From NCBI RefSeq assembly GCF_001895925.1, contig NZ_MPPI01000009.1, positions 89,869-153,868 on the forward strand: DNA of 64,000 bases, read 5' to 3'. Numbering within the stretch: the first letter of the stretch is position 1; every line of letters begins with the position of its first letter. The notes below the pieces were generated by a model. The model had not been told where the DNA came from. It made no database searches and saw only the letters and a list, made by a program, of their open reading frames with translations. A program made the position numbers and the translations under genes. Origin of the DNA: Phormidesmis priestleyi ULC007 (GTDB lineage: Bacteria; Cyanobacteriota; Cyanobacteriia; Leptolyngbyales; Leptolyngbyaceae). Below are positions 1-64,000 of the stretch, one piece after another.

Positions 1-176
1 TAGATGTTGAACAAAACAAGCACCAATTGGAAGCGGCGGCTCAACAAGAAGAAGACACTGACTTAAAGACGACAGATGGATATGTGATCACTGAGTCGGG
101 TCAGATCGATAACTTTGCAGTGGAACCCCCAATGTATTACGAGAAGGATGGACAGCGGGTCGAGATCAAAGAATAA
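1..176 (+). CDS. C-terminal end of an unidentified protein (partial)
   Basis: An open frame enters from the left edge (first full codon at position 3) and ends with GAA-TAA at 171-176, giving 57 residues. The first third is rich in Gln, Glu and Ala (a likely helical or disordered tail); the last part, ending in YYEKDGQRVEIKE, looks like a short beta-rich tail. I do not recognise the family, and the rest of the gene lies outside the window. Being open right through, with a normal stop just before a repeat, supports it as a real gene end. Confidence 0.55.
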   Translation, partial: DVEQNKHQLEAAAQQEEDTDLKTTDGYVITESGQIDNFAVEPPMYYEKDGQRVEIKE

Positions 177-236
177 TCTAGGAGATCTCCAGAAGAGAAA
201 ATTTCTAAGGAATGCGGATTGAGTAAGGACTGGATT

Positions 237-322
237 TACCCTCACCCCAACCCTCTCCCCAAGGATAGGGAGCAAGAGTCTAGAGGCTCCTGCTCTCCTT
301 GAGAAGACGGGCTAGGCGAGGG
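237..322. repeat. Palindromic intergenic repeat, family B (degenerate copy)
   Basis: It opens ACCCTCACCCCAACCCTCTC and closes with a diverged inverse arm ending in GCGAGGG. It resembles the better preserved copy at 43743-43829. It lies between the stop of the first gene and the stop of the ExoD gene, so it may act as a structured 3' end for both. Confidence 0.6.
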
Positions 323-353
323 CTTTGCCCCACTTCGTGAGGGTGGCAGACAG

Positions 354-956
354 CTAAAACAAGGTTTCAAAAAGACCAGGAGCGTGCCAGAGAAGATAAG
401 CGATCATGGCACAGACGATCGTAATCAGCAACGTCACCCCATACGCGATGCACATCAATAAGCCGTCTGACTCTAACATCGCAACGACTAATAACAAAAT
501 CCCGATGGTGGGGAATGGATTGGTAAACGGAATCGGCGCAATTAGCAAAATCGCTAACCACGTAATACACAACCCATTAAATTGCCAGATATAAGGGTTT
601 GAAGCAACGCGAGTCAGACGCGGACGAGTGATTTTTTCAAGAATTTTAGTCACCCGTTTGACATTTTGCAACAGTTGTTTGGCAAACGCTTGAGGAAACT
701 GAAATCGAGCCACTTTTTTAGGGAGCCACGGCGATCGCCGCCCTAATGCCATTTGCATTCCCAATAAAACGCAGCCTGCGCCAGGAATGCCCGTCAGTCC
801 AGGTGGCACGGGAAACAAAAAAGGCAGCACCAGCAACCCAATCACCAAACTAAAGCCCCGTTCTGAAGTCTCTGACAAAATCGCACCCAGGGTCAACGGT
901 TGCTCAGAGATGCGTTTTAGCAAAGATTCGATATCTTGGGAGAAGCGCAGGTGCAT
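354..956 (-). CDS. ExoD-family membrane protein
   Basis: Membrane protein of 200 residues of the ExoD family (exopolysaccharide-synthesis ExoD, Pfam ExoD). Members are inner-membrane proteins whose biochemical function is not settled; the name comes from a rhizobial mutant affected in exopolysaccharide production. The family-typical N-terminal stretch is visible (about 10-35, LGAILSETSERGFSLVIGLL), followed by a Pro/Gly-rich hydrophobic hairpin with PPGLTGIPGAG, a basic amphipathic middle, and two or three hydrophobic helices near the C-terminus. I chose the ATG at 956 because the upstream in-frame alternative is a TTG and the family begins near this point. It follows the ABC transporter genes on the same strand, separated by about 120 bases, so cotranscription is possible but not shown. 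Confidence 0.85.
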   Translation of the reverse strand: MHLRFSQDIESLLKRISEQPLTLGAILSETSERGFSLVIGLLVLPFLFPVPPGLTGIPGAGCVLLGMQMALGRRSPWLPKKVARFQFPQAFAKQLLQNVKRVTKILEKITRPRLTRVASNPYIWQFNGLCITWLAILLIAPIPFTNPFPTIGILLLVVAMLESDGLLMCIAYGVTLLITIVCAMIAYLLWHAPGLFETLF

Positions 957-1075
957 GATGGGGAAACCGGGATCAGGAGGAGTTAGCAACTATCGTAGCT
1001 TTTACGTTTGAGACCCTAGAAATTCTTCACCTTTCAGAGTCATTTTTCCGGCTTCCCCGAATCTTCGATCGCTGC

Positions 1076-1909
1076 TTAGTCTTCTCCACCAAAGTGAGCA
1101 TCGAGAAAATTGAGCGCGTGATTTCGCAACTCATAATAGTCAGGAGACTGACGGAGTTGGGCCCGATCGCGCGGGTGTGGAAACGGCACGTCTAAGATTT
1201 CACCGATCGTGGCGGCGGGCCCGTTGGTCATTAAAACGATGCGATCGGACATATAGATTGCTTCGTCTACATCGTGAGTAATCATCATCACAGCTTGACG
1301 ATGGCTCTCCCAAATCTCTAAAACTTGACGCTGAAGCTTGCCGCGAGTCAGAGCATCTAAGGCTCCAAAAGGTTCGTCCATCAGCAGCATTTTGGGGCGG
1401 ATTGATAACGCACGAGCGATGCCGACGCGCTGTTTCATCCCGCCCGAAATTTCATCGGGATATTTGTCTGCGGCGGCGGTTAAATTCACCATTGCAATGT
1501 GTTCGTTGACGAGTTCTTTTTTCTCGACGGGCGAGAGATGGGTCAGCACTTCGTCTACGGCGAGTCGAATGTTTTGCCGCACCGTTAGCCAGGGCAGCAG
1601 CGAATATTGTTGAAACACCATCATCCGATCGCAGCCAGGTTTGCGAATTTCTTGGCCTTGTAGTCGGACAGAACCAGAGGTGGCTTTTTCTAACCCTGCC
1701 ACAATTCTCAGCAAGGTAGACTTTCCGCAACCAGAGTGACCGATGACTGAGATATATTCAGTTTCGGCGATCGTTAAATCAATGCCTTTCAGCACCAGCG
1801 ACTCTCGACCATTTTCAGCTTTAAACGATTTGTGCAGGTTCTCAACCTTCAGAAATTCAGACTGATTAAAGTGAGAATGTGACACGTTCATAGCGGTTGA
1901 TTCAATCAT
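1076..1909 (-). CDS. Nitrate/bicarbonate-type ABC transporter ATP-binding protein (NrtD/CmpD-like)
   Basis: ATPase subunit of 277 residues that would energise the permease and binding protein encoded just upstream. Visible motifs are the Walker A GHSGCGKST (57-65), Q-loop FQQ near 99-101, signature SGGMKQR (155-161), Walker B LLMDEP (175-180) and the switch His in MITHD. The family is that of NrtD/CmpD/TauB-SsuB transporters for nitrate, bicarbonate, cyanate or sulfonates. The ATG at 1909 has a GGGAG ribosome-binding sequence seven bases upstream. It lies 21 bases after the binding-protein gene. No NrtC-type ATPase fused to a binding domain is present in the window, so this single ATPase must form a homodimer or use a partner elsewhere. 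Substrate cannot be assigned from sequence alone. Confidence 0.9.
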   Translation of the reverse strand: MIESTAMNVSHSHFNQSEFLKVENLHKSFKAENGRESLVLKGIDLTIAETEYISVIGHSGCGKSTLLRIVAGLEKATSGSVRLQGQEIRKPGCDRMMVFQQYSLLPWLTVRQNIRLAVDEVLTHLSPVEKKELVNEHIAMVNLTAAADKYPDEISGGMKQRVGIARALSIRPKMLLMDEPFGALDALTRGKLQRQVLEIWESHRQAVMMITHDVDEAIYMSDRIVLMTNGPAATIGEILDVPFPHPRDRAQLRQSPDYYELRNHALNFLDAHFGGED

Positions 1910-1930
1910 GACAAAACTCCCAAACTAAGG

Positions 1931-3331
1931 TTAAGACAAATAGAATTGAGTGGGTCGATCGGCACGAATTTCAAAGCTGTTGAGATAGCCCACTGGATCG
2001 CTGGGATCAAATGCCTTTTTGTCGATAAACACGTCAGCAGGTTCGACTTTAAAATCGTCGGCAGGACAAGCGATGCCCAGATCTGCGGCAACGTCTCGGT
2101 AGAGGTCAGTTTTCCAGGCTTTTTGGGCAATCTCTTCGGCGTTTTTAGGAATCTCTTTAATCTGTCCCCAACGAGCCGCTTGCGTCATCAACCAAACGCT
2201 GTGAGATCGCCACATAAAGGTCGAATGAGCATTTGCCACTTCGGGAATATTGGGCGGAATGTCAAAAAATATCGTCGTGTCAGCCGCTTGTACTGTGCGA
2301 TCTTTGCCGTCGAACCCGCCGTAATTGTAGTCACCGACGATCGCGGGTCGTGTCAGTTTGGGTTTGGCTCCGGTAAACGATCGGGTAGAAATAATCCGGG
2401 TGACTTCCTCACGGTTTTGCGGATCACTGCAATAGCGACAGGCTTCGATCATGGCTTTGAGCAGCGATCGATACGTTTTAGGATTCTGATCAATAAATGA
2501 CTGCATCACGCCGAGGAGTCGATCGGGGTGCCCTGCCCAGATCTCTTTGCCCTGAGCAAAGGTGAACCCGACTCCTTCATTGCCTGTGATGGCTCGTGTG
2601 TTCCAGGGTTCAGCGACCATGTATGCCTGCATCGCCCCGATTCGCACGTTGACCAGCATCTGAGGCGGCGGAACGATAATCACCCGAAATTCTTTGAGCG
2701 GATCGACCCCCGTTGCCGCAACCAGATAGCGAACAAAATATTCGTAAATAGCAGAACTCAGCACCACTGCCCAGACTCGTTTTTCAGGCGGCAGATTGTC
2801 AAAATAGCGGCGAAAGTCTTGCCCAAACGCCGCTAAGTCACCGTTATATTCAAACCAGGGGCGCAGTCCAGCATCCCACATGGCTTTGTTCATGGTCATC
2901 GCGTTGCCGTGGCGGTGGATGGTCATCGCTGCACAAAGAGGCGCGTGACGTGCGCCTTCTGCCCCCATACGGGCGTTGGTAACGGCTCCTGAGACGACCG
3001 GGGAGGCATCTAATCGCCCAAAGATGATGCCGTCGCGAGAAGTTGCCCAGCTTGCCTCGCGGCTGAGGCTCACGGTTAGCCCATATTTACGAAAGAAGCC
3101 TTTTTCCCAAGCAACGGCAAACGGGGCACAGTCGTTGACGGGCACATAACCGATCGTCAGATTTGGCTTTTCTAAACTCTCTGGCTTGACAACCTGCGCG
3201 ATCGCCATCGCTGATTCCGAGAGGTATTGAGGTGCTCGATTGGCATTAATTGCACAAGAGGAAAGCGCAAACCCTCCGGCACTTCCTCCCATTTGCTGGA
3301 GAAATTTTCGGCGCGTCCAGATATTTGTCAT
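1931..3331 (-). CDS. NrtA/CmpA-like ABC transporter substrate-binding lipoprotein
   Basis: Periplasmic or membrane-anchored solute-binding protein of 466 residues in the NrtA/CmpA (nitrate/bicarbonate) family. The N-terminus has a twin-arginine-like RRKFLQ (residues 7-12) followed by a hydrophobic stretch and a lipobox ending LSSC, so Cys26 is the probable lipidation site. The mature part starts with the family-typical IGYVPVNDCAPFAVAWEKG, then FFRKYGL and ASWATSRDG. I place the start at the ATG at 3331: the longer frame would overlap the permease gene, and this ATG directly precedes the signal peptide. No clear Shine-Dalgarno sequence precedes it, so coupling to the permease stop 20 bases upstream is plausible. 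Nitrate and bicarbonate binders are close relatives, so the ligand is uncertain. Confidence 0.88.
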   Translation of the reverse strand: MTNIWTRRKFLQQMGGSAGGFALSSCAINANRAPQYLSESAMAIAQVVKPESLEKPNLTIGYVPVNDCAPFAVAWEKGFFRKYGLTVSLSREASWATSRDGIIFGRLDASPVVSGAVTNARMGAEGARHAPLCAAMTIHRHGNAMTMNKAMWDAGLRPWFEYNGDLAAFGQDFRRYFDNLPPEKRVWAVVLSSAIYEYFVRYLVAATGVDPLKEFRVIIVPPPQMLVNVRIGAMQAYMVAEPWNTRAITGNEGVGFTFAQGKEIWAGHPDRLLGVMQSFIDQNPKTYRSLLKAMIEACRYCSDPQNREEVTRIISTRSFTGAKPKLTRPAIVGDYNYGGFDGKDRTVQAADTTIFFDIPPNIPEVANAHSTFMWRSHSVWLMTQAARWGQIKEIPKNAEEIAQKAWKTDLYRDVAADLGIACPADDFKVEPADVFIDKKAFDPSDPVGYLNSFEIRADRPTQFYLS

Positions 3332-3351
3332 AGTGGTTGGGAGAATGATTG

Positions 3352-4200
3352 CTAGATTGATCGCCGTCTGCGAGTTACGATCGTTTCTAATTGCCCGATC
3401 GCAAAGTCTAAAAACAGTCCGGTTAACCCGATCACAAACACGGCTAAAAAGACAGAACTCAGATTTAAGCGGCTCCACTCATCCCAAACAAAAAAGCCGA
3501 TACCCACGCCTCCGGTCAGCATTTCTACGGCAACGATCACAAGCCATGCAACGCCTAAACTAATTCGCAATCCGGTAAAAATATAGGGCAGACTCGCTGG
3601 GAGAATTATTTTGATCATCTGCCTCCAACGAGGCATTCCTAACATTTGCGACACTTCAAGATAATCTTTGGGAACACTGGAAACGCCTAACGCAGTATTA
3701 ATAATGGTTGCCCAAAGTGACGTAATGAAGATCACAAAAATAGCAGAGGGATCAGCCAGATTAAAGATGGCCAGCGAAATTGGCAGCCACGCTAACGGTG
3801 ATACGGGCTTAAAAATCTGAATCACTGGATTTAACGCCATCATCGCTTTTTTAGACATCCCAATTAAGAACCCGATCGGAATAGCAACCAGTGCGCCGAG
3901 TGAAAACCCAATTAATACGCGACGTAAACTTGCCAGCAGTAGCCAACCAATGCCTAAATCACCGGGGCCTCGACGATAAAACGGATGCAGAATGAAGTCT
4001 AAATTTGCGATCAACGCTTCGGGTGGGGTGGGCATCACGTCATGGTTAAAGCTTGCCACCACCCACCAGACTGCAATCACCCCTAAAAAGCCCAAAATCG
4101 GCAGGACAACAGCATCCCGTGAGATCACAGGACGCATCTTTTGCCAAGTCGTCTGACCTGCGATCGCCAAAATCGCAGCCAAGTTTAGCTGAAGAATCAT
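3352..4200 (-). CDS. NrtB/CmpB-like ABC transporter permease
   Basis: Integral membrane permease of 282 residues of the NrtB/CmpB/SsuC (BPD_transp_1) family, with about six hydrophobic helices. The cytoplasmic coupling loop appears as the EVSQMLGMPRWRQMIKIILPA segment, close to the classic EAA motif. It is the first gene of a permease, binding protein, ATPase run on the minus strand, followed by the ExoD gene. In most characterised nrt and cmp operons the binding protein comes first, so this order is unusual. A GGGG run seven bases before the ATG at 4200 can serve as ribosome-binding site. I saw no NtcA-type GTA-N8-TAC box upstream. Confidence 0.88.
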   Translation of the reverse strand: MILQLNLAAILAIAGQTTWQKMRPVISRDAVVLPILGFLGVIAVWWVVASFNHDVMPTPPEALIANLDFILHPFYRRGPGDLGIGWLLLASLRRVLIGFSLGALVAIPIGFLIGMSKKAMMALNPVIQIFKPVSPLAWLPISLAIFNLADPSAIFVIFITSLWATIINTALGVSSVPKDYLEVSQMLGMPRWRQMIKIILPASLPYIFTGLRISLGVAWLVIVAVEMLTGGVGIGFFVWDEWSRLNLSSVFLAVFVIGLTGLFLDFAIGQLETIVTRRRRSI

Positions 4201-4537
4201 ATCAATGCCCCAAACAACTGAGTGAAACGGGAAGAGGCACTGATGAGTCTAAAGCACTAAAATGCTGACTCTTCAGCCCTCTCTCAATGCTGACGGAGTT
4301 AGCTGACGGGCGAGGGCTGAGAGATGCCCCTCTTCGGGTTGTTCAAATCGTTGAATTCACGAAGATAAGCCCCAATAATTTGGTTCCTCCGCTTCAGGAG
4401 TCTGAGTGGAGTTAACCACCCAAATTGCTGAATTAAGCTGACTTACTGATCTGACTTTTTACAAAATGTAGCACTGAATAAAGCGATCGACAATCTTTCT
4501 TCCGATCGAGCCGATTTCCGATCGCACTCACGCAATT
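4201..4537. other. Gene-free region upstream of the transporter genes
   Basis: No gene seen. It contains an inverted repeat TCAGCCCTC (4273-4281) / GAGGGCTGA (4312-4320) that could fold into a hairpin. The promoter of the downstream transporter genes should lie here, and so may the 3' end of the PNPOx-like gene, but I cannot place boxes with confidence. Confidence 0.5.
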
Positions 4538-5101
4538 TTATGGATGGTTAACCTCAGTTTCACTCAATAGATAAGTCGGCAATCCATCAATGCTGACTTG
4601 ATTTTTTTCTTGCCAATATTGCTTGAGTCCGTCTTCACCTTTCTTTTCAGCCCAACGAATCATCGTTTCTCGTTCTCCTTGATACTCATAAAGTGGCACG
4701 CCATGACCGCAAGAAGTCTGTGCCGACTCAATCCTTAACTTGATGATTTGCCGTGCGCCTGGAGTCGGGAGAAACCAGCGATCGAGCCTTCCCCATTCAG
4801 CATCTCTCGGACGAATCACAGTGCCCTGCCCATAGAGACGCAAAATCAAAGGCTGTTGCGTGAAACTGCAAAACATGATCGTCATCCGGCCATTTTCGAT
4901 CAGATGGGCGCTGGTTTCGTTGCCGCTTCCAGTTAGGTCGAGATAGGCGACGGTGTGAGAGTCGAGACAGCGAAAGGTATCGATGCCTTTAGGTGAAAGG
5001 TTTACACGCCCATGAATTGGAGCAGATGCTGTAAAAAACATCTGCTGTTCAGCGATAAATTTTTGAAGCGGTTCGGTGAGTTCGGTATAAAACTTTGCCA
5101 C
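4538..5101 (-). CDS. Pyridoxamine 5'-phosphate oxidase-family flavin-binding protein
   Basis: Protein of 187 residues in the PNPOx-like split-barrel family that binds FMN or a related flavin. From the proposed start it reads VAKFYTEL, then FIAEQQMFFTASAP and GRVNLSPKG, the pattern of the cyanobacterial and proteobacterial 'pyridoxamine 5'-phosphate oxidase family' proteins of about 180-190 residues. These are not the true PdxH enzyme, and most have no assigned substrate. I prefer the GTG at 5101 because family members begin with this VAKFY segment. An upstream ATG at 5170 would add 23 residues encoded by a hairpin (5120-5184), which looks non-coding. No strong Shine-Dalgarno sequence is visible at either start. 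It stands alone, on the same strand as its neighbour upstream. Confidence 0.8.
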   Translation of the reverse strand: MAKFYTELTEPLQKFIAEQQMFFTASAPIHGRVNLSPKGIDTFRCLDSHTVAYLDLTGSGNETSAHLIENGRMTIMFCSFTQQPLILRLYGQGTVIRPRDAEWGRLDRWFLPTPGARQIIKLRIESAQTSCGHGVPLYEYQGERETMIRWAEKKGEDGLKQYWQEKNQVSIDGLPTYLLSETEVNHP

Positions 5102-5119
5102 AGCTATGGAAAATGAGAG

Positions 5120-5184
5120 GGTAGATCGATCAGACAAGTGAGTGAAGTTAAAACATTTAATTTCGCTCACTTACCCAATCTACC
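5120..5184 (-). terminator. Nested hairpin directly after the Atx1-like gene
   Basis: Outer arms GGTAGAT (5120-5126) and ATCTACC (5178-5184), inner arms AAGTGAGTGAA (5136-5146) and TTTCGCTCACTT (5161-5172). The hairpin ends one base from the stop codon of the minus-strand Atx1-like gene, a position typical of a terminator, but there is no clear T run. It could also be an attenuator for the PNPOx-like gene. Confidence 0.45.
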
Positions 5185-5185
5185 T

Positions 5186-5386
5186 TCAACTCTCCGTTAC
5201 TTGATGTCCTGTTGCCGTGATCAATTGCTTAAAGGTTTCTTCAGAGGCCTTTGCTTCGATCGTCACCGTTTTGTTAGCAACATCAATATCGACTTTGGCA
5301 TCCGGTTCAGTCGTCAAAATAGTTTCTTTAATTTCTTTTGCAATAGCAGGATTATCAAGGGTTGGAATATGTAGTTTTAACGCCAT
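5186..5386 (-). CDS. Atx1-like heavy-metal-associated domain protein lacking CxxC
   Basis: Single-domain protein of 66 residues with the length and layout of cyanobacterial copper chaperone Atx1 (HMA fold). Residues 1-10 (MALKLHIPTL) and the C-terminal GH at 60-61 align with that family without gaps. The copper ligands expected at Cys12 and Cys15 are Asn12 and Ile15 here, while His61, an additional ligand known in Synechocystis Atx1, is kept. The acidic and beta-strand pattern (KVDIDVANKTVTIEA) is intact, so the fold is probably preserved while thiol copper binding is lost. Start: the ATG at 5386 matches the family N-terminus; the longer frame adds an unrelated basic segment. It may be a divergent paralogue with a non-copper role. 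Confidence 0.75.
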   Translation of the reverse strand: MALKLHIPTLDNPAIAKEIKETILTTEPDAKVDIDVANKTVTIEAKASEETFKQLITATGHQVTES

Positions 5387-5590
5387 TAGACTTACCGTAA
5401 ATAATCTTCTATTGTGAGTCCTCTTGCTAAATTTGATGCCCCGTCTTGAGATAGATTTCCGATCGTAAACTTTTCCGGATGGGGAATTCATAGGGTTGTA
5501 GTAAGCAAATCATCAATATTTGATGAGAAACCGCATAAACAACCACACTGAAACCTACTTTAAAGACAGTGCAGTCAGGAGAGATTAATC

Positions 5591-6667
5591 ATGAATATGA
5601 GGTCGCTCAGTCGTAGCGTAATCATGGGTAGCCTGTTAGGGGTTGTGTGGATGATGCCCGCCTCAGCCCAACAAGCCATGCTGACCCGTGGCGAAGTCTA
5701 CAAGCTGATCAACAATGTGCAACTGCTGCTCAACAATCGATCGCCCCGTGCTGCGAGAGTTTCAGATGTGATGGTGCCGCAAGATGCGCTTCGCACGGCG
5801 AGTCGATCGAAAGCCGAATTGCTGTTTAACGAAGGCTCTCTGGCTCGAATCGGCTCAAACGCAGTTTTTCGCTTTATTCCAGGGCTGCGGGGCTTTCAGC
5901 TTAGAAATGGGACGGCGCTGATCATGAGTCCGCCGACGACGGCATCGACCCGCATCGAAACGCTAGAAGGTCAGGCAGTGGCTGAGATTCCGGCTAGCTC
6001 ACCGCCAGGCTCGGCCGCCACAAATGTGTTAAGTCTGGCGATGGTCATTCAAGTCGATGGCGTGACGCAAAAAACGGACTTCTATAACCTCACCAGCACG
6101 CCGATCAAAATCTTGGACTCTAAAGGCAATTTTCTGTTTATCAACGGCGGACAAACCGTATCCGTTCTCAAAGGCACATTAGGAGAGGTCAAAACCTTTG
6201 ACTTACGGACGTTTTATAAAACGAGTGGGTTAGCCTTGGGCTTAGGGCCAGGACAAGAACCGATCGTGCTCCAAGAAGCACCCCCTGTTCAGCAGACCTT
6301 AAAAGCCGTCAGAACAGCAACCCTGGCAACTCTAGATTTGCAAACCAAAGCGATCGAAGGACTCTGCACCCTCAATGCCAGAGGAGGGGATAGCACTCTA
6401 GCAACCAATTGCATTACCACCGATTCAGACGATCCGCTTCGAGGATATCTCGATCGTCGTGATGTGGTGACTCCGGTGCCCGATCGTCCCATTCCCACAC
6501 CTCCCCCGCCAACGCCGCCGATCGTGCCGCCAACACCGCCGATTGTGACACCGCCACCTGTTCCGCAAACACCACCGATTGTGACAGTGCCGACAAATCC
6601 TAACACGCCACCTGCCAATAATAATCAACCGCCACCAGTCACAAATCAGCCGCCCGTAGTTCGCTAA
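5591..6667 (+). CDS. FecR-domain secreted protein with proline-rich tail
   Basis: Exported protein of 358 residues. A signal peptide is clear (hydrophobic core, cleavage after PASA near residue 26). Residues about 35-200 form a FecR-type beta domain, with the typical LRTASRSKAELLFNEGSLAR and IGSNAVFRF segments. A short helical linker follows, and the last 65 residues are a low-complexity proline tail (repeats of PPTPPIV), as in cell-wall-spanning or surface proteins. FecR domains act in the periplasm, classically relaying outer-membrane signals to sigma factors; no sigma gene is nearby. The gene for an outer-membrane barrel starts 45 bases downstream, so the two probably form an operon. A CAGGAGAG ribosome-binding sequence precedes the ATG. 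Confidence 0.85.
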   Translation: MNMRSLSRSVIMGSLLGVVWMMPASAQQAMLTRGEVYKLINNVQLLLNNRSPRAARVSDVMVPQDALRTASRSKAELLFNEGSLARIGSNAVFRFIPGLRGFQLRNGTALIMSPPTTASTRIETLEGQAVAEIPASSPPGSAATNVLSLAMVIQVDGVTQKTDFYNLTSTPIKILDSKGNFLFINGGQTVSVLKGTLGEVKTFDLRTFYKTSGLALGLGPGQEPIVLQEAPPVQQTLKAVRTATLATLDLQTKAIEGLCTLNARGGDSTLATNCITTDSDDPLRGYLDRRDVVTPVPDRPIPTPPPPTPPIVPPTPPIVTPPPVPQTPPIVTVPTNPNTPPANNNQPPPVTNQPPVVR

Positions 6668-6712
6668 TTGGGATAACCATTCAACTTTATTTATCTACCC
6701 GGATGATTGATT

Positions 6713-7669
6713 ATGCGTGTTTCCTCGATCGCTCTTTGTGTGTTCGCGATGTTTGGCAGTTGTGAGTTTTCCTCGATCGCTCAGGCTGCCCCAGATTTAA
6801 TGGTGCCAACCCGTCCACTTCCAGCCAATCCAGATCCGTCAGCATTTCCATCAGACTTGACATCGCCTGAATCGGACATCAAACCACTTGACCCAGAAGA
6901 CACCCAATCAGAAGTCGGTGAGATTCGGATTCTTGAGCGCCCGGCAGTGGCGGAGCGTCGTCAGCCTGATGTGCAGCTACTGTTGCGGTCTTCAGTGTTT
7001 TCTAGCTCTAACATTACATCCCTCAGCGCGTTTAGCCCCAGCGACACGGTGTTTATCAATAGCGGATTGCTGTTAGCTACCCCAAAACTGGGTGAAACGA
7101 CTCGCCTGATTGCGTCTGCTGGTGGCGGCTTGGTACGGTTTGCCAATCAGGGCGACTCGAACTACAACCTGCTGAATTTTAATGTGGCAGTTCAGCAGCG
7201 AATCGCACCTGGAACTTATGGTCAACTGGGCTGGGTGCAAGAAAATCTCTATCGCGCAGACAGTGGCGATCGGCTCTTGCAAGACAATTCTGTCCAGTTT
7301 ATTTTGGGTCGCCAAGATCAGCTTGGGCAACAGTTACGGCTCGATTCGTTTTATGAGTTGAGAGCTAGTTTTACCAACCCTGATGATCAAAATCGCGTCG
7401 CGAATACGTTGGGCGCTCGACTGCGATATGACATTACGCCCAAACTGCAAGGTGCATTAGACTATCGACTCACTTTTAAGAATTTTACTCAGGTCGATCG
7501 CGCTGACACCGAGCATCAGATCAGTGCGTTGGCAATCTACAACATTAACCCTGACGTGTTTGTTGCGGGTAACGTGTCTTATTTGTTTGGGCGGTCTTCG
7601 AGTGCGGCGATCGACCTTGACAATCTCTCGATCGGCATTAGTCTCGGCTGGAACGTGCCCCTATTTTGA
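6713..7669 (+). CDS. Putative outer-membrane beta-barrel protein
   Basis: Protein of 318 residues with a signal peptide (cleavage near SIAQA, about residue 25), a proline- and aspartate-rich linker (30-85), and then a long alternating-hydrophobic stretch to the end. The latter shows repeated amphipathic strands with aromatic girdles and ends in a C-terminal phenylalanine, the usual outer-membrane barrel signature. I do not recognise a named family. The number of strands cannot be stated with certainty, but about ten are plausible. It lies directly behind the FecR gene and probably shares its transcript, which suggests that the FecR protein works with this barrel. The ATG at 6713 is preferred to a TTG two codons earlier. 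Confidence 0.7.
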   Translation: MRVSSIALCVFAMFGSCEFSSIAQAAPDLMVPTRPLPANPDPSAFPSDLTSPESDIKPLDPEDTQSEVGEIRILERPAVAERRQPDVQLLLRSSVFSSSNITSLSAFSPSDTVFINSGLLLATPKLGETTRLIASAGGGLVRFANQGDSNYNLLNFNVAVQQRIAPGTYGQLGWVQENLYRADSGDRLLQDNSVQFILGRQDQLGQQLRLDSFYELRASFTNPDDQNRVANTLGARLRYDITPKLQGALDYRLTFKNFTQVDRADTEHQISALAIYNINPDVFVAGNVSYLFGRSSSAAIDLDNLSIGISLGWNVPLF

Positions 7670-7730
7670 ACTGTTTTATTAGGTTAGGGCACAGCAAGCC
7701 ATGCCCCTACGGGATTTCTATACCCGTGAA

Positions 7731-9083
7731 CTAAACCTCGACGGGCATTTTCTCTTCAGTGGTGACTTGCATCTTCTCTTCGGGGGGCTGTCGTACCGCC
7801 TCTCGATGCGTGATCAATCGTGCGCCTCGGTGGCGAGTGAAATAATTCCACCCCCACTGAATCATCACGATCAGCTTGCTATCAAACTCGATCAAATAAT
7901 AAATGTGAGCAACCACCCAGACAAACCAGGCGATGATTCCAGAAAAGCGGATGAACCCTAAATCCACAACTGCCGCATTTTGGCCAATCACCGCCAAACT
8001 GCCGACCTCAAAATAAGAAAAGGCGGGCAGAGTTTTGTCCTGAAAGCGTTTTTGAATCAGTTTGGCAACATATTCGCCCTGCTGCATCGCCACTGGCGCG
8101 ACTCCGGGCAAAGGCTTATCACTTTGGTGAGCAAAATGCGCCAGGTCGCCAATCACAAAAATATTGGGATGGTTTGGCAGACTTAAATCAGGCTCGACGA
8201 TCACACGCCCCGATCGATCGAGACTTGCCCCCGCCTTTTTTGCTAACACTTCGCCCATTGCTGAGGCTTTTACGCCAGCCGCCCAAAGAATCGTTTGAGA
8301 AGGAATTTGCTCGACTCCGCTTTCGCGCTCGATCGTCACAACCTGATCTGCAATATTAGTGACTTTGGTTTTGGTTTGAACGGTGACTCCGCGCGCAGTT
8401 AGCGTTTCTTCCGCTTTTGCCGACAGGTCAGGTGAATAGGGCGGCAAGATGCGATCGAGTCCTTCAAGCAGCAAGATCCGCGTTTCGGTGGTGTCGATGC
8501 TGCGAAAGTCTTCTTTTAATGTGTTGTATGCCAGTTCGGCGATCGCGCCAGCTAGCTCGACCCCGGTCGGGCCGCCACCTACCACTACAAACGTTAACCA
8601 GGCTTTACGTTTTTCAGGATCGGTTTCTTTTTCGGCGGCTTCAAACGCCATAAAGATGCGGCGACGCATTTCTAGGGCATCTTCAACGGTTTTTAGCCCT
8701 GGAGCGTGGTCTTTCCAGTGCTCGTTGCCGAAGTAGTGGTGGCTGACCCCGGTTGCCACAATTAGCGTGTCGTAGGGTAACTCTTGTTCGCGGAGTTTGA
8801 CAATTTGCCGATCGGGATCGATATCTGCGACTTCCTCCATCAGCACACTGGTGTTTTTGCTGCGGCTGAGAATCGATCGCAACGGCGAAGAAATATCAGC
8901 CGGGGAGAGCGTTCCGGTCGCGACTTGATAGAGAAGCGGTTGAAACAGATGAAAATTGCGCTTGTCAATGAGCGTGACCTCGACAGGGGCGCGGCGCAAA
9001 GCTTTTGCAGTATACAATCCGCCAAATCCGCCGCCGATGACTACGACGCGATGCTGGGGTGGCTTTTCAGTTGTGGTGTCCAT
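7731..9083 (-). CDS. Type II NADH dehydrogenase (NDH-2)
   Basis: FAD-dependent single-subunit NAD(P)H:quinone oxidoreductase of 450 residues. It moves electrons from NAD(P)H to the quinone pool at the membrane without pumping protons. The FAD-binding fold is at 13-30 (VVVIGGGFGGLYTAKAL) and the NAD(P)H-binding fold is at 166-180 (FVVVGGGPTGVELAGA). LWAAGVKAS and the GDLAHF segment belong to the second FAD contact. A hydrophobic C-terminal region (IAWFVWVVAHIYYLIEF) gives membrane contact as in NdbB/NdbC-type and bacterial Ndh proteins. The start ATG at 9083 fits the family. The neighbours give no operon context. Several paralogues usually coexist in cyanobacteria, so I do not assign ndbA, ndbB or ndbC. 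Confidence 0.9.
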   Translation of the reverse strand: MDTTTEKPPQHRVVVIGGGFGGLYTAKALRRAPVEVTLIDKRNFHLFQPLLYQVATGTLSPADISSPLRSILSRSKNTSVLMEEVADIDPDRQIVKLREQELPYDTLIVATGVSHHYFGNEHWKDHAPGLKTVEDALEMRRRIFMAFEAAEKETDPEKRKAWLTFVVVGGGPTGVELAGAIAELAYNTLKEDFRSIDTTETRILLLEGLDRILPPYSPDLSAKAEETLTARGVTVQTKTKVTNIADQVVTIERESGVEQIPSQTILWAAGVKASAMGEVLAKKAGASLDRSGRVIVEPDLSLPNHPNIFVIGDLAHFAHQSDKPLPGVAPVAMQQGEYVAKLIQKRFQDKTLPAFSYFEVGSLAVIGQNAAVVDLGFIRFSGIIAWFVWVVAHIYYLIEFDSKLIVMIQWGWNYFTRHRGARLITHREAVRQPPEEKMQVTTEEKMPVEV

Positions 9084-9469
9084 TGGTTATCTATGAGAGG
9101 AATGGAGTAATCGAGCAGAAGCCGAAACGAGTAGTTTGACAAAGCAGTCAACGGAAAGGCATTTCTGCTCACGAGTCAACTGTCGAGCAAGCGACGGACT
9201 TAACTTAATTTATCCCTACTAGTCTAATCAGCCTTTTCAGGGATCTGAGTAGCTTTCGTTACGGGGATCAAAGGATTTCTTTAAAAACAGCGATCGTCGA
9301 ACTTAATCAATCATTTTTTGAGTTCATTTCTAATGATTACGGAGAAGGTGCCAGAGCGGGATAGTGTCCATTTTTAGCGCTTTCTACTGAGGAGTTTGAT
9401 ATTCTCCTAAGGAGATTCAAACGAATCTATTGTGGCTCAAAATCCTCACTCTTCTCCTGAAAGAAAGTC
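9084..9469. other. Divergent intergenic region
   Basis: No gene seen. It must hold the promoters of the divergent NDH-2 and YiaA/B-like genes. A stretch near 9344-9430 superficially resembles a tRNA start and T-loop but does not fold as one. Confidence 0.4.
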
Positions 9470-9757
9470 ATGCAAAAATACGGTGTTAATCAAGACGCTC
9501 CTACCAATGCTTGGATCATTCAAGTTTGGGCTTCCTTTGTGCTTTCAATCTCAGCAATCTCCTTCGGAATTCTCAATCTTCCCGCAAACGGATGGGTTAA
9601 AGGTTACATGGGAATGGGCGTTTTGTTCTCAGTAGGTTCAACCTTTAGTTTGGCAAAAACAACCCGTGATGTTCATGAGTCAAAGCGCTTAATCTCTAGA
9701 GTCGATGAAGCCAAGCTCGAAAAAATGTTGACCGAACACGATCCCTTTAACAAATAA
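9470..9757 (+). CDS. YiaA/B two-helix membrane protein
   Basis: Small inner-membrane protein of 95 residues with two predicted helices (about 18-40 and 47-66) separated by LPANGWVKGYMGMG, the signature of the YiaA/B two-helix domain family. Sequence FSLAKTTRDVHE follows the second helix as in other family members. Function is not established. A GAAAG stretch lies just before the ATG. It is a single gene: the penicillin-binding protein gene downstream starts 130 bases later, with a possible promoter between. Confidence 0.85.
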   Translation: MQKYGVNQDAPTNAWIIQVWASFVLSISAISFGILNLPANGWVKGYMGMGVLFSVGSTFSLAKTTRDVHESKRLISRVDEAKLEKMLTEHDPFNK

Positions 9758-9887
9758 TTTCAGGAATTAGGGGGCAGCGAGGTGAAGCAGCAAAGACATC
9801 TTCAGGACGATCGCGCTTGCTCCCAATCTTGAATAGAATGATGCTTGAGATTCTCTAATTTTTTTGCAACCTGTGCCGTCACCCCGC

Positions 9888-12161
9888 ATGACCCAGCCGC
9901 CTCTTCCGCCCCGCAAACCGCAAACCCTCTTGGGTAACTTGACTCAAGCGGTGCAAACCCTCACCAAGATTAACTTCTCAAAGCTGCGGCTCAAGCCCAA
10001 TGCCCAAGTGCCAGAGCTTTTGGTGCAAGAAGCAGATGCCCCCAAAGCAGACAAGTTTCCGCTGCTGGGCGATCGCTATCTGTTAGGGCGCAGTTCCAAA
10101 TCGTGTGACATTGTGGTGCGAAACCCGGTGGTAAGTCAGGTGCATCTGTCACTGCATCGGCAGCGGCGGCACAAAATCGCAGGGCTATTAGGGCGGACTC
10201 GGTTTGAGCTACGAGACGAAAACTCGACCAACGGCGTTTATCGGGGCAAGCGCCGACTCAAGTCAACCATGCTCTATGACGGAGATGTTTTGTCGCTAGG
10301 GCCACCAGAGTTGGCGGCGGCAGTGCGGTTGCAGTATGTCGATCCGCGTCCCTGGTATGTGCAGGCGATTCGGAATGGTTTATTTGGGGTGAGTGGGGTG
10401 ACGGCTCTAGTGGTGCTGGCGATCGGGTTTGAGTGGCAACGATTCAGCGTCTATCCGCTGCCAGTGTCGGTGCAGGGCCCGGTTGTGGTTTTTTCTAGAG
10501 AAGGGCAAACGCTTCGCACTCCACGCACCCAGACCCACGCCGAACTGTCTCAACTTGGAGAATTTTCGCCCTATTTGCCGAGAGCCGTCATCGCATCTGA
10601 AGACTCTCGCTATTATTGGCATCTGGGCGTAGACCCGATCGGCACGCTTCGCGCCTTGATCGCCAACATTCGGGGAGGCGAGATCCGCGAAGGAGGCAGC
10701 ACCGTCACCCAGCAACTCGCTCGAAATCTGCTGAGTGAATATGTCGGTCGTCAAGATTCGGCGGGTCGCAAGATTCGAGAAGCGATCGTTGCTCTCAAAC
10801 TTGAAACAGTCTACAGCAAAGAATTTTTGCTCCGAACTTATTTGAATCGGGTCTATCTGGGCAGCGGCATTTATGGCTTTGAAGACGCGGCACAGTTCTA
10901 TTTTGGCAAATCAGCTAAACAATTGAGCCTCGCAGAATCGGCAACCTTAGTGGGAATTTTGCCCGCTCCTAACAGTTTTAATCCAGTGCGAAACTATAAA
11001 GCTGCGATCGAATATCGCGATCGCGTCATTAGCCGCATGGCAGAGCAAGGCGCGGTGTCTCAAGAAGATGCCCAACGCGCTCGGCGATCGCGGATCGAAA
11101 TCAGTCCCAAAGCGCGGCAAGAATTGCAAAGCACGATCGCCCCTTATTACTACAGTCACGTTTTTAACGAGCTAGAAGATCTGCTGGGTAGCCAACTTGC
11201 TCAAGAAGGCAACTTCATTGTGCAAACGGGACTCGACACCCAGATGCAAACCAAAGCCGAAACCAGTCTGCGAAGCGCGATCGCCAACAATGGAGCCAGT
11301 GCCGGATATTCTCAGGGATCGCTGGTGACGATCGACGCAAAAACAGGCGAAGTTCGCGCAATGGTCGGTGGCTATGACTATCAAGAAAGCGAATTTAATC
11401 GCGTCACGCAGGCCCATCGCCAACCGGGTTCGACCTTCAAAGTCTTTGCCTACACGGCCGCGATCGCCCAAGGCATTTCACCCAGCACCGCCTTCTCTTG
11501 TTCGTCTCTAGACTGGAGTGGTCAATATTTTGAGGGCTGTCACAGTGGGGGCGGCAGTTTGGATATGTATACCGGAGTGGCACAATCAGAAAATGTGATT
11601 GCACTGAGAGTTGCTCAAGAAGTTGGCTTAGGTAAAGTCGTTGAAACTGCCAAAAAAATGGGTATCCAGTCAAAGCTAAACCCGGTGCCGGGGCTGGTAC
11701 TCGGTCAAAGTGAAGTCACGCCTCTAGAAATGACGGGAGCCTTCGCGGTACTGGCAAATCGAGGCATTCGCACACGACCCCACACCATCAGCCGCATTTT
11801 AGACAGCAGCGATTGCCCTAATCGTAAAGACCTCAAAACCTGCCGGGTCATTTACGACTCTCAGCAAGATGGCGGCGCAAACGAAACCGTTCTTGAGCCA
11901 GCCGTCGCCGATACGATGACGACGCTTTTGCAAGGTGTCGTGCAAAGTGGCACCGGGAGAAGCGCGGCACTGGGGTTAGGAGAAGCCGGGAAAACAGGCA
12001 CGACGAACGATAACGTTGATTTGTGGTTTATTGGCTATGTGCCGAGTCGATCGCTCGTCACGGGTGTTTGGCTTGGCAATGATAACAATACCCCCACGGG
12101 CGGCAACAGTGGGCAAGCCGCTCAACTTTGGGGCAGTTATATGAAACAAATTGTGCAGTAA
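9888..12161 (+). CDS. FHA-domain-fused class A penicillin-binding protein (PBP1)
   Basis: Bifunctional peptidoglycan synthase of 757 residues that polymerises glycan strands and cross-links them. In order: a basic N-terminal cytoplasmic segment; an FHA phosphothreonine-binding domain (about 55-140, motifs GRSSKSCDI and STNG); one transmembrane helix (about 168-190); a GT51 glycosyltransferase domain (about 220-390, with EDSRYYWHLGVD and GGSTVTQQLARN); and a transpeptidase domain with S-x-x-K in QPGSTFK (Ser about 515), SEN (about 567) and KTGTT (about 700). All catalytic motifs are intact. The FHA domain is a cyanobacterial feature and suggests control by Ser/Thr kinases. The ATG at 9888 is preferred over an upstream TTG. 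Confidence 0.93.
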   Translation: MTQPPLPPRKPQTLLGNLTQAVQTLTKINFSKLRLKPNAQVPELLVQEADAPKADKFPLLGDRYLLGRSSKSCDIVVRNPVVSQVHLSLHRQRRHKIAGLLGRTRFELRDENSTNGVYRGKRRLKSTMLYDGDVLSLGPPELAAAVRLQYVDPRPWYVQAIRNGLFGVSGVTALVVLAIGFEWQRFSVYPLPVSVQGPVVVFSREGQTLRTPRTQTHAELSQLGEFSPYLPRAVIASEDSRYYWHLGVDPIGTLRALIANIRGGEIREGGSTVTQQLARNLLSEYVGRQDSAGRKIREAIVALKLETVYSKEFLLRTYLNRVYLGSGIYGFEDAAQFYFGKSAKQLSLAESATLVGILPAPNSFNPVRNYKAAIEYRDRVISRMAEQGAVSQEDAQRARRSRIEISPKARQELQSTIAPYYYSHVFNELEDLLGSQLAQEGNFIVQTGLDTQMQTKAETSLRSAIANNGASAGYSQGSLVTIDAKTGEVRAMVGGYDYQESEFNRVTQAHRQPGSTFKVFAYTAAIAQGISPSTAFSCSSLDWSGQYFEGCHSGGGSLDMYTGVAQSENVIALRVAQEVGLGKVVETAKKMGIQSKLNPVPGLVLGQSEVTPLEMTGAFAVLANRGIRTRPHTISRILDSSDCPNRKDLKTCRVIYDSQQDGGANETVLEPAVADTMTTLLQGVVQSGTGRSAALGLGEAGKTGTTNDNVDLWFIGYVPSRSLVTGVWLGNDNNTPTGGNSGQAAQLWGSYMKQIVQ

Positions 12162-12254
12162 ATAGATCGCTATTCACTCGAAAAGGTGATGGCTTTAGCT
12201 GAAATCTTTCTGCTAAGAATGATTAGGTGAAGTTGTGATGACGAATTTGATTTA

Positions 12255-12272
12255 CGCGGCAGATCTGCCGCG
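12255..12272. repeat. Perfect 18-bp palindrome
   Basis: CGCGGCAGATCTGCCGCG, centred on AGATCT, lies about 95 bases after the PBP stop. It has no T run, so it is a possible operator, structured 3' end, or part of a degraded repeat. Confidence 0.5.
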
Positions 12273-12422
12273 CAGCCATCAACGTGTAGGCAAGATGTGT
12301 TAATGGATACCCCTTTCAACCTCTATCCTGCTTGCGATGGATTGTGAAAAGTCTTTTCAGAATCTTTAATGGTGTACGAACACTCATCAAACAAACCATT
12401 GTTGCAAGATAGCTAGAAATCT

Positions 12423-12779
12423 ATGAATTCTTGGGTGCAGCCATCAAATTTGACTCGATCGCAGCCAGAAACAGAGTGCATTTCCCATGCAGCCATCCCT
12501 CTGTTTAGAATGATCCCGCCTGAGCGAGTGGGCTTAAATGGAGAGTATGACCACAACGGATTAGCTAATCGGGTGATATTGACGTTTCGAGAGCAGTTTG
12601 AAGCGATCGAGATTGCTCAACTGAGCGTATTTCAACGAGGCAGAGTCATTATTTTGTTGGGTCAAATTTCTAACTGTCACCTGTTAACTCGTTTAGTCAG
12701 CGTTGCGTTAGCTGTTTATGGCGCATCAACTGTAGAAACCCACGGTTTGCTGATTGTGGACAAAATAAAAGTCAGCTAA
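12423..12779 (+). CDS. BON-like small cyanobacterial protein
   Basis: Protein of 118 residues. After a polar 28-residue leader come MIPPERVGLNGEYDHNGLAN and then a beta-alpha-beta pattern with RGRVIILLGQI, LLTRLVSVALAVYGA and a final VETHG. This resembles the BON-like domain (putative phospholipid- or periplasm-associated) found as a short conserved protein in cyanobacteria; I recall the PPERxGLNGEYD motif from that group but cannot confirm it here. There is no signal peptide or membrane helix. It is a single gene between the PBP gene and a convergent hypothetical gene. An internal ATG (residue 30) would remove the polar leader and is a reasonable alternative start. Confidence 0.6.
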   Translation: MNSWVQPSNLTRSQPETECISHAAIPLFRMIPPERVGLNGEYDHNGLANRVILTFREQFEAIEIAQLSVFQRGRVIILLGQISNCHLLTRLVSVALAVYGASTVETHGLLIVDKIKVS

Positions 12780-12819
12780 GGATCGTGGGTTCGATAATGT
12801 CGTTGCTTGCAATGTTAAT

Positions 12820-12838
12820 GGGCACTTTCGTGCCCTTT
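12820..12838. terminator. Hairpin between convergent genes
   Basis: GGGCAC-TTTC-GTGCCC followed by TTT: a 6-bp GC-rich stem with a 4-base loop, about 40 bases from both stop codons. It can end transcripts from the plus strand; on the minus strand the tail is weak. Confidence 0.55.
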
Positions 12839-12877
12839 CGCGATCGTTCGATGTCGTCATTATTTTCGCAATGGGTA

Positions 12878-13348
12878 TTAGCCTTGTTTTTCTGCCCGTA
12901 ACACCCAATTAGAAGGCTGTTCTAGCTCTTCTTGCTTACCCTTAGTTAGTAGCCAGAGCGCCGTTCGAGTTCTAAGATGTCCGATCGCAATTCGCTCACC
13001 AGGTTGGATGCTGACCCCGTAGGCTGGCTGGTCGAGCATTTTGACCCCCCCGCAGTAGAGATTTGACTCGTCAACGCTGACTGCGAAAAAGTGATTTGCT
13101 TGATAGCCAGACGGTAAGACAAAGATGCCATAGACGTTATGACGACCTTCCCAGGGTTCGACGATGATTTTAGAGGCGTGAATTTTTTCAGTCGAATGAT
13201 CAGTCGAATGATCAGACGAGGCGATCGCGCTTTCAGGACACCATGAAAGAGTGCTCGGCTTTTTTAAAAAGCGATCGCTGCGGGGCACCAGTAACGCGAC
13301 TGTGATTAACGTGAGCGTCAGTGCAATAAGCCAAGTTCGTTTCATCAT
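12878..13348 (-). CDS. Hypothetical single-pass or secreted protein
   Basis: Protein of 156 residues with an N-terminal hydrophobic segment (about 4-22) that is either a signal anchor or a signal peptide, then a Ser/His/Asp-rich linker containing a short repeat (DHSTDHST, from a 12-base direct duplication near 13189-13212), then a compact beta-rich domain with EPWEGRHNVYGIFVLPSGYQ and PAYGVSIQPGERIAIGHLRT. I do not recognise the family. The gene is convergent with the BON-like gene and divergent from the small SLH-like gene. Confidence 0.6.
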   Translation of the reverse strand: MMKRTWLIALTLTLITVALLVPRSDRFLKKPSTLSWCPESAIASSDHSTDHSTEKIHASKIIVEPWEGRHNVYGIFVLPSGYQANHFFAVSVDESNLYCGGVKMLDQPAYGVSIQPGERIAIGHLRTRTALWLLTKGKQEELEQPSNWVLRAEKQG

Positions 13349-13660
13349 TGCTTCAAGAGAGGTTGATTGAAAGCTGAAAACCGATCAAGCGTGCTTTCGT
13401 GCTCGCTCTGTAAAACAGACATTTTGTAGTATTATATCGTACCCGTATTTAGAGAAACGATTGACCCGTTTGCTAGATGTGGCTTTTCTCATAACTTCAG
13501 CTTGTCCAACTGTCATTCCTTAAACGAGCCATCAGCTTCACATTCCTATTAAAAATGCGTCTTTTAGATTTGTTTTTTTCCGTTTAGCAGGAGTCGTCGC
13601 TTAACTTCAACAGTTCGGTATAACTATAAAAGAGCCTATCTTCAACGAGTTAATTGTCTG
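13349..13660. other. Divergent intergenic region
   Basis: No gene seen. It carries the promoters of the flanking divergent genes. The T-rich stretch near 13561-13580 and TATAAA at about 13624 are only suggestive. Confidence 0.35.
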
Positions 13661-13888
13661 ATGAACGTTAAATCTTTGCTGGCGATCGCGCTTCTCACGA
13701 GCGTTGGATTGGCAACCTCTGCGAACGCGAGTCCATCTCAAACGGCACCAGCTCAGCTCACGACTCGACAGATTTTAGAGGCCTGTGTGCAAAATCGTGC
13801 CGAGACGTTACCTAACCCTTTTAGCGATGTCCCTGCAAATCATTGGGCATTTAAAGCGGTGTTGACGATGCACTATTGCGGCGCTTAG
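13661..13888 (+). CDS. Small secreted protein with an SLH-like fragment
   Basis: Exported protein of 75 residues. The signal peptide is clear (LLAIALLTSVGLATSANA, cleavage near residue 24). The mature part has two cysteines and ends with NPFSDVPANHWAFKAVLTMH, which matches the first half of an SLH-type motif (F-x-D-V-P-x-x-H-W-A-x-x-A-V), then YCGA. Only half an SLH unit is present, so conventional cell-wall anchoring is unlikely; similar short proteins occur in other cyanobacteria, as I recall. The gene has a normal stop and no sign of being a truncated larger gene in this frame. Confidence 0.65.
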   Translation: MNVKSLLAIALLTSVGLATSANASPSQTAPAQLTTRQILEACVQNRAETLPNPFSDVPANHWAFKAVLTMHYCGA

Positions 13889-13933
13889 CGACTCCTCCTC
13901 GCCTGATTGAGCAACTCGTCAACCAGCAGCCCA

Positions 13934-15412
13934 CTAGCGTTGCACCCCTACCCAGGTCAAAACCCCTAGAGCAAAGCTGAACAAAGCCCACAGCAGCCGT
14001 TGTCTCTTTACCTGATTGAGGTCTTTGCTCAGCGTGTCTATCTGTTGCTGCAAACGGGCTTCAGTCAGTCGGGCATGCTCGGCGGCTGTGGTTTGCTGTG
14101 CCTCTCGACGATCGAGTTCTTGGCTGGCATTGAGAAACTGACCATCTGCCTCGCTGAGACGCTTGTCCTGCGACCACACCAGGACGTCATGTAACGCTCG
14201 ACCTCGCAACAGCCAAGACTGATCTTGAGCATTAGAGGCAACCCAGGCATCGAGAGCCTGTGAGTAGGGGCGAAGATGGCTCAATTGTTTTTCGACCCAA
14301 AACTGATCAAACACAGCAGCATAAATCGGATTTTTTACCTGCAATGACCCTTGCGATCGATCTACTAATCCTGATAGCAGTAACTCAATTTCTTCTGAGG
14401 TGCCGTTAGTGCAGGAGGGTTGAAGTTCAGCACTGCTGCCTTGCCGAGAATCTTGCAAAATCTTTTGATAGAGTCCTAAAAGGCGACCTGCTTGAGGCTG
14501 TTGCAAGAGTCGATCGCGGATGGTTCTCAAATGTTCTGGATTGTCTTGGGCCTCCCAATCTTCAATGATTTGCGATCGCACCAGTTGCTCAACCCAAAAT
14601 GCTTCGGTGCCCGACGGCAGCGTGAGGGTTCCTTTCACGGTTGACTGGCTAGATTGCACCACGCACTGACAGATTTTTTGCGTTAGAAACGGTTGTCCGC
14701 CTGTCCAGGTCAAAATCGCCCGTAGCACCGCCGTAGGGTTGTTCACCTTTCCCATTAAGCCTTCTGACAACGGAGAAACCTCGTAGTCTTGAAAGCCCTG
14801 AAGCTCGATCGCTTGCCCAATATTAAACGGAGTGCGGCTGCGATCGCGAATCAGATCAGCCGGGGTGGCAACGCCAAAAACTGCCCAATTTAACCGACAG
14901 TAAGCAGCATTTTCGGCCCGACGATCGTGGCAATAGCGAATCAGCGCAAAGAAATCATCCACGGCAAACGGAAGATTGAGTACGCAGTCAATTTCGTCGA
15001 TGAAGATGACGATCGGACTCTCGATTTGAGCCAACATTACCGTTTCTAAAAATTCTCCCAGACGTGCGGTGAGCGACAGATGCGAGTAGCTGCGCCACCA
15101 AGTTCCCACCTCAATATCGAGCCGAAAACTGCTTGCTAAGGATGCCGTCAATGAGGCATACCATTGTTCTGGGGTGGCTTGCTGGGTGCCAATTAAGGTC
15201 ATATCGACCACCCCACACTGCACCCCAGAGGCTTTGAGGCGATGCATTGTTCTCACGCGCAGACTCGACTTGCCCATCTGTCGAGAATTAAACACATAGC
15301 AGAGCTGCCCCGACTTTAGCGCCGTGTAGAGATCTAGGTCAGCTTGCCTGATCACATAACTGGGGGCATCGTTTTTGAGGCTCCCACCCACTTGATATTC
15401 GTAATTAAACAT
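13934..15412 (-). CDS. AAA_35-type AAA-like ATPase
   Basis: Protein of 492 residues of the AAA_35 (AAA-like domain) family, frequent in cyanobacteria and often fused to WD40, TIR or CHASE2 modules. It begins with [20 protein letters not shown], has a P-loop variant NSRQMGKSS (42-50), and the Walker B-like sequence [11 protein letters not shown] long helical middle is followed by a coiled coil (about 430-470) and a C-terminal hydrophobic helix ([18 protein letters not shown]), so the protein is probably membrane-tethered at its C-terminus. No effector domain is fused. Start: the ATG at 15412 was preferred, but a GTG at 15457 preceded by AGGAAG would add 15 residues. The gene is next to a repeat (15463-15555). 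Role unknown; a conflict or signalling function is often guessed for the family. Confidence 0.82.
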
Positions 15413-15462
15413 CGAACTTTGGTTGATTGCAGGGGGCGGATGTGCCGATCGCTTCACCTTCC

Positions 15463-15555
15463 TATAGCAATCTTAAGTGAATTGTGGGATGGGCACCTTG
15501 CCCGTACACGCTGGAAGCCTGTCCCACGTTGACAATTGAAATAGGATGGCTATAT
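15463..15555. repeat. Short terminal-inverted-repeat element, copy 1
   Basis: The unit starts TATAGCAATC and ends with a diverged inverse of it (GATGGCTATAT). Its interior carries GAATTGTGGGATGGGCA and GGAAGCCTGTCCCAC. A second copy lies at 49223-49319. No coding capacity; it resembles a tiny non-autonomous (MITE-like) element. Confidence 0.7.
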
Positions 15556-16800
15556 CTACATATTTTCGCCTGAAAGGATGTGGAATAAAAGCTGAATTAA
15601 AAAGCCCTCAGTCTTTGTCTGCTGCTGACAGGCAAGACTTTCAGCGTGTTTACGATCGCTCACGTTTTTGAGGGTGCCTTCATAGAGCAAAGGGTTGCCT
15701 TGACCATCTTTCACCACTCGAATGTCTTCGCAAACCCAAATCGTTGTGCCATCTTTGCGATAAATCTGAGATTCAAAATCGTTAACTACCCCGAACTGTT
15801 GAAGATAGGTGATCAACTGCGATCGCCGTTTTGGGTTGACATAGAGTTGCTCAGAGATTTGGTTAATTTCTTGCAGCACGGCTTGAGGAGAATCATAGCC
15901 AAGGAGTTGCGCCAGCGCGTGGTTGACCCGCACAAATCGTCCGCTCGGAGTCGATTGAAACAGGGCGATCGAGGCGTTTTCAAAAATGCTGCGATAGCTT
16001 TCTTCAACAGTTTGTTGCGTCTGAAGCTCTTGCTGGAGACGAATATTTTGTTCTTCTAATCGCTTTTGCAAGCTTCGCAGGTTGAGTTGGTGTTCAATTC
16101 GGGCTAGCACTTCTTCAGTTTGAAAGGGCTTGGTGACATAATCAACGCCGCCGAGATCAAAGCCTTTCACCTTGTCGAGACTGTCTGCGATCGCGCTAAT
16201 AAAAATAACCGGAATTCCTTTAGTCAATGGGTTTGCTTTGAGTCGTTCACAAACCTCATAGCCGTCTACTCCAGGCATCATCACGTCGAGCAAAATCAGG
16301 TCAGGCGCGATCACATGAATTTGATTGAGCGCCAAGCCACCGTCAAGCGCGCTACAGACTTCATAGCCTTGCTGAGTTAGCGCCTCAGAGAGAAACCGCA
16401 GCACGTCTGGCGTGTCATCGATAATCAAAATGGTGGCGTGTGGGTCTGATTGAGCGAGATTGAACCCTAACAGGCGAAAGATTTCTTGCTCGGCATCTCG
16501 CAGATCTGGCAGGTGTTTAGCGCCTTGACTGCTGAGGGCTTGATGCTGCATGACTCGTCGCTCTAGCTGCAAAACCGCAGAACTGGTTGCCTGATCGACA
16601 GAATCTAAGTGAACAATGCCTAGACTCAAATCGCTCAAAAGACTGGCATCAATGTCTGCTTGACCCGACGTGATCGGAGTTAGACGATCGAAGTTGTGCG
16701 CCAGCAATTTGTGAACATAGTAAGCTGTGATCGGTGAAAGCGAGACGCTGTTTTCTCGCTGAGGGTGGGACACTTGTAAATTTGAGTCGTCAGCAATCAT
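15556..16800 (-). CDS. Response-regulator receiver plus PAS protein
   Basis: Protein of 414 residues. An N-terminal polar region (about 1-125) has no recognised domain. A REC receiver domain follows (about 127-245), with acceptor Asp in LILLDVMMP near residue 173 and the conserved Lys in VTKPF. A coiled coil (LQKRLEEQNIRLQQ) leads to a PAS domain (about 275-375, with DRKHAE at its end), and then the protein stops without a kinase, GGDEF or DNA-binding output. The receiver is very similar in style to that of the hybrid kinase encoded upstream (17155-20274), so it may be a phosphate sink or an accessory sensor in that pathway. I use the ATG at 16800, although a GTG at 16809 is possible. An output domain may have been lost. 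Confidence 0.82.
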   Translation of the reverse strand: MIADDSNLQVSHPQRENSVSLSPITAYYVHKLLAHNFDRLTPITSGQADIDASLLSDLSLGIVHLDSVDQATSSAVLQLERRVMQHQALSSQGAKHLPDLRDAEQEIFRLLGFNLAQSDPHATILIIDDTPDVLRFLSEALTQQGYEVCSALDGGLALNQIHVIAPDLILLDVMMPGVDGYEVCERLKANPLTKGIPVIFISAIADSLDKVKGFDLGGVDYVTKPFQTEEVLARIEHQLNLRSLQKRLEEQNIRLQQELQTQQTVEESYRSIFENASIALFQSTPSGRFVRVNHALAQLLGYDSPQAVLQEINQISEQLYVNPKRRSQLITYLQQFGVVNDFESQIYRKDGTTIWVCEDIRVVKDGQGNPLLYEGTLKNVSDRKHAESLACQQQTKTEGFLIQLLFHILSGENM

Positions 16801-17154
16801 TCTGAACACTGCCTTTTGTAAAAAAAGTTTTAATTTGTGGAAAGAGTCTTAAATGGATTGGCAGAGCACTAACGATGAGACTGCGATCGATATACAGGAG
16901 CTAATTACTCGTATTTGCAGCTAAGTCTTAGATAGTTTATCAGGAACTCCCTTAATTCGTGAATCTGGTCACTAGTTTTAGTAGCGTCAATTTTATCAAT
17001 ATGAAACACTAGTTAAGCTTCCCCAAGAGCGCGGTTGAGCTAAATCAACGTGAATTCGATGAAGCTTTTCGCTATGGTTGTAAATCCGGGCTGAAGTGCT
17101 GAAGAACGAAGCGAACTGACATTAAATCAAAATTTTCTCAAGCCGATCGTCTCA
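16801..17154. other. Intergenic region with an uninterrupted repeat copy
   Basis: No gene seen. Positions 17042-17116 match the flanks of the repeat at 62391-62560 but lack its inner palindrome (see the repeat entry and the findings). The promoter of the REC-PAS gene should be in the first part. Confidence 0.5.
17042..17116. repeat. Repeat copy without the inner palindrome
   Basis: It contains TTCGATGAAGCTTTTCGCT, then GTAAATCCGGGCTGAAGTGC and GAAGAACGAAGCGAA. These same three blocks occur in inverse order and orientation at 62391-62560, where about 100 bases of a palindrome separate the second and third. Confidence 0.7.
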
Positions 17155-20100
17155 CTAGCGAGACTTGACATCGAGATTTTGCAAGGGCTGCGTGAGGTTA
17201 ATCACCACATCAAATCGAAAATTATTGATTGCATCACATAGCGCCTGTGAAAGATCAAGGTAATCATCTGGGAGTTGCTGAATTAGCTTGAGACAGCGAT
17301 CGACGCTAAGGCGAGAAGCTGCCCCATAAAGATCAGCAACCCATTCACTTGGCATCACCGTTAGCAGCGTGTCAAACGCGGTTTCAAGATTTTGAGCTGA
17401 TGCGTAAGCCGTCTTTGATCGGTGGGATCGATCGTCTGTTTGGTCAGTGCAATCGTCATAAAGATAGCGAACTTTGAGGTGACGCTCGATCGCGCTAAAC
17501 AGTTGGTCTTCTCGAAACGGCTTATATAAAACGTCATCGCATCCGGTTGCCAAAATTGTGTCGTGATCTTCATCAATGGCACTGGCAGTCAGGGCAATAA
17601 TTTTAGTGATAGGTGAATGAGTTGAAGATCTGCGTCGTCTCTTAGAAATTTTTTGCTGTTGTTCTAAATGTCGAATCTGCTGAGTTGCTTGACAGCCATC
17701 AATTCCTGGCATTCGCAGATCCATCAAAATTAGATGCGGGTGCCATTGTTGCCAGCAATCGATCGCGCGTTGACCATCTTCGGCGGCTTGCACCTCAAAT
17801 CCTCGATCGCCGAGTAACTGCACCAACAGCGATCGCGCGTCTTTAGTATCTTCAACCACGAGAATTCGATAAGTTTCTTGATTGGGCTGCAACCCGATCA
17901 CTTGCTGAGGCTGAGGCACCAAGGTCGGAACCGCGATCGCAGTCACAGGTAGGTCAACCGTGAATCGAGTGCCCCGCTCGATCGTGCTGCTGACGCTAAT
18001 TTTGCCGCCCATTAGTTCGACGAATTGACGGCTGATCGCTAACCCTAACCCGGTGCCTTTGTTCGACTTTCGCCCCGTCTCGGTTTGCACAAACGCATCA
18101 AAAACGCTATTGAGTTCTTGAGGGGCAATGCCTAGCCCGGTGTCTTCGACTTCAAAATGGAGCGTGATTTGCTCTGAGTCGGTTGTTTGAGAGAATGCCC
18201 GCAAAGTAATATTGCCGCGATCGGTAAACTTGATCGCATTGCCCAATAGATTCATTAACACTTGGCGAAGTTTATTTTCGTCAGCTTCGATCACGCTAGG
18301 GAGATTAGGGGGACGATCGTAAACAAATCGCAGCCCTTTTGAGGCAGCCGGGAGACGAAACATCTCGACCACGTTTTCGAGTAAGCTCGGCAGATTGACC
18401 TCAACCAGATTGAGAATAGCTGCCCCTGCTTCGATTTTTGAGAGTTCTAAAACATTGTTGATCAAGTTTAAAAGATGTTGCACACTGCGATCGATTGTTG
18501 ATAAGTGCGATCGTTGTTTGTGGATTAGCGTTTTGTCAGAATTTAGCAATTCACTACAGCCGAGAATGATTGCCAGAGGCGTTCGCAATTCGTGATTCAT
18601 GTTGGCTAAAAACGCACTTTTGGCAAGACTCGCGGCTTCTGCGGCTTCTTTGGCTTGCTGAAGTTCGACGGCGCGCTGCTTTCGCTCAGTGACATCTCGC
18701 ATTGAGCCAATCATCCGCATAGGCTGGCCCTGCTCATCCCAAAGGGCAGTGCCGCGTGACTCACACCATTTATAGGTGCCATCATTGCAGAGAATCCGAT
18801 ATTCGGTCACATAGTGGGGCACTTCTTGCGCTAAATAAGCCTGGTTTGCTGCCGTAAAGCTATCCAGATCATCTGGGTGAACGAGCGTAAAAACGTCGTA
18901 GTTGTCTGTGCCAATTTCAGCTTCTGCATAACCGAGAATGTCATACCAACGTTGAGAACAAAAGAGTTGGTTGGTGATCAGATTCACATCCCAAATGCCA
19001 TCGTTGTTGGCGTTGAGAACGAGTTGCAAGCGTTCTTCACTGGCTTGGAGGGCCGCTTCTGTTTGCTTGCGTTGAGTAATGTCAACCGCAGTACCGATGA
19101 TGCGATAAATGCGCGATCGCTGATCTCGGATCGGGGTCAGCGTGGTCAGCCCCCACTTCCATTGTCCTTCAAACGGCAAGCACTCTTCATAGGTGAAGCT
19201 GGTTCCTAACTCTATGCAGGTGCGATAGTTTTCTCGAACTGTGGCGGCAACCTCTGGCGGAAAGATTTGTTCGACTGTTTTGCCCTGGACATAGCTCGAT
19301 GAGAAGCCCGTGAGCCTCTCGCATACAGGATTTGCACCCACCAAAACAAAGTCACCGTTTGCTTGAATGTTGACAACCCAAATTGACTGTTCAACTCCTT
19401 CATAGATGCCGCGCAAAAACTGTTCCTTTTCTAAAAGAGACGTAGTTGATCGCTTCGTCTCGGTGATGTCTTGGGTCATTGCCAACAGACATTGATTGCC
19501 CTCTAGCTCAATGATTTCTGCGGAGATCAAAACAAATTTGATGGCTCCAGCTTTGTCCTGAACCTGAAATTCTTGCTGCTTGAGAATGCCCGATGATTGG
19601 CGGAGCTGATCATGAAAGCGATCGCGCTCTGCTGCGCTTTTCCAAAGGTTAAGATCGGCGGCTGTTTTGCCCAACACTTCTTCAGGGAGATAGCCCGTGA
19701 GTTGGCAAAAGCTTTGATTAATTTCTAGAAAGCGGCAGTCTTCTAGCGTGGTGATCATCATCGCTCCAGGGCTGGAGCGAAACGCTTTAGAGAATTTTGT
19801 CTCTGAGATCCGCAGCGCTGACTGCACCAGTTCGCGCGATCGGATCTCGTCTTGCAGCAAATGATTTTGTTCTTCGAGTTGTTTGCTTAAGTGACTTAGC
19901 CGCAAGTGTACGTTAATGCGAGCCAGCACTTCTTCATGCTGAATCGGTTTGGTAATGTAATCAACGGCTCCGATCGTCAGACCTTTAATTTTGTCGATCG
20001 GATCGGTTAAAGCCGTCATAAAAATAATCGGAATATCTCGCGTGACTTCTGACGCTTTGAGTTGCTGACAGGTTTCAAACCCGTCAAGCCCTGGCATCAG

Positions 20101-20274
20101 CACATCGAGCAAAATCAGATCAGGAACCACTCGTTGAAGTTTTTGCAGCGCGTTGTTGCCATCTTTAGCAATCAGCACTTCAAACCCATAATTAATTAAG
20201 AGATCGGATAAAACTTTAAGATTGGTTGGCTGGTCGTCAACAATCAGAATCCGAGCTTTTTTAGAGGTTGTCAT
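17155..20274 (-). CDS. Hybrid histidine kinase REC-PAS-PAS-PAS-HisKA-HATPase-REC
   Basis: Soluble multi-sensor kinase of 1039 residues without membrane helices. In order: REC (about 6-120; LILLDVLMPG), coiled coil, three PAS/PAC domains (about 150-275, 285-410, 415-540), HisKA with phospho-His in NMNHELRTPL (about 560), HATPase with N box LLGNAIKF and G boxes DTGLGI and GTGLGLA, REC (about 820-945; LILMDLRMPGIDG), and a C-terminal helical extension (about 970-1039). The start was set at the ATG at 20274, which begins MTTSKKARILIVDD; the longer frame from 20436 would add 54 residues read from a palindromic repeat. The ligand is unknown; PAS domains often bind heme, flavin or small molecules. 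Confidence 0.9.
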   Translation of the reverse strand: MTTSKKARILIVDDQPTNLKVLSDLLINYGFEVLIAKDGNNALQKLQRVVPDLILLDVLMPGLDGFETCQQLKASEVTRDIPIIFMTALTDPIDKIKGLTIGAVDYITKPIQHEEVLARINVHLRLSHLSKQLEEQNHLLQDEIRSRELVQSALRISETKFSKAFRSSPGAMMITTLEDCRFLEINQSFCQLTGYLPEEVLGKTAADLNLWKSAAERDRFHDQLRQSSGILKQQEFQVQDKAGAIKFVLISAEIIELEGNQCLLAMTQDITETKRSTTSLLEKEQFLRGIYEGVEQSIWVVNIQANGDFVLVGANPVCERLTGFSSSYVQGKTVEQIFPPEVAATVRENYRTCIELGTSFTYEECLPFEGQWKWGLTTLTPIRDQRSRIYRIIGTAVDITQRKQTEAALQASEERLQLVLNANNDGIWDVNLITNQLFCSQRWYDILGYAEAEIGTDNYDVFTLVHPDDLDSFTAANQAYLAQEVPHYVTEYRILCNDGTYKWCESRGTALWDEQGQPMRMIGSMRDVTERKQRAVELQQAKEAAEAASLAKSAFLANMNHELRTPLAIILGCSELLNSDKTLIHKQRSHLSTIDRSVQHLLNLINNVLELSKIEAGAAILNLVEVNLPSLLENVVEMFRLPAASKGLRFVYDRPPNLPSVIEADENKLRQVLMNLLGNAIKFTDRGNITLRAFSQTTDSEQITLHFEVEDTGLGIAPQELNSVFDAFVQTETGRKSNKGTGLGLAISRQFVELMGGKISVSSTIERGTRFTVDLPVTAIAVPTLVPQPQQVIGLQPNQETYRILVVEDTKDARSLLVQLLGDRGFEVQAAEDGQRAIDCWQQWHPHLILMDLRMPGIDGCQATQQIRHLEQQQKISKRRRRSSTHSPITKIIALTASAIDEDHDTILATGCDDVLYKPFREDQLFSAIERHLKVRYLYDDCTDQTDDRSHRSKTAYASAQNLETAFDTLLTVMPSEWVADLYGAASRLSVDRCLKLIQQLPDDYLDLSQALCDAINNFRFDVVINLTQPLQNLDVKSR

Positions 20275-20334
20275 AGAAGTTTTGGCGGTGCTGAATCGAC
20301 GTATGAATCTGTCTGTCAAAGCTGTAAATTCTCT

Positions 20335-20595
20335 CGCCCCTAAATCCCCCATTTTGGGCGACTTTGATTTTCTGACTCCCCAGAATTGCTCCCCCAGAAT
20401 TGCTACGGTGTACACACAAGTCCTCTGACTTGTCATCGCCGCGACGTTTGCCCCCTAAATCCCCCATCTTGGGGGACTTTGAGCCAAGGATCCAGTTTCA
20501 AAGTCCCCCAGAATGGGGGATTTAGGGGGCTGAAGCCGACTGAAACGCAGCGACAAAGACTTGTGTTACACCGTAGCCCAGAATTAGGGGGCGAA
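20335..20595. repeat. Large nested palindrome, family A (composite)
   Basis: Two family A units: a partial one near 20335-20400, and a complete one at 20450-20531 in which GCCCCCTAAATCCCCCAT faces GAATGGGGGATTTAGGGGGC. These lie inside a longer inverted repeat: GCTACGGTGT near 20402 and ACACCGTAGC near 20569 are exact inverses, with diverged arms between. The whole region could fold as a long hairpin between the two kinase genes. Confidence 0.75.
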
Positions 20596-20625
20596 TTCCG
20601 ATTCATCTGCATAAGTCTTAATCTC

Positions 20626-22563
20626 TTAAGCTTTTCTAACATATGGCTCAACGAATTTTGTGATTCCCACATCATCAAACTGCTCTGCCAGCGTTAGCAA
20701 TTTGACTGCAAACCCATGATAGGTGGGTGATAGAGCTTTTAGACGAAGAACTTCTTGAGTAATCTGTTCGATGTGACCAATCTGAGCGGCTTGATAAAGC
20801 AAAACCAACTCTTCAGACGGTGGAACCACGATCGAGTCGGTTAAGCTTTCGGCGATCGGGGCGGCTTGCTCAATCCAAATCAAATTGAGATGGCGCTGCA
20901 ATATCGCTAACAACTCGTCTAACTGAATCGGTTTTGCGAGAAAGTCTTGATAGCCTGCGGTTTGGCATCGCAGCCGATCGTCTTGTGACACACTAGCAGT
21001 CGAGGCCACGATCGGAATGGGGCGCGATCGCGGATCATTTTGAAGCTGGCGAATCAACTCAAAGCCGCCCATCTTGGGCATCGTAAGGTCAGAAATAATC
21101 AGATCGGGAGACTGAGCCAGGGCAATTTCTAGCCCAGTTTGCCCGTCGCTGGCTTCGAGCAGGTTAAACCCGATCGGGGTGAGCATACCAACCACCACAG
21201 CCCGATTATCGGACAGGTCGTCAATCACCAAAATGGTTTTGGGAGTGCCCTGATAGCCTGTGATAATTTGACTGGGCAGAGCATAGGAGGGCGCGATCGC
21301 GTCACTCATTCCGGGCAGGGTGAGGGTGAACCAAAATCGGCTCCCCTGGTTAAGGCTCTCGACTTGCAGTGTGCCGCCCATGAGTGAAACGAGTTTTTGA
21401 GTGATCGAGAGTCCTAGCCCGGTGCCTTCTTGCTGAGAGTGATCACCCACTTGCTCAAAGGGCAAAAAGATGCGATCGAGCGCTTCACTAGCGATGCCGA
21501 TGCCCGTGTCTTTGATCTCAAAGGTGAGTGTGTAGGGGGTCAGGCGTTGATCGAATTGAACGCTACCGATCACAGTCAGGGTCACACAACCCTGATCAGT
21601 AAACTTAATGGCATTGCCCAACAGGTTAAACAAGATTTGCCGCAGCCGCTTTTGATCGGCCTGAACGATTTGAGGAATCTGCCCCTCAGTGACTAAGTGA
21701 AAGACAATTTCTTTTTGGTCGGCTTTGGGTTGAAAGAGATTCACCATATCGGTCAGAAAAGCATCAAAAGCAAACTCTTGGGGCATCAATTCCAGCTTTT
21801 GAGCTTCGATTTTAGAGAGGTCTAAAATATCGTTAATTAAAGTCAGCAAATGGGTGCCGCTTTGGTGAATGACTCGAATGCCATCTTTGGGCTTGGGCGC
21901 GATAGCCTCGTCTCGCATCAAAATTTGACTATAGCCAAGAATGCCATTCAGAGGCGTTCTCAACTCGTGACTCATATTGGCCAGAAACGCACTTTTTGCC
22001 CGGTTAGCGACTTCGGCGATTTCTTTGGCGTGATGAAGCTGTTGATTGACGGCAACGAGTTGGGCGGTGCGATCGCTGACCTTCTGTTCTAATGAAGCGT
22101 TGAGCTGTGCGAGTTCTTGATTAACACGCTGAAGCTGCTGATTTTGTTGAGCAAGCTGCTGATCTTGTTGATATCGCCGCAGGGCTTCGGTGACGGTCAA
22201 ACTCAGATCGGTCTGATCCCACGGTTTGGCGATATAGCGATAGAGACGAGCGTGATTGACCGCATTGCCGACGGCTTCGGCGCTGGCTTGCCCAGTCAGC
22301 AGAATCTTGAGGGTTTTAGGAAAGCGATCGTGCACTTTAATCAAGAATTCATCGCCCTTCATCCCCGGCATAATCTGATCAGAAATGACCAATGCCACCT
22401 CGATTTGATCGGCCTGTAGCTCTTGAATGATGGCTAATGCGTCTTCACTGCTCTCGGCGATTTCGATATAAAAATCTTTCCCGAAGGGACGTTTGAGTTG
22501 CTCTTTAAGGCTCTCTAAAACGACTGCTTCGTCATCCACACAGAGGATTGCTAGCTTGGTCAT
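20626..22563 (-). CDS. Hybrid histidine kinase REC-HisKA-HATPase-REC
   Basis: Soluble protein of 645 residues. An N-terminal REC (1-125) has a degenerate phosphorylation region reading [16 protein letters not shown], with the acceptor Asp and the Lys of AKPWD in place. A coiled coil (130-185) leads to HisKA (His about 197 in [12 protein letters not shown]), HATPase (about 300-415; N box [20 protein letters not shown]) and a second REC (about 445-560; [13 protein letters not shown]). A short helical C-terminal module (about 580-645) resembles that of the neighbouring kinase. The downstream lone receiver (22600-22989) shares the same PGMKGDEFL receiver type, so the genes probably arose from one module and may work together. 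The start is the ATG at 22563, 36 bases after the receiver gene stop. Confidence 0.9.
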
Positions 22564-22599
22564 GAGTGAGGGGTCAAATGTGGGAATGAGACCATTTTC

Positions 22600-22989
22600 T
22601 CACGCCAGACCTGAAAGGATCGTGTTAGCTAACTCTTCTTCACTCCAGGGTTTATAAAGGCATCGATATAAATTGGCAGACTCTTGGGCACGGGCGATCG
22701 CCGCTTGGTCGGCTTGCCCAGTCAACATGACGGTGACGATTTTGGGATATTTTTGATGGACTTGTGTTAGAAATTCATCGCCTTTCATCCCTGGCATCAG
22801 CCAATCTGAGACGATAATCAACACCTCGACGTTTTCTGCTACGAGATCTTCTAAGACTTCCCACGCTTCACTGGCATCGCTGGCTCCCTCATAGAGATAA
22901 TCTTGACCCAGGCGGCGTTTTAACTGCTCTTTGAGGGTTTCTAGAATCACATCTTCGTCGTCAACACAGAGAATCGCTTTGTTAGGCAT
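22600..22989 (-). CDS. Single-domain response regulator
   Basis: Receiver-only protein of 129 residues. The acidic pocket appears as LCVDDEDV; the phospho-acceptor region is [15 protein letters not shown], and KPW gives the conserved Lys. There is no output domain, so it acts by protein contact or as a phosphate shuttle. It closely resembles the N-terminal receiver of the hybrid kinase downstream (20626-22563). The sensor kinase upstream (23251-25908) lacks its own receiver and is on the same strand, so this protein is a likely partner. The order sensor, receiver, hybrid kinase suggests a phosphorelay, but a palindromic repeat separates the sensor from this gene. Confidence 0.85.
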   Translation of the reverse strand: MPNKAILCVDDEDVILETLKEQLKRRLGQDYLYEGASDASEAWEVLEDLVAENVEVLIIVSDWLMPGMKGDEFLTQVHQKYPKIVTVMLTGQADQAAIARAQESANLYRCLYKPWSEEELANTILSGLA

Positions 22990-23190
22990 AGCCGATCGGC
23001 AATGGGTACAAAACCTAGCATACAGAATGAACGAGGCGTTGCAGAATTAAGGGGTGAGTACGCCCCCTGACTCCCAATTCTGGGGAACTAGATCTGCTGA
23101 GATCTTTCACCTGTGGCATCTAGACGATGAGAACCTGTCGTTCAGGGCGGGTGAGCGGACAGACTGAGAATGCTGCAAGATCTCAGTGTT

Positions 23191-23223
23191 CAAAATCCCC
23201 CAAAATTGGGGGATTTAGGGGGC
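23191..23223. repeat. Family A palindrome, half-size copy
   Basis: AATCCCCCAAAATTGGGGGATT followed by TAGGGGGC is a near-perfect palindrome. It lies between the sensor kinase stop and the lone receiver start. A diverged partner (CGCCCCCTGACTCCCAATTC) lies about 130 bases to the left. Confidence 0.7.
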
Positions 23224-23250
23224 TGCCAGGATGTGCAATGACTCAAGATT

Positions 23251-25908
23251 CTAGCGTTCGATCGGCAACATGATTCGGAATACGGTGCGTCCTGGCTGGC
23301 TTTCAACCGCGATCGTGCCTGCGTGTTTTTCAATAATTTTGTGGCTGATGTCTAACCCCAAACCACTGCCTTCCCCGGCGGCTTTGGTGGTGAAAAATGG
23401 CTCAAAAATGCGCGGCAAAATCTCAGCCGGAATGCCGCAACCACTGTCGATAATGCTGACGACGATTTGATTGTGTGTGCGATCGTGTTCGATGCCAATT
23501 TCTAACTGACCTTTGTGATTCATCGCTTGAATCGCATTGTGAATAAAATTTGTCCAGACCTGATTTAGCTCATCGGGATAGCCCAAAATCGGCGGCACTG
23601 TCTCATAGTGACGAATCACCTCAACGCCCTGTTTGAGCTGATTTTGATAGAGCGTCAGTACCGTTTCTAGACCGTCACTGATCTGGGCAAGACTTTTTTC
23701 TCCTCTGTAGTCTTGATGGGTATAACTTTTGAGCGCAAACACTACTTTTGCAGCCCGATCGACGGCTAACAAAATGTTCTCACTGTTGCCTTTAAGCCGG
23801 ACTAGATTGTAAGCGAGTTGCAATGTCCAATCGGCATGGCGATCGTTAAGCAGAGGCAAAAACGAATCGATTTGTTCATAGATTCCCATGTCTATTAGCG
23901 TGTCAGCGACGCTGCGGGCCTGATCGATATGGTGGTTTTCTAAGTAATCGGTGAGCGATCGCTTCCACTGTCTTTTTTCACGAGCGGTACTGGTACTGTG
24001 CGTTTGCGCTTTCAATCCGCGTTCTAAAAGGGCAAAAAACTTGATTTGCTGCTCGTCTGAGAGAAGTTGAAACAGTTTGGGAAGTTCTTGGAGCGATTCT
24101 TCTAAGGCTTTTGCGGTGTTGCCACTAGCCGCTCTAATTGCCCCTAAAGGCGTATTAATCTCGTGGGCGACTCCAGCAATTAATTGCCCCAATGCCGCCA
24201 TTTTTTCAGACTGAATTAGCTCTTGCTGAGTCGCTTGCAGTTGTTGCAGAGCATTGGCTAATTCATGGTTACTTTGGTGGAGGGCTAACTCAGCTTGCTT
24301 ACGATCGCTAACATCGCGAATCATAAACAGCACTTCAGCGTCACCACTTCTCACTACTCGCACTTCTTCATATTGCACTCGATCATCAAACGTCAGCGTT
24401 TGTTCATACATCTGCGTTCTGCCCGTGGTTAAGGCTTGGTGAAGATGATAGAGGTGTCGCTGGGCAACTTCTGCGGGCAGATAGGATGAAAGATGTTCAC
24501 CGACAGCGTTATAGCCTTCGGGCAACAAATCTGTAAACTCGTTGGCTCTGACATAGCCAAGATAAATGCCGTCTGCGTTGACGCGATACATCAAGTCAGG
24601 AATAGCAGTGACTACGGCGCGAGTCTGAGCTTCATTGTCACGTAAGGCATCCTCGGTGCGCTGATGTTCGCTGATTTCTTGTTGAAGTTCGGTGGTGCGA
24701 TCGCTGACCTGTTGTTCTAAGGTTTGATTGGCAGTTTCGAGCTGCGATCGTGAGGTTTGTAGTTGAGCCGCCATATCGTTAAATGATGTGGCTAACTCGC
24801 CCAACTCATCAGAGCGCTTGATCTCAACAGTCTGCGCCAACTGCCCCTGTGAAAACCGTTTAGCGGCAGCATTGAGACGCAAAATCGCATCAGTAATTGA
24901 CCTCGCCATAAAAATGCCGATCGCGGTCGCCAGGGTCAAAGCAGCCAGACAAACTAAAATTGCGGTTTGAATATTAGCGTTTGCTTGCCCAGTAAAGTCT
25001 GACTCAGGAACGACCACCACGATCAGCCAGTCCAGCCCTTGTCGATCGCTAAAGGGAGTCACCTGCACCCGTTGAGTCACTTGATTAAAGTCAAAACTAA
25101 GCTGATAGCTGCTGTAAATATTGTTAAAGTTGTCAAACCGTTGGTGTAAGTATTGAGCAGTTGCTTGCATTAAGGGCGATCGGCTCAACGCTGCATCCAA
25201 GCGTTGAGGGTTGCCATTGTTGCGGAGAAAGGGCTGTTCTGCCATCGAAGAGGCAACCAGTTGCCCCGATCGTTCCATGATAAAGGCTTGACCCGATCGA
25301 CCAATTTTGAGACCTTTTAAGAGTTGGCTGATGGGCAAAAGCTCAAAATCAACTGAGAGTACACCTGCTGGCTTTCCTGACGTGTCATAGACAGGCTCAA
25401 CAGTGGCAAAGCTGAGAGTGGGGGGATCGGCTGAGATTTGCAGCGGAGTCCAGGTAGGCTGTCTAGTTTGCAGAGCGATTTGATACCAGCTTGAGGGTTT
25501 AGCAATGGGGGTCGAGGTACTGAGACGACGGTTAACGCTCAACAATTGCCCTTCCTTGGCAAACGTAATTTGTTTCACCGTCTGAAACTGCTGAAGCTGC
25601 TGCTTAAATGATTGTTCTAACTCTGAGAGGTTTTGAGAATTGGTCTTTAATCGAATCGCGTCTGAATTAATTTGCTGAACTAGTAGGGGAGTCATTAGAT
25701 AAGTGTCAATGCCGCCTCGAATCTGGGCGGTGACTGCTTCTCTCAGAGTGGCAGAGTCATTGTCAATGGTGTTTTGATTATTTTTGACCGTGAGATAGCC
25801 AGTTACCCCTAGAGCTACGGCAATTTGTAGTAAAAAGGGCACTATCAGCATCCATCTTAGGGAGGTTTTTTGAGACGAATCAGCAAGCTTATGTTTCAAG
25901 GGACACAT
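23251..25908 (-). CDS. Membrane sensor histidine kinase: dCache-HAMP-PAS-HisKA-HATPase
   Basis: Sensor kinase of 885 residues. Transmembrane helix 1 (about 20-42) is followed by an extracytoplasmic Cache-type sensing domain (about 43-300, with VLSVDFELLPISQLLKG and IGRSGQAFIMERSGQLV), helix 2 (about 310-333), HAMP (about 334-388), coiled coil, PAS (about 425-545), HisKA (phospho-His about 581 in GVAHEINTPLGA), an unusually long helical spacer, and HATPase (N box HNAIQAM, DSGCGI, GSGLGL). Cache domains usually bind small metabolites. It ends with the kinase and has no receiver; the lone receiver downstream is the probable partner. The sensor half is paralogous to that of 40052-43291. I take the ATG at 25908; a TTG lies two codons upstream. 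Confidence 0.9.
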   Translation of the reverse strand: MCPLKHKLADSSQKTSLRWMLIVPFLLQIAVALGVTGYLTVKNNQNTIDNDSATLREAVTAQIRGGIDTYLMTPLLVQQINSDAIRLKTNSQNLSELEQSFKQQLQQFQTVKQITFAKEGQLLSVNRRLSTSTPIAKPSSWYQIALQTRQPTWTPLQISADPPTLSFATVEPVYDTSGKPAGVLSVDFELLPISQLLKGLKIGRSGQAFIMERSGQLVASSMAEQPFLRNNGNPQRLDAALSRSPLMQATAQYLHQRFDNFNNIYSSYQLSFDFNQVTQRVQVTPFSDRQGLDWLIVVVVPESDFTGQANANIQTAILVCLAALTLATAIGIFMARSITDAILRLNAAAKRFSQGQLAQTVEIKRSDELGELATSFNDMAAQLQTSRSQLETANQTLEQQVSDRTTELQQEISEHQRTEDALRDNEAQTRAVVTAIPDLMYRVNADGIYLGYVRANEFTDLLPEGYNAVGEHLSSYLPAEVAQRHLYHLHQALTTGRTQMYEQTLTFDDRVQYEEVRVVRSGDAEVLFMIRDVSDRKQAELALHQSNHELANALQQLQATQQELIQSEKMAALGQLIAGVAHEINTPLGAIRAASGNTAKALEESLQELPKLFQLLSDEQQIKFFALLERGLKAQTHSTSTAREKRQWKRSLTDYLENHHIDQARSVADTLIDMGIYEQIDSFLPLLNDRHADWTLQLAYNLVRLKGNSENILLAVDRAAKVVFALKSYTHQDYRGEKSLAQISDGLETVLTLYQNQLKQGVEVIRHYETVPPILGYPDELNQVWTNFIHNAIQAMNHKGQLEIGIEHDRTHNQIVVSIIDSGCGIPAEILPRIFEPFFTTKAAGEGSGLGLDISHKIIEKHAGTIAVESQPGRTVFRIMLPIER

Positions 25909-25980
25909 CGCCAAAATCTTGTTTGAGTTTTACACATCCAGCACTCTGGCACAACTCTAGCGATCGTTCCATAAATTATT

Positions 25981-26054
25981 TGCATTGCTGAATAGAGGAA
26001 TGACTGGGTGAGGGCGCTATCCCTACGGTCGTTCATTCCAGCATTCTGCAACAC
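25981..26054. repeat. Family D repeat, short copy
   Basis: It begins TGCATTGCTGAATAG and ends CATTCTGCAACACC, with GGGCGCTATCCCTACGG inside and GGAATGAC / GTCGTTCATTCC as inner arms. The longer copy at 28972-29097 has the same ends in the opposite orientation. Confidence 0.65.
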
Positions 26055-26087
26055 CGATTTTATATCCATTTCAAAAACGATCGCGAC

Positions 26088-26213
26088 GGCTGGAACGATC
26101 GCGAGAGGGTATAGAATGCCACGCCCCTACGACACCCCGCGCCTTTTTGTACGGGCATGGCACTGCCGTGCCCTCATGCAGATCTGCCCCATTCACAAAT
26201 CAAATGGGTGTGA
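26088..26213. repeat. Family C repeat
   Basis: GAACGATCGCGAGAGGGTAT, GCCACGCCCCTAC and, further on, GTGCCCTCATGCAGATCTGC followed by ATTCACAAATCAAATGG. Parts recur at 46558-46621 and 50653-50708, always just upstream of a gene. Confidence 0.65.
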
Positions 26214-26413
26214 CAATGGCAAGATCTGACTTTTTACTGACTTTTTGCCGACCTTTTACCAGAGTGATATTAGCTACGCAGTGTTAATCTGTAAGCGTCG
26301 ATGGTAAATAAGTTGTCAGCCCAATCTAAGTATTGTCTGAGTTACCTTTACTGTTTACTTCCAAACAGGGGTCTCTACCATTCATCGCTACCCTATTTGG
26401 AGTTCTTCAGTTC

Positions 26414-27115
26414 ATGTTTAGCCTCAAACAGTTTTCGCTTTCTGTTTCAACGATCGCCGCGACTGTCACCATCAGCGCAGTTTTCTCAACCGCAGCCCAA
26501 GCCGCCATTGTGGGTGGGCAAGTCACTGGAACCTGGCAGTATGACTATGACGGGGCAGGCGGTCTCAGTGTCGGAGATGCCTTCACTGCTGACTATACCT
26601 ACGACAGCGATAGCGTCACAACCACTGATTATTCTAACAGTTACGACTATACTCGCTATCTAGTTGATTCAGTTCCTTTGCTCAGTCTGGTGCTAAACTC
26701 TGGCACAGTTAGTCATGCGTTTGATCTCAGCAATCCTTCCAGTTTCAGCAATCTTCAGCGGTATGACGTTCAGTATAACCCTGATTACTACAGTCAGTAT
26801 AGTTACACGCAGGATAACATCCAGGCTTACGACTCCTCGGCACTGAGTCAGAACTCCTTCTATGCCTACAACTATTTAGGTCAGGATTATTCTGGCAATC
26901 CCTTTTCTGCCTCCTTTGCTCAGTTTTACTCGTACGATAATTCCGCTGGCACCTATCCTGCTTACGCTTATACCTACGGGGATGTCGCTTTTTCCGGTTC
27001 ATCTCCTGCAACCCCTGTGCCAACCCCTGCCTTGTTGCCTGGTTTGGTCAGTTTGGGTCTAGGAGTCTTGCGGAAGCGCAAAGCTCAAGCAGTTTTAGAG
27101 GCGCAGAAAGCGTAG
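26414..27115 (+). CDS. PTPA-CTERM surface protein, Tyr/Ser-rich
   Basis: Exported protein of 233 residues. An N-terminal signal peptide (cleavage near STAAQA, residue about 31) is followed by a beta-rich secreted region extremely rich in Tyr, Ser and Asp (for example YSQYSYTQDNIQAYDSSA). The C-terminus carries the sorting signal PVPTPALLPGLVSLGLGVL and then RKRKAQA: a PTPA-CTERM motif, hydrophobic helix and basic tail. Such proteins are processed by an exosortase-like system and probably attached to the cell surface or released; no exosortase gene lies here. The ATG at 26414 starts the signal peptide; the longer frame from 26333 adds residues that do not belong to it. A hairpin terminator follows directly. 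Confidence 0.88.
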   Translation: MFSLKQFSLSVSTIAATVTISAVFSTAAQAAIVGGQVTGTWQYDYDGAGGLSVGDAFTADYTYDSDSVTTTDYSNSYDYTRYLVDSVPLLSLVLNSGTVSHAFDLSNPSSFSNLQRYDVQYNPDYYSQYSYTQDNIQAYDSSALSQNSFYAYNYLGQDYSGNPFSASFAQFYSYDNSAGTYPAYAYTYGDVAFSGSSPATPVPTPALLPGLVSLGLGVLRKRKAQAVLEAQKA

Positions 27116-27122
27116 AACAACC

Positions 27123-27166
27123 TTGCGATCGCCCCTCCCATTTTTCCCAAACAGGGGCGATCGCAA
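27123..27166. terminator. Bidirectional hairpin terminator
   Basis: TTGCGATCGCCCCT (27123-27136) is the exact inverse of AGGGGCGATCGCAA (27153-27166), a 14-bp perfect stem built on HIP1, with a T-containing loop. It sits between the stops of convergent genes. The T run after the stem is short, so termination may depend on the stem itself. Confidence 0.65.
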
Positions 27167-27168
27167 AG

Positions 27169-27537
27169 TCAATTTCGCATCCGAATTCGATTCACTTCGA
27201 CGATGAACAGCTTGCCTTGATAATGTCCGACATCGCCATAGTTTGACAAATAATCCACTAACCTTTGCATCAGCAGAGGAATAATTTCAGGGTGATTCCG
27301 AAGTTGAACTGAAATAATCCCACGATAATTTGCAGGAGGATAGGCAACAATGTCAGCAAAATCTCCATTTAGTGAAACCAAAATCGCACCCAACTCCTGT
27401 GCTTTGGCAATCACAATCTGATCAGGAGCTTCAATCGGAATATAGTCTTTTAAGATCAACACCTCATGACCGCTGTCCTGCAAAAACTTCCCGATCGAAG
27501 CTGGAACACATTGATCGATGAAAAATTTCAGACTCAC
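27169..27537 (-). CDS. DUF5615 PIN-like protein (putative toxin)
   Basis: Protein of 122 residues in the DUF5615 family, a PIN-like RNase fold. Acidic residues typical of the site are visible: Asp8 in FFIDQCVP, Asp in EAPDQIV, and Asp59 in LNGDFAD. It is translated from a GTG whose first three bases overlap the stop of the preceding DUF433 gene (GTGA), which gives translational coupling. The pair is typical of a DUF433/DUF5615 toxin-antitoxin module, widespread in cyanobacteria. RNase activity is inferred from the fold and has not been shown for this protein. Confidence 0.88.
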   Translation of the reverse strand: MSLKFFIDQCVPASIGKFLQDSGHEVLILKDYIPIEAPDQIVIAKAQELGAILVSLNGDFADIVAYPPANYRGIISVQLRNHPEIIPLLMQRLVDYLSNYGDVGHYQGKLFIVEVNRIRMRN

Positions 27538-27764
27538 GATGCGACCGTCTCAAAATCTGCGAGATCACGCGCATAATCGAGACAAGCCGCAATCTGCTCT
27601 TTTTGTAAATCTGGAAACTCTTGCAGGATCTGGTCATGGGTATTGCCAGCAGCCAAATAGCCTAAAATCAAACTCACTGGAATTCTGGTTCCCTTAATTC
27701 TCGGCTTACCTCGAAGCACATCTAAACTGCTTACGATGTATTCACGCCAGTTAATCGGCTTCAT
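27534..27764 (-). CDS. DUF433 antitoxin-like protein
   Basis: Protein of 76 residues with the DUF433 pattern: WREYIVSSLDVLRGKPRIKG, TRIPVSLILGYLAAG and a C-terminal helix-turn-helix-like region (EQIAACLDYARDLA). It is the upstream partner of the DUF5615 gene and overlaps it by four bases (GTGA). DUF433 proteins are thought to bind DNA and neutralise the PIN-like partner. The ATG at 27764 is clear. Confidence 0.9.
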   Translation of the reverse strand: MKPINWREYIVSSLDVLRGKPRIKGTRIPVSLILGYLAAGNTHDQILQEFPDLQKEQIAACLDYARDLADFETVAS

Positions 27765-27891
27765 GGTTCAACCTCTTGCTCAAATTCAGTATTAGATCTT
27801 CAACACTATCAACGATTTGCGAGTCAGTCATGGTATGAGGTTTCATGTGCTGACTGCCATAAGCGCCAATGGTTTTTGAAGCGATCGCAGG

Positions 27892-28104
27892 CTATCTTTT
27901 GGTCACCAGTTGCCACAAATATTGCCCAAACTCCCAGACTTGTTGAAGAAGTTTATCGGCTCCGATGCCAAAGACAAATTGCATTATCAGCACGATCGCC
28001 GCAATCACCAGGGCAGTGCTAACTGTTGCCTTCACGACTTTGATCAGCCAGGTGAAAACCAGAACGGAAATTACGATCGCTGCCCCAACCAGAATCAAGT
28101 TCAT
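27892..28104 (-). CDS. Small membrane protein
   Basis: Protein of 70 residues with two hydrophobic helices (about 3-20 and 28-48) and a short amphipathic C-terminus (LLQQVWEFGQYLWQLV). I do not recognise a named family. It is 22 bases downstream of the pentapeptide-repeat gene on the same strand, so the two may be cotranscribed. The hydrophobic pattern and clean start support a real gene. Confidence 0.65.
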   Translation of the reverse strand: MNLILVGAAIVISVLVFTWLIKVVKATVSTALVIAAIVLIMQFVFGIGADKLLQQVWEFGQYLWQLVTKR

Positions 28105-28125
28105 AAGTCAAAGTCCGTCTCGTCT

Positions 28126-28935
28126 CTAACAGTATCCTATTGATTGGGAAAAATCGGTATGATTCAGCGCGGCTTGATCAAACCGAGCATTGGTTAGATT
28201 TGCGCCTTTAAAGGACGTTGTAGAGGCGAGGTTGAGCGATCGTATAATCGATTTGAGCGAACTTAGAGTCAGCCAAACATAGACGAAAGTTGCGATCGCG
28301 TAAGCAAATCCGATGCTATGCTGGGCACTGAGACTAACGCTAGCCGTCGCACCCAGTAGAAAAGCGGCTCCGTAGGTAGTGACTGTCGGAATGGTCGCGA
28401 TCGCGATTTTAATCCACGACTGGTGAAGAAAGACACTAGCCACCCCCATTACCAAACCTGCGGACATGGCTCCCGCGATCGCAATACTCGGATTGTTCCC
28501 CGACGCACTTCCAGCATAAAAAAATCCGAGCCATGCACCCGACAAAACCGCCGAGAAAACGCCTGCAAGTCGGCTAGTTTTTAGAGAAATGCTCTTTAAC
28601 GAACTGATCCCAGCACTCGCGCCCGCTAGACCCAAAACTCCATATAAGACCAACACAAACAACCAGGCAGAACTATTGGGTATCTGCCCTAAAGCGCCGA
28701 AAATCAAACGAGACAATGCATCTCCGACTAAAAGCGCGATCGCGATCATTATGCCACTCAAACGCATGAGTTTTTGGGGCGAAAGTCCGGCTTTGACTCG
28801 CTCAAAATTTGCGCCTACTAGTTGAGCCTGGTTAAAGTTACAGCCTCGAATATCAGCCCCGCTAAAGTCAGTCCCATTGAGAATTTGTTGTCGAAACGAT
28901 CGCGCCTGAAGATGTTGATTTTTGAAGGAAATCAT
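28126..28935 (-). CDS. Membrane protein flanked by pentapeptide repeats
   Basis: Protein of 269 residues. Pentapeptide-like repeats lie at the N-terminus (TDFSGADIRGCNFNQAQLVG, about 22-46) and the C-terminus (FKGANLTNARFDQAALNHTD, about 243-262). Between them are six or seven hydrophobic segments with Gly and Ala clusters. Pentapeptide repeats form right-handed beta helices, and in cyanobacteria are often fused to membrane segments. Function unknown. The split layout suggests that the two ends pack together beneath the membrane (inference). The first residues (MISFKNQHLQ) follow the ATG at 28935 directly. Confidence 0.78.
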   Translation of the reverse strand: MISFKNQHLQARSFRQQILNGTDFSGADIRGCNFNQAQLVGANFERVKAGLSPQKLMRLSGIMIAIALLVGDALSRLIFGALGQIPNSSAWLFVLVLYGVLGLAGASAGISSLKSISLKTSRLAGVFSAVLSGAWLGFFYAGSASGNNPSIAIAGAMSAGLVMGVASVFLHQSWIKIAIATIPTVTTYGAAFLLGATASVSLSAQHSIGFAYAIATFVYVWLTLSSLKSIIRSLNLASTTSFKGANLTNARFDQAALNHTDFSQSIGYC

Positions 28936-28971
28936 AGAAGGGTTAAAGTGGTTTTTGGTTGCTCAAAGAAC

Positions 28972-29097
28972 GGGCGTTGCAAAATGAGGGGATGAAATGG
29001 CTGTAGGGGTAGCGCCCCCGTGCCTACCCCTGACGGAGGGCAACCACGGGGGGATTGCCCCTACAATCATCCCGCTATTCAGCAATGCCAAAGAACG
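28972..29097. repeat. Family D repeat, long copy
   Basis: Its left end, GCGTTGCAAAATGAGGGGAT, and right end, CCCGCTATTCAGCAATGCC, are the inverse of the 25981-26054 copy. The core has GTAGGGGTAGCGCCC and GCAACCACGGGGGGATTGCC, which differ from that copy. It lies immediately before the phosphodiester glycosidase gene. Confidence 0.65.
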
Positions 29098-29106
29098 TTT
29101 AAGAAG

Positions 29107-29994
29107 ATGAATCAGAATCGTCAATCGCTTAAGCATCGATTATGGAATGGATTGGGAATGGGATTACTCCTAATACCCATTGTTGCTTATGGGATTCCGC
29201 ATTTTTTGCGTCCCGATCGCATTGCTGAGACTCGATCGCTGTTTCAAGGCATCGACTATCGGCGAGAGGTGCGATCTCTGCCCCGTCCGATCGTGATTCA
29301 CATTGTCAAGATTGATTTGACTGCACCCAACGTTCGCGCCTTTGCGACTCCCGGAGCGGCAACCTTCGACAAAACCGAAGTCAACGCTCACACAACGTCT
29401 CAGTTTCTCAACGAATTTAGTCTAAAGCTGGCGATTAATGCAAACTTTTTCTACCGCTTTCGTGAAGAAACCCCGTGGGATTATTTTCCGCACGCTGGCG
29501 ATCGAGTGAACAATGTTGGACAAGTCACTTCTGACGGGCAGACCTATTCTGCCGCAGAATCTGAGTATCCGGCGATTTGTTTTTCATCCCAACGTGCAAA
29601 GATTGTAGAAGGCACCTGTCCGGTAGAGACAAGGCAAGCAGTGTCAGGAAACGAGGTGCTGATTAAGGCAGGCAAACCCCTTGCTCAAATGACAAAATCA
29701 GATAAGCCTTATCCGCGATCGGTGGTTGCGATTGACGCAACGGGTCAAAAATTATGGCTAATTTTAGTAGACGGCAAACAGCGTCTCTATAGCGAAGGCA
29801 TGACGATCGCAGAACTCACTGATTTTGTCCGACAGTTGGGCGTTGATTCGGCCCTCAATTTAGATGGAGGCGGATCGGTGACGTTGGCAGTTTCCACACC
29901 ATCAGGCACAAAAATTCTCAATTCCCCCATTCAGAACAAGATTCCGATGAATGAGCGCCCGATCGCGAGTCATTTAGGGTTTTACGCCGAGTAA
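29107..29994 (+). CDS. Phosphodiester glycosidase (NAGPA-like) family protein
   Basis: Secreted or membrane-anchored protein of 295 residues in the NAGPA/DUF2233 family, relatives of lysosomal N-acetylglucosamine-1-phosphodiester alpha-N-acetylglucosaminidase. An N-terminal hydrophobic helix (about 18-36) is followed by a domain with HIVKIDLTAPNVRAFATPG, AINANFFYR and the signature LNLDGGGSVTLAV near residue 260. Cyanobacterial members are uncharacterised; some act on exopolysaccharide or wall sugar phosphates. The start is set at ATG 29107. The longer frame from 29020 would read through the family D repeat. It converges on the hydrolase gene, with stops one base apart. Confidence 0.83.
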   Translation: MNQNRQSLKHRLWNGLGMGLLLIPIVAYGIPHFLRPDRIAETRSLFQGIDYRREVRSLPRPIVIHIVKIDLTAPNVRAFATPGAATFDKTEVNAHTTSQFLNEFSLKLAINANFFYRFREETPWDYFPHAGDRVNNVGQVTSDGQTYSAAESEYPAICFSSQRAKIVEGTCPVETRQAVSGNEVLIKAGKPLAQMTKSDKPYPRSVVAIDATGQKLWLILVDGKQRLYSEGMTIAELTDFVRQLGVDSALNLDGGGSVTLAVSTPSGTKILNSPIQNKIPMNERPIASHLGFYAE

Positions 29995-29995
29995 T

Positions 29996-31270
29996 TCATC
30001 TCAACACCCATCCCAAAAATTGTTCTGTGTAATAGAGCGCTAACTGATTACTCACGCCATTAAACACCGCATCAAATGCATGATCTGCCCAGGGAATTTC
30101 TAGAAAAATGGCACGACTGCCGACAGACTGTAGACGATCGAATAAGCTTTTACCAAATTTTGCTTGCACAATGTGATCACGACCGCCATAAATCAGCAGA
30201 GTAGGGGGAAGCGGGCGAGTCACCCACTGGTAGGGAGACGCTCGTCGATATAAATCTGGCAACTCGTCAGGAGTGCCACCCAGAAAAGCTTTGAGAGTCG
30301 CACGAGAATTGATCGGGTCAGGGTTAGGCGGTTCTCGGTAGCCGATCGTCAACTCAACGGGGCCATAATAGTCAACGACCGCTTTAATGGGAGGTGCATC
30401 TGATTGAAACGCCGACAGCAATGCTAAATGAGCACCTGCCGATCGTCCCATTACAGCAATTCGATCACGATCGATATCATAATCATCAACATGATTCAAA
30501 ATGTGGGTAAATGCAGTGTTGATATCATCCAACTGGGCAGGAAATTTGTATTGAGGCGCATGACGATAATCAATCGCGACCACTACATAGCCTCGCGCTG
30601 CCATATAGCGACTAAAGGCTGCATTGCTATCAGGAGTGCCATATTGCCATGCGCCACCATAGATCATGACGATCGTCGGATATTTCCCTTTCTGCAACGG
30701 TTGATAGAGATTAAGCGTTAGTGGAACATTATCAGGAGCCGCAAACTGAATCTTTGACGTATAGCGAATATCGCTGTCAGGAATTCCACGAAACAGATCA
30801 AACAATAGAGGATCAGGACGCATCATTGCTCGTTTAGTTTGCGGAATCTGATTTATGTAATCTGCACCTAACGTTGACTGCATCGCTATACTAAATCGCT
30901 GATTTGTAGACGGAAATTGCAGTAAAGGCAATAGGCTTAATATCAACGCCACAACACTGCCAACGAGCAATAGACGAGAAAGCCAACCCTTGCGGAGAAA
31001 TCTTAAAAGCAGGAGAATCGCGATCGCATTCACGCCAACTAACCAGGGACTGATCTCTGGCGCACCCACTCCTAGCGGCAACAAAAATAGTGTTGGTGCT
31101 GGGATCACAATCCATAGTGAGAGAAACAACCCGATCAGACTCAGTGCCGAAGGAATAAAACTAGCCAGAAGAAAGGCAAAGATCGATGCCAACGATCGAG
31201 TTTTTCGGAAGCGTGGCTGATTTTCCTGCGACATTTGCCCCCTATCGATTCGAGTCAGTTTGCGAGTCAT
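29996..31270 (-). CDS. Membrane-anchored alpha/beta hydrolase (BD-FAE/lipase-like)
   Basis: Protein of 424 residues. The N-terminal third has three or four hydrophobic helices (about 25-130), then a carboxylesterase-type hydrolase domain (about 175-424). The oxyanion-hole motif YGGAW, the nucleophile elbow GRSAGAHL (Ser about 275) and a late Asp and His (GGRDHIVQ, and DHAFDAVF near the end) form the triad, all visible. It resembles bacterial feruloyl-esterase or 'alpha/beta hydrolase fold' proteins tied to the membrane. Substrate unknown. The ATG at 31270 is taken; an internal ATG (residue 13) is also possible. Confidence 0.85.
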   Translation of the reverse strand: MTRKLTRIDRGQMSQENQPRFRKTRSLASIFAFLLASFIPSALSLIGLFLSLWIVIPAPTLFLLPLGVGAPEISPWLVGVNAIAILLLLRFLRKGWLSRLLLVGSVVALILSLLPLLQFPSTNQRFSIAMQSTLGADYINQIPQTKRAMMRPDPLLFDLFRGIPDSDIRYTSKIQFAAPDNVPLTLNLYQPLQKGKYPTIVMIYGGAWQYGTPDSNAAFSRYMAARGYVVVAIDYRHAPQYKFPAQLDDINTAFTHILNHVDDYDIDRDRIAVMGRSAGAHLALLSAFQSDAPPIKAVVDYYGPVELTIGYREPPNPDPINSRATLKAFLGGTPDELPDLYRRASPYQWVTRPLPPTLLIYGGRDHIVQAKFGKSLFDRLQSVGSRAIFLEIPWADHAFDAVFNGVSNQLALYYTEQFLGWVLR

Positions 31271-31491
31271 AACGACTGCTGTAATGTTATCAGCGTTGCC
31301 TGCGATCAGGATGAACTTCTACCGTATTTTCTATCGCTGAAGCCTATTTTTTCGGCTCCTTCGTCGCTTTTTTACCCCTGCTGGGGCCTTTAGTCAAAAT
31401 CGTTATGACTATGATATAGTTGTTACAGTTCGTATTGAATCTGTAGTCTCACTTTGAGACAGTAGACCTACTGCTAAGGAGAATTTTTCCC

Positions 31492-32097
31492 ATGACCCAT
31501 GCCAACGAAGGATGTCTACGGGTCGGTCAACCCGCTCCCGAATTTACAGCAACGGCTGTCGTCGATCAAGAATTCAAGGACATCAAGCTGTCTGACTATC
31601 GCGGCAAATATGTGGTTTTGTTCTTTTACCCTTTAGACTTTACCTTCGTTTGCCCGACTGAGATCACGGCATTTAGCGATCGCCATCAAGACTTTAGCGC
31701 CATCGGCACCGAGATTTTAGGGGTGTCTGTCGATAGTGCATTTTCGCACCTAGCTTGGATTCAGAGCGATCGTAAATCGGGCGGTGTTGGCGACCTCAAC
31801 TATCCTCTCGTGTCTGACATCAAGAAAGAAATCAGCCTTGCTTATAACGTGCTCGACTCAAATGAGGGCGTTGCATTGCGCGGTCTGTTTATCATCGATA
31901 AAGACGGCGTTATTCAACACTCAACGGTTAACAATTTGTCGTTTGGGCGCAGCGTTGATGAAACCCTCCGCACTTTGCAAGCAATTCAATATGTGCAGTC
32001 TCACCCCGATGAAGTCTGCCCCGTAGGTTGGCAACCTGGTGACAAGACGATGAACCCTGACCCTGTGAAGTCAAAAGAATTTTTCGCAGCCGTGTAG
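31492..32097 (+). CDS. Typical 2-Cys peroxiredoxin
   Basis: Peroxiredoxin of 201 residues that reduces H2O2 and alkyl peroxides using thioredoxin. Peroxidatic Cys54 lies in DFTFVCPTE and resolving Cys176 in EVCPVGW, both intact; the [10 protein letters not shown] loop associated with sensitivity to overoxidation is also visible. It lies in the cytosol and forms decamers in the family. The ribosome-binding sequence AAGGAG precedes the ATG by about nine bases. A strong terminator follows (32117-32154), and another redoxin gene lies just beyond, so both are probably peroxide defences but are not obligatorily cotranscribed. Confidence 0.95.
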
Positions 32098-32116
32098 TCG
32101 ATCGTTAATATAAGTA

Positions 32117-32154
32117 AGTGGATGGTAGTCAATGGCTACTGTCCACTATTTTTT
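32117..32154 (+). terminator. Rho-independent terminator after the peroxiredoxin
   Basis: AGTGGATGGTAG (32117-32128) pairs with CTACTGTCCACT (32136-32147) over 12 positions, two of them G-U. The loop has seven bases, and a T run (ATTTTTT) follows. This is the clearest terminator in the window. Confidence 0.88.
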
Positions 32155-32170
32155 GAGAAAAAGGTGTTAT

Positions 32171-32713
32171 ATGTTGACTTTCACTGACTTTAGCGGTTTA
32201 TTTAATCGGCGTTTTTTGAATAATCTCTTTCCGATTCCGGCAACCAATCGGTTAGCGTTGGGTTTAGTGACTCCTGGGTTTGAGTTATCTGACATCACCC
32301 ACGATCGTCAAATTAAACTGTCTGATTATAAAAACGATCGTCCTGTGATTCTTGCCTTTACTCGCATCTTTACTGAAAAGCAATATTGCCCGTTTTGCTT
32401 TCCTCACATTAAAGCCCTCAACGAACAGTATCAGCAGTTTGTCGATCGTGGGGCAGACGTGTTGATGATCACAAGCACTGACCCCCAGCAAAGCAAAAAA
32501 GTTGTTCAAGATTTGGGGCTAAAAATGCCTTTGTTGAGCGATTCTAGCTGTCGCGTGTTTCGCGATTATCAGACGGGTCAAGCGCTGGGCGCACCGTTAC
32601 CTGCTCAGTTTTTGCTCGATCGTCAAGGCATTCTCCGCTATAAGCATTTGTTTTCGTTTCTTAATCACAATGCTAGTGTAGACACATTGCTATCTGCGTT
32701 AGATCGGGTGTGA
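32171..32713 (+). CDS. Redoxin-domain peroxiredoxin-like protein with CPFC motif
   Basis: Protein of 180 residues in the AhpC/TSA-redoxin superfamily. The N-terminal region (about 20-52) leads into FELSDITHDRQIKLSDY. The active site reads QYCPFCFPHI, with Cys73 and Cys76, a CxxC more like thioredoxin than typical peroxiredoxins, followed by ALNEQYQQFVDRGADVLMIT. The exact enzyme class is uncertain; disulfide exchange or atypical peroxidase activity is plausible. Start: ATG 32171 with AAAGGTG just upstream. A frame from 32132 would start in the loop of the preceding terminator hairpin, so I reject it. It lies 74 bases after the 2-Cys peroxiredoxin stop. Confidence 0.8.
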   Translation: MLTFTDFSGLFNRRFLNNLFPIPATNRLALGLVTPGFELSDITHDRQIKLSDYKNDRPVILAFTRIFTEKQYCPFCFPHIKALNEQYQQFVDRGADVLMITSTDPQQSKKVVQDLGLKMPLLSDSSCRVFRDYQTGQALGAPLPAQFLLDRQGILRYKHLFSFLNHNASVDTLLSALDRV

Positions 32714-32764
32714 ATTAAATAAGATATAAATCTTGTGGAGTAGGCATCTTGCCTACACAGAGAC

Positions 32765-32786
32765 AGTGGGACGGCTATCCCACTTT
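32765..32786. terminator. Hairpin between convergent redoxin and HAD genes
   Basis: AGTGGGA-CGGCTA-TCCCACT-TT: 7-bp stem and short T run, preceded by a second small palindrome GTAGGC-ATCTT-GCCTAC (32740-32756). Likely a shared transcript end. Confidence 0.6.
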
Positions 32787-32788
32787 GC

Positions 32789-33469
32789 TTAATCCAGAAT
32801 CCCAAGGATCGTCTCAATTAACGCTGGAAGATGATGCGGAGAATTAACAATGAAGTCAGCCCCGTGAATGGTTAACTCTGACGCTGTTCCATAGCCGTAA
32901 GTAACTCCGATCGCGCAAACACTATTCTGTTTTGCGCCAATCATGTCATGTTTACGGTCGCCAATCATTACCGCATCAGTTGATACGATTTGTTCTGTTT
33001 GTAAAACATAATGAATCAAATCGCCTTTGTTACTGTGAGTTCCATCTAATTCACTGCCGTAAACACGATCGAACCATGACGACAATGCGAAATGATCAAT
33101 AATGCGGGTCGCGTAAATGTGTGGTTTTGAAGTTACAACAAACGCCCGAAAACCATCAACACGAAACGATTGTAGAATCTCTGGAATCTGAGGATAGAGC
33201 GTGTTTTCAAACAGTCCGATCGTAGAGAAGCGATCGCGGTAGAAAGACAACGCACGATCGACGATCGCCCGATCTGAAGTCTGCAATAGCTCTGCAAAAC
33301 TCTGCTGGAGCGGAGGGCCGATACACCAACACAAATCTTCAGCATGAGGTGGAGTGTAACCGAGTTTAGACAACGCATATTGAATGCAGCGAGTGATTCC
33401 AGGCTTAGGATCAGTCAGTGTTCCGTCTAAATCGAATAGAACCGCGCGAGAAAGTGTTTTGCTAGGCAT
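32789..33469 (-). CDS. HAD-family phosphatase, phosphoglycolate-phosphatase-like
   Basis: Hydrolase of 226 residues in the HAD superfamily, Gph-like subgroup. Motif I is FDLDGTLTDPKPGIT (nucleophile Asp at about 12). The cap domain contains IGPPLQQSFAELL, motif II is VVTSKP, and motif III/IV is MIGDRKHDMIGA. All catalytic residues are intact. Gph-type proteins dephosphorylate phosphoglycolate or similar small phosphoesters; substrate is not assignable. It is divergent from the ComB-like gene with about 20 bases between starts, so their promoters overlap. Confidence 0.88.
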   Translation of the reverse strand: MPSKTLSRAVLFDLDGTLTDPKPGITRCIQYALSKLGYTPPHAEDLCWCIGPPLQQSFAELLQTSDRAIVDRALSFYRDRFSTIGLFENTLYPQIPEILQSFRVDGFRAFVVTSKPHIYATRIIDHFALSSWFDRVYGSELDGTHSNKGDLIHYVLQTEQIVSTDAVMIGDRKHDMIGAKQNSVCAIGVTYGYGTASELTIHGADFIVNSPHHLPALIETILGILD

Positions 33470-33489
33470 TAAATTGACAGGAGTACTCT

Positions 33490-34221
33490 ATGATTTTCGA
33501 CCAATCTGAGTTTGAAATCCGGTGCGAATGGGGAGAACAAGGCGTTGCACAATTAGCGCCGATTAGTGATGTTGTGATTATCATAGACGTTCTCTCGTTC
33601 TCAACCTGTGTTGAAATCGCCAATAGCCGAGGCGCAATCGTCTTTCCCTATCTATGGAAAGATCATTCTGCTCAAGATTTTGCCACCTCAATAAATGCAG
33701 AACTCGCAGATAGACGCAACAGTGGTAGTCGTTATGAACTTTCCCCGGCATCCCTGGCTCAGGTTGCAAACAACACTCGATTGGTGCTGCCCTCGCCCAA
33801 CGGTTCCACGCTCAGCTTAAAAACGGGCAAGACTCCAACTCTAGCTGGCTGCTTGAGAAATAGTCGAGCGATCGCGGCGACTGCCACAACTTATGGCAAG
33901 CGTATCTCTGTGATCCCGGCTGGAGAGAAATGGCAGGATGGCAGCCTTCGCCCTTCTTTTGAGGACTGGGTTGGGGCAGGGGCAATTCTCAGTCATCTCA
34001 AAGGAAATTTGTCTCCAGAGGCACAGGCTGCAATTGCAGCTTATCAAACTGCTCAATCAAACTTGAAATCACTTCTCAAACGCTGTAGTTCTGGCAAAGA
34101 ATTAATCGAGAAGAGATTTGAGCAAGATGTTGATCTGGCAACCGAATTAGAGGTAAGTGATTGTGTTCCCACGTTGGTGAATAGCGCTTATGTCGATCGA
34201 GCAGCACAACAAACTCCATAA
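33490..34221 (+). CDS. 2-phosphosulfolactate phosphatase (ComB)-family protein
   Basis: Protein of 243 residues in the ComB family, named after the enzyme that removes phosphate from 2-phosphosulfolactate in coenzyme M synthesis. Typical features are visible: CEWGEQGVAQL, IIIDVLSFSTCVEIANSRGA, LPSPNGSTLSL and VIPAGEKWQDG. Cyanobacteria do not make coenzyme M, so another role, such as a sulfonate or small phosphoester phosphatase, is likely. The ATG at 33490 begins the conserved part and is close to the divergent HAD phosphatase gene, which might act in the same salvage process. Confidence 0.85.
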   Translation: MIFDQSEFEIRCEWGEQGVAQLAPISDVVIIIDVLSFSTCVEIANSRGAIVFPYLWKDHSAQDFATSINAELADRRNSGSRYELSPASLAQVANNTRLVLPSPNGSTLSLKTGKTPTLAGCLRNSRAIAATATTYGKRISVIPAGEKWQDGSLRPSFEDWVGAGAILSHLKGNLSPEAQAAIAAYQTAQSNLKSLLKRCSSGKELIEKRFEQDVDLATELEVSDCVPTLVNSAYVDRAAQQTP

Positions 34222-34239
34222 CTGAACCGAGATGACAAG

Positions 34240-34299
34240 ATGACGCTTTATGACACGATCGGCAAACACTACCTTCCAGATCACTTGAACATATATTAA
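34240..34299 (+). pseudogene. N-terminal stub of a class I methyltransferase
   Basis: ATG ACG CTT TAT GAC opens a 19-codon frame reading MTLYDTIGKHY and ending at TAA. This N-terminus is typical of cyanobacterial class I SAM-dependent methyltransferases (MTLYDTIGKxY), but no downstream methyltransferase sequence follows in any frame I examined. It is probably the leftover start of a deleted gene. Confidence 0.55.
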
Positions 34300-34518
34300 G
34301 AAATTATTAAATCTGACATCAAAATATATCTTAGATTACCTGCTTTTCAAAAATCGTTATGATACCTTGATCTTAGTATACTACACAAAATCGATAGACT
34401 TACTGTAGTTTCATTGAATACGTTATGCTGCGACAGGTTCTCAAAGTCTAGTTGCTACTGTCGCTATTAAACCACCTTGATTAATCCTTTCAATTCATTG
34501 ACTCAGCGACTGTTTAAT

Positions 34519-35223
34519 ATGTCAACTTGCACTCGTCAGTTCGATCGCCGCAATCCCATACTCCTCATTCACGGACTTGATGGCAGCAGATGCGCTTTTC
34601 GGAGAATGTTACCCGATCTAATGGAGTCAGGCTGGAAGGTTTACAGCTTAGACCTTGTTCCTAATGATGGTGGAGCGAAGCTAGAGTATTTAGCAGAGCA
34701 GGTTGCTGACTATATTGCTCAGACATTTGCGCCGAGGCAAGCGATCGATATTGTTGGCTATAGCATGGGCGGAATTGTGGGTCAGTATTACATTCAGAAT
34801 CTCGGTGGAATCGATCGAGTCCAAAGATTGATTACGCTTTCAACGCCTCATGCAGGTTCCTGGTGCGCTTATCTTCGCAACAATGCAGGCTGCCAGCAAC
34901 TTCGTCCAAATAGCGCTTTCTTGAAGCAATTAAACCAGCGATCTGAAATGCTGAAACACCTTAACTTCACTGCAATTTGGTCGCCCTTTGACGTGTTGAC
35001 AATGCCGATCAGTCGATCGCAGTGGGTGGTCGATCGCAGTGTTCAAATTAACGTTTTACGACACAAGCGAATTCCCAGCGATTCTAGAATATTCCAAGCA
35101 GTGATGGATGCACTTCTAGAACCACATCAAGATAAATCTCAAGCGTTGACTCGCTCAACTTCGGCAGTGTTCTCGACACAAGAGCAAACATCATCAGAAG
35201 TATTAGCTGGAGCCATATCATAA
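34519..35223 (+). CDS. Alpha/beta hydrolase, triacylglycerol-lipase-like
   Basis: Soluble protein of 234 residues. An N-terminal strand leads to the oxyanion motif NPILLIHGLDG and to the nucleophile elbow VGYSMGGIVGQY (Ser about 82). TLSTPHAG follows as in bacterial lipase and esterase families. The catalytic Asp and His are not obvious by eye; candidates are the Asp of the SPFDVLT segment and the His of HKRIPS. The ATG at 34519 is preferred; the longer frame begins with TTG at 34477. Substrate unknown. It lies alone; the next gene is broken. Confidence 0.8.
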   Translation: MSTCTRQFDRRNPILLIHGLDGSRCAFRRMLPDLMESGWKVYSLDLVPNDGGAKLEYLAEQVADYIAQTFAPRQAIDIVGYSMGGIVGQYYIQNLGGIDRVQRLITLSTPHAGSWCAYLRNNAGCQQLRPNSAFLKQLNQRSEMLKHLNFTAIWSPFDVLTMPISRSQWVVDRSVQINVLRHKRIPSDSRIFQAVMDALLEPHQDKSQALTRSTSAVFSTQEQTSSEVLAGAIS

Positions 35224-35499
35224 TCACATTTTATAAACAGAAGTGATGCAAATGTACACCAACGATCAAGCCTAGCAGAGTCACTAGCGAACTATTCCCT
35301 GACCCCATGCTTAATAGGGTGGTTTCATACAACAGAGGAAAAACATAGAAGCCTGATTGCTTGATTTTGGGGCTAGGGGGCAAAACTATTCTGCTTCTCA
35401 CGACTGGTTCGGGATTGGTATACATGAGAAAACTGTTTACTTACAACGCATAAAGGGAATCTTGAGCTTACAGAACATTCTAAAAGCCGGGAAAAATGT

Positions 35500-36779
35500 A
35501 TGCCCAAGATCACCGCTCTTCGATGGTTATCTCGTTTGAAAGTCGGGCAGAAGATCAGTTTAGGATATGCACTTGCGCTGGGTATCGCAGTCTCAGGCAC
35601 GATCGTGGGCTTTGGTATTGGCAATCAATATCGCCAACAGGCCTCGCAGAGACAAAAGCACACGCGTAACGAAGTGGAAATACTTCCAAAGAGTCAAACT
35701 TTGACCTAAAAGCTGCTGTGGAGAGCGACGACGAAGTTGGAGTTCTTGCCCAGTCTTTTAATCACCTAATTCATTCCGTTAAACAGCTATTAACGCAACA
35801 ACAGATTGCCAATGATCAGCTCGCTGCTTATAACCAAACCTTAGAACAAAAAGTTGAGGAAAGAACCCAAGAACTTAGTGGTAAAAACAGCCAGTTGCGA
35901 GAGCTTCTAGAAAAACTGCGTCAATCTCAAGTTCAAATTGTGCAAAGCGAAAAAATGTCGAGCTTAGGGCAATGAGTGGCAGGCGTTGCCCATGAGATCA
36001 ACAATCCGGTCAACTTCATTCACGGTAACTTGACTCATGTACAGGACTATGCGGACAACCTACTAAATTTTGTGCAACTGTACCAAAAGCATTATCCTAA
36101 TCCGATCTCTGAAATCACCACAGAAGCCGAAGAGATTGACCTGAAGTTTTTGCAGGACGATTTGCCCAAACTCCTCAGTTCGATGAAAATCGGCACCGAT
36201 CGCATCCGTCAAATTGTCTTGTCGCTCCGCAACTTTTCGCGGATGGATGAAGCCGAATTCAAAGCGACAGATATCCATGAAGGCATTGACAGCACGCTAC
36301 TGATTTTGCAACACCGCTTAAAAGCTAGACCAGAACGCCCAGAGATCGCAGTCATTCGAGATTATGGCAATCTGCCCTTAATCGAATGCTACCCCGGACA
36401 ACTCAACCAAGTATTCATGAATATTTTGGCGAATGCGATCGACGCCCTCGAAGAACTCAATTCAAAAAAACCGTATCAAGAGATTCAGAGTAGCCCCACT
36501 CGCATTACGATTCGTACCTCTGCGGTGAATTCACACTGGACACAAATTGCGATCGCCGACAGTGGAACCGGGATTCCCGAATCGATTCAACACCAGATCT
36601 TCAATCCATTTTTCACCACAAAACCTGTTGGTAAAGGAACGGGAATGGGAATGGCGATCAGCTATCAAATCGTCACAGAAAAACATGGTGGCAAGCTTAC
36701 TTGCTCTTCAAGACTGGGAGAGGGAGCAGAGTTTGTGATTCAAATTCCTATGCGACAGCAAGCCTTCAAAGCAGTTTAA
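35500..36779 (+). pseudogene. Broken sensor histidine kinase gene
   Basis: Remnant of a membrane histidine kinase. The N-terminal part (35500-35685, frame 1) reads through a transmembrane helix (SLGYALALGIAVSGTIVGFG) to NEVEIL. At about 35683 the sequence jumps to frame 3 and the end of a HAMP domain (SNFDLKAAVESDDEVGVLAQ), so the sensor domain and most of the HAMP have been deleted. After a coiled coil, SLGQ is followed by a TGA at 35973-35975, where an intact relative has Leu, and then VAGVAHEINNPVNF (His box). The HATPase domain to 36779 (DSGTGI, GTGMGMA) is open. The GTG immediately after the TGA could restart translation and give a 267-residue kinase core without a sensor. Confidence 0.85.
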
Positions 36780-36951
36780 CAAGATGACTTGTAATCTTTT
36801 GCAGGAAATTTTATCTGAAAGTAGAGCAGCCGGGTATTGATCTGCATAGATTTCTAAATGCGTTGATCGTTGGGCTTCAACCTCGAAAAACCTGCCGACA
36901 AAATCCGTCACAATGAGGGATGAGCCACTAACGCTGAGATCATAGAGACCC

Positions 36952-38157
36952 ATGACGATCGCCCCCCTAAGTTGGACAGAACTCGCAGCCCTCACAGACT
37001 TTCAAATCGATCCCGTCAACGGTGCCACCAACGCCCAAGCCCACTTACGCTTATTTGGTCAAACTGAAGCCGCTGTGCGGGTGACACTCTACCGCGATAA
37101 CCACGCCTGGTGCCCCTATTGCCAGAAAATTTGGCTGTGGCTAGAGGAGAAACAAATCCCCTACCGCATCGAAAAAGTCACCATGTTCTGCTACGGGGAA
37201 AAAGAAAGCTGGTACAGGCGCAAAGTGCCATCAGGGATGCTGCCCGCGATCGCGCTAGACGATCGCATCATCACCGAAAGCGATGACATTTTGATTGCCT
37301 TAGAACAAGTCTTTGGTGCTTTAGGTGCGGGCATGGAAGATCCCGCTGTCCTTCCCTTGCGACGGCTAGAGCGACTGCTCTTTAGAGCCTGGTGTGCCTG
37401 GCTTTGTCGGCGGGCAGGTTCGTCGCGAGAAGAGCAGCGTCACCGCGATCAGTTCATTAGCGTGGTCGCGAAGGTCGAGGAAGCGCTCGATCGCACTCCA
37501 AGTCCTTACTTCCTCGATGAGTTTGGCACTGCCGATGTGATCTTCACGCCCTATGTTGAACGCATGAATGCTAGTTTGTTCTACTACAAGGGCTACTCTC
37601 TGCGAGAAGACAATCCTGGCTTGGCTGCCTGGTTTGCGGCGATGGAAAGCCGCCCCACCTATCGGGGCACTCAGAGCGACTTTCATACCCATGTGCATGA
37701 TTTGCCGCCGCAAATGGGAGGCTGCTGGGAGAACAGTGAGCCGCAAACGCAACTCAACCAAGACCGCGTAGATCACGGCCCCTGGGATGGGCTACCCGAT
37801 GTCACGTATCCAGAACCAGAAACCTCTCGTGCTGAAGCACTACACCGCGTGATCAAGCACCGAGCCAATATTGTTCGAGTCAACCCTGCTGATGACCCTT
37901 TAATAGACGAAGCTCTGCGGTGTGCCCTCACTCAAATGATGACGGGTGAAGCCTGTATGCCACCGTCAGGGTCTGATCTTGCCCTGCGATATTTGCGCGA
38001 TCGCATCAATGTGCCCCGCGATATGTCCATCTATGCCGCCAAGCGACTGCGGGAATCTCTAGAGAAAACCGCTGCTCTGGTGGGCGATCGTCAGAGTCCG
38101 CTGTTACCGACTCAACATCGGCGAGACCAAGACCCGGCTGATTTTGCTAGGAGTTAA
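36952..38157 (+). CDS. Glutathione S-transferase-family protein with C-terminal extension
   Basis: Protein of 401 residues. The thioredoxin-like domain (about 40-125) has the dithiol motif [11 protein letters not shown], as in glutaredoxin-like GSTs, and the cis-Pro region [11 protein letters not shown]. An alpha-helical GST C domain follows (about 130-240), with a YVERMNA segment. The last 150 residues (from about 250, starting [15 protein letters not shown]) form an extra region with helices and no named domain I can recognise. Typical GSTs have about 200-250 residues, so the extension is notable. Cytosolic. Substrate unknown; related cyanobacterial proteins have the same length. Confidence 0.82.
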
Positions 38158-38204
38158 CGTCAGTTCGACAGAAGTGGGTTGCTCCGGTTGTGAATTCGGG
38201 AGAG

Positions 38205-38286
38205 CTACCTAAATCCTCCAAAATTTGGGGACTTAGAGCCAAGACTTCCGGTTCAAAGTCCCCCAGAATGGGGGATTTAGGGGGCA
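38205..38286. repeat. Family A palindrome
   Basis: CTACCTAAATCCTCCAAAAT is the diverged left arm; AATGGGGGATTTAGGGGGC is the right arm. Between them is CAAAGTCCCCC. It lies between convergent gene ends (GST and REC-kinase). Confidence 0.75.
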
Positions 38287-38340
38287 GAAGCCGCTGACAA
38301 GGCAGCGAAAAAACTCGTCGTTCTGCAACGCCCCAAAGAT

Positions 38341-39459
38341 TTAATCATTCACAGCCCGATCGCCCCTTAAAAAGTAAGCGGTGATCTGACAACCTGCGCC
38401 TAGTTCGCTGACAATTTCTAGCTGTCCGCCCATTGCTGCCGATCGTTCTTGCATTCCTTGAAGTCCATATCCCGATCGCAGTTGATTGGTCTGAAAGCCT
38501 TTGCCGTTGTCTTGAAGCGTCAGCGATAATCCTTCAGCCGTGGTTTGAATCTGGATCTGAACGATCGTCGCTTCGGCGTGTTTGCAGATATTGGTCAGTC
38601 CCTCTTGAATGATGCGATAAACGACCTGATTGACCGCGCTCGAAAGGGGATGTGACAAATCAATTTGGCACTCTGGCAATACATCAGTCAGGTGATAAAA
38701 CTCTTCAGCTAGGTTGACGATCGCCGCTTCGAGCAATTGTCCTTGAAGGGGATCGGCCCGAATGGCGGAAACCGATTCACGCACGGCTTGCAGGGCTTCA
38801 GAACCCAGTTGTTTCGCTTCGGCTAATAGCGATCGTGCCCGATTGTGGTCTACATCCCAGAGAGCTAAAGCCGTCTCCATTTGCACATTCAGCGCAACGA
38901 GAGAATGCCCCAGCGAGTCGTGAATGTCACGGGCGATGCGATTGCGTTCCTCGATTGCCGCCATTTCCTCAATGCGTTGATTGAGCGATCGTTCTTGGTC
39001 GAGCGATCGTCGGAGTTCGGCTTCTGTGTGCTGCAATCGCCGATTTTGATCTTGCAGTTGCAGTTGTAGGCGGCAAAGCTTGAGTTGATGCTCGATCCGC
39101 ACCAAAACCTCCTCAATCTGAAAGGGTTTGGTAATAAAGTCAACGCCTCCAACCGAGAAGGCATGCACCTTATCAAGGGCCTCATTCAACGCACTGATAA
39201 AAATAACCGGAATTTCCTGCATTTGGGAATCGGACTTGAGGTGCTGACACACTTCGTATCCAGTCATTCCAGGCATATTGATGTCGAGCAGAACCAGATC
39301 GGGCGGTTGAGCTTGCATTCCAATCAGCGCGATCGCACCGTTGGTAACACTCCGAACTTCGTATCCCTGATCAGCAAGCATGGCTGACAGTAGCCGAAGA
39401 TTGTCTAAAGTGTCGTCTACGATTAGGATGTCTCCCTTGACTGATGGGATGCACTGCAT
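38341..39459 (-). CDS. Receiver-fused NarL-type histidine kinase (REC-HisKA_3-HATPase)
   Basis: Soluble protein of 372 residues. A REC domain (about 9-125; acceptor Asp about 57 in LVLLDINMPGM; Lys in ITKPF) is followed by a coiled coil (130-165), then HisKA_3 with phospho-His about 181 in RIARDIHDSLGHSLVA, and HATPase_c (about 260-365, with N box VYRIIQEGLTNICKHA and DNGKGF). This family usually signals to LuxR/NarL-type regulators, but none is present nearby. The start ATG at 39459 gives a short leader MQCIPSVKGD. The N-terminal receiver resembles that of the 17155-20274 and 15556-16800 proteins. Confidence 0.9.
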   Translation of the reverse strand: MQCIPSVKGDILIVDDTLDNLRLLSAMLADQGYEVRSVTNGAIALIGMQAQPPDLVLLDINMPGMTGYEVCQHLKSDSQMQEIPVIFISALNEALDKVHAFSVGGVDFITKPFQIEEVLVRIEHQLKLCRLQLQLQDQNRRLQHTEAELRRSLDQERSLNQRIEEMAAIEERNRIARDIHDSLGHSLVALNVQMETALALWDVDHNRARSLLAEAKQLGSEALQAVRESVSAIRADPLQGQLLEAAIVNLAEEFYHLTDVLPECQIDLSHPLSSAVNQVVYRIIQEGLTNICKHAEATIVQIQIQTTAEGLSLTLQDNGKGFQTNQLRSGYGLQGMQERSAAMGGQLEIVSELGAGCQITAYFLRGDRAVND

Positions 39460-40051
39460 AATGTCTGGCAGAATTAGGCGAAGTATTAATTATCACACGA
39501 CTGCTAACAGAGGCTACAACAAGCGGTGTTAACTGTGATAGATATGAAATTAAGACCACACGATAGATACGACGATCGATCTATAGAACGTGCTTGGATT
39601 GATCTTAAGAGCAGCGATCGAGAATGAGTTGATATCGTAAAGAAACATTACTTTTAGACGACCAAAATAATTCTTATCGCACTTCAAAAAATAAGCAATA
39701 AGTCATACACAGAGAGTTTCCTAGCCTTTGTTTCACTCAAACAGGTGATTTTGTTTGCGATCGTTCATCTCTTAGATTGGGTCAGGACAATTTATTGAAT
39801 TTGAGAGATGTTTAAGCTAGGTTGTTTTAACAGTCCTTAGCTTCGTTGCTGACCCACCCAGAAATCAATTTCTGGGCTAATAGCAAAAGTCCGATGAATC
39901 GGACTGAGAGACTGTTCAACCCATTTCAATGGGTTTTAGCTATGAGCCTGGAAATTGATTTCCGGGCGAGATGAAACCGTAGCGAGAAGGTGTTAGAACA
40001 CGCCCTAATATTCGCACCACACAACACCCGTTTAATTTGAGGAGTTTGGGT
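39460..40051. other. Divergent intergenic region with a multi-hairpin repeat
   Basis: No gene seen in this 592-base gap. Its right half (39825-39967) is a cluster of hairpins (next entry). The left half is AT-rich and probably holds the promoter of the REC-kinase gene. Confidence 0.5.
39825..39967. repeat. Cloverleaf-like cluster of hairpins
   Basis: Four nearly perfect hairpins in a row: CCCAGAAATCAATTTCTGGG (39857-39876), AGTCCGATGAATCGGACT (39888-39905), AACCCATTTCAATGGGTT (39918-39935) and GCCTGGAAATTGATTTCCGG (39946-39965). GGCTAATAGC and GCTATGAGCC enclose the middle two. Together they could form a cloverleaf. The first and last are also near-inverses of each other. Confidence 0.75.
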
Positions 40052-43000
40052 ATGCGTCCTCTCACCCATCGGCTTTCAAAGCTTGCTAAAAGTGTGCCAC
40101 TACGCCGCGTTCTGGTGGTGCCGTTTGTCCTGCAAATTTCGTTAGCGGTTGGGCTGATCGGGTGGCTATCGATTCGCAATGGGCAACAGGCAGTCAATGA
40201 GGTCGCCGTACAACTGCGGAGCGAAATCACGGCTCGAATTCAACAATATTTGCAAACCTATGTTGAGACTCCTCACAAAATTAATCAACTCAATGCCGAT
40301 GCGATTCGACTGGGTGAAGTCAACCCTCAAGATTTTGCAGCGTTAGAAGAACACCTTTGGTATCAACTTGAAACTTTTGACACCGTGACCGCCGTTTACG
40401 TTGCGTCAGAATATCGAGAACACGTTGCGGTAGAAAGAGCAGAAGATGGTCGCTTTCAAGTCAAAGTATCAGGTGATTCTACAGGACACGCAGTTAAGAT
40501 CTATGCCGCCGATCGCCCAGGACATCGCACCAAACTCTTAAGATCTAAGTCTAACTATGATCCTCGGACTCGCCCCTGGTATCAATCTGCGGTCAAGTCG
40601 GGAACCGCAAACTGGGGCGGAATCTATAAACTGTTTGCCACACCTCAATATGTGTTGAATGCCAGCTTGCCGATCTATGACGATCGTCGCAAGCTGTTAG
40701 GCGTGGCTGCCGTAGATTTCTCACTGACGGGAATCAGTCAATTTCTCCGCAGTCTCAAAATTGGACGATCGGGCGAAACATTTATCCTCGAACGTCGCAC
40801 CGGGTTACTCGTCGGCAGCTCTGCGACTCAACAACCCTTTGTGATTCAAAACCCGACTGCGCCGATCAATCAGCAGACTCCGATTCGGGTCAAAGCCACC
40901 GAAAGCAGCGATAGCTTGACGCGACGCACTGCCAAATATTTACAACAACGCTTTGGAGACTTGCCGCAAATTGATCAGACTCAACAACTAGATTTTGATC
41001 TCGACGGTGATCGGCAATTTTTACAAGTTGTGCCGCTTAAAACAGTTCAGGGGTTAGATTGGCTGATCGTCGTGGTGGTTCCAGAACGGGATTTCATGGA
41101 TCAGATCAATGCCAACACTCGCACCACGATCGTGCTGTGTCTGATCGCGTTTGCCCTAGCAACTGCTCTGGGCATTTTGACCGCTCGCTTGATTTCCCAA
41201 CCCATTCTGCGGTTAGGAAGCGCAGCTAAAGCGATCGCCGCCGGAGATTTAGACCAAACCGTCTCGGTCACTAGCACCACTGAGTTAAATGGGTTGGCTC
41301 AGTCCTTTAACCAAATGGCGCAGCAATTGCGCGAGTCTTTCTCAGCCCTGGCGCGAACCAATGAGGAATTAGAAGACCGGGTTGAGCAGCGAACCACTGA
41401 ATTGGGCGAAAAAAATTCGCTGCTTCAGCAAGAAATCAGCGATCGCCAAAAAGCAGAGGCGGCGTTGAAAATGTCTGAAGCAGAACTCCGGCTGATGTTT
41501 GCAGCGATGACCGATATCGTAGTGGTTTTCGATGCAAAGGGGCGTTATCTGAAGTATATGCAAACGCAATCCTTCACTTATACGTCTGATGTCGATCTAA
41601 TTGGTAAAACTGTTCATGAAGTTTTATCTGAATCGGTTGCAAACACAATCACAGATGCAATTCAGCAAGCGTTACATCTCCGAAAGCAGCCTAATGCTTC
41701 TGATAGCACTCGCAAAAATATTTTTGTTGAATATCATCTCTCGATCGGTCATCAAGAAACCTGGTTTCTAGCCAGCGTCGCGCCGTTGTCAGACGATGCA
41801 GTGCTGTGGGTCGCTCGTGATATTAGCAAGCTCAAAAAAACCGAGGCGGCACTCAAACAAGCCAAAGAATCTGCCGATGCTGCCAACCTTGCTAAAAGCC
41901 AGTTTCTCTCAAACATGAGCCACGAACTTCGCACGCCGCTGAACATTATTCTCGGCTTTACTCAATTGCTGTTGCGGCATCGATCGCTCAACCCTCAACA
42001 GCAAGATTATCTAGACACAATTAATCGCAGTGGCGAAGACCTGCTGACTTTAATTAATGACGTGTTGGAAATGTCTAAAATTGAAGCGGGTCGCGTGACT
42101 CTGAATGAAACAAACTTTGACTTTTACGAACTCCTCGATCGGCTGCGTCAAATGTTTGATCTCAAAGCTCGATCGCGAGGGTTAGAACTCGTTCTAGATC
42201 GCTCCGACGAGGTTCCTCAATATATCTGCATGGATGAGAGCAAGTTACGCCAGATTTTAGTCAATCTGTTAGGTAACGCCATTAAATTTACGCAGATTGG
42301 AAGCGTAACGCTGCGAGTCACCACCGACCAAACTGCGCCCGATCGCTCCATCATCCTGCGCTTTAGCGTTGAAGACACCGGGTGTGGCATCGCTGAAGCT
42401 GACCTTTCACCCCAAAATGGCTCTGACACAGCCCCCTTATTTGAGCCGTTTGTGCAGACAGACGCGGGTCAAAAAGCTCAAGAAGGCACAGGCTTGGGGT
42501 TGCCGATCAGTCAGCGATTTGTGCGGCTGATGGGCGGAGATTTAACGGTGAAGAGCACGTTAGGAGAAGGTTCGATCTTTACGTTTGCGATTCCAACTCA
42601 CCCTGCAATTCTAGAGGTCTTGCCCACCTTTACTCCCAGTCGGCAAGTCGTCAGCCTAGCAGCAGGACAGCCTCACTATCGCATTCTAATTGTTGAAGAT
42701 AAATTAGAAAATCGACGGCTGTTAGTCGAGTTATTGGCTCCGATCGGGTTTGAGTTACAAGAAGCGGTAAACGGACAAGCGGCGATCGAACTTTGGCAAA
42801 GCTGGGCACCTGACTTGATTTGGATGGATCTCAGAATGCCCGTCATGAATGGATTTGAGGCAACCCAGCACATCAAAGCCGCCAATAATTCCGCCCCAGT
42901 GATCATCGCGCTGACCGGAAGCGCCTTTGAGGAAGATCGCTTAACCGCTCTGTCTGTCGGCTTTGATGATTTTGTGCGTAAGCCCTTTCGGACGAGTGTG

Positions 43001-43291
43001 ATCTTTGAGAAGATGGCTGAACACTTGGGCGTTCGCTATGTTTATGCCGACGAGTCAGACGATCGTCAAAATGCGTTATCCCCGGATCCTTCTCTTACGC
43101 CTTCAGACTTGAGTGAGATGCCGATCGAATGGATCGACCAACTGCATCAGGCAGCACTCCGCATTAATGCAAAGCAGATTTTGCTGCTGATTGAGCAAAT
43201 TCCTGAACCCTATGATCATCTCGTTAAAGCGCTGACCGATCTCGTCGATCGCTTCTGTTTTGAAGAAATCATCGCGTTAACCCAACGGTAG
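40052..43291 (+). CDS. Membrane hybrid histidine kinase: dCache-HAMP-PAS-HisKA-HATPase-REC
   Basis: Kinase of 1079 residues. Helix 1 (about 22-44), extracytoplasmic Cache domain (about 45-345, with IGRSGETFILERRTGLLVG), helix 2 (about 355-378), HAMP (about 379-430), coiled coil, PAS (about 475-590), HisKA (His about 625 in [12 protein letters not shown]), HATPase (N box [20 protein letters not shown]), REC (about 875-985; acceptor in LIWMDLRMPVMNG), and a helical C-terminal module (about 1010-1079). The Cache half is paralogous to that of 23251-25908, and the C-terminal half to 17155-20274. The ATG at 40052 has GAGGAG about eight bases upstream; a TTG 15 bases earlier is less likely. Confidence 0.92.
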   Translation: MRPLTHRLSKLAKSVPLRRVLVVPFVLQISLAVGLIGWLSIRNGQQAVNEVAVQLRSEITARIQQYLQTYVETPHKINQLNADAIRLGEVNPQDFAALEEHLWYQLETFDTVTAVYVASEYREHVAVERAEDGRFQVKVSGDSTGHAVKIYAADRPGHRTKLLRSKSNYDPRTRPWYQSAVKSGTANWGGIYKLFATPQYVLNASLPIYDDRRKLLGVAAVDFSLTGISQFLRSLKIGRSGETFILERRTGLLVGSSATQQPFVIQNPTAPINQQTPIRVKATESSDSLTRRTAKYLQQRFGDLPQIDQTQQLDFDLDGDRQFLQVVPLKTVQGLDWLIVVVVPERDFMDQINANTRTTIVLCLIAFALATALGILTARLISQPILRLGSAAKAIAAGDLDQTVSVTSTTELNGLAQSFNQMAQQLRESFSALARTNEELEDRVEQRTTELGEKNSLLQQEISDRQKAEAALKMSEAELRLMFAAMTDIVVVFDAKGRYLKYMQTQSFTYTSDVDLIGKTVHEVLSESVANTITDAIQQALHLRKQPNASDSTRKNIFVEYHLSIGHQETWFLASVAPLSDDAVLWVARDISKLKKTEAALKQAKESADAANLAKSQFLSNMSHELRTPLNIILGFTQLLLRHRSLNPQQQDYLDTINRSGEDLLTLINDVLEMSKIEAGRVTLNETNFDFYELLDRLRQMFDLKARSRGLELVLDRSDEVPQYICMDESKLRQILVNLLGNAIKFTQIGSVTLRVTTDQTAPDRSIILRFSVEDTGCGIAEADLSPQNGSDTAPLFEPFVQTDAGQKAQEGTGLGLPISQRFVRLMGGDLTVKSTLGEGSIFTFAIPTHPAILEVLPTFTPSRQVVSLAAGQPHYRILIVEDKLENRRLLVELLAPIGFELQEAVNGQAAIELWQSWAPDLIWMDLRMPVMNGFEATQHIKAANNSAPVIIALTGSAFEEDRLTALSVGFDDFVRKPFRTSVIFEKMAEHLGVRYVYADESDDRQNALSPDPSLTPSDLSEMPIEWIDQLHQAALRINAKQILLLIEQIPEPYDHLVKALTDLVDRFCFEEIIALTQR

Positions 43292-43487
43292 GGACACGGC
43301 ATGCCATACCCCTACGTAAACTTTGCTGTCGAATCTCTCACAATTGGGGAAATTACTTCTAACCTTAGAGATTAAGGAGTCTAAAAAGCTTTTTGCACAA
43401 AGTTGGTTGTTTCAACTTTATCGATGCATCTGCAAAAATCTTGTTTAGGTTCGGCTCCGACTGTCATCGCAAACAAGGGATGAAACC

Positions 43488-43721
43488 ATGTCTCAACATC
43501 ATGCCGCAGAATTTTTTAAAGCGGTTAAAAAAGACCAGGCTCTGCAATCAAGATTGAAAGCAACCAGCGACCCGATCGCGTTCGTTCAGATTGCCGCCGA
43601 TCAAGGCTATCACTTCTCAGAAGACGAGTTAGAAAGCGCTCTCGATCAGCTTTCTGAGGCTGAACTTGCAGCTTTATTTAACCCTGGTGTAGGAAGTCGC
43701 GAACGAATAGTTCCCCGATAG
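43488..43721 (+). CDS. Nif11-like leader-type peptide
   Basis: Protein of 77 residues. Residues 1-66 match the Nif11-like leader domain: AAEFFKAVKKDQALQSRLKA, then FVQIAADQGYHFSEDEL and LSEAELAAL. Such proteins act as leaders for ribosomally made and modified peptides, or stand alone in nitrogen-fixation loci. The tail after the leader is short (FNPGVGSRERIVPR) and has no Cys, Ser or Thr cluster typical of a lanthipeptide core, and no modification or peptidase-transporter gene lies nearby. It is therefore either an orphan precursor or a regulatory protein. A family B repeat follows directly. Confidence 0.83.
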   Translation: MSQHHAAEFFKAVKKDQALQSRLKATSDPIAFVQIAADQGYHFSEDELESALDQLSEAELAALFNPGVGSRERIVPR

Positions 43722-43742
43722 CTGGGTGGAATTGAATAGAAG

Positions 43743-43829
43743 ACCCTCATCCCCAACCCTTCTCCCCAAGGAGAGGGGAGCCAGAATTCAAAGTCCCTCT
43801 CCTTGGGGAGAGGGATTTAGGGTGAGGGT
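43743..43829. repeat. Palindromic intergenic repeat, family B
   Basis: ACCCTCATCCCCAACCCTTC on the left and GAGGGATTTAGGGTGAGGGT on the right are near-inverses, with CTCCCCAAGGAGAGGGG and CCCTCTCCTTGGGGAGAGGG in the arms. A diverged copy lies at 237-322. Confidence 0.8.
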
Positions 43830-43884
43830 AGCTGTGTTAACAACAATTGCCCAGTTAATAGGTGAAAATTATCGGATGGAATAT

Positions 43885-44712
43885 CTATCCGCGCTTTGGC
43901 TTGCGCTGATGATTTGACAGATAAGTAATCACTAATAGAGCAAGCCCAATCAGTGCAAACGAGAAAATCGTGGTCAGAGTACCCAAGGCATATAGGGCAG
44001 GAGACGTGACATTGGTAGTCATGCCAAAAATTTCGAGGGGAAGCGTATTGGTGTCACCCGATGCCAGAGATGTGCGCGTAAACTCGTCGTAGGACAATGT
44101 AAAACTGAGGAACGCCACACCCACCACACTAGAGACAATCAGTGGAAACACAATTTGCCAGAATGTAGTAACATCATTGGCACCCAGGTCACGAGAGGCT
44201 TCTTCGTAAGCTGGATTAAACCGCCCAAAAATTCCTAACATAATTAAGAACGCAAACGGGATAGTCCAGGTGAGATGCGCTCCCAACGCTGAGGTATACC
44301 AGGCGCTTTCTAAACCTACTAAGTTAAACACCACCGCAATCCCTAATGAAATCAAAATGCTGGGAACAATCAGGCTGGAAATGGTGAGGTAAAAAATCCA
44401 ATTCGATCCTTTGAATCGGCTGCGAAACGCCATTCCCGACATAACGCTGAAGATGACGGTCAACACCATGACAATCAATCCTAAACAGAGCGATCGCCAG
44501 AAAGCATCAGTAAAGTTTCCGACCCGTTGTTCTTCAAACACAGACTGCATCCACATGAAGCTAAACCCTTTCATAGGAAAGGTTAAGTTGCCTTCAGGGC
44601 CTTGCAATGACAGGATGAAAACGGCAGACATCGGGCCGTAAAGGAACAGAACAAACAGTCCAAAGAAACCTGCCAGCAAGTAATAGGAGAGTGGGCGTTT
44701 TTTCTTTTCCAT
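43885..44712 (-). CDS. PotC-type ABC transporter permease
   Basis: Integral membrane permease of 275 residues of the spermidine/putrescine (PotC/YdcV) family, with six predicted helices. The coupling segment EEASRDLGANDVTTFWQIVF is intact. The start ATG at 44712 follows AAGGA with good spacing; a longer frame would overlap the preceding remnant. The stop of the lost permease remnant lies seven bases upstream. Its partner permease and ATPase are reduced to fragments, so without partners elsewhere this permease cannot form a working transporter. Substrate was probably a polyamine-like or hydantoin/purine-derived compound, judging from the racemase and regulator genes close by (inference). Confidence 0.86.
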   Translation of the reverse strand: MEKKKRPLSYYLLAGFFGLFVLFLYGPMSAVFILSLQGPEGNLTFPMKGFSFMWMQSVFEEQRVGNFTDAFWRSLCLGLIVMVLTVIFSVMSGMAFRSRFKGSNWIFYLTISSLIVPSILISLGIAVVFNLVGLESAWYTSALGAHLTWTIPFAFLIMLGIFGRFNPAYEEASRDLGANDVTTFWQIVFPLIVSSVVGVAFLSFTLSYDEFTRTSLASGDTNTLPLEIFGMTTNVTSPALYALGTLTTIFSFALIGLALLVITYLSNHQRKPKRG

Positions 44713-44719
44713 AATTCCT

Positions 44720-45056
44720 TTACAGTTCTTTGCGAATATCAACAACACGCAAAATAGCAGATACCAAAATTAGCGTAATCATTAGCAAAATCACAGCATT
44801 CGCGGCAATCCTCGTGTCCAGCAATCATTCTCAGAACAGTCGTTTTACCGCAACCACTTGGGCCTAAAAGACAACAATATTTGCCAGCCGGAATGTCGAG
44901 CGTCACGTTTTCAACGGCTATTACAGAACCGTATTTTTTGGTGACCGATCGTAGAGATACCCCAGCGGCGGCTTGCGCCAAAGCTTGCTGAATATCAGTC
45001 GCAGATGAGGCAGTTCTGTTTACTCCAACCGTTTTTCTTCCAGCATCAATGGTCAT
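44720..45056 (-). pseudogene. Deletion fusion of a PotA-type ATPase start to a PotB-type permease end
   Basis: The first 83 codons (45056-44808) encode a normal PotA-like N-terminus with Walker A GPSGCGKTT and LRMIAGHED. The sequence then changes: in the next frame, from about 44811 to the stop at 44720-44722, it reads IAANAVILLMITLILVSAIL and then RVVDIRKEL, a permease-like last helix and tail. Signature, Walker B, any gene between and most of the permease are missing. In the ATPase frame translation runs on to 44739. The structure is best explained by one large deletion with a frame change. Confidence 0.85.
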
Positions 45057-45462
45057 AGTTGCTCCTGAACAAAAAGAATGGATGTCATGAAACCTGATGA
45101 ACTCAGTAAAGGTCTCTAAATGAATGCTCTAAACTAGTTGGAAGACTGCCTGACGAGGATTTACTTAAAAGCCTCTGCGGTGTCAACATGCTCCTGGGTG
45201 ATGTCTACTTAAACTGACTAGTAAACTATTAGATCCAAAGAGGTTCTAAAACTGACATCTCCGATACAATCTCTGTTAACTAAGTTGTGAACAGTAATTG
45301 TATACAACTTTTGTACACGGCTTCTAATATCAGAAAAGTGTTTCTGGATACAATTCAACAATTTTGATCAAGAATGTGAGGACAATCAGGACGATCGCAC
45401 TTAGCTCAAAGGTCTGCGTAAAAGCTTTTCAGACGATTATCAGTTCATCAGAAACAGGAACT
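45057..45462. other. Divergent regulatory region of the GntR locus
   Basis: No gene seen. It carries the promoters of the GntR gene (plus) and of the ABC remnant (minus), and a TTGTATACAA palindrome (45298-45307) with related sequences TTGTACACGG (45311-45320) and TGGATACAAT (45345-45354). Confidence 0.55.
45298..45307. promoter_or_regulatory. Putative GntR operator TTGTATACAA
   Basis: Perfect 10-base palindrome matching the T-x-GT-x-AC-x-A form common for FadR-type GntR regulators. An identical copy lies at 46396-46405, in front of the racemase gene. Its position between the divergent GntR and ABC genes fits autoregulation. Confidence 0.6.
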
Positions 45463-46320
45463 ATGAAGCGGGCTAATCAAGAACGGGATGATCACAATTT
45501 GTCAAATTTGGCGGCTAACATAGCTATGGGAGGCAAAGATGGATCATCGTCTCTCAATTCGTCCCGCGATCGTACAAACTCTCCGCTAAACACTCATTCA
45601 TCTATGACCGCTGCACAGTCGCCGACTCAACCCAACCCAAAACCGACCGAAGATGTTATCTACGCAGAGCTTTATAATTCCATTCTGGAGCGCAGATTGC
45701 CGCCGGAAACAAAGCTGGGCGAAAATCTTCTGGCTGAACATTATGGCGTGAGCCGCACTATCATCCGACAGGTGTTGCAACGGTTGGCGCACGATCGCCT
45801 AGTCAAGTTAGAACCCAACCGAGGCGCATTTGTCTCCAGCCTTTCGCTCGAAGAATCAAAGCAAATTTACGAGGCGTGGCGGTTAACCGAAGCGGCGATC
45901 GTCCGAGATGTTACCAAGACCATCACCCGCAAACAGATCACAGCGCTGAAAAAACTGGTCACAGAAGAGCGGCAAGCTTGCGAAGCCCAAGACATTCATC
46001 GGTTAACGCGATTATCGGCTCAGTTTCACATGCAGCTTGCTGATTTATGTCAGAATAAATTTCTTGGCAGGTTTCTAAAAGAGTTAGTGCCCCAAACTTC
46101 ATTAGCATTCTTTTATGAAGTTAAAAGTATGCCTGTTTGCACCAAAGATGAACACAGCGAAATTTTAGACTACATCGCTTCTGGCAATGAGGAAGCTGCT
46201 GTCGCCGCCGCAATGCGCCACTTAGATGGCATTGAAAAAGCTCTGAATGCCCGTGCTTCACTGAAAAAACCAACTAGTTTGATCGATCTGCTAAATGCCA
46301 GAATTCCATCAATTTCTTAA
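45463..46320 (+). CDS. GntR-family (FCD domain) transcriptional regulator
   Basis: Regulator of 285 residues. A Ser/Asn/Gln-rich leader (about 1-60) is followed by the winged-helix GntR domain (about 62-125; LGENLLAEHYGVSRTIIRQV and NRGAFVSSLS) and an FCD effector domain (about 135-260), with metal- or ligand-binding His residues such as HMQLADLC and MRHLDGIE. Family members repress catabolic genes and respond to small acids or amino acids. The ATG at 45463 was chosen; a longer frame opens with TTG at 45364, and a later ATG (MTAAQSP) would remove the leader. The racemase gene follows 300 bases later on the same strand. Confidence 0.88.
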   Translation: MKRANQERDDHNLSNLAANIAMGGKDGSSSLNSSRDRTNSPLNTHSSMTAAQSPTQPNPKPTEDVIYAELYNSILERRLPPETKLGENLLAEHYGVSRTIIRQVLQRLAHDRLVKLEPNRGAFVSSLSLEESKQIYEAWRLTEAAIVRDVTKTITRKQITALKKLVTEERQACEAQDIHRLTRLSAQFHMQLADLCQNKFLGRFLKELVPQTSLAFFYEVKSMPVCTKDEHSEILDYIASGNEEAAVAAAMRHLDGIEKALNARASLKKPTSLIDLLNARIPSIS

Positions 46321-46395
46321 TGCAACACCACAGCTAGTTCAGCAGAACAGGTGTTGTGCATTACAGTTTGAGTCATGGTTCGATCGCTTCTCGGA

Positions 46396-46405
46396 TTGTA
46401 TACAA
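46396..46405. promoter_or_regulatory. Putative GntR operator TTGTATACAA (second site)
   Basis: Identical to the site at 45298-45307. About 215 bases upstream of the racemase start, so it could control that gene by repression of a promoter within this region. Confidence 0.6.
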
Positions 46406-46557
46406 AGGTTGCATCCATAAGCGGGTATTAAAAATCAAGTCTTCTATGCTGTTGTTACCCGTGTTGACATCGCATCTTGCCCAAACAACGATCGCATTAT
46501 GAGATGCCATTAGTCATACCGATTTCGGAAGCAATTGCGACTGATCGTTCAATCCGA

Positions 46558-46621
46558 CGGGGCACGGCCGTGCCATGCCCTCATGCGGATTTGTCGCATT
46601 CACAAATTAAATTGGTATCAC
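46558..46621. repeat. Family C repeat
   Basis: GACGGGGCACGGCCGTGCCA, ATGCCCTCATGCGGATTTG, then ATTCACAAATTAAATTGG. The same series is in the 26088-26213 copy. It ends at the base before the racemase ATG, so it supplies the untranslated leader; no good Shine-Dalgarno sequence is left there. Confidence 0.7.
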
Positions 46622-46622
46622 T

Positions 46623-47336
46623 ATGAAAATTAAAGTCATTAACCCAAACACAACTACCAGTATGACTGAGAAGATCGGTGCTGTCGCAAGATCGGTTGCC
46701 AGCTCTGAAACTCAGATCATTGTTTGTAACCCAGAGTTTGGGCCTGCCGCGATCGAAGGACATTACGACGAGGCTTTGAGTGTAGTTGGAGTGCTGGATG
46801 AAATTCGCAGAGGCGAAGCAGAGGGCATGGATGGATACGTAATTGCTTGCTTTGGCGATCCGGGTCTGTTAGCAGCGCGGGAGTTAGCAAAGGGCCCCGT
46901 GTTAGGAATTGCTGAAGCCGCTATGCACGCTGCCAGTTTCGTCTCTACCGGGTTTTCTATTGTTACAACTTTGGGACGGACACGGGTGATCGCTCAACAT
47001 CTAGTCGATAACTATGGGATGACGAAGTTTTGTCACAAGGTTCGGGCGATCGACCTGCCCGTATTGAATTTAGAAACCACCGATGCGAGAACTGCAATTT
47101 TACAAGAGTGTCGTTTGGCGCTAGAAGAAGACTGTTGTGGCGCGATCGTGCTGGGCTGTGGCGGCATGGCTGATTTACCGACACAACTAAGTCAAGAATT
47201 AGGGATTCCTGTCATTGATGGGGTCAGTGCGGCAGTCAAATTCGTGGAAGCTTTAGTGGGTTTAGGGTTGGGAACCAGCAAGGTGGGCGACTTGGCATAT
47301 CCAACATCCAAATCTTATTTAGGTATGTTTCGTTAA
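46623..47336 (+). CDS. Hydantoin racemase / Asp-Glu racemase-family protein
   Basis: Protein of 237 residues in the cofactor-independent Asp/Glu/hydantoin racemase family. It begins with IKVINPNTTTSMTEKIGA as in HyuE-type racemases; the two catalytic cysteines are Cys76 (ACFGDPG) and Cys179 (LGCGGM), on symmetrical loops. It would interconvert enantiomers of a hydantoin or similar ring compound in a catabolic pathway. It follows a GntR/FCD regulator and lies near an ABC permease, the usual layout for such pathways. No hydantoinase or amidohydrolase gene is present in the window. The start ATG directly abuts a family C repeat. Confidence 0.87.
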   Translation: MKIKVINPNTTTSMTEKIGAVARSVASSETQIIVCNPEFGPAAIEGHYDEALSVVGVLDEIRRGEAEGMDGYVIACFGDPGLLAARELAKGPVLGIAEAAMHAASFVSTGFSIVTTLGRTRVIAQHLVDNYGMTKFCHKVRAIDLPVLNLETTDARTAILQECRLALEEDCCGAIVLGCGGMADLPTQLSQELGIPVIDGVSAAVKFVEALVGLGLGTSKVGDLAYPTSKSYLGMFR

Positions 47337-47387
47337 TTTAAGGTCAGTTCGACGAGTTTTTTCACTTTGTTGTCAGCAACTTCTGCT

Positions 47388-47502
47388 CCCTAAATCCCCC
47401 AATTCTGAGGGACTTTGAACTCCAGTTCCCCAGAATTGGAGGTTAGGGTGCGAGTTCTAAGGGTGGTTTACGTCGGGAATTTTATTCATGCAGGAGGTCT
47501 AT
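47388..47502. repeat. Family A palindrome with a TIR-like end
   Basis: The core is CTCCCTAAATCCCCCAATTC followed by TCCCCAGAATTGGAGGTTAG. Near 47484-47502 the end ATTCATGCAGGAGGTCTAT is the same as the end of the element at 55323-55459. Confidence 0.65.
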
Positions 47503-47520
47503 TCAGAATGCCCGCACTAG

Positions 47521-48333
47521 TTATGAATAAGAACACCAATCACTCCAGCTACCTGCATAGAGCTTTCCGGTGTCGATGCCTGCGATCGCCAAAGATAACA
47601 AATTCACACAAGCTGTCACCCCTGACCCACAATAGACCAAAATCTCATCCGCCGATTGCAGTGTTGACCAGCGATCGCGTTGTTCTTTTGCAGACCGCAC
47701 AAAACCATTTGCGTCAGTCACGTCTTGCCAGGGATAATTAGCGGCTCCGGGAATGTGCCCCGCGATCGGATCGATCGGTTCTTTTTCACCTCGATAGCGC
47801 TCTCCTTCACGAGAGTCAACTAATGCAACATTGGGTAAATCTTTTCGGGCTTTCACCGCGTCGATGTCCACAATCCACTGCGATCGAGGCTGCGGAATAA
47901 AGTGTCCTGATTTGCGATCGGGCTGCACCTGTGAGATCGGATATCCAACTGCTCGCCATTTTTGAAAACCACCGTCTAAAACCGCGACGCGATCGTGTCC
48001 TAAATAGCGCAACAGCCACCACAAACGAGCCGCAAATGCCAAGCGAGAATCATCATAAACAATTACTTGCGTAGAGTTTGTAATGCCCATGTCTGAAAGT
48101 TTTGCCGCCAAGTCTTCGAGATCGGGGAGCGGGTGCCGTCCTCCATGTCGCGCCACTGGGCTGGATAAATCCCGATTCAAGTCTAAATAATATGCCCCCG
48201 GAATGTGCCCGGTCTCATACTGCTGCCGTCCTAATTCTGGCTCTGTGAGCGAAAACCGACAATCGACGATCGTCACCTGCAAATCGTCTAAATGGTGCTG
48301 CAACCAATCTGCTGAAACGATCGTGTCAAACAT
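47521..48333 (-). CDS. Sulfurtransferase (3-mercaptopyruvate/thiosulfate type)
   Basis: Two-domain rhodanese of 270 residues. The inactive N-terminal rhodanese domain (about 1-125) contains VDCRFSL and GHIPGAYYLDL; the C-terminal catalytic domain (about 150-270) has the active-site loop YCGSGVTA (Cys about 236), the loop form typical of 3-mercaptopyruvate sulfurtransferases. It moves sulfane sulfur to thiols or cyanide in the cytosol. The start ATG at 48333 is clear. It is divergent from the MnmD-like gene with about 40 bases between starts. Confidence 0.92.
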   Translation of the reverse strand: MFDTIVSADWLQHHLDDLQVTIVDCRFSLTEPELGRQQYETGHIPGAYYLDLNRDLSSPVARHGGRHPLPDLEDLAAKLSDMGITNSTQVIVYDDSRLAFAARLWWLLRYLGHDRVAVLDGGFQKWRAVGYPISQVQPDRKSGHFIPQPRSQWIVDIDAVKARKDLPNVALVDSREGERYRGEKEPIDPIAGHIPGAANYPWQDVTDANGFVRSAKEQRDRWSTLQSADEILVYCGSGVTACVNLLSLAIAGIDTGKLYAGSWSDWCSYS

Positions 48334-48375
48334 TGATCTACACTCGCAATAACGCTACTCGGTCATTTTAAAGCG

Positions 48376-49242
48376 ATGTCGTTTACGCCAGAGTTAACTG
48401 CCGATGGTTCTTTTACTTTTTTCTCAACTGATTATCGAGAAACCTTTCACAGTCGTTATGGTGCTCGTCAAGAAGCGATCTGCAAGTTTGTTGAACCGAC
48501 GCAGTTAATCGAAAAAGCAACTCGCCCTCAGCTTAGACTGCTCGACATTTGTTATGGACTGGGCTACAACACGGCGGCTGCACTAGAGGCAATTTGGCGC
48601 GTTAACCCAGACTGTCGAGTCGAAGTGATTGGGTTAGAGATCGATGGGACGGTGCCGCAAGCCGCGATCGCTCACCAACTTTTTAGCAGTTGGCACCCCA
48701 AAGTTCGGCAAGCTCTCGCAGCATTAGCGCTAAATTTCGAGGTTCAAAGTTCGCATTTCAGCGCTCAACTCTGGTTAGGAGATGCCCGTCAAACTCTACA
48801 GCAGATCGCCCAACCCTTTGATGCGGTGTTTCTCGACCCATTTTCTCCGCCTCATTGTCCCCAGTTGTGGACGGTGGAATTTCTGACGATCGTAGCTCGT
48901 TGCTTAAAATCTGATGGCAAGTTAGCGACTTATTCATGTGCTGCCGCAGTTCGCGCTACTTTAATCGCTGCCGAGTTTAAGATTGGCTCGACTTACCCAG
49001 TGGGGCGGCGATCGCCCGGAACAGTTGCCTGCAAAAGCGCTGCTGAGTCGATGGTTCTTCCGGCTCTCTCGCTGCAAGAACAGGAGCATTTACACACTCG
49101 TGCGGCGATTCCTTATCGCGATCGATCGTTGCGTGATTCAGCGGCAACTATTCTCCAGCGTCGCGAAGTGGAGCAAAAAACTTCTTCTTTAGAGCCGACC
49201 TCTCACTGGAAAAAACGTTGGTTATATAGCAATCCTAAATGA
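48376..49242 (+). CDS. MnmD-like tRNA methyltransferase
   Basis: Protein of 288 residues of the MnmC methyltransferase-domain family (DUF752, MnmD). It would methylate the aminomethyl group on U34 of certain tRNAs in the last step of mnm5s2U synthesis. SAM-binding motif I is LLDICYGLGYNTAAALE (about 55-72). FDAVFLDPFSPPHCPQLW (about 151-168) is the family's characteristic loop, and LATYSCAAAVR marks the C-terminal part. The FAD-dependent MnmC2 half is absent, so it is a stand-alone methyltransferase. The last 15 codons overlap a short repeat (from 49223). The start ATG at 48376 fits the family N-terminus. Confidence 0.88.
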   Translation: MSFTPELTADGSFTFFSTDYRETFHSRYGARQEAICKFVEPTQLIEKATRPQLRLLDICYGLGYNTAAALEAIWRVNPDCRVEVIGLEIDGTVPQAAIAHQLFSSWHPKVRQALAALALNFEVQSSHFSAQLWLGDARQTLQQIAQPFDAVFLDPFSPPHCPQLWTVEFLTIVARCLKSDGKLATYSCAAAVRATLIAAEFKIGSTYPVGRRSPGTVACKSAAESMVLPALSLQEQEHLHTRAAIPYRDRSLRDSAATILQRREVEQKTSSLEPTSHWKKRWLYSNPK

Positions 49243-49319
49243 ATTGTGGGATGGGCATCGTGCCCGTATAGACTGGAAGCCTGTCCCACTCTTATGACTG
49301 AAATAGAATTGCTATATAA
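49223..49319. repeat. Short terminal-inverted-repeat element, copy 2
   Basis: TATATAGCAATCCTAAATGA at the left and GAATTGCTATATAA at the right are near-inverses; the interior is very similar to the copy at 15463-15555. It overlaps the last codons of the MnmD-like gene. Confidence 0.75.
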
Positions 49320-49338
49320 TTCACCTATTTAAACGTTA

Positions 49339-49368
49339 AAGGATCTAGCGGAAAATGGCTAGATCCTT
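49339..49368 (+). terminator. Hairpin after the MnmD-like gene
   Basis: AAGGATCTAGC (49339-49349) and GCTAGATCCTT (49358-49368) are exact inverses around an eight-base loop. Only two T residues follow, so it may be a terminator or a stable RNA 3' end. Confidence 0.6.
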
Positions 49369-49756
49369 ATAAGAGCAGTAGGTTAATCGATCGTAGCGGG
49401 TGTTCAATCAACAAAAGATAAAGTAGGGTTGACTTCGCAATAACACCGCTTATTGATCAGTTTCTCAGCCAATTCAGGCTGCACTTTTAGTTAGGTTTTT
49501 GAGTCTCAAATAATTAAATCTGAAGTGAAGTGAGACCACCTAAAGCTAATCTTTGAAATCGTGACCAATAGAATCAGGCTCTGCGATTTGATTAAAGCAG
49601 GAGACACAAGCCTTAATCGAAAGTTTTTATTTAGAGAAGCGCTTTGCTTCCTTTGTGTCTACATTTAAGTTAGCACCAAATCAGAACTGAAGCGCGATTG
49701 TTTTATAAAGTTTATATCAGTTAATCAGACGAAATAATCAACGACAAAACCTCGTT
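49369..49756. other. Gene-free region
   Basis: No gene or RNA recognised. AT-rich with short poly-T and poly-A runs. It lies between the ends of two convergent genes. Confidence 0.45.
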
Positions 49757-50443
49757 TTAGCGCAAAATTGCACTCCAGGTTCCGGGCCCGACCACTCCAT
49801 CGGCATCAAGCTGATATTTGCGTTGAGCTGCCTTAACTGCGGCTTCGGTTGCTTCACCAAACGCGCCGTCTATTGCGCTCTCAAATAAGCCCAGCGATCG
49901 CAGTCGCTCCTGCAATCCTCTGACTGCTTCGCCGCTCATGCCTTTTCTGAGAATGGGAAAGGTGGCAGAAGTGGGAGCCGTTTCGCTCGATCGAGGCAAA
50001 GGGGCGCGAGGCGTAACGCTCGGAGTCGGCGCGATCGGATCAGGGGGAAACAAGCGCTCCCAGGTGGCAGGGCCAACAACGCCATCTTTGCCCAACCCGG
50101 CAGCTTCTTGAAATCGCCCAACCGCCGCAACGGTAGTGTCTCCAAAAAAGCCGTCTACTGCGCCATCGTAGAATCCTAGCAGTCTCAGGGTAGCTTGAAG
50201 CTCGTTCACATCAGCGCCACGACTGCCCGATCGCAGAGTCGATCGACCCGTTCCCTCACTCGCAGCAACAGAATTAGGACGCTCTAGGGTGGGGGCTTGC
50301 GATAGAGTTAAAGCGCGGCTCTCAGCACTGGCAACGCTTTGAGCGTTCAAACTACCCAAGCACACTAAACCGAATGCGCCACAAAATATCCACCAGCGTG
50401 AAATAGTGCTGGCTTTCGGGGCATTGATCGGGCATCGATCCAT
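49757..50443 (-). CDS. Secreted protein with two peptidoglycan-binding domains
   Basis: Exported protein of 228 residues. An N-terminal signal peptide (WWIFCGAFGLVCLGSLNAQS) is followed by a Ser-rich linker and two PG_binding_1 domains (about 75-130 and 165-228), recognisable by LRSGSRGADVNELQATLRLL, GFFGDTTVAAVGRFQ, and the matching second set (LRKGMSGEAVRGLQERLRSL, GAFGEATEAAV). The linker between them is Pro/Thr-rich. No catalytic domain is fused. It should bind peptidoglycan in the periplasm. It has no close neighbour on the same strand. Confidence 0.87.
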   Translation of the reverse strand: MDRCPINAPKASTISRWWIFCGAFGLVCLGSLNAQSVASAESRALTLSQAPTLERPNSVAASEGTGRSTLRSGSRGADVNELQATLRLLGFYDGAVDGFFGDTTVAAVGRFQEAAGLGKDGVVGPATWERLFPPDPIAPTPSVTPRAPLPRSSETAPTSATFPILRKGMSGEAVRGLQERLRSLGLFESAIDGAFGEATEAAVKAAQRKYQLDADGVVGPGTWSAILR

Positions 50444-50652
50444 GAGACTTGACCCTCAGCAGAATTGTAGACGTGATTCTAAACAAAATTATTTTAAGCG
50501 ATAAACTAACTAAATGTAGGGGAGAAATCGAAACACTTGGCATCAACAGTGCTATATATGACGATTGGAGCGTTTAGTCCACTACTGAAATTGTGAAAGA
50601 ACCCATCACTTTGTGTTGTCTAATCCTGGTTTTAAAAACAATTGCGATCGAA

Positions 50653-50708
50653 CGATCGATTGCGAGAGGGTACGGCATGCCATGCCCCTACACGTTCACA
50701 AATCAACC
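50653..50708. repeat. Family C repeat, short copy
   Basis: GAACGATCGATTGCGAGAGG, GTACGGCATGCCATGCCCCT and GTTCACAAATCAACC. It lies just before the next gene and produces a spurious N-terminal extension if read as coding. Confidence 0.6.
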
Positions 50709-50710
50709 TC

Positions 50711-51598
50711 ATGCAATACGCGCTTCTGCATCGATTTCAAGCAACCCTGTTAGGGGCAGTTTTAGGAGAAACCATCGGGCTTCATCCTCTTCAACATCCT
50801 AATAGAAAGGCTCAGCCCAAACTTCGATGGGCGACCCTGACTCAGTTCTATACTCAGCAGTTTCTTCAGCACAACCGATTCGACGCGCTTGAATTTTGTG
50901 AGGAACCGATGCCAAAAACGGCGGGAGAAACTATTATTGCGCTCTTGCCCGTCGCATTGTTTTTTCACGAAGACCGCTTGAAATTGGGGCAAACGCTAAA
51001 CCAGGTGGCGTGGCAGCGATCGCCGATCGCCCAGCAAGAAAGCTTTGCGGTGGGATGCGCGATCGCCGAGGCTCTGCAAGAAAAGCTCGATCCCCTGACT
51101 CTGATTCTCACAATTATTACCTATCTCAAATCTCAAAGCCGAGCCGAGACTGCTAGCATTGATCAGCTTGAGCAAGTTCAGAGACTGCTCGATGAGCAAG
51201 CAGGGCTAGAAACCGCCCTCAATCGGCTGACCACAAATTCAGACAATGACGAAACGATCGGGCTGGCGTTTTACTGTTTTCTCAGCACTCCTCATGATCT
51301 GCGACTAGCCTTATTGAGAGCCGCGCAGACGGGCACTCGATCGCCGATTGTGGGTGCGCTGACGGGCGCATTGTCTGGCGCATTTAACAGCATGAGTGGC
51401 ATTCCGATCGAGTGGCAGTTAGCGCTTGACTCTTGGAAAACCCCTTCTGAGCAAATTGTCACCCAGCCCGACCTTTTAGAGCTGGCAAATTGCTTACTTG
51501 CAAGCTGGTCTGGTGTTTATAATCCTCTAACCTCCTCAAAAGAATTTAGGCAAATTGCGGCGATCGCGGCTCCGCAAGTGATCAGAAAAGCCATGTAG
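50711..51598 (+). CDS. Degenerate ADP-ribosylglycohydrolase-fold protein
   Basis: Protein of 295 residues, almost all helical, with the layout of the ADP-ribosylglycohydrolase (ARH/DraG) family. The start has RFQATLLGAVLGETIGLH, where active members have a GxxxGDxxG segment, and the late region reads DNDETIGLAFYCFLS and GALTGALSGAFNSMSGIPIE, the position where active members have GxDxDT and GxxGAxxGxxxIP. The metal-binding Asp cluster is thus largely lost, so hydrolase activity is doubtful. It may be a binding or regulatory relative. The ATG at 50711 follows a family C repeat; the longer frame would read through that repeat. Confidence 0.68.
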   Translation: MQYALLHRFQATLLGAVLGETIGLHPLQHPNRKAQPKLRWATLTQFYTQQFLQHNRFDALEFCEEPMPKTAGETIIALLPVALFFHEDRLKLGQTLNQVAWQRSPIAQQESFAVGCAIAEALQEKLDPLTLILTIITYLKSQSRAETASIDQLEQVQRLLDEQAGLETALNRLTTNSDNDETIGLAFYCFLSTPHDLRLALLRAAQTGTRSPIVGALTGALSGAFNSMSGIPIEWQLALDSWKTPSEQIVTQPDLLELANCLLASWSGVYNPLTSSKEFRQIAAIAAPQVIRKAM

Positions 51599-51778
51599 CT
51601 GCCAGTCATACTAAATATTTCTTGAGTGAATTTTTATAGTTGAATTATGCAGATAAAATGTGAAGTCTAGAGGAGAGAAGCTATTCCATAAGACACTTAC
51701 ATTACAGTCGATTCAATCAACGCTTCGTCTCAACTCTGTCGATTTGGCTGTTCCGCATCACCCCACCCGTCAGCATCT

Positions 51779-54238
51779 ATGCGATCTTTTCAGTCTTTGA
51801 CCCGACGAATTCAACAGATATGCATCAGTTCTGGCAAATCTTTGCAGCAGAAGGCGTTAAATTCGGGGTTGCCGCGCTTGATCCTGTCTTCGATTCCAGC
51901 CTCGGCAAATCTGTCTCAGGGCAGCAAACGTCTGCGAAAACGACTCAGCTTTCGAGAAGGGGTGCATCCGACGATCGTCATTGCAATCACGGTCATTTCG
52001 ATCACGAGCGCCTTTGGGCAACGGTTTTATAATCAACCGCAGTTAAGCGTCGGCAAAGTTTCGTCTCAGACCATTCACGCGCCTGCCGATGCAAACGTCA
52101 TCGACACTAAAGCGACCGAAGAAAAACGCAAAGCGGCCCGCACGATCGCCGTCACCGTTTTGATGGCAGATTCACGAATTAACGATCAAATTCATCAAGA
52201 TCTACAAGCTGCCTTTGGGCGGGGCAACACCTTTCGGCAATTGGCGGGGGCATATCCATTTGTGGATAGCAAAACACTTTCAGCACAAACCCAACGCTAT
52301 CTGCGAAAGGTCGAAGAAGGCGAATGGCGAGGAGTCTTAGCCGCTTTGCAAGAAAAAGCTCCGATTAAACAAGTTCCTGGCAAACCTGCCGTTCCAAACT
52401 TCCCCAAAACGCCGATCGCTAATCCCGCTCAAGGTCAAGCAATCGCAGAGTTACAAAACTATCGTCGATCGGGCACGCCTCAAAATCTTGCCGCGTTGCT
52501 CGATAAAGTGACTGAAGCTCGCCGACTTTATGCTGCCGCGATCGCGACCCTCAAAGAGCCGACGACGGCTCAATTTGGCGATCTTTATGACGCTGCTTTT
52601 TTAGACTTGTCTGATTTTGACTGGGAGCAGTTGCAGCTTCAAATCACTCAAGTGAACGATCGCATTCTTGCCCAGGGCATCTCGCCGGGATTGCCCCAAA
52701 GTCTGCTAGAAAACGCCGTCAATCTGCAAACTCAGGTCGGCATTGCGCCAGAGTTGAGGGCGATCGCTGCCAGACTGCTGCTGACGACGCTGCAACCCAA
52801 CCTCATCAAAGATGAAGAGCAAAGCAAGCTTAAAGCAGAGCAAGCCGCTCAAGAGGTGCAGCCAGAGGTGATCTCAGTCCGGCAGGGCGAAGTGATTGTC
52901 GGTGCGGGGCAGACTATCACTCAACGAGAATTTGTGCTACTCGACTCGTTTAATCTCAGTCTCAGAGGCACTAATTGGCTCGGTTTCATCACGTTTGGGG
53001 TGGTGGTGAGTGGGGCAGTGGTGTTGTTTTGGTTTGTCGATCAGCGATTTCACGTCAAGGGCTTGCGAAATCGAGATTATGTTCTCGTATGGCTGCTGAC
53101 GCTGACTACGCCGCTGCTCGTGACGCTGGGCGTTCCGTCTACCAACTTGCCTGCGATCGGGCTGCTGATGGGCACTTTCTATGGGTCTACGATGGCGTTA
53201 ACCCTGACTGGGCTTTTGAGCGGGCTGTTGCCGATGGGCATGACGATCGGAGTCAGTCATTGGTTGCCCAGTGTTGCAGGTGGTTTGCTGGCTGCCTTTT
53301 TTGGCGGCAGGCTGCGATCGCGCGAAGAACTTGCCCTATTAGGCGTTGCGGTTGGGTTGACTCAAGGTGTCCTGTTTCTGATTCTCAGCGTGGCATCGGG
53401 GATGGTTTGGTATGGGCTTTTAGGAGCGACAGCAATCTATGCGCTGTTGGGTTTGGCATGGAGTATAGTCGCGATCGGGCTAAGTCCCTATCTCGAAAAT
53501 CTGTTTGATTTAGTTACTACCATTCGCTTAGTCGAACTGGCAAATCCTAACCGTCCTTTACTCAAACGACTAGCAGCAGAAACACCCGGAACCTTCCAGC
53601 ACACGCTATTTGTTGCCACACTCGCCGAAGCCGCCGCAAGAGAATTAGGCTGCAACGTAGAACTCGTGAGAACGGGAACGCTCTACCACGACATCGGCAA
53701 GATGCACGACCCGCAAGGCTTTATCGAAAACCAGATGGGCGGGCCCAACAAACACGATCTGATTAACGACCCCTGGAAGAGTGCGGCGATTATTAGAAAG
53801 CACGTCACTGAGGGCATTGTGATGGCGCGTAAAGCCCGATTGCCGAAAGTCGTTCAGGCTTTTATTCCAGAGCATCAGGGTTCGATGCTGATCAGTTACT
53901 TTCATCATCAGGCGCAGCAGATCTTACAGCAAGACCCAACTAAATCGGTCAACGATGACGATTTTCGCTATGCGGGGCCGGCTCCTCAGTCACGCGAAAC
54001 GGGGATCGTGATGGTTGCAGATTCTTGTGAGGCGGCGCTGCGATCGCTCAAAGATGCCACGCCTGAAGATGCGCTGAATATGATTAACAAAATTTTGCGC
54101 GCCCGATGGCAAGACGGGCAACTCGCCGAGACGGGTTTGACGCGAGAAGAGATGGACACGATCGCTCAAATCTTTGTCCAAGTTTGGCAACAATCAAACC
54201 ACCAACGCATTGCCTACCCAAAGCTGACTGCAAAATAG
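51779..54238 (+). CDS. PgpH/7TMR-HDED-type HD phosphohydrolase
   Basis: Membrane protein of 819 residues. After an N-terminal helix (about 57-75) comes an extracellular 7TMR-HDED domain (about 85-380), then seven transmembrane helices (about 395-585), then a cytoplasmic HD domain (about 600-790) with HTLFVATLAEAAARELG and LYHDIGKMHDP (HD motif about 636). This is the PgpH/YqfF family, which includes c-di-AMP phosphodiesterases of Gram-positive bacteria; cyanobacteria also use c-di-AMP. Residues HQGSMLISYF and MVADSCEAALRSL complete the HD site. No other c-di-AMP gene lies nearby. Confidence 0.92.
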   Translation: MRSFQSLTRRIQQICISSGKSLQQKALNSGLPRLILSSIPASANLSQGSKRLRKRLSFREGVHPTIVIAITVISITSAFGQRFYNQPQLSVGKVSSQTIHAPADANVIDTKATEEKRKAARTIAVTVLMADSRINDQIHQDLQAAFGRGNTFRQLAGAYPFVDSKTLSAQTQRYLRKVEEGEWRGVLAALQEKAPIKQVPGKPAVPNFPKTPIANPAQGQAIAELQNYRRSGTPQNLAALLDKVTEARRLYAAAIATLKEPTTAQFGDLYDAAFLDLSDFDWEQLQLQITQVNDRILAQGISPGLPQSLLENAVNLQTQVGIAPELRAIAARLLLTTLQPNLIKDEEQSKLKAEQAAQEVQPEVISVRQGEVIVGAGQTITQREFVLLDSFNLSLRGTNWLGFITFGVVVSGAVVLFWFVDQRFHVKGLRNRDYVLVWLLTLTTPLLVTLGVPSTNLPAIGLLMGTFYGSTMALTLTGLLSGLLPMGMTIGVSHWLPSVAGGLLAAFFGGRLRSREELALLGVAVGLTQGVLFLILSVASGMVWYGLLGATAIYALLGLAWSIVAIGLSPYLENLFDLVTTIRLVELANPNRPLLKRLAAETPGTFQHTLFVATLAEAAARELGCNVELVRTGTLYHDIGKMHDPQGFIENQMGGPNKHDLINDPWKSAAIIRKHVTEGIVMARKARLPKVVQAFIPEHQGSMLISYFHHQAQQILQQDPTKSVNDDDFRYAGPAPQSRETGIVMVADSCEAALRSLKDATPEDALNMINKILRARWQDGQLAETGLTREEMDTIAQIFVQVWQQSNHQRIAYPKLTAK

Positions 54239-54348
54239 CGATTTCTTATCAAAAAAATATTGAAACTGCACCCTGAATTCACTCAAATCATTAGGAGGTG
54301 AGTAGATAATTAATTAGATTAAGCCCTTCTGCCAGTCATACAACCTAT

Positions 54349-55263
54349 ATGCAAGGCAATCTACCTCTTGTGTCGATCGGAATGCCTGTTTTTAACGGCG
54401 AAGATTTTTTAGAAGCTGCTTTAGAGTCGCTTTTGGCTCAAACATTTACTGATTTTGAGATCATTCTGGCGGATAACGCCTCTAGCGATCGCACCCCTGA
54501 AATTTGCCAAGCCTACGCTGCCAAAGATGTCCGAATTTGCTACTATCGCAACGCTCACAACATGGGTGCAGCCGCAAATTTCAATGCTGTATTTCAGATG
54601 TCGCGAGGCAACTATTTTAAGTGGGCAGCCCACGATGACCTCTGTGCGCCAATGTTTCTAGAACGGTGTGTGGAAGTTTTAGATAATAATCCGTCTGTGG
54701 TTTTGTGTTCGTCTGATGTAGGACGCATCGATTGGGCAGGAAACGAACAACCTCCCAAGCGTGACTGTCCTCGTCATCTAGATGCTTGGAGTGCGTCGGA
54801 GCGCTTTGCTGCGATCGTGCTGCAAACATTTTGGTGCTACGAGATTTTTGGATTGATTCGCTCAGAAAATCTTCGCCGTGTTCAGCCTCAAGGGAGTCAC
54901 TATGGCAGCGATCGCGTGATGCTAGCCGAGCTAAGTTTACAGGGACGCTTTATGCAAATTCCTGAGCCGTTATTCTTTCGACGATTTCACCTCAAGCAAT
55001 CAACCTGTCTTCCCTCGGCAAAAGCTCGTCAATTGTGGCAGAGCGGTGATCGTAAACGAAATATGTTTTGGGAACGTGGCTCGGTCAGCTTTGTGAGAGC
55101 TTTGCTCAAAGCACCCATTACTCCCCTTGAGCGACTTCAGTGTTTTGGCACTGTGCTGCGCTATTTAACCAAGTTAAAAAATTGGCTCTATTTCTTGCCA
55201 AAACAGCCTCGCCCCAGAAAACCGGAGCAGCGTAAACCAGAACAACCTTCCAATCTGGGGTAA
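54349..55263 (+). CDS. Glycosyltransferase family 2
   Basis: Protein of 304 residues with a GT-A fold. The start LVSIGMPVFNGEDFLEAALE and LLAQTFTDFEIILADNASSD define the donor-binding part, WAAHDDLCAP gives the DxD-type metal motif, and the Trp/Glu/Arg-rich C-terminal part is typical of GT2 proteins that act on polysaccharides or lipid-linked sugars. The last 15 residues are basic and Pro-rich (KPEQRKPEQ), possibly disordered. The acceptor is unknown. A short AGGAGG stretch lies about 55 bases upstream, but no clear site directly precedes the ATG. Confidence 0.88.
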   Translation: MQGNLPLVSIGMPVFNGEDFLEAALESLLAQTFTDFEIILADNASSDRTPEICQAYAAKDVRICYYRNAHNMGAAANFNAVFQMSRGNYFKWAAHDDLCAPMFLERCVEVLDNNPSVVLCSSDVGRIDWAGNEQPPKRDCPRHLDAWSASERFAAIVLQTFWCYEIFGLIRSENLRRVQPQGSHYGSDRVMLAELSLQGRFMQIPEPLFFRRFHLKQSTCLPSAKARQLWQSGDRKRNMFWERGSVSFVRALLKAPITPLERLQCFGTVLRYLTKLKNWLYFLPKQPRPRKPEQRKPEQPSNLG

Positions 55264-55322
55264 TCATAACCCTGCAAAACTGGCTGAAATTGTATCTCTG
55301 CATAGAATCGTGAAGTAAGACT

Positions 55323-55459
55323 GAATAGACCTCCTGCATGAATAAAATTCTCGATATAAACTGCGATCGGATCTCGCTCTGTTTGGGTCGGCTTGTGCCC
55401 CCTAAATTCCCCAAAATGGGGAATTTAGGGGGCGTTCCCGGATTCATGCAGGAGGTCTA
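55323..55459. repeat. MITE-like element with inverted ends and a family A core
   Basis: Outer inverted repeats TAGACCTCCTGCATGAAT (near 55327-55344) and ATTCATGCAGGAGGTCTA (55442-55459) enclose a palindromic core GCCCCCTAAATTCCCC / GGGGAATTTAGGGGGC (55397-55433). The length is about 135 bases. One end recurs at 47484-47502. No coding capacity. Confidence 0.75.
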
Positions 55460-55488
55460 ATCTACTCATGCCGCGAGATGATTTTTCC

Positions 55489-56319
55489 CTATCCTTTCAC
55501 GCCGCTTCCGGTTTCAGAAGGCACGATGTAGTGCTGCATCGCCACGAAGAACAGGAGAATGGGCACGATCGAGATCACCGATCCCGCCGCAATCAATCGC
55601 CAATCTAGCGTAAAGGTTCCGGCTAAGTTGGCGACTCCTAACGGCAGTGTGTATAGCTCTGGGCGATCCAACACAATCAAGGGCCAAAGGAAATCACTCC
55701 AAGAACCGATAAACACAAAAATCGATAACGTCACCAACGCTGGACGGATGGACGGCAACATGATGTGCCACCATACGCCTAGATCCGAGCAGCCATCCAT
55801 GCGTGAGGCTTCTTCTAACTCTTTAGGAACTCCTTGAAATGCCTGTCGTAATAGAAAGATGCCAAACGCAGACGCGATCGCTGGAAAGATCACTCCCAAA
55901 TAACTATTTCGCAATCCCAACTGCACCGCTAGAACATACAAGGGAATCATCACAATCTGAAATGGAATGAGAATCGTGGCTACGATCGCGCTAAAGATAA
56001 CTTCTCGCCCTTTAAAAGACAATCTTGCTAACGGATAGGCAGCTAGTGAACAAAATAATAGATTCAATGCGACTGTTAACACGGACACGATCGTGCTGTT
56101 GAATAAATAACGCCCAAACGGATTACTTTGCCAAACGGTGACAAAATTCTCAAAAGTGGGCTGGCTCGGCAACAACTGCGGCGGAAACTGAAAAATGTCT
56201 TCAGACGGAGATTTAAACGACGTGCTGACGAGCCAAACCAGCGGAATGAGCATGAAAAAAGCGATCGTGCTCAACAAACCATAGTTGAGCAGCGATTTCC
56301 AAATCTGACGTTGTTTCAT
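55489..56319 (-). CDS. Carbohydrate ABC transporter permease (MalG-like)
   Basis: Integral membrane permease of 276 residues in the MalG/UgpE family for sugars, with six helices. The EAA coupling loop ELEEASRMDGCSDLGVWWHI is intact. The ATG at 56319 was preferred to a TTG three codons earlier. The methyltransferase gene ends 15 bases upstream on the same strand, so they are probably cotranscribed. No partner permease (MalF), binding protein or ATPase is present in the window. The partners must be elsewhere, as is common for dispersed cyanobacterial sugar transporters, or the gene is an orphan. Confidence 0.87.
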   Translation of the reverse strand: MKQRQIWKSLLNYGLLSTIAFFMLIPLVWLVSTSFKSPSEDIFQFPPQLLPSQPTFENFVTVWQSNPFGRYLFNSTIVSVLTVALNLLFCSLAAYPLARLSFKGREVIFSAIVATILIPFQIVMIPLYVLAVQLGLRNSYLGVIFPAIASAFGIFLLRQAFQGVPKELEEASRMDGCSDLGVWWHIMLPSIRPALVTLSIFVFIGSWSDFLWPLIVLDRPELYTLPLGVANLAGTFTLDWRLIAAGSVISIVPILLFFVAMQHYIVPSETGSGVKG

Positions 56320-56334
56320 CCGTTGCAATGTGAT

Positions 56335-57135
56335 CTATTTGGTGGCGACGACGGCTAGATTCCAGGCTAACCGCTTCATCAATGGCAGTTTTTTCAGCCC
56401 TTTATCCAGCTTCTCTAAGCGCAGATAGGTTTTTTCGAGCCGCGCCTGTTCAAGAATAATCTTCTTCCAATAGCGCTCTTGGTTTGGGTTGACTTTCTCG
56501 ATTAGGTAGAACTGTAGAAAGATCCACAGCGTCGCAATCCAAAAAGTGTCGTAGTTGGTTTTAGAGTAGAGCGATCGGATGTAGTTCACCAGATTAATAT
56601 CGAGCGGGGCTTCATCTTCGGTTCTGACTTCGGTTGCCATGCGACGATAGACATTAATCACCGGATTGTGCTTAAGCGGGTCCCAAAAACAGGCCTTTCC
56701 TCCCGGCTTTAGCACTCGGTGCATTTCTTTAAGCGTCATTTCAGGATTAGGAATGTGATGTAGCAGATTAGAGGCATAGACAATATCAAATGTGTCATCA
56801 GGGAAATCAATTGCCATTGCGTTAATCGTTCGCCCTTCGATCTGCACGCCATTCATTTCTGCTAATTTTAGCGCTACCTCAACCATTCCAGGCGAATAGT
56901 CAGTTGCCACACAGCGCGCACCGAGCAGGGCAAAATAAACGCTGTTTTCTCCAGCCCCACAGCCGAGATCGAGCAAATATTTACCATTCACATCGCCCAA
57001 CTGCCGGAGAATAAATCGATTTTCAGGGGCAGTGCAGGCTTCAAAATAGTCAGCAACTCGAATGCCATCGACATCGATCGTGCTGGCCCAACGATCGTGA
57101 AAGTCTTGCTCTTTACGTAACACGTCTTCTTGCAT
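56335..57135 (-). CDS. Class I SAM-dependent methyltransferase
   Basis: Protein of 266 residues. SAM-binding motif I is LLDLGCGAGENSVYFALLGA (about 50-69), motif II/III is DIVYASNLLHHI, and HRVLKPGGKACFWDPLKHNP (about 128-147) is the typical post-motif IV segment. The C-terminal half (about 170-266) is long, helical and basic, and probably holds the substrate. It resembles methyltransferases of quinones, sugars or lipids, but no specific match can be claimed. It lies between leuA and the orphan permease, all on the minus strand. Confidence 0.85.
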   Translation of the reverse strand: MQEDVLRKEQDFHDRWASTIDVDGIRVADYFEACTAPENRFILRQLGDVNGKYLLDLGCGAGENSVYFALLGARCVATDYSPGMVEVALKLAEMNGVQIEGRTINAMAIDFPDDTFDIVYASNLLHHIPNPEMTLKEMHRVLKPGGKACFWDPLKHNPVINVYRRMATEVRTEDEAPLDINLVNYIRSLYSKTNYDTFWIATLWIFLQFYLIEKVNPNQERYWKKIILEQARLEKTYLRLEKLDKGLKKLPLMKRLAWNLAVVATK

Positions 57136-57208
57136 AGCGCCTCACAAAAATAAGGGGTGGACAAGATGTCACCCCATAAAGTAGCACTAATTCTAAATCG
57201 ATGCCGCT

Positions 57209-58825
57209 TTATCGAGTCTCAACGATTTCCTCAGCCATCTGCTCACTAGAAGCTGACTGCAACGCTGCATAGAGACGATTTAGCGCATTTACGTAAGCTT
57301 GAGCCGATGCCACAATGATATCGGTGTTGCCTGCGTGACCTGAAAAAATACGATCGCCATACTTTAATCGAATCGTCACTTCTCCGATCGCATCAATCCC
57401 CGCAGTGACCGATTGCACCGAGAACTCGATCAACTGGTTGGGCACATTCACAACGCGGTTGATCGCTTTATAAACTGCATCGACTGGGCCGGTTCCGGTC
57501 GCGGCATCGGTGAGTTCTTCGCCTTGCGGATTTCTCAGCCTGATCGTTGCGGTTGGATAAGCGCGATCGCCGCAAGACACCTGCACCATTTCTAACCGAA
57601 ACAATTCGGGAACTTGCTGAACTTCGTCATTGGCGATCGATTCCAGATCCCAATCGGTGACTTCTTTTTTCTTGTCGGCTAAATCTTTAAAGCGAATAAA
57701 CGCCTTATTTAGCTCGTTGTCACCTAACTCAAAGCCCAATTCTTTCAATCGAGTGCGAAAGGCGTTGCGCCCTGAATGCTTGCCGAGAATAATCTGATTG
57801 CTGGTCAGCCCGATCGACTGAGCATCCATAATCTCGTAGGTGTGCTTGTTTTTCAGCATTCCGTCTTGGTGAATGCCCGACTCGTGAGCAAACGCATTGG
57901 CACCGACGATCGCTTTATTGGGCTGCACCAACATTCCAGTCAAGTTGGACACCAAGCGAGACGTTTTATAAATTTCCTGAGTATTGATGCGAGTTAGCGG
58001 CGTGTCTGACTCAACAGGGCGACCCAAAAATGGGTTGAAATATTGCCGTCTGACGTGCAGCGCCATCACCAACTCTTCGAGGGCAGCATTTCCGGCTCGT
58101 TCGCCAATGCCGTTGATCGTGCATTCTAGCTGTCGTGCGCCATTCTTCACCGCTTCGAGGAAACAGGCAACCGCTAACCCCAAATCGTTGTGACCGTGGA
58201 CAGAAATGATTGCCTGATCGACATTGGGCACGTTTTCTTTAATGCCGCGAATCATGTCGCCAAACTCGCTCGGGGTCAGATAGCCCACCGTATCGGGAAT
58301 GTTGATCGTCGTTGCGCCAACTGCGATCGCGCGTTCTAACACCTGATATAAAAACCCTGGATCAGACCGCGCCGCATCCATCGGTGAAAATTCGACATCG
58401 GTCACAAACGATTTTGCATAAGCGACCATTTCTTCGGCGATCGCTAACACTTCCGATCGGGTCTTCTTTAACTGATATTCGAGGTGAATATCCGAGGTTG
58501 AGATAAAGGTGTGAATTCGGGCATGGGCGGCAGGTTTTAGGGCTTCAGCCGCCGCTTTGATGTCAGCCGAAATTGCCCGCGCCAAACTGCAAATAATCGG
58601 GCCGTCTTCGGTGCCAACGGCTTTGGCAATGCGCTGAACTGCCTCAAAATCGCCAGGGCTGGCATAGGCAAAACCCGCCTCAATCACATCTACGCCAAGT
58701 CGCGCCAGTTGCCGAGCGATCGCCAGCTTCTCATCGACGTTGAGGGTGGCTCCGGGGCACTGTTCCCCATCGCGCAAAGTCGTATCAAAAATGATGATCT
58801 GGTCGGGTTGAGATGGCACGTTCAT
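57209..58825 (-). CDS. leuA: 2-isopropylmalate synthase
   Basis: First enzyme of leucine synthesis: acetyl-CoA plus 2-oxoisovalerate gives 2-isopropylmalate in the cytosol. Length 538 residues, normal for LeuA. N-terminal TIM barrel (about 1-300) with metal- and acetyl-CoA-binding motifs [16 protein letters not shown] (about 12-27) and [19 protein letters not shown]; central [18 protein letters not shown]-terminal regulatory domain (about 400-538, leucine feedback) with [14 protein letters not shown]. It stands before the methyltransferase gene on the same strand, 73 bases apart. No leader peptide or attenuator was seen upstream. Confidence 0.96.
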
Positions 58826-58973
58826 GGCTCAAATAGTTGAGTAGTGGATAATGGATTGAAACCTCAGAGATGCAAAAAATAGCGATCGCATCGGGTCGCA
58901 ATCTTAAAATCTATTCTAGTATGCGAATCTACTTTAAGACTGTCGATGGATGACGAACTGGGGAAGGTTGCTT

Positions 58974-59480
58974 TCAGTAATCGGCTTTTTCAATCTGAGG
59001 GCGAATGTCGTTGAGGTCGATGTAGCGATCGGTAACATTTCGCAATTCTCTCGCGATCATTCCTTCGGTTGACACTACGGTGATATGAGTGCTTTTAGAG
59101 CGCAGCAGTTCGATCGCTCGTTCAAAATCGCCGTCACCGCTAAACAGAATCACCCGATCGTACTGCTCAACGGTGTTAAACATATCCACCACAATTTCAA
59201 TATCGAGATTGGCCTTTTGTGAATAGCGACCCGAAGTGTCGTCGTAATATTCTTTAAGAATTTTAGTTCTAACCGTGTAACCGAGGCTAATCAACGCATC
59301 TCGAAAGCCTCTTTGATCTTGAGGATCTTTCAGCCCGGTGTACCAGAAGGCATTGACTAACTCGATCTCTCGTTCACTAACGAAGTATTCCAGCACTCGT
59401 TTAGGGTCAAAAAACCACCCATTCTTTTGTTGAGCATAGAACATATTGTTTCCGTCTACAAAAATAGAGAGACGGTTCAT
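58974..59480 (-). CDS. LabA-like NYN-domain protein
   Basis: Protein of 168 residues of the LabA/DUF88 family with the NYN (PIN-like) nuclease fold. SIFVDGNNMFYAQQKNGWFF and the acidic IEIVVDMFNTVEQYD and LFSGDGDFERAIELL segments are conserved, including the Asp residues expected for a metal site. Founding member LabA of Synechococcus helps limit gene expression amplitude under the circadian clock, but LabA-like proteins are widespread. The ATG at 59480 gives the family N-terminus MNRLSIFVDG. A longer frame from 59585 would add a hydrophobic segment that family members lack; a start at 59492 adds four residues. Confidence 0.88.
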   Translation of the reverse strand: MNRLSIFVDGNNMFYAQQKNGWFFDPKRVLEYFVSEREIELVNAFWYTGLKDPQDQRGFRDALISLGYTVRTKILKEYYDDTSGRYSQKANLDIEIVVDMFNTVEQYDRVILFSGDGDFERAIELLRSKSTHITVVSTEGMIARELRNVTDRYIDLNDIRPQIEKADY

Positions 59481-60029
59481 GGAGTAATGCATAGATAATT
59501 TAAGACCTATAAATTGTAGAATCAAAATTGGAATAATTAATTCTAGCAACGCAAAACCAGTCGGTTGCTGAGAATAACGCTTCAAGTATTAATCCTCTCG
59601 GCAGTTTGAACGGCTCTGTAGTTAAACCTTGACCCAGAGTTCTCCCCTAATCAGACTCGATCGCACAACTGATCCCCGATTGAATAACTCGACCCGTCTA
59701 AGACTGTCTAAAGGTAGACGTTTTTAGAAATGAAAAGCTTTAGCGCCGCAGATAGATGACTGAGCTAATTTGGTTTTTCTTAAACTCTCCTGTTATTTAA
59801 AGTCACGATTCATAGCAACTCTTAATGATGATCTTTATAAAGTGAACTCTGAGTCATAAATGGGATTCCTCACCTATAAGACAGATTTAGGTTCATTTAA
59901 TTATCACAAATATTTCAAAAACCGTGAAGGTAAAGAGTGAGTACTATTATCGTAGGGATGGAGATGGCAATTCTCCATAGCAGGTGCAGTTAAGCCGCGC
60001 GATGAGTAGTTCCTATTGCTAGACAAGAC
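59481..60029. other. Divergent intergenic region
   Basis: No gene recognised. It includes promoters for the LabA-like gene and the CHASE2 kinase. A short inverted repeat TGGAG-ATGGCAATT-CTCCA lies near 59959-59977. Confidence 0.45.
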
Positions 60030-62363
60030 ATGCCCGAAAAGCCGTCAAAGCCTCTCACAGAACCCCTAACCCAGGGTCAACCCACGCTTGTAAACGACAC
60101 CACCCGACCCGAACACTACAGCCCCAGGTTTAGATTTGATCGCTTAGGACACATTTTGATGGTGGCGTGGGCGATCGCAGCGGCAGCGCTGACGGCTTCA
60201 AACCCGGCATCGGTGCAAGTGTTGGAGCGACAGGCACAGAGCCTACTGTTCAAAGTGCGAGGTACGGTTCCGCCACCGAGCCAGATTGTGATCTTAGCGA
60301 TCGACGAAGAATCGATCGCGCAACTCTCAAGCCTGCCACTGCGACGCGCCATCTATGCAGAAGCGATCGATAAGCTGATGCAAGCCGGGGCAAAGGCGGT
60401 CGTTGCCGATGTCTTGTGGGATCTGCCCAGCAGCTACGGCTACAGTAACTATGATGCAGGAATTGTCTCATACGACGATCGACAGCTACAAACTGTTCTG
60501 CAACGCTATGAAGGGCAAATCGCTCTATCGGCAAAGTTTGTGCAAGGCGACAGCCGTCAGGGAGAGCAGTCTAACCTCAGCTTGCCTTATACGCCGTTTC
60601 AAAGCGAACTGAATCCGATCGGGTTTACCAACTTCTTGTCAGAACCCAACGATCGCATCCATCTTTTGGGAAGTCGATTTCTAGAAAAGCTGCCTGCCCA
60701 AGAAGCGGAAATTATTAAATCTGCTAAAGTGCCATCGTTAGCTGAAGCTGCCTTACAAGCGACGAAGCTCAAATATTCACAGCCCCAAGGAGACAATATT
60801 TTCTTTTATGGCGGCGCTAACACCTTTAAGCCCGTCTCGTTTTGGAACGTGATCTCGCCTGAGAATTGGAACAGCGAGTATCTCCAAAAGGGAAAGTATT
60901 TCAAAGACAAAATTGTGCTGATTGGCGTGATCACAAAATCGAATCCAGATTTTCACCTCACGCCTATGGGTGAAATGTCAGGAGTCGAAATTCACGCCAA
61001 CGCGATCGCCACCCTGCTGCAAGATCGATCCATCCGCGAAGCGTTTGCCGACCCGGCGATGGCAGGCGGGCTAGTGCTGCTGGTGATCTTTGTGGCTGGG
61101 CTATTGCTAAGTCGAGCCAGACGACCCCTGTTTCGGTTGTTTTGGGCAGGGGTGATGGGGCTAGGCTGGGGTAGCGCTTGCTATGTGGCCTTTGGCAGTG
61201 GGTTGGTGATTTTGCCAATGGCGGTGCCGATCGGCGCGATCGGGCTAGTCGGCGTGTCTTATTGGCTGACTGGCTCTGCATCGGGGCATCTGATCAACCA
61301 ACGCAACAAGCGGATCAGCCAAGAAGTCAAGCGCTCGGCGAGAACCATCGAAATGATGAGTCAGCGCAGCGATCGCGAAGACCTGCTGCGAGAACGAGAA
61401 CTCGAACTCGCCAACAAAACCCTGGGTGGGCGCTATAAAATCACTCAAATTTTGGGTCACGGTGGCTTTGGTGAAACCTATATTGCCCAAGATATTAAAC
61501 GTCCCCAGAGTCCGCAGTGCGTCGTCAAACAACTCAGCCCTGCCACCAGCAATCCTCATCATTTGAAATTGGCGAGACGATTGTTCGATCGCGAGGCAGA
61601 AGCCCTAGAGCGGTTGGGCAGACATGAACAAATTCCTCGTTTGCTGGCTTATTTCGAGGAGGATGGAGAATTTTATCTAGTGCAAGAATATATTCCTGGG
61701 CACTCGTTGAGCGAAGAACTTTCGCTGGGGAGACAGCTTCCTGAAGCCAGAGTTGTCGATATCTTGAAAGAATTGCTGGAGATTCTCAGCTTTGTTCACG
61801 GTGAAAAGGTGATTCACCGTGATATTAAGCCTAGCAACATTATTCGTCGTCAAGCAGATAGCCAACTCGTTTTGATTGATTTTGGAGCCGTTAAAGATCA
61901 GTACAGCAAACTAGCAGCCGAAGACACTAGCAACAATTTGACGATCGGCATTGGCACTCAGGGCTATATGGCTCCTGAGCAAGCGGCGGGCAAACCTCAG
62001 CACAACAGTGATATCTATGCGGTGGGCATGATGGGTATTCAGGCTTTGACCGGGTTGCCCCCCAGCCAGCTAAAGCCCGATTCTCAAACGGGAGAAATTC
62101 GGTGGGAGGATAAAGCCCTGGTCAGTCGAGGGCTGGCAAACGTGTTGTCTAAAATGGTGCGCTACGATTCGACCAAGCGCTATCAATCGGCGATCGAAAC
62201 CCTGCAAGCGTTGAAAAAGCTCTCTAATTTCACGACCTTGCAGCTCAACCAGGAGCTTTTTATTGTGCCTGAGATTGCAGAAGACATCACGATCGAAACG
62301 CGAGCCTGGCCTGAAACATTTGGCTCAGGAGAGGTGCCGCCCACCGAGCCACCTGCTAAGTAG
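60030..62363 (+). CDS. CHASE2-domain Ser/Thr protein kinase
   Basis: Membrane protein of 777 residues. Helix 1 (about 40-58) is followed by an extracytoplasmic CHASE2 sensor (about 60-330; QIVILAIDEESIAQLSSLPL and MSGVEIHANAIATLLQD), then three clustered helices (about 345-415), a coiled linker, and a complete kinase domain (about 470-740). Kinase motifs are G-loop LGHGGFGETY (about 475), VVKQLS (Lys), HRDIKPSNI (about 596), LIDFGAVKD and GTQGYMAPEQAAG; all are intact. CHASE2 is a ligand-sensing domain. The FHA-PBP gene at 9888 could be a target of such kinases (inference). Confidence 0.93.
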   Translation: MPEKPSKPLTEPLTQGQPTLVNDTTRPEHYSPRFRFDRLGHILMVAWAIAAAALTASNPASVQVLERQAQSLLFKVRGTVPPPSQIVILAIDEESIAQLSSLPLRRAIYAEAIDKLMQAGAKAVVADVLWDLPSSYGYSNYDAGIVSYDDRQLQTVLQRYEGQIALSAKFVQGDSRQGEQSNLSLPYTPFQSELNPIGFTNFLSEPNDRIHLLGSRFLEKLPAQEAEIIKSAKVPSLAEAALQATKLKYSQPQGDNIFFYGGANTFKPVSFWNVISPENWNSEYLQKGKYFKDKIVLIGVITKSNPDFHLTPMGEMSGVEIHANAIATLLQDRSIREAFADPAMAGGLVLLVIFVAGLLLSRARRPLFRLFWAGVMGLGWGSACYVAFGSGLVILPMAVPIGAIGLVGVSYWLTGSASGHLINQRNKRISQEVKRSARTIEMMSQRSDREDLLRERELELANKTLGGRYKITQILGHGGFGETYIAQDIKRPQSPQCVVKQLSPATSNPHHLKLARRLFDREAEALERLGRHEQIPRLLAYFEEDGEFYLVQEYIPGHSLSEELSLGRQLPEARVVDILKELLEILSFVHGEKVIHRDIKPSNIIRRQADSQLVLIDFGAVKDQYSKLAAEDTSNNLTIGIGTQGYMAPEQAAGKPQHNSDIYAVGMMGIQALTGLPPSQLKPDSQTGEIRWEDKALVSRGLANVLSKMVRYDSTKRYQSAIETLQALKKLSNFTTLQLNQELFIVPEIAEDITIETRAWPETFGSGEVPPTEPPAK

Positions 62364-62390
62364 CGTTCGGGCTTGATCCGAAATCAGATC

Positions 62391-62560
62391 AGTTCTTTCG
62401 CTTCGTTCTTCAGCACTTCAGCCCCCTAAATCCCCTATTCTGGGTGACTTTGAGCCGGAAATTGTGGCTTGAAGTCTCCCAATTTTGGGGGATTTAGAGG
62501 ACAGCCTGGATTTGCAACCGCAGCGAAAAGCTTCATCGAATTCACGTTGATCTGAACCCG
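62391..62560. repeat. Repeat interrupted by a family A palindrome
   Basis: The inner core is GCCCCCTAAATCCCCTATTC (from 62421) and AATTTTGGGGGATTTAGAGG. Outside it lie blocks in inverse order compared with 17042-17116 (TTCGCTTCGTTCTTCAGCAC and AGCGAAAAGCTTCATCGAA). The uninterrupted copy shows what the site looks like without the core. Confidence 0.75.
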
Positions 62561-62568
62561 AAACCTGC

Positions 62569-63993
62569 TCATAAGATTTGTGCCGACTCGTAAAGTCGTC
62601 TTAAAATCGCTGTGATTTTCGCTCCATATTGCAAGTCGGCTGCCCAGCGTCCACTTAGCTGATCGACGAGCGGTGCAACCCCACGCGTCACAAAGTTAAA
62701 TCGAGGATTCACGATCTCTTTAACGATCGGGGCAGTGCTGGCATAGGCTTTGAGAAGCTGAATGTGCGCTCTGACCCCGATACGAGCACTGGGGAAGGAG
62801 GCCCCGGCGGGAGTGCCTGCCACATCGCCTAGCCCTGCAAAATTGTTTTGACTGGGCTTGATTATCCCCCCAAAGCGCAAAAAGTCCGTTTCTAAACACA
62901 TTTGAGAAAAGGCGATATCGTGATTTACGCCTTCACCAATGCCATTTACGCCTTCACCAATGCATTCTTCTCGATAAAGCTTGGCAATGTCTGGAAACTG
63001 AGTCAGAGCCGCCGCATTGTTGTTTTTAAGAAATAAGCTGAGATTCGCTTCGGTTGTGGCACCTGGACTCATAATTCGATCGATAGAACCCGCACAAATT
63101 CTGAGAATCGATCGCAGCATCACCGTTCGCGATGGAATATCCCAGCCGACGACGACGTTGTAGGTTCGCAGGTCAACGGCTCTAACAAACACTACGCCTC
63201 GATAGTTGATGCGACGCGTGTTTGGGTCGGTTGATAAGTCAATCCCTAACTTATCAGACAGATCGATCGGGATAAAAGCACTGCCACTGACGAGAATCCC
63301 CTTTTCGCCGTAGATTTGACCATTTAAGTTGATGGCGATCTCTTCATAAATTGCAGTCGAGGCTAGAGTTGACGTTGGAGTCGGCGTTGAAGTCAGCGTT
63401 GAAGTCAGGGTCGGTGTTGGAACAAGCCCTGAGACGGTTCGACTCCAGGTGATCAGACCGTCTGCGATGCCCGCAGCGAGGTCACGGCGTTGATTTTGCA
63501 AGATCAGGCGATCGTCAGAGTTGGTGAGAAACCCCACTTCCATCAGCAGCGCTGGCGGCACAAGTTGACGACAAAACCCCAGACTGCCCAACGGAGTCGC
63601 GGTGTCGGGTTGAATGCCTCGACTCGGCAGTTGGGGAACGCGGCGCACCAGCGATCGCAGCACCAAATCAGCGTGACTTTTGCGCTCGTTATTGTTGGCA
63701 ATATAGTAAACCGTTGCCCCCCGAACTGAGGGATCTGAATACGCGTTGGCCCTAATTTCTAGCGCCACATCAGTGCGGCTACCTCGTGAATTAATCCATT
63801 CATAAGTGGCGCGAGGGCTGAGTTCGTCGGGCACTGACAAGACTTCTGCCCCGCGCGATCGCAACTCTGCCACCACGAGATCGCGAGTCATGATCATTTC
63901 TCTGGCTTCGGTGGTTCCGGCAATAATGGCTCCCGGCTCACTTACGCCATTGATGCGATCGCCGTGCCCGGCTGAAAGAAAGATTCGTCCCAT
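62569..63993 (-). CDS. N-acetylmuramoyl-L-alanine amidase fused to a glucosaminidase-like domain
   Basis: Protein of 474 residues without a clear signal peptide. Amidase_3 domain (about 1-190) with zinc His10 in LSAGHGD and Glu29 in GTTEAREM; the expected third zinc ligand (family EIHADA or SIHANA) is Arg81 here (ALEIRANA). The catalytic Glu in LLMEVGFLTN is kept. A Thr/Pro/Ser linker (about 193-215) leads to a copper-amine-oxidase-N-like segment (about 220-290), then a glucosaminidase-type domain (about 300-474). A 21-base tandem duplication (62923-62964) repeats GEGVNGI. Function as a wall hydrolase is likely but may rest on the glucosaminidase half. It ends seven bases inside the window edge. 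Confidence 0.83.
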   Translation of the reverse strand: MGRIFLSAGHGDRINGVSEPGAIIAGTTEAREMIMTRDLVVAELRSRGAEVLSVPDELSPRATYEWINSRGSRTDVALEIRANAYSDPSVRGATVYYIANNNERKSHADLVLRSLVRRVPQLPSRGIQPDTATPLGSLGFCRQLVPPALLMEVGFLTNSDDRLILQNQRRDLAAGIADGLITWSRTVSGLVPTPTLTSTLTSTPTPTSTLASTAIYEEIAINLNGQIYGEKGILVSGSAFIPIDLSDKLGIDLSTDPNTRRINYRGVVFVRAVDLRTYNVVVGWDIPSRTVMLRSILRICAGSIDRIMSPGATTEANLSLFLKNNNAAALTQFPDIAKLYREECIGEGVNGIGEGVNHDIAFSQMCLETDFLRFGGIIKPSQNNFAGLGDVAGTPAGASFPSARIGVRAHIQLLKAYASTAPIVKEIVNPRFNFVTRGVAPLVDQLSGRWAADLQYGAKITAILRRLYESAQIL

Positions 63994-64000
63994 CGGATAT

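Follow-up and report, generated by a model that had tools for sequence, protein, structure and literature searches.

The Cys-less HMA protein gene and its predicted fold

The window, that is, the whole 64,000-nucleotide stretch of Phormidesmis priestleyi ULC007 DNA analysed here, harbored a minus-strand gene for a 66-residue HMA-fold protein (P0001), followed by a hairpin and a PNPOx-like (pyridoxamine-phosphate-oxidase family) gene (Table 1); the HMA protein was not encoded on the plus strand of the same interval. Translation of the ORF revealed no cysteine anywhere, with Asn12 and Ile15 occupying the positions of Cys12 and Cys15 in Atx1 and His61 present, and this translation together with the Pfam HMA match confirmed the initial annotation of the gene as encoding an Atx1-like HMA protein without CxxC. 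P0001 scored 26.3 bits against the Pfam HMA model PF00403, above the gathering cut-off of 24.8, and all 24 members of alignment A1 matched HMA at E ≤ 0.1. Among the NCBIfam copper chaperone models, CopP reached 15.9 bits against a cut-off of 112, and TIGR00003 gave no match at E ≤ 1. The CxxC of the Atx1/CopZ copper chaperones was missing from P0001 (N12, I15, no Cys), and judged by this defining motif the protein is not an Atx1 copper chaperone. The start codon at 5386 was accepted because nearly all inspected orthologues share an MxLKL-like start and the sequence upstream is unrelated or stop-bearing. Moreover, many assemblies hold intact Cys-less orthologues, so that a sequencing error or frameshift as the origin of the Cys-less form is excluded.

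Table 1. Features at the P0001 locus (positions in the window)
Feature	Position	Strand	Basis
Cys-less HMA (Atx1-like) protein, 66 aa, P0001	5186..5386	-	translation, Pfam, orthologues, AF2 model
Asn12 codon (Cys12 site of Atx1)	5351..5353	-	translation and ScAtx1 alignment; computed from start 5386
Ile15 codon (Cys15 site of Atx1)	5342..5344	-	translation; computed from start 5386
His61 codon	5204..5206	-	translation; computed from start 5386
Conserved residues 22-30, helix 1 end and next loop	5297..5323	-	clade entropy 0.45 vs 1.09 canonical
Conserved residues 45-54, helix 2 start (AKASEETFKQ)	5225..5254	-	clade entropy 0.34 vs 1.54 canonical
Hairpin between HMA stop codon and PNPOx-like gene	5120..5184	-	folding, shuffles
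PNPOx-like (pyridoxamine-phosphate-oxidase family) gene	4538..5101	-	GTG start 5101 chosen; listed ORF opens at 5170

The AF2 model of P0001, built from a 24-row alignment, had a pLDDT of 87.9 and a pTM of 0.69, with a single residue of the last strand assigned by DSSP, and the predicted fold is Atx1-like. Its best PDB match was Synechocystis Atx1 (ScAtx1, ssr2857; PDB 1sb6, 2xmt), with 0.8 Å over 62 columns and 29% identity to 2xmt, and the top four sequence matches among solved structures were likewise ScAtx1 chains. ScAtx1 resembles P0001 in its length, its ferredoxin-like HMA fold, and the GH at positions 60-61, but has Cys12 and Cys15, whereas P0001 lacks any cysteine. Its profile match and predicted fold mark P0001 as an HMA protein, a genuine paralogue under selection that lacks cysteine. 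A precedent for an HMA domain without CxxC is domain I of CCS in the fruit fly and mosquito (PMC6160046), which, however, belongs to a eukaryotic multidomain protein. An HMA domain routinely earns a protein the heavy-metal label, and a conserved, selected Cys-less bacterial clade illustrates that this label can mislead.

Distribution and selection of the Cys-less clade

At E ≤ 1e-9, the Cys-less gene was detected in 20 of 42 genomes from the window's family, the copy in G012 being cut short. No match at this threshold was found in the remaining 22, two of which (G013 and G040) hold remnants, and widening the search to the order covered the same 42 genomes and no others. A scan of named genomes revealed 17 loci with the gene, several of them probably duplicating assemblies of the family genomes (identical proteins), with hosts including Leptolyngbya, Phormidium, Pantanalinema, Elainella, Myxacorys, Microcoleus FACHB-1515, and a Myxosarcina MAG. 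The source genome of one locus (L122) was 38% contaminated, and the host of this locus is unsure. In Phormidesmis priestleyi BC1401 (one other genome of the genus was examined), the orthologue was 83% identical to P0001. No virus-borne copy was confirmed in one scan of viral contigs, and a literature search covering titles and abstract openings, with most subscription journals outside it, found no description of a Cys-less cyanobacterial HMA family.

The initial annotation had asked whether such proteins form a clade keeping His61, and this is the case in the main. All 25 rows lacked both Cys12 and Cys15, 23 of them had His61 (the other two had Tyr, both Myxacorys-type), and they formed one group (UFBoot 100, SH-aLRT 95) in a careful tree of 87 rows, thinned by identity and with the loop columns 9-16 omitted, whose bootstrap stopped short of full convergence. 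The group was recovered with an SH-aLRT of 93 in a quick tree of 188 rows, 4 of the original 192 having been excluded because they had more than 8 gaps; the trees rest on 55 columns. Furthermore, 13 columns were invariant among 24 clade sequences with identities to P0001 down to 50%. For 16 clade sequences, the median dN/dS was 0.094 over the 38 of 120 pairs with pS < 0.7, a rough figure given that the majority of pairs were near saturation, and the median pN/pS across all 120 pairs was 0.22. The window gene and its P. priestleyi orthologue gave a dN/dS of 0.14 at a dS of 0.64. The gene is thus under purifying selection, as relaxed decay would not yield such a dN/dS, and the form is common to many genomes, contrary to the relaxed selection that the initial annotation had named as a refutation.

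Truncated or stop-bearing Cys-less copies were observed in the family genomes G012, G013, and G040 (L024, L026/L279, and L051/L278), indicating that the gene is dispensable in some lineages. In addition, the gene looked broken or truncated in the named records L050 and L051, the latter and the G040 copy probably being one record. Such copies would be expected if P0001 were a relaxed, decaying version of a dispensable chaperone paralogue in the course of being lost, an explanation made very improbable by the low median dN/dS and the invariant columns retained at 50% identity.

Ordinary Atx1 in the same genomes

As the initial annotation had proposed to check, normal Atx1 was found elsewhere in the host genome. 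Two further HMA matches were identified there (L002 and L003), 36% and 31% identical to P0001, respectively; they have an HMA fold like P0001 and differ from it in their CxxC (MACSAC) and Tyr61. A Cys-rich DUF326 protein adjoins one of these canonical Atx1 genes (L003; 1875-2225, minus strand), and a similar Cys-rich ORF, with no Pfam match at 1e-5, adjoins the other (L002; 951-1232, plus strand). Across the genomes with the clade gene, a CxxC Atx1-like protein was found beside it in 19 of 20 when other matches at E ≤ 0.1 were considered, G028 being counted as CxxC-bearing through L277, as its other match (L271) gave no match on reading. The exception, G029, has the clade gene and no other HMA match at E ≤ 0.1. 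Of 54 loci inspected for the canonical set in the window's family, 48 scored above 80 bits, and all 48 rows kept both cysteines, as did the lower-scoring L027 and L245; three others (L026, L278, and L279, with L026 and L279 at the same place) were remnants of the clade gene. The existence of a selected Cys-less clade alongside normal Atx1 elsewhere in the genome makes a derived role, as suggested in the initial annotation, likely.

This coexistence in 19 of the 20 genomes would also suit an indirect service to the metal pathway of the CxxC relatives, for example as the heterodimer subunit of a CxxC Atx1, and metal-bridged homodimers of Atx1 are described (PMC3763678). The dimer described there, however, is bridged by zinc via Cys12 and Cys15 of both monomers (PMC3763678), residues that are absent from P0001, and we regard a heterodimer role as quite improbable.

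Position 61

Position 61 varied apart from the cysteines. All 48 canonical CxxC Atx1 rows from the family had Tyr there, whereas among 110 rows of a wider CxxC subfamily described below the residue was Tyr in 85, His in 13, and Phe in 9 (3 were unaligned at this position). His61 had been put forward as a retained metal ligand, which these residues do not support: since the relatives have His, Tyr, or Phe at this position, His61 is no clue to copper, and on the alignments it need not imply a metal site. In the Zn-Atx1 dimer, moreover, His61 is described as belonging to a hydrogen-bond network, the zinc being held by Cys12 and Cys15 (PMC3763678).

His61 in 23 of the 25 clade rows is nevertheless one of the points that would fit a changed metal carrier, in which zinc, iron, or some other ligand would be bound at a weak O/N site made up of the loop acids (11-14), Ser/Asn12, and His61. 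Each of the 17 non-redundant clade members has one or more acidic residues within 11-14, and four loci of CxxC relatives have an ArsR-type regulator gene nearby, accompanied at three of them by a ZnuA-type gene. No loop position, however, is acidic throughout (D11 0.53, E14 0.59), the loop entropy is 1.43, and the two Myxacorys-type rows have Tyr61; such a non-thiolate site is considered unlikely.

Conservation across the fold

Position entropies were compared among non-redundant sets of 17 Cys-less, 59 CxxC subfamily, and 41 canonical sequences, the canonical rows coming nearly all from one family and the clade rows from several. Whole-protein means were alike (0.93, 0.93, and 1.08 for the clade, the CxxC subfamily, and the canonical set, respectively). 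In the same order, the means were 1.43, 1.20, and 0.54 for residues 9-16 and 2.12, 1.28, and 0.43 for residues 36-39, and the relation was reversed for residues 22-30 (0.45, 0.97, and 1.09) and 45-54 (0.34, 0.64, and 1.54). Residues 58-62, also at the metal end, showed no inversion (0.89, 0.98, and 0.86). Between the metal end (8-16, 36-39, 59-62) and the other end (22-30, 45-52), the entropy shift gave a rank-test p of 1e-4 (3e-4 when columns 12 and 15 were omitted), and the CxxC subfamily showed a weaker shift in the same direction (p 0.008), all of these p-values being post hoc, as the ends were drawn after the entropies were known. Circular shifts produced a difference as large as the observed one in 2 of 62 cases. 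Read from the alignments, conservation in the clade is therefore inverted relative to canonical Atx1, whose conservation lies elsewhere in the fold: the metal loop has drifted, and residues 22-30 and 45-54 are nearly invariant. By fold topology, these two stretches would lie opposite the metal loop, and fold stability may account for part of the conservation at 45-54.

This pattern bears on the proposal of the initial annotation that the protein is an apo-decoy, which would dock on the N-terminal domains of CtaA/PacS or on Atx1 and block copper transfer. The face around the metal site is the docking surface between chaperone and ATPase domains. In keeping with a decoy, the predicted fold is the same as that of ScAtx1, and 19 of the 20 genomes with the clade gene also have a CxxC Atx1-like protein. 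A decoy, however, would have to copy the metal-site end, most of which has drifted (at 9-16, 1.43 bits versus 0.54 in the canonical set, and at 36-39, 2.12 versus 0.43, with 58-62 not drifted), and G029 carries the clade gene with no other match at E ≤ 0.1; this role is accordingly disfavoured and appears rather unlikely.

The explanation we prefer, to which we give slightly less than an even chance, is that P0001 is a Cys-less Atx1 paralogue that has given up copper carrying and acts as a small metal-independent protein-binding module. Residues I23, T25, E27, P28, and A30, together with A47, S48, E50, T51, and K53, would form one patch opposite the metal loop, and this patch would bind a conserved partner. 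Partner binding would be older than the loss of the cysteines, since much of this end is already conserved in the CxxC relatives. In the window's lineage only, the PNPOx-like protein is a candidate partner.

The wider subfamily and repeated cysteine losses

Profile searches uncovered relatives that combine CxxC with the EPDA and SEE signature of the clade; this CxxC HMA subfamily, which usually adjoins alaS in Nostocaceae, has EPDA and SEE(S/T)(I/F)KQ in common with the clade and differs in that most of its members keep CxxC. In the careful tree, a starred branch united the clade with the CxxC subfamily. Among the 161 of 192 rows scoring at least 65 bits, both cysteines were present in 111 and absent from 30, 19 rows retained just the second, and 1 just the first, in a sample gathered by similarity to the Cys-less profile that is not a census. 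Of the 110 placed CxxC rows, 94 had alaS upstream on the opposite strand, and 77 had a GGDEF gene on their own strand no more than 1.5 kb downstream, in neighbourhoods whose stretches were often only 1.5-2 kb and whose gene families were named from one representative each.

Cysteine losses were also observed within this setting. Both cysteines were lost in L204, which lies in the alaS/GGDEF neighbourhood of the CxxC rows, and in L088, which has a GGDEF gene next to it and for which the stretch examined showed no alaS, and one cysteine each was lost in L074, L120, and L236 in the alaS/GGDEF neighbourhood (L120 without the GGDEF gene). Loss of the first cysteine characterized a group of 17 rows plus one CxxC row (SH-aLRT 99), a second Nostocaceae paralogue, and no alaS was found near its first-cysteine-less rows in the stretches examined. 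In this second HMA paralogue (L109, L066, L170, L194, and related Nostocaceae loci), the loop reads KGDEC or similar, the first cysteine being gone.

For the double loss, the careful tree needed 5 changes, 3 of them forced by starred branches, and none of 200 bootstrap trees had a single change; starred branches of the larger quick tree forced 1. An AU test of all double losses as one clade did not reject that arrangement (p 0.163). Independent double losses are likely, although not proven, and the neighbourhood that L204 and L088 have in common with CxxC orthologues is better evidence for separate losses than the trees. Relatives with two, one, or no cysteines, some in the same chromosomal neighbourhood, thus offer a natural comparison for a non-metal role of the fold. 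More tentatively, and with the balance against it, the main job of the wider cyanobacterial HMA subfamily may never have been, or may no longer be, metal delivery; a partner would be bound via the end opposite the metal site, and CxxC would be an optional extra dropped by several lineages, wholly so by the Leptolyngbya-type clade.

Some CxxC relatives have other neighbours. An ArsR-type regulator gene was found near L087, L103, L108, and L114, with a ZnuA-type gene near three of these four, a hint of a zinc context; both gene families were assigned from a single representative. Near L116 and L119 lie a SufB gene and the gene of a regulator of the winged-helix type, in Pfam matching only HTH domains; we take the regulator to be SufR.

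The hairpin and the PNPOx-like gene

The hairpin that the initial annotation had noted against the stop codon proved to be real. It starts one base past the HMA stop codon, and the 81-base stretch folded with an MFE of -26.1 kcal/mol (z -3.8), a value matched by none of 200 shuffles. The ORF of the neighbouring gene (4538-5170) scored 41.6 bits against Pfam PF01243, and no solved structure was found for its protein at E ≤ 0.01. At 12 of the 25 clade loci, the HMA gene is followed by a PNPOx-like gene in the same orientation, a possible operon partner. The link is only local, because 37 of the 42 family genomes have the PNPOx-like gene, whether or not they carry the HMA gene; co-occurrence of the two genes accordingly gave no signal.

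Other identities considered for the hairpin were discarded: a dispersed repeat (the genome has a single full copy, and a further match of 18 bases is at chance level), a T-tailed terminator (no terminator-like site), and an Rfam family (one match, far below the gathering score). The 80 bases past the HMA stop folded with a z of -2.7 or lower (60 shuffles each) at 9 of the 12 PNPOx-linked clade loci, several of the nine being close relatives, and at 2 of the 13 clade loci without the PNPOx-like gene. The hairpin sequences aligned poorly between lineages. Folds past the HMA stop include those at 5120-5184 of the window, L035-L039, and L009-L011, and an element tuning expression is possible.
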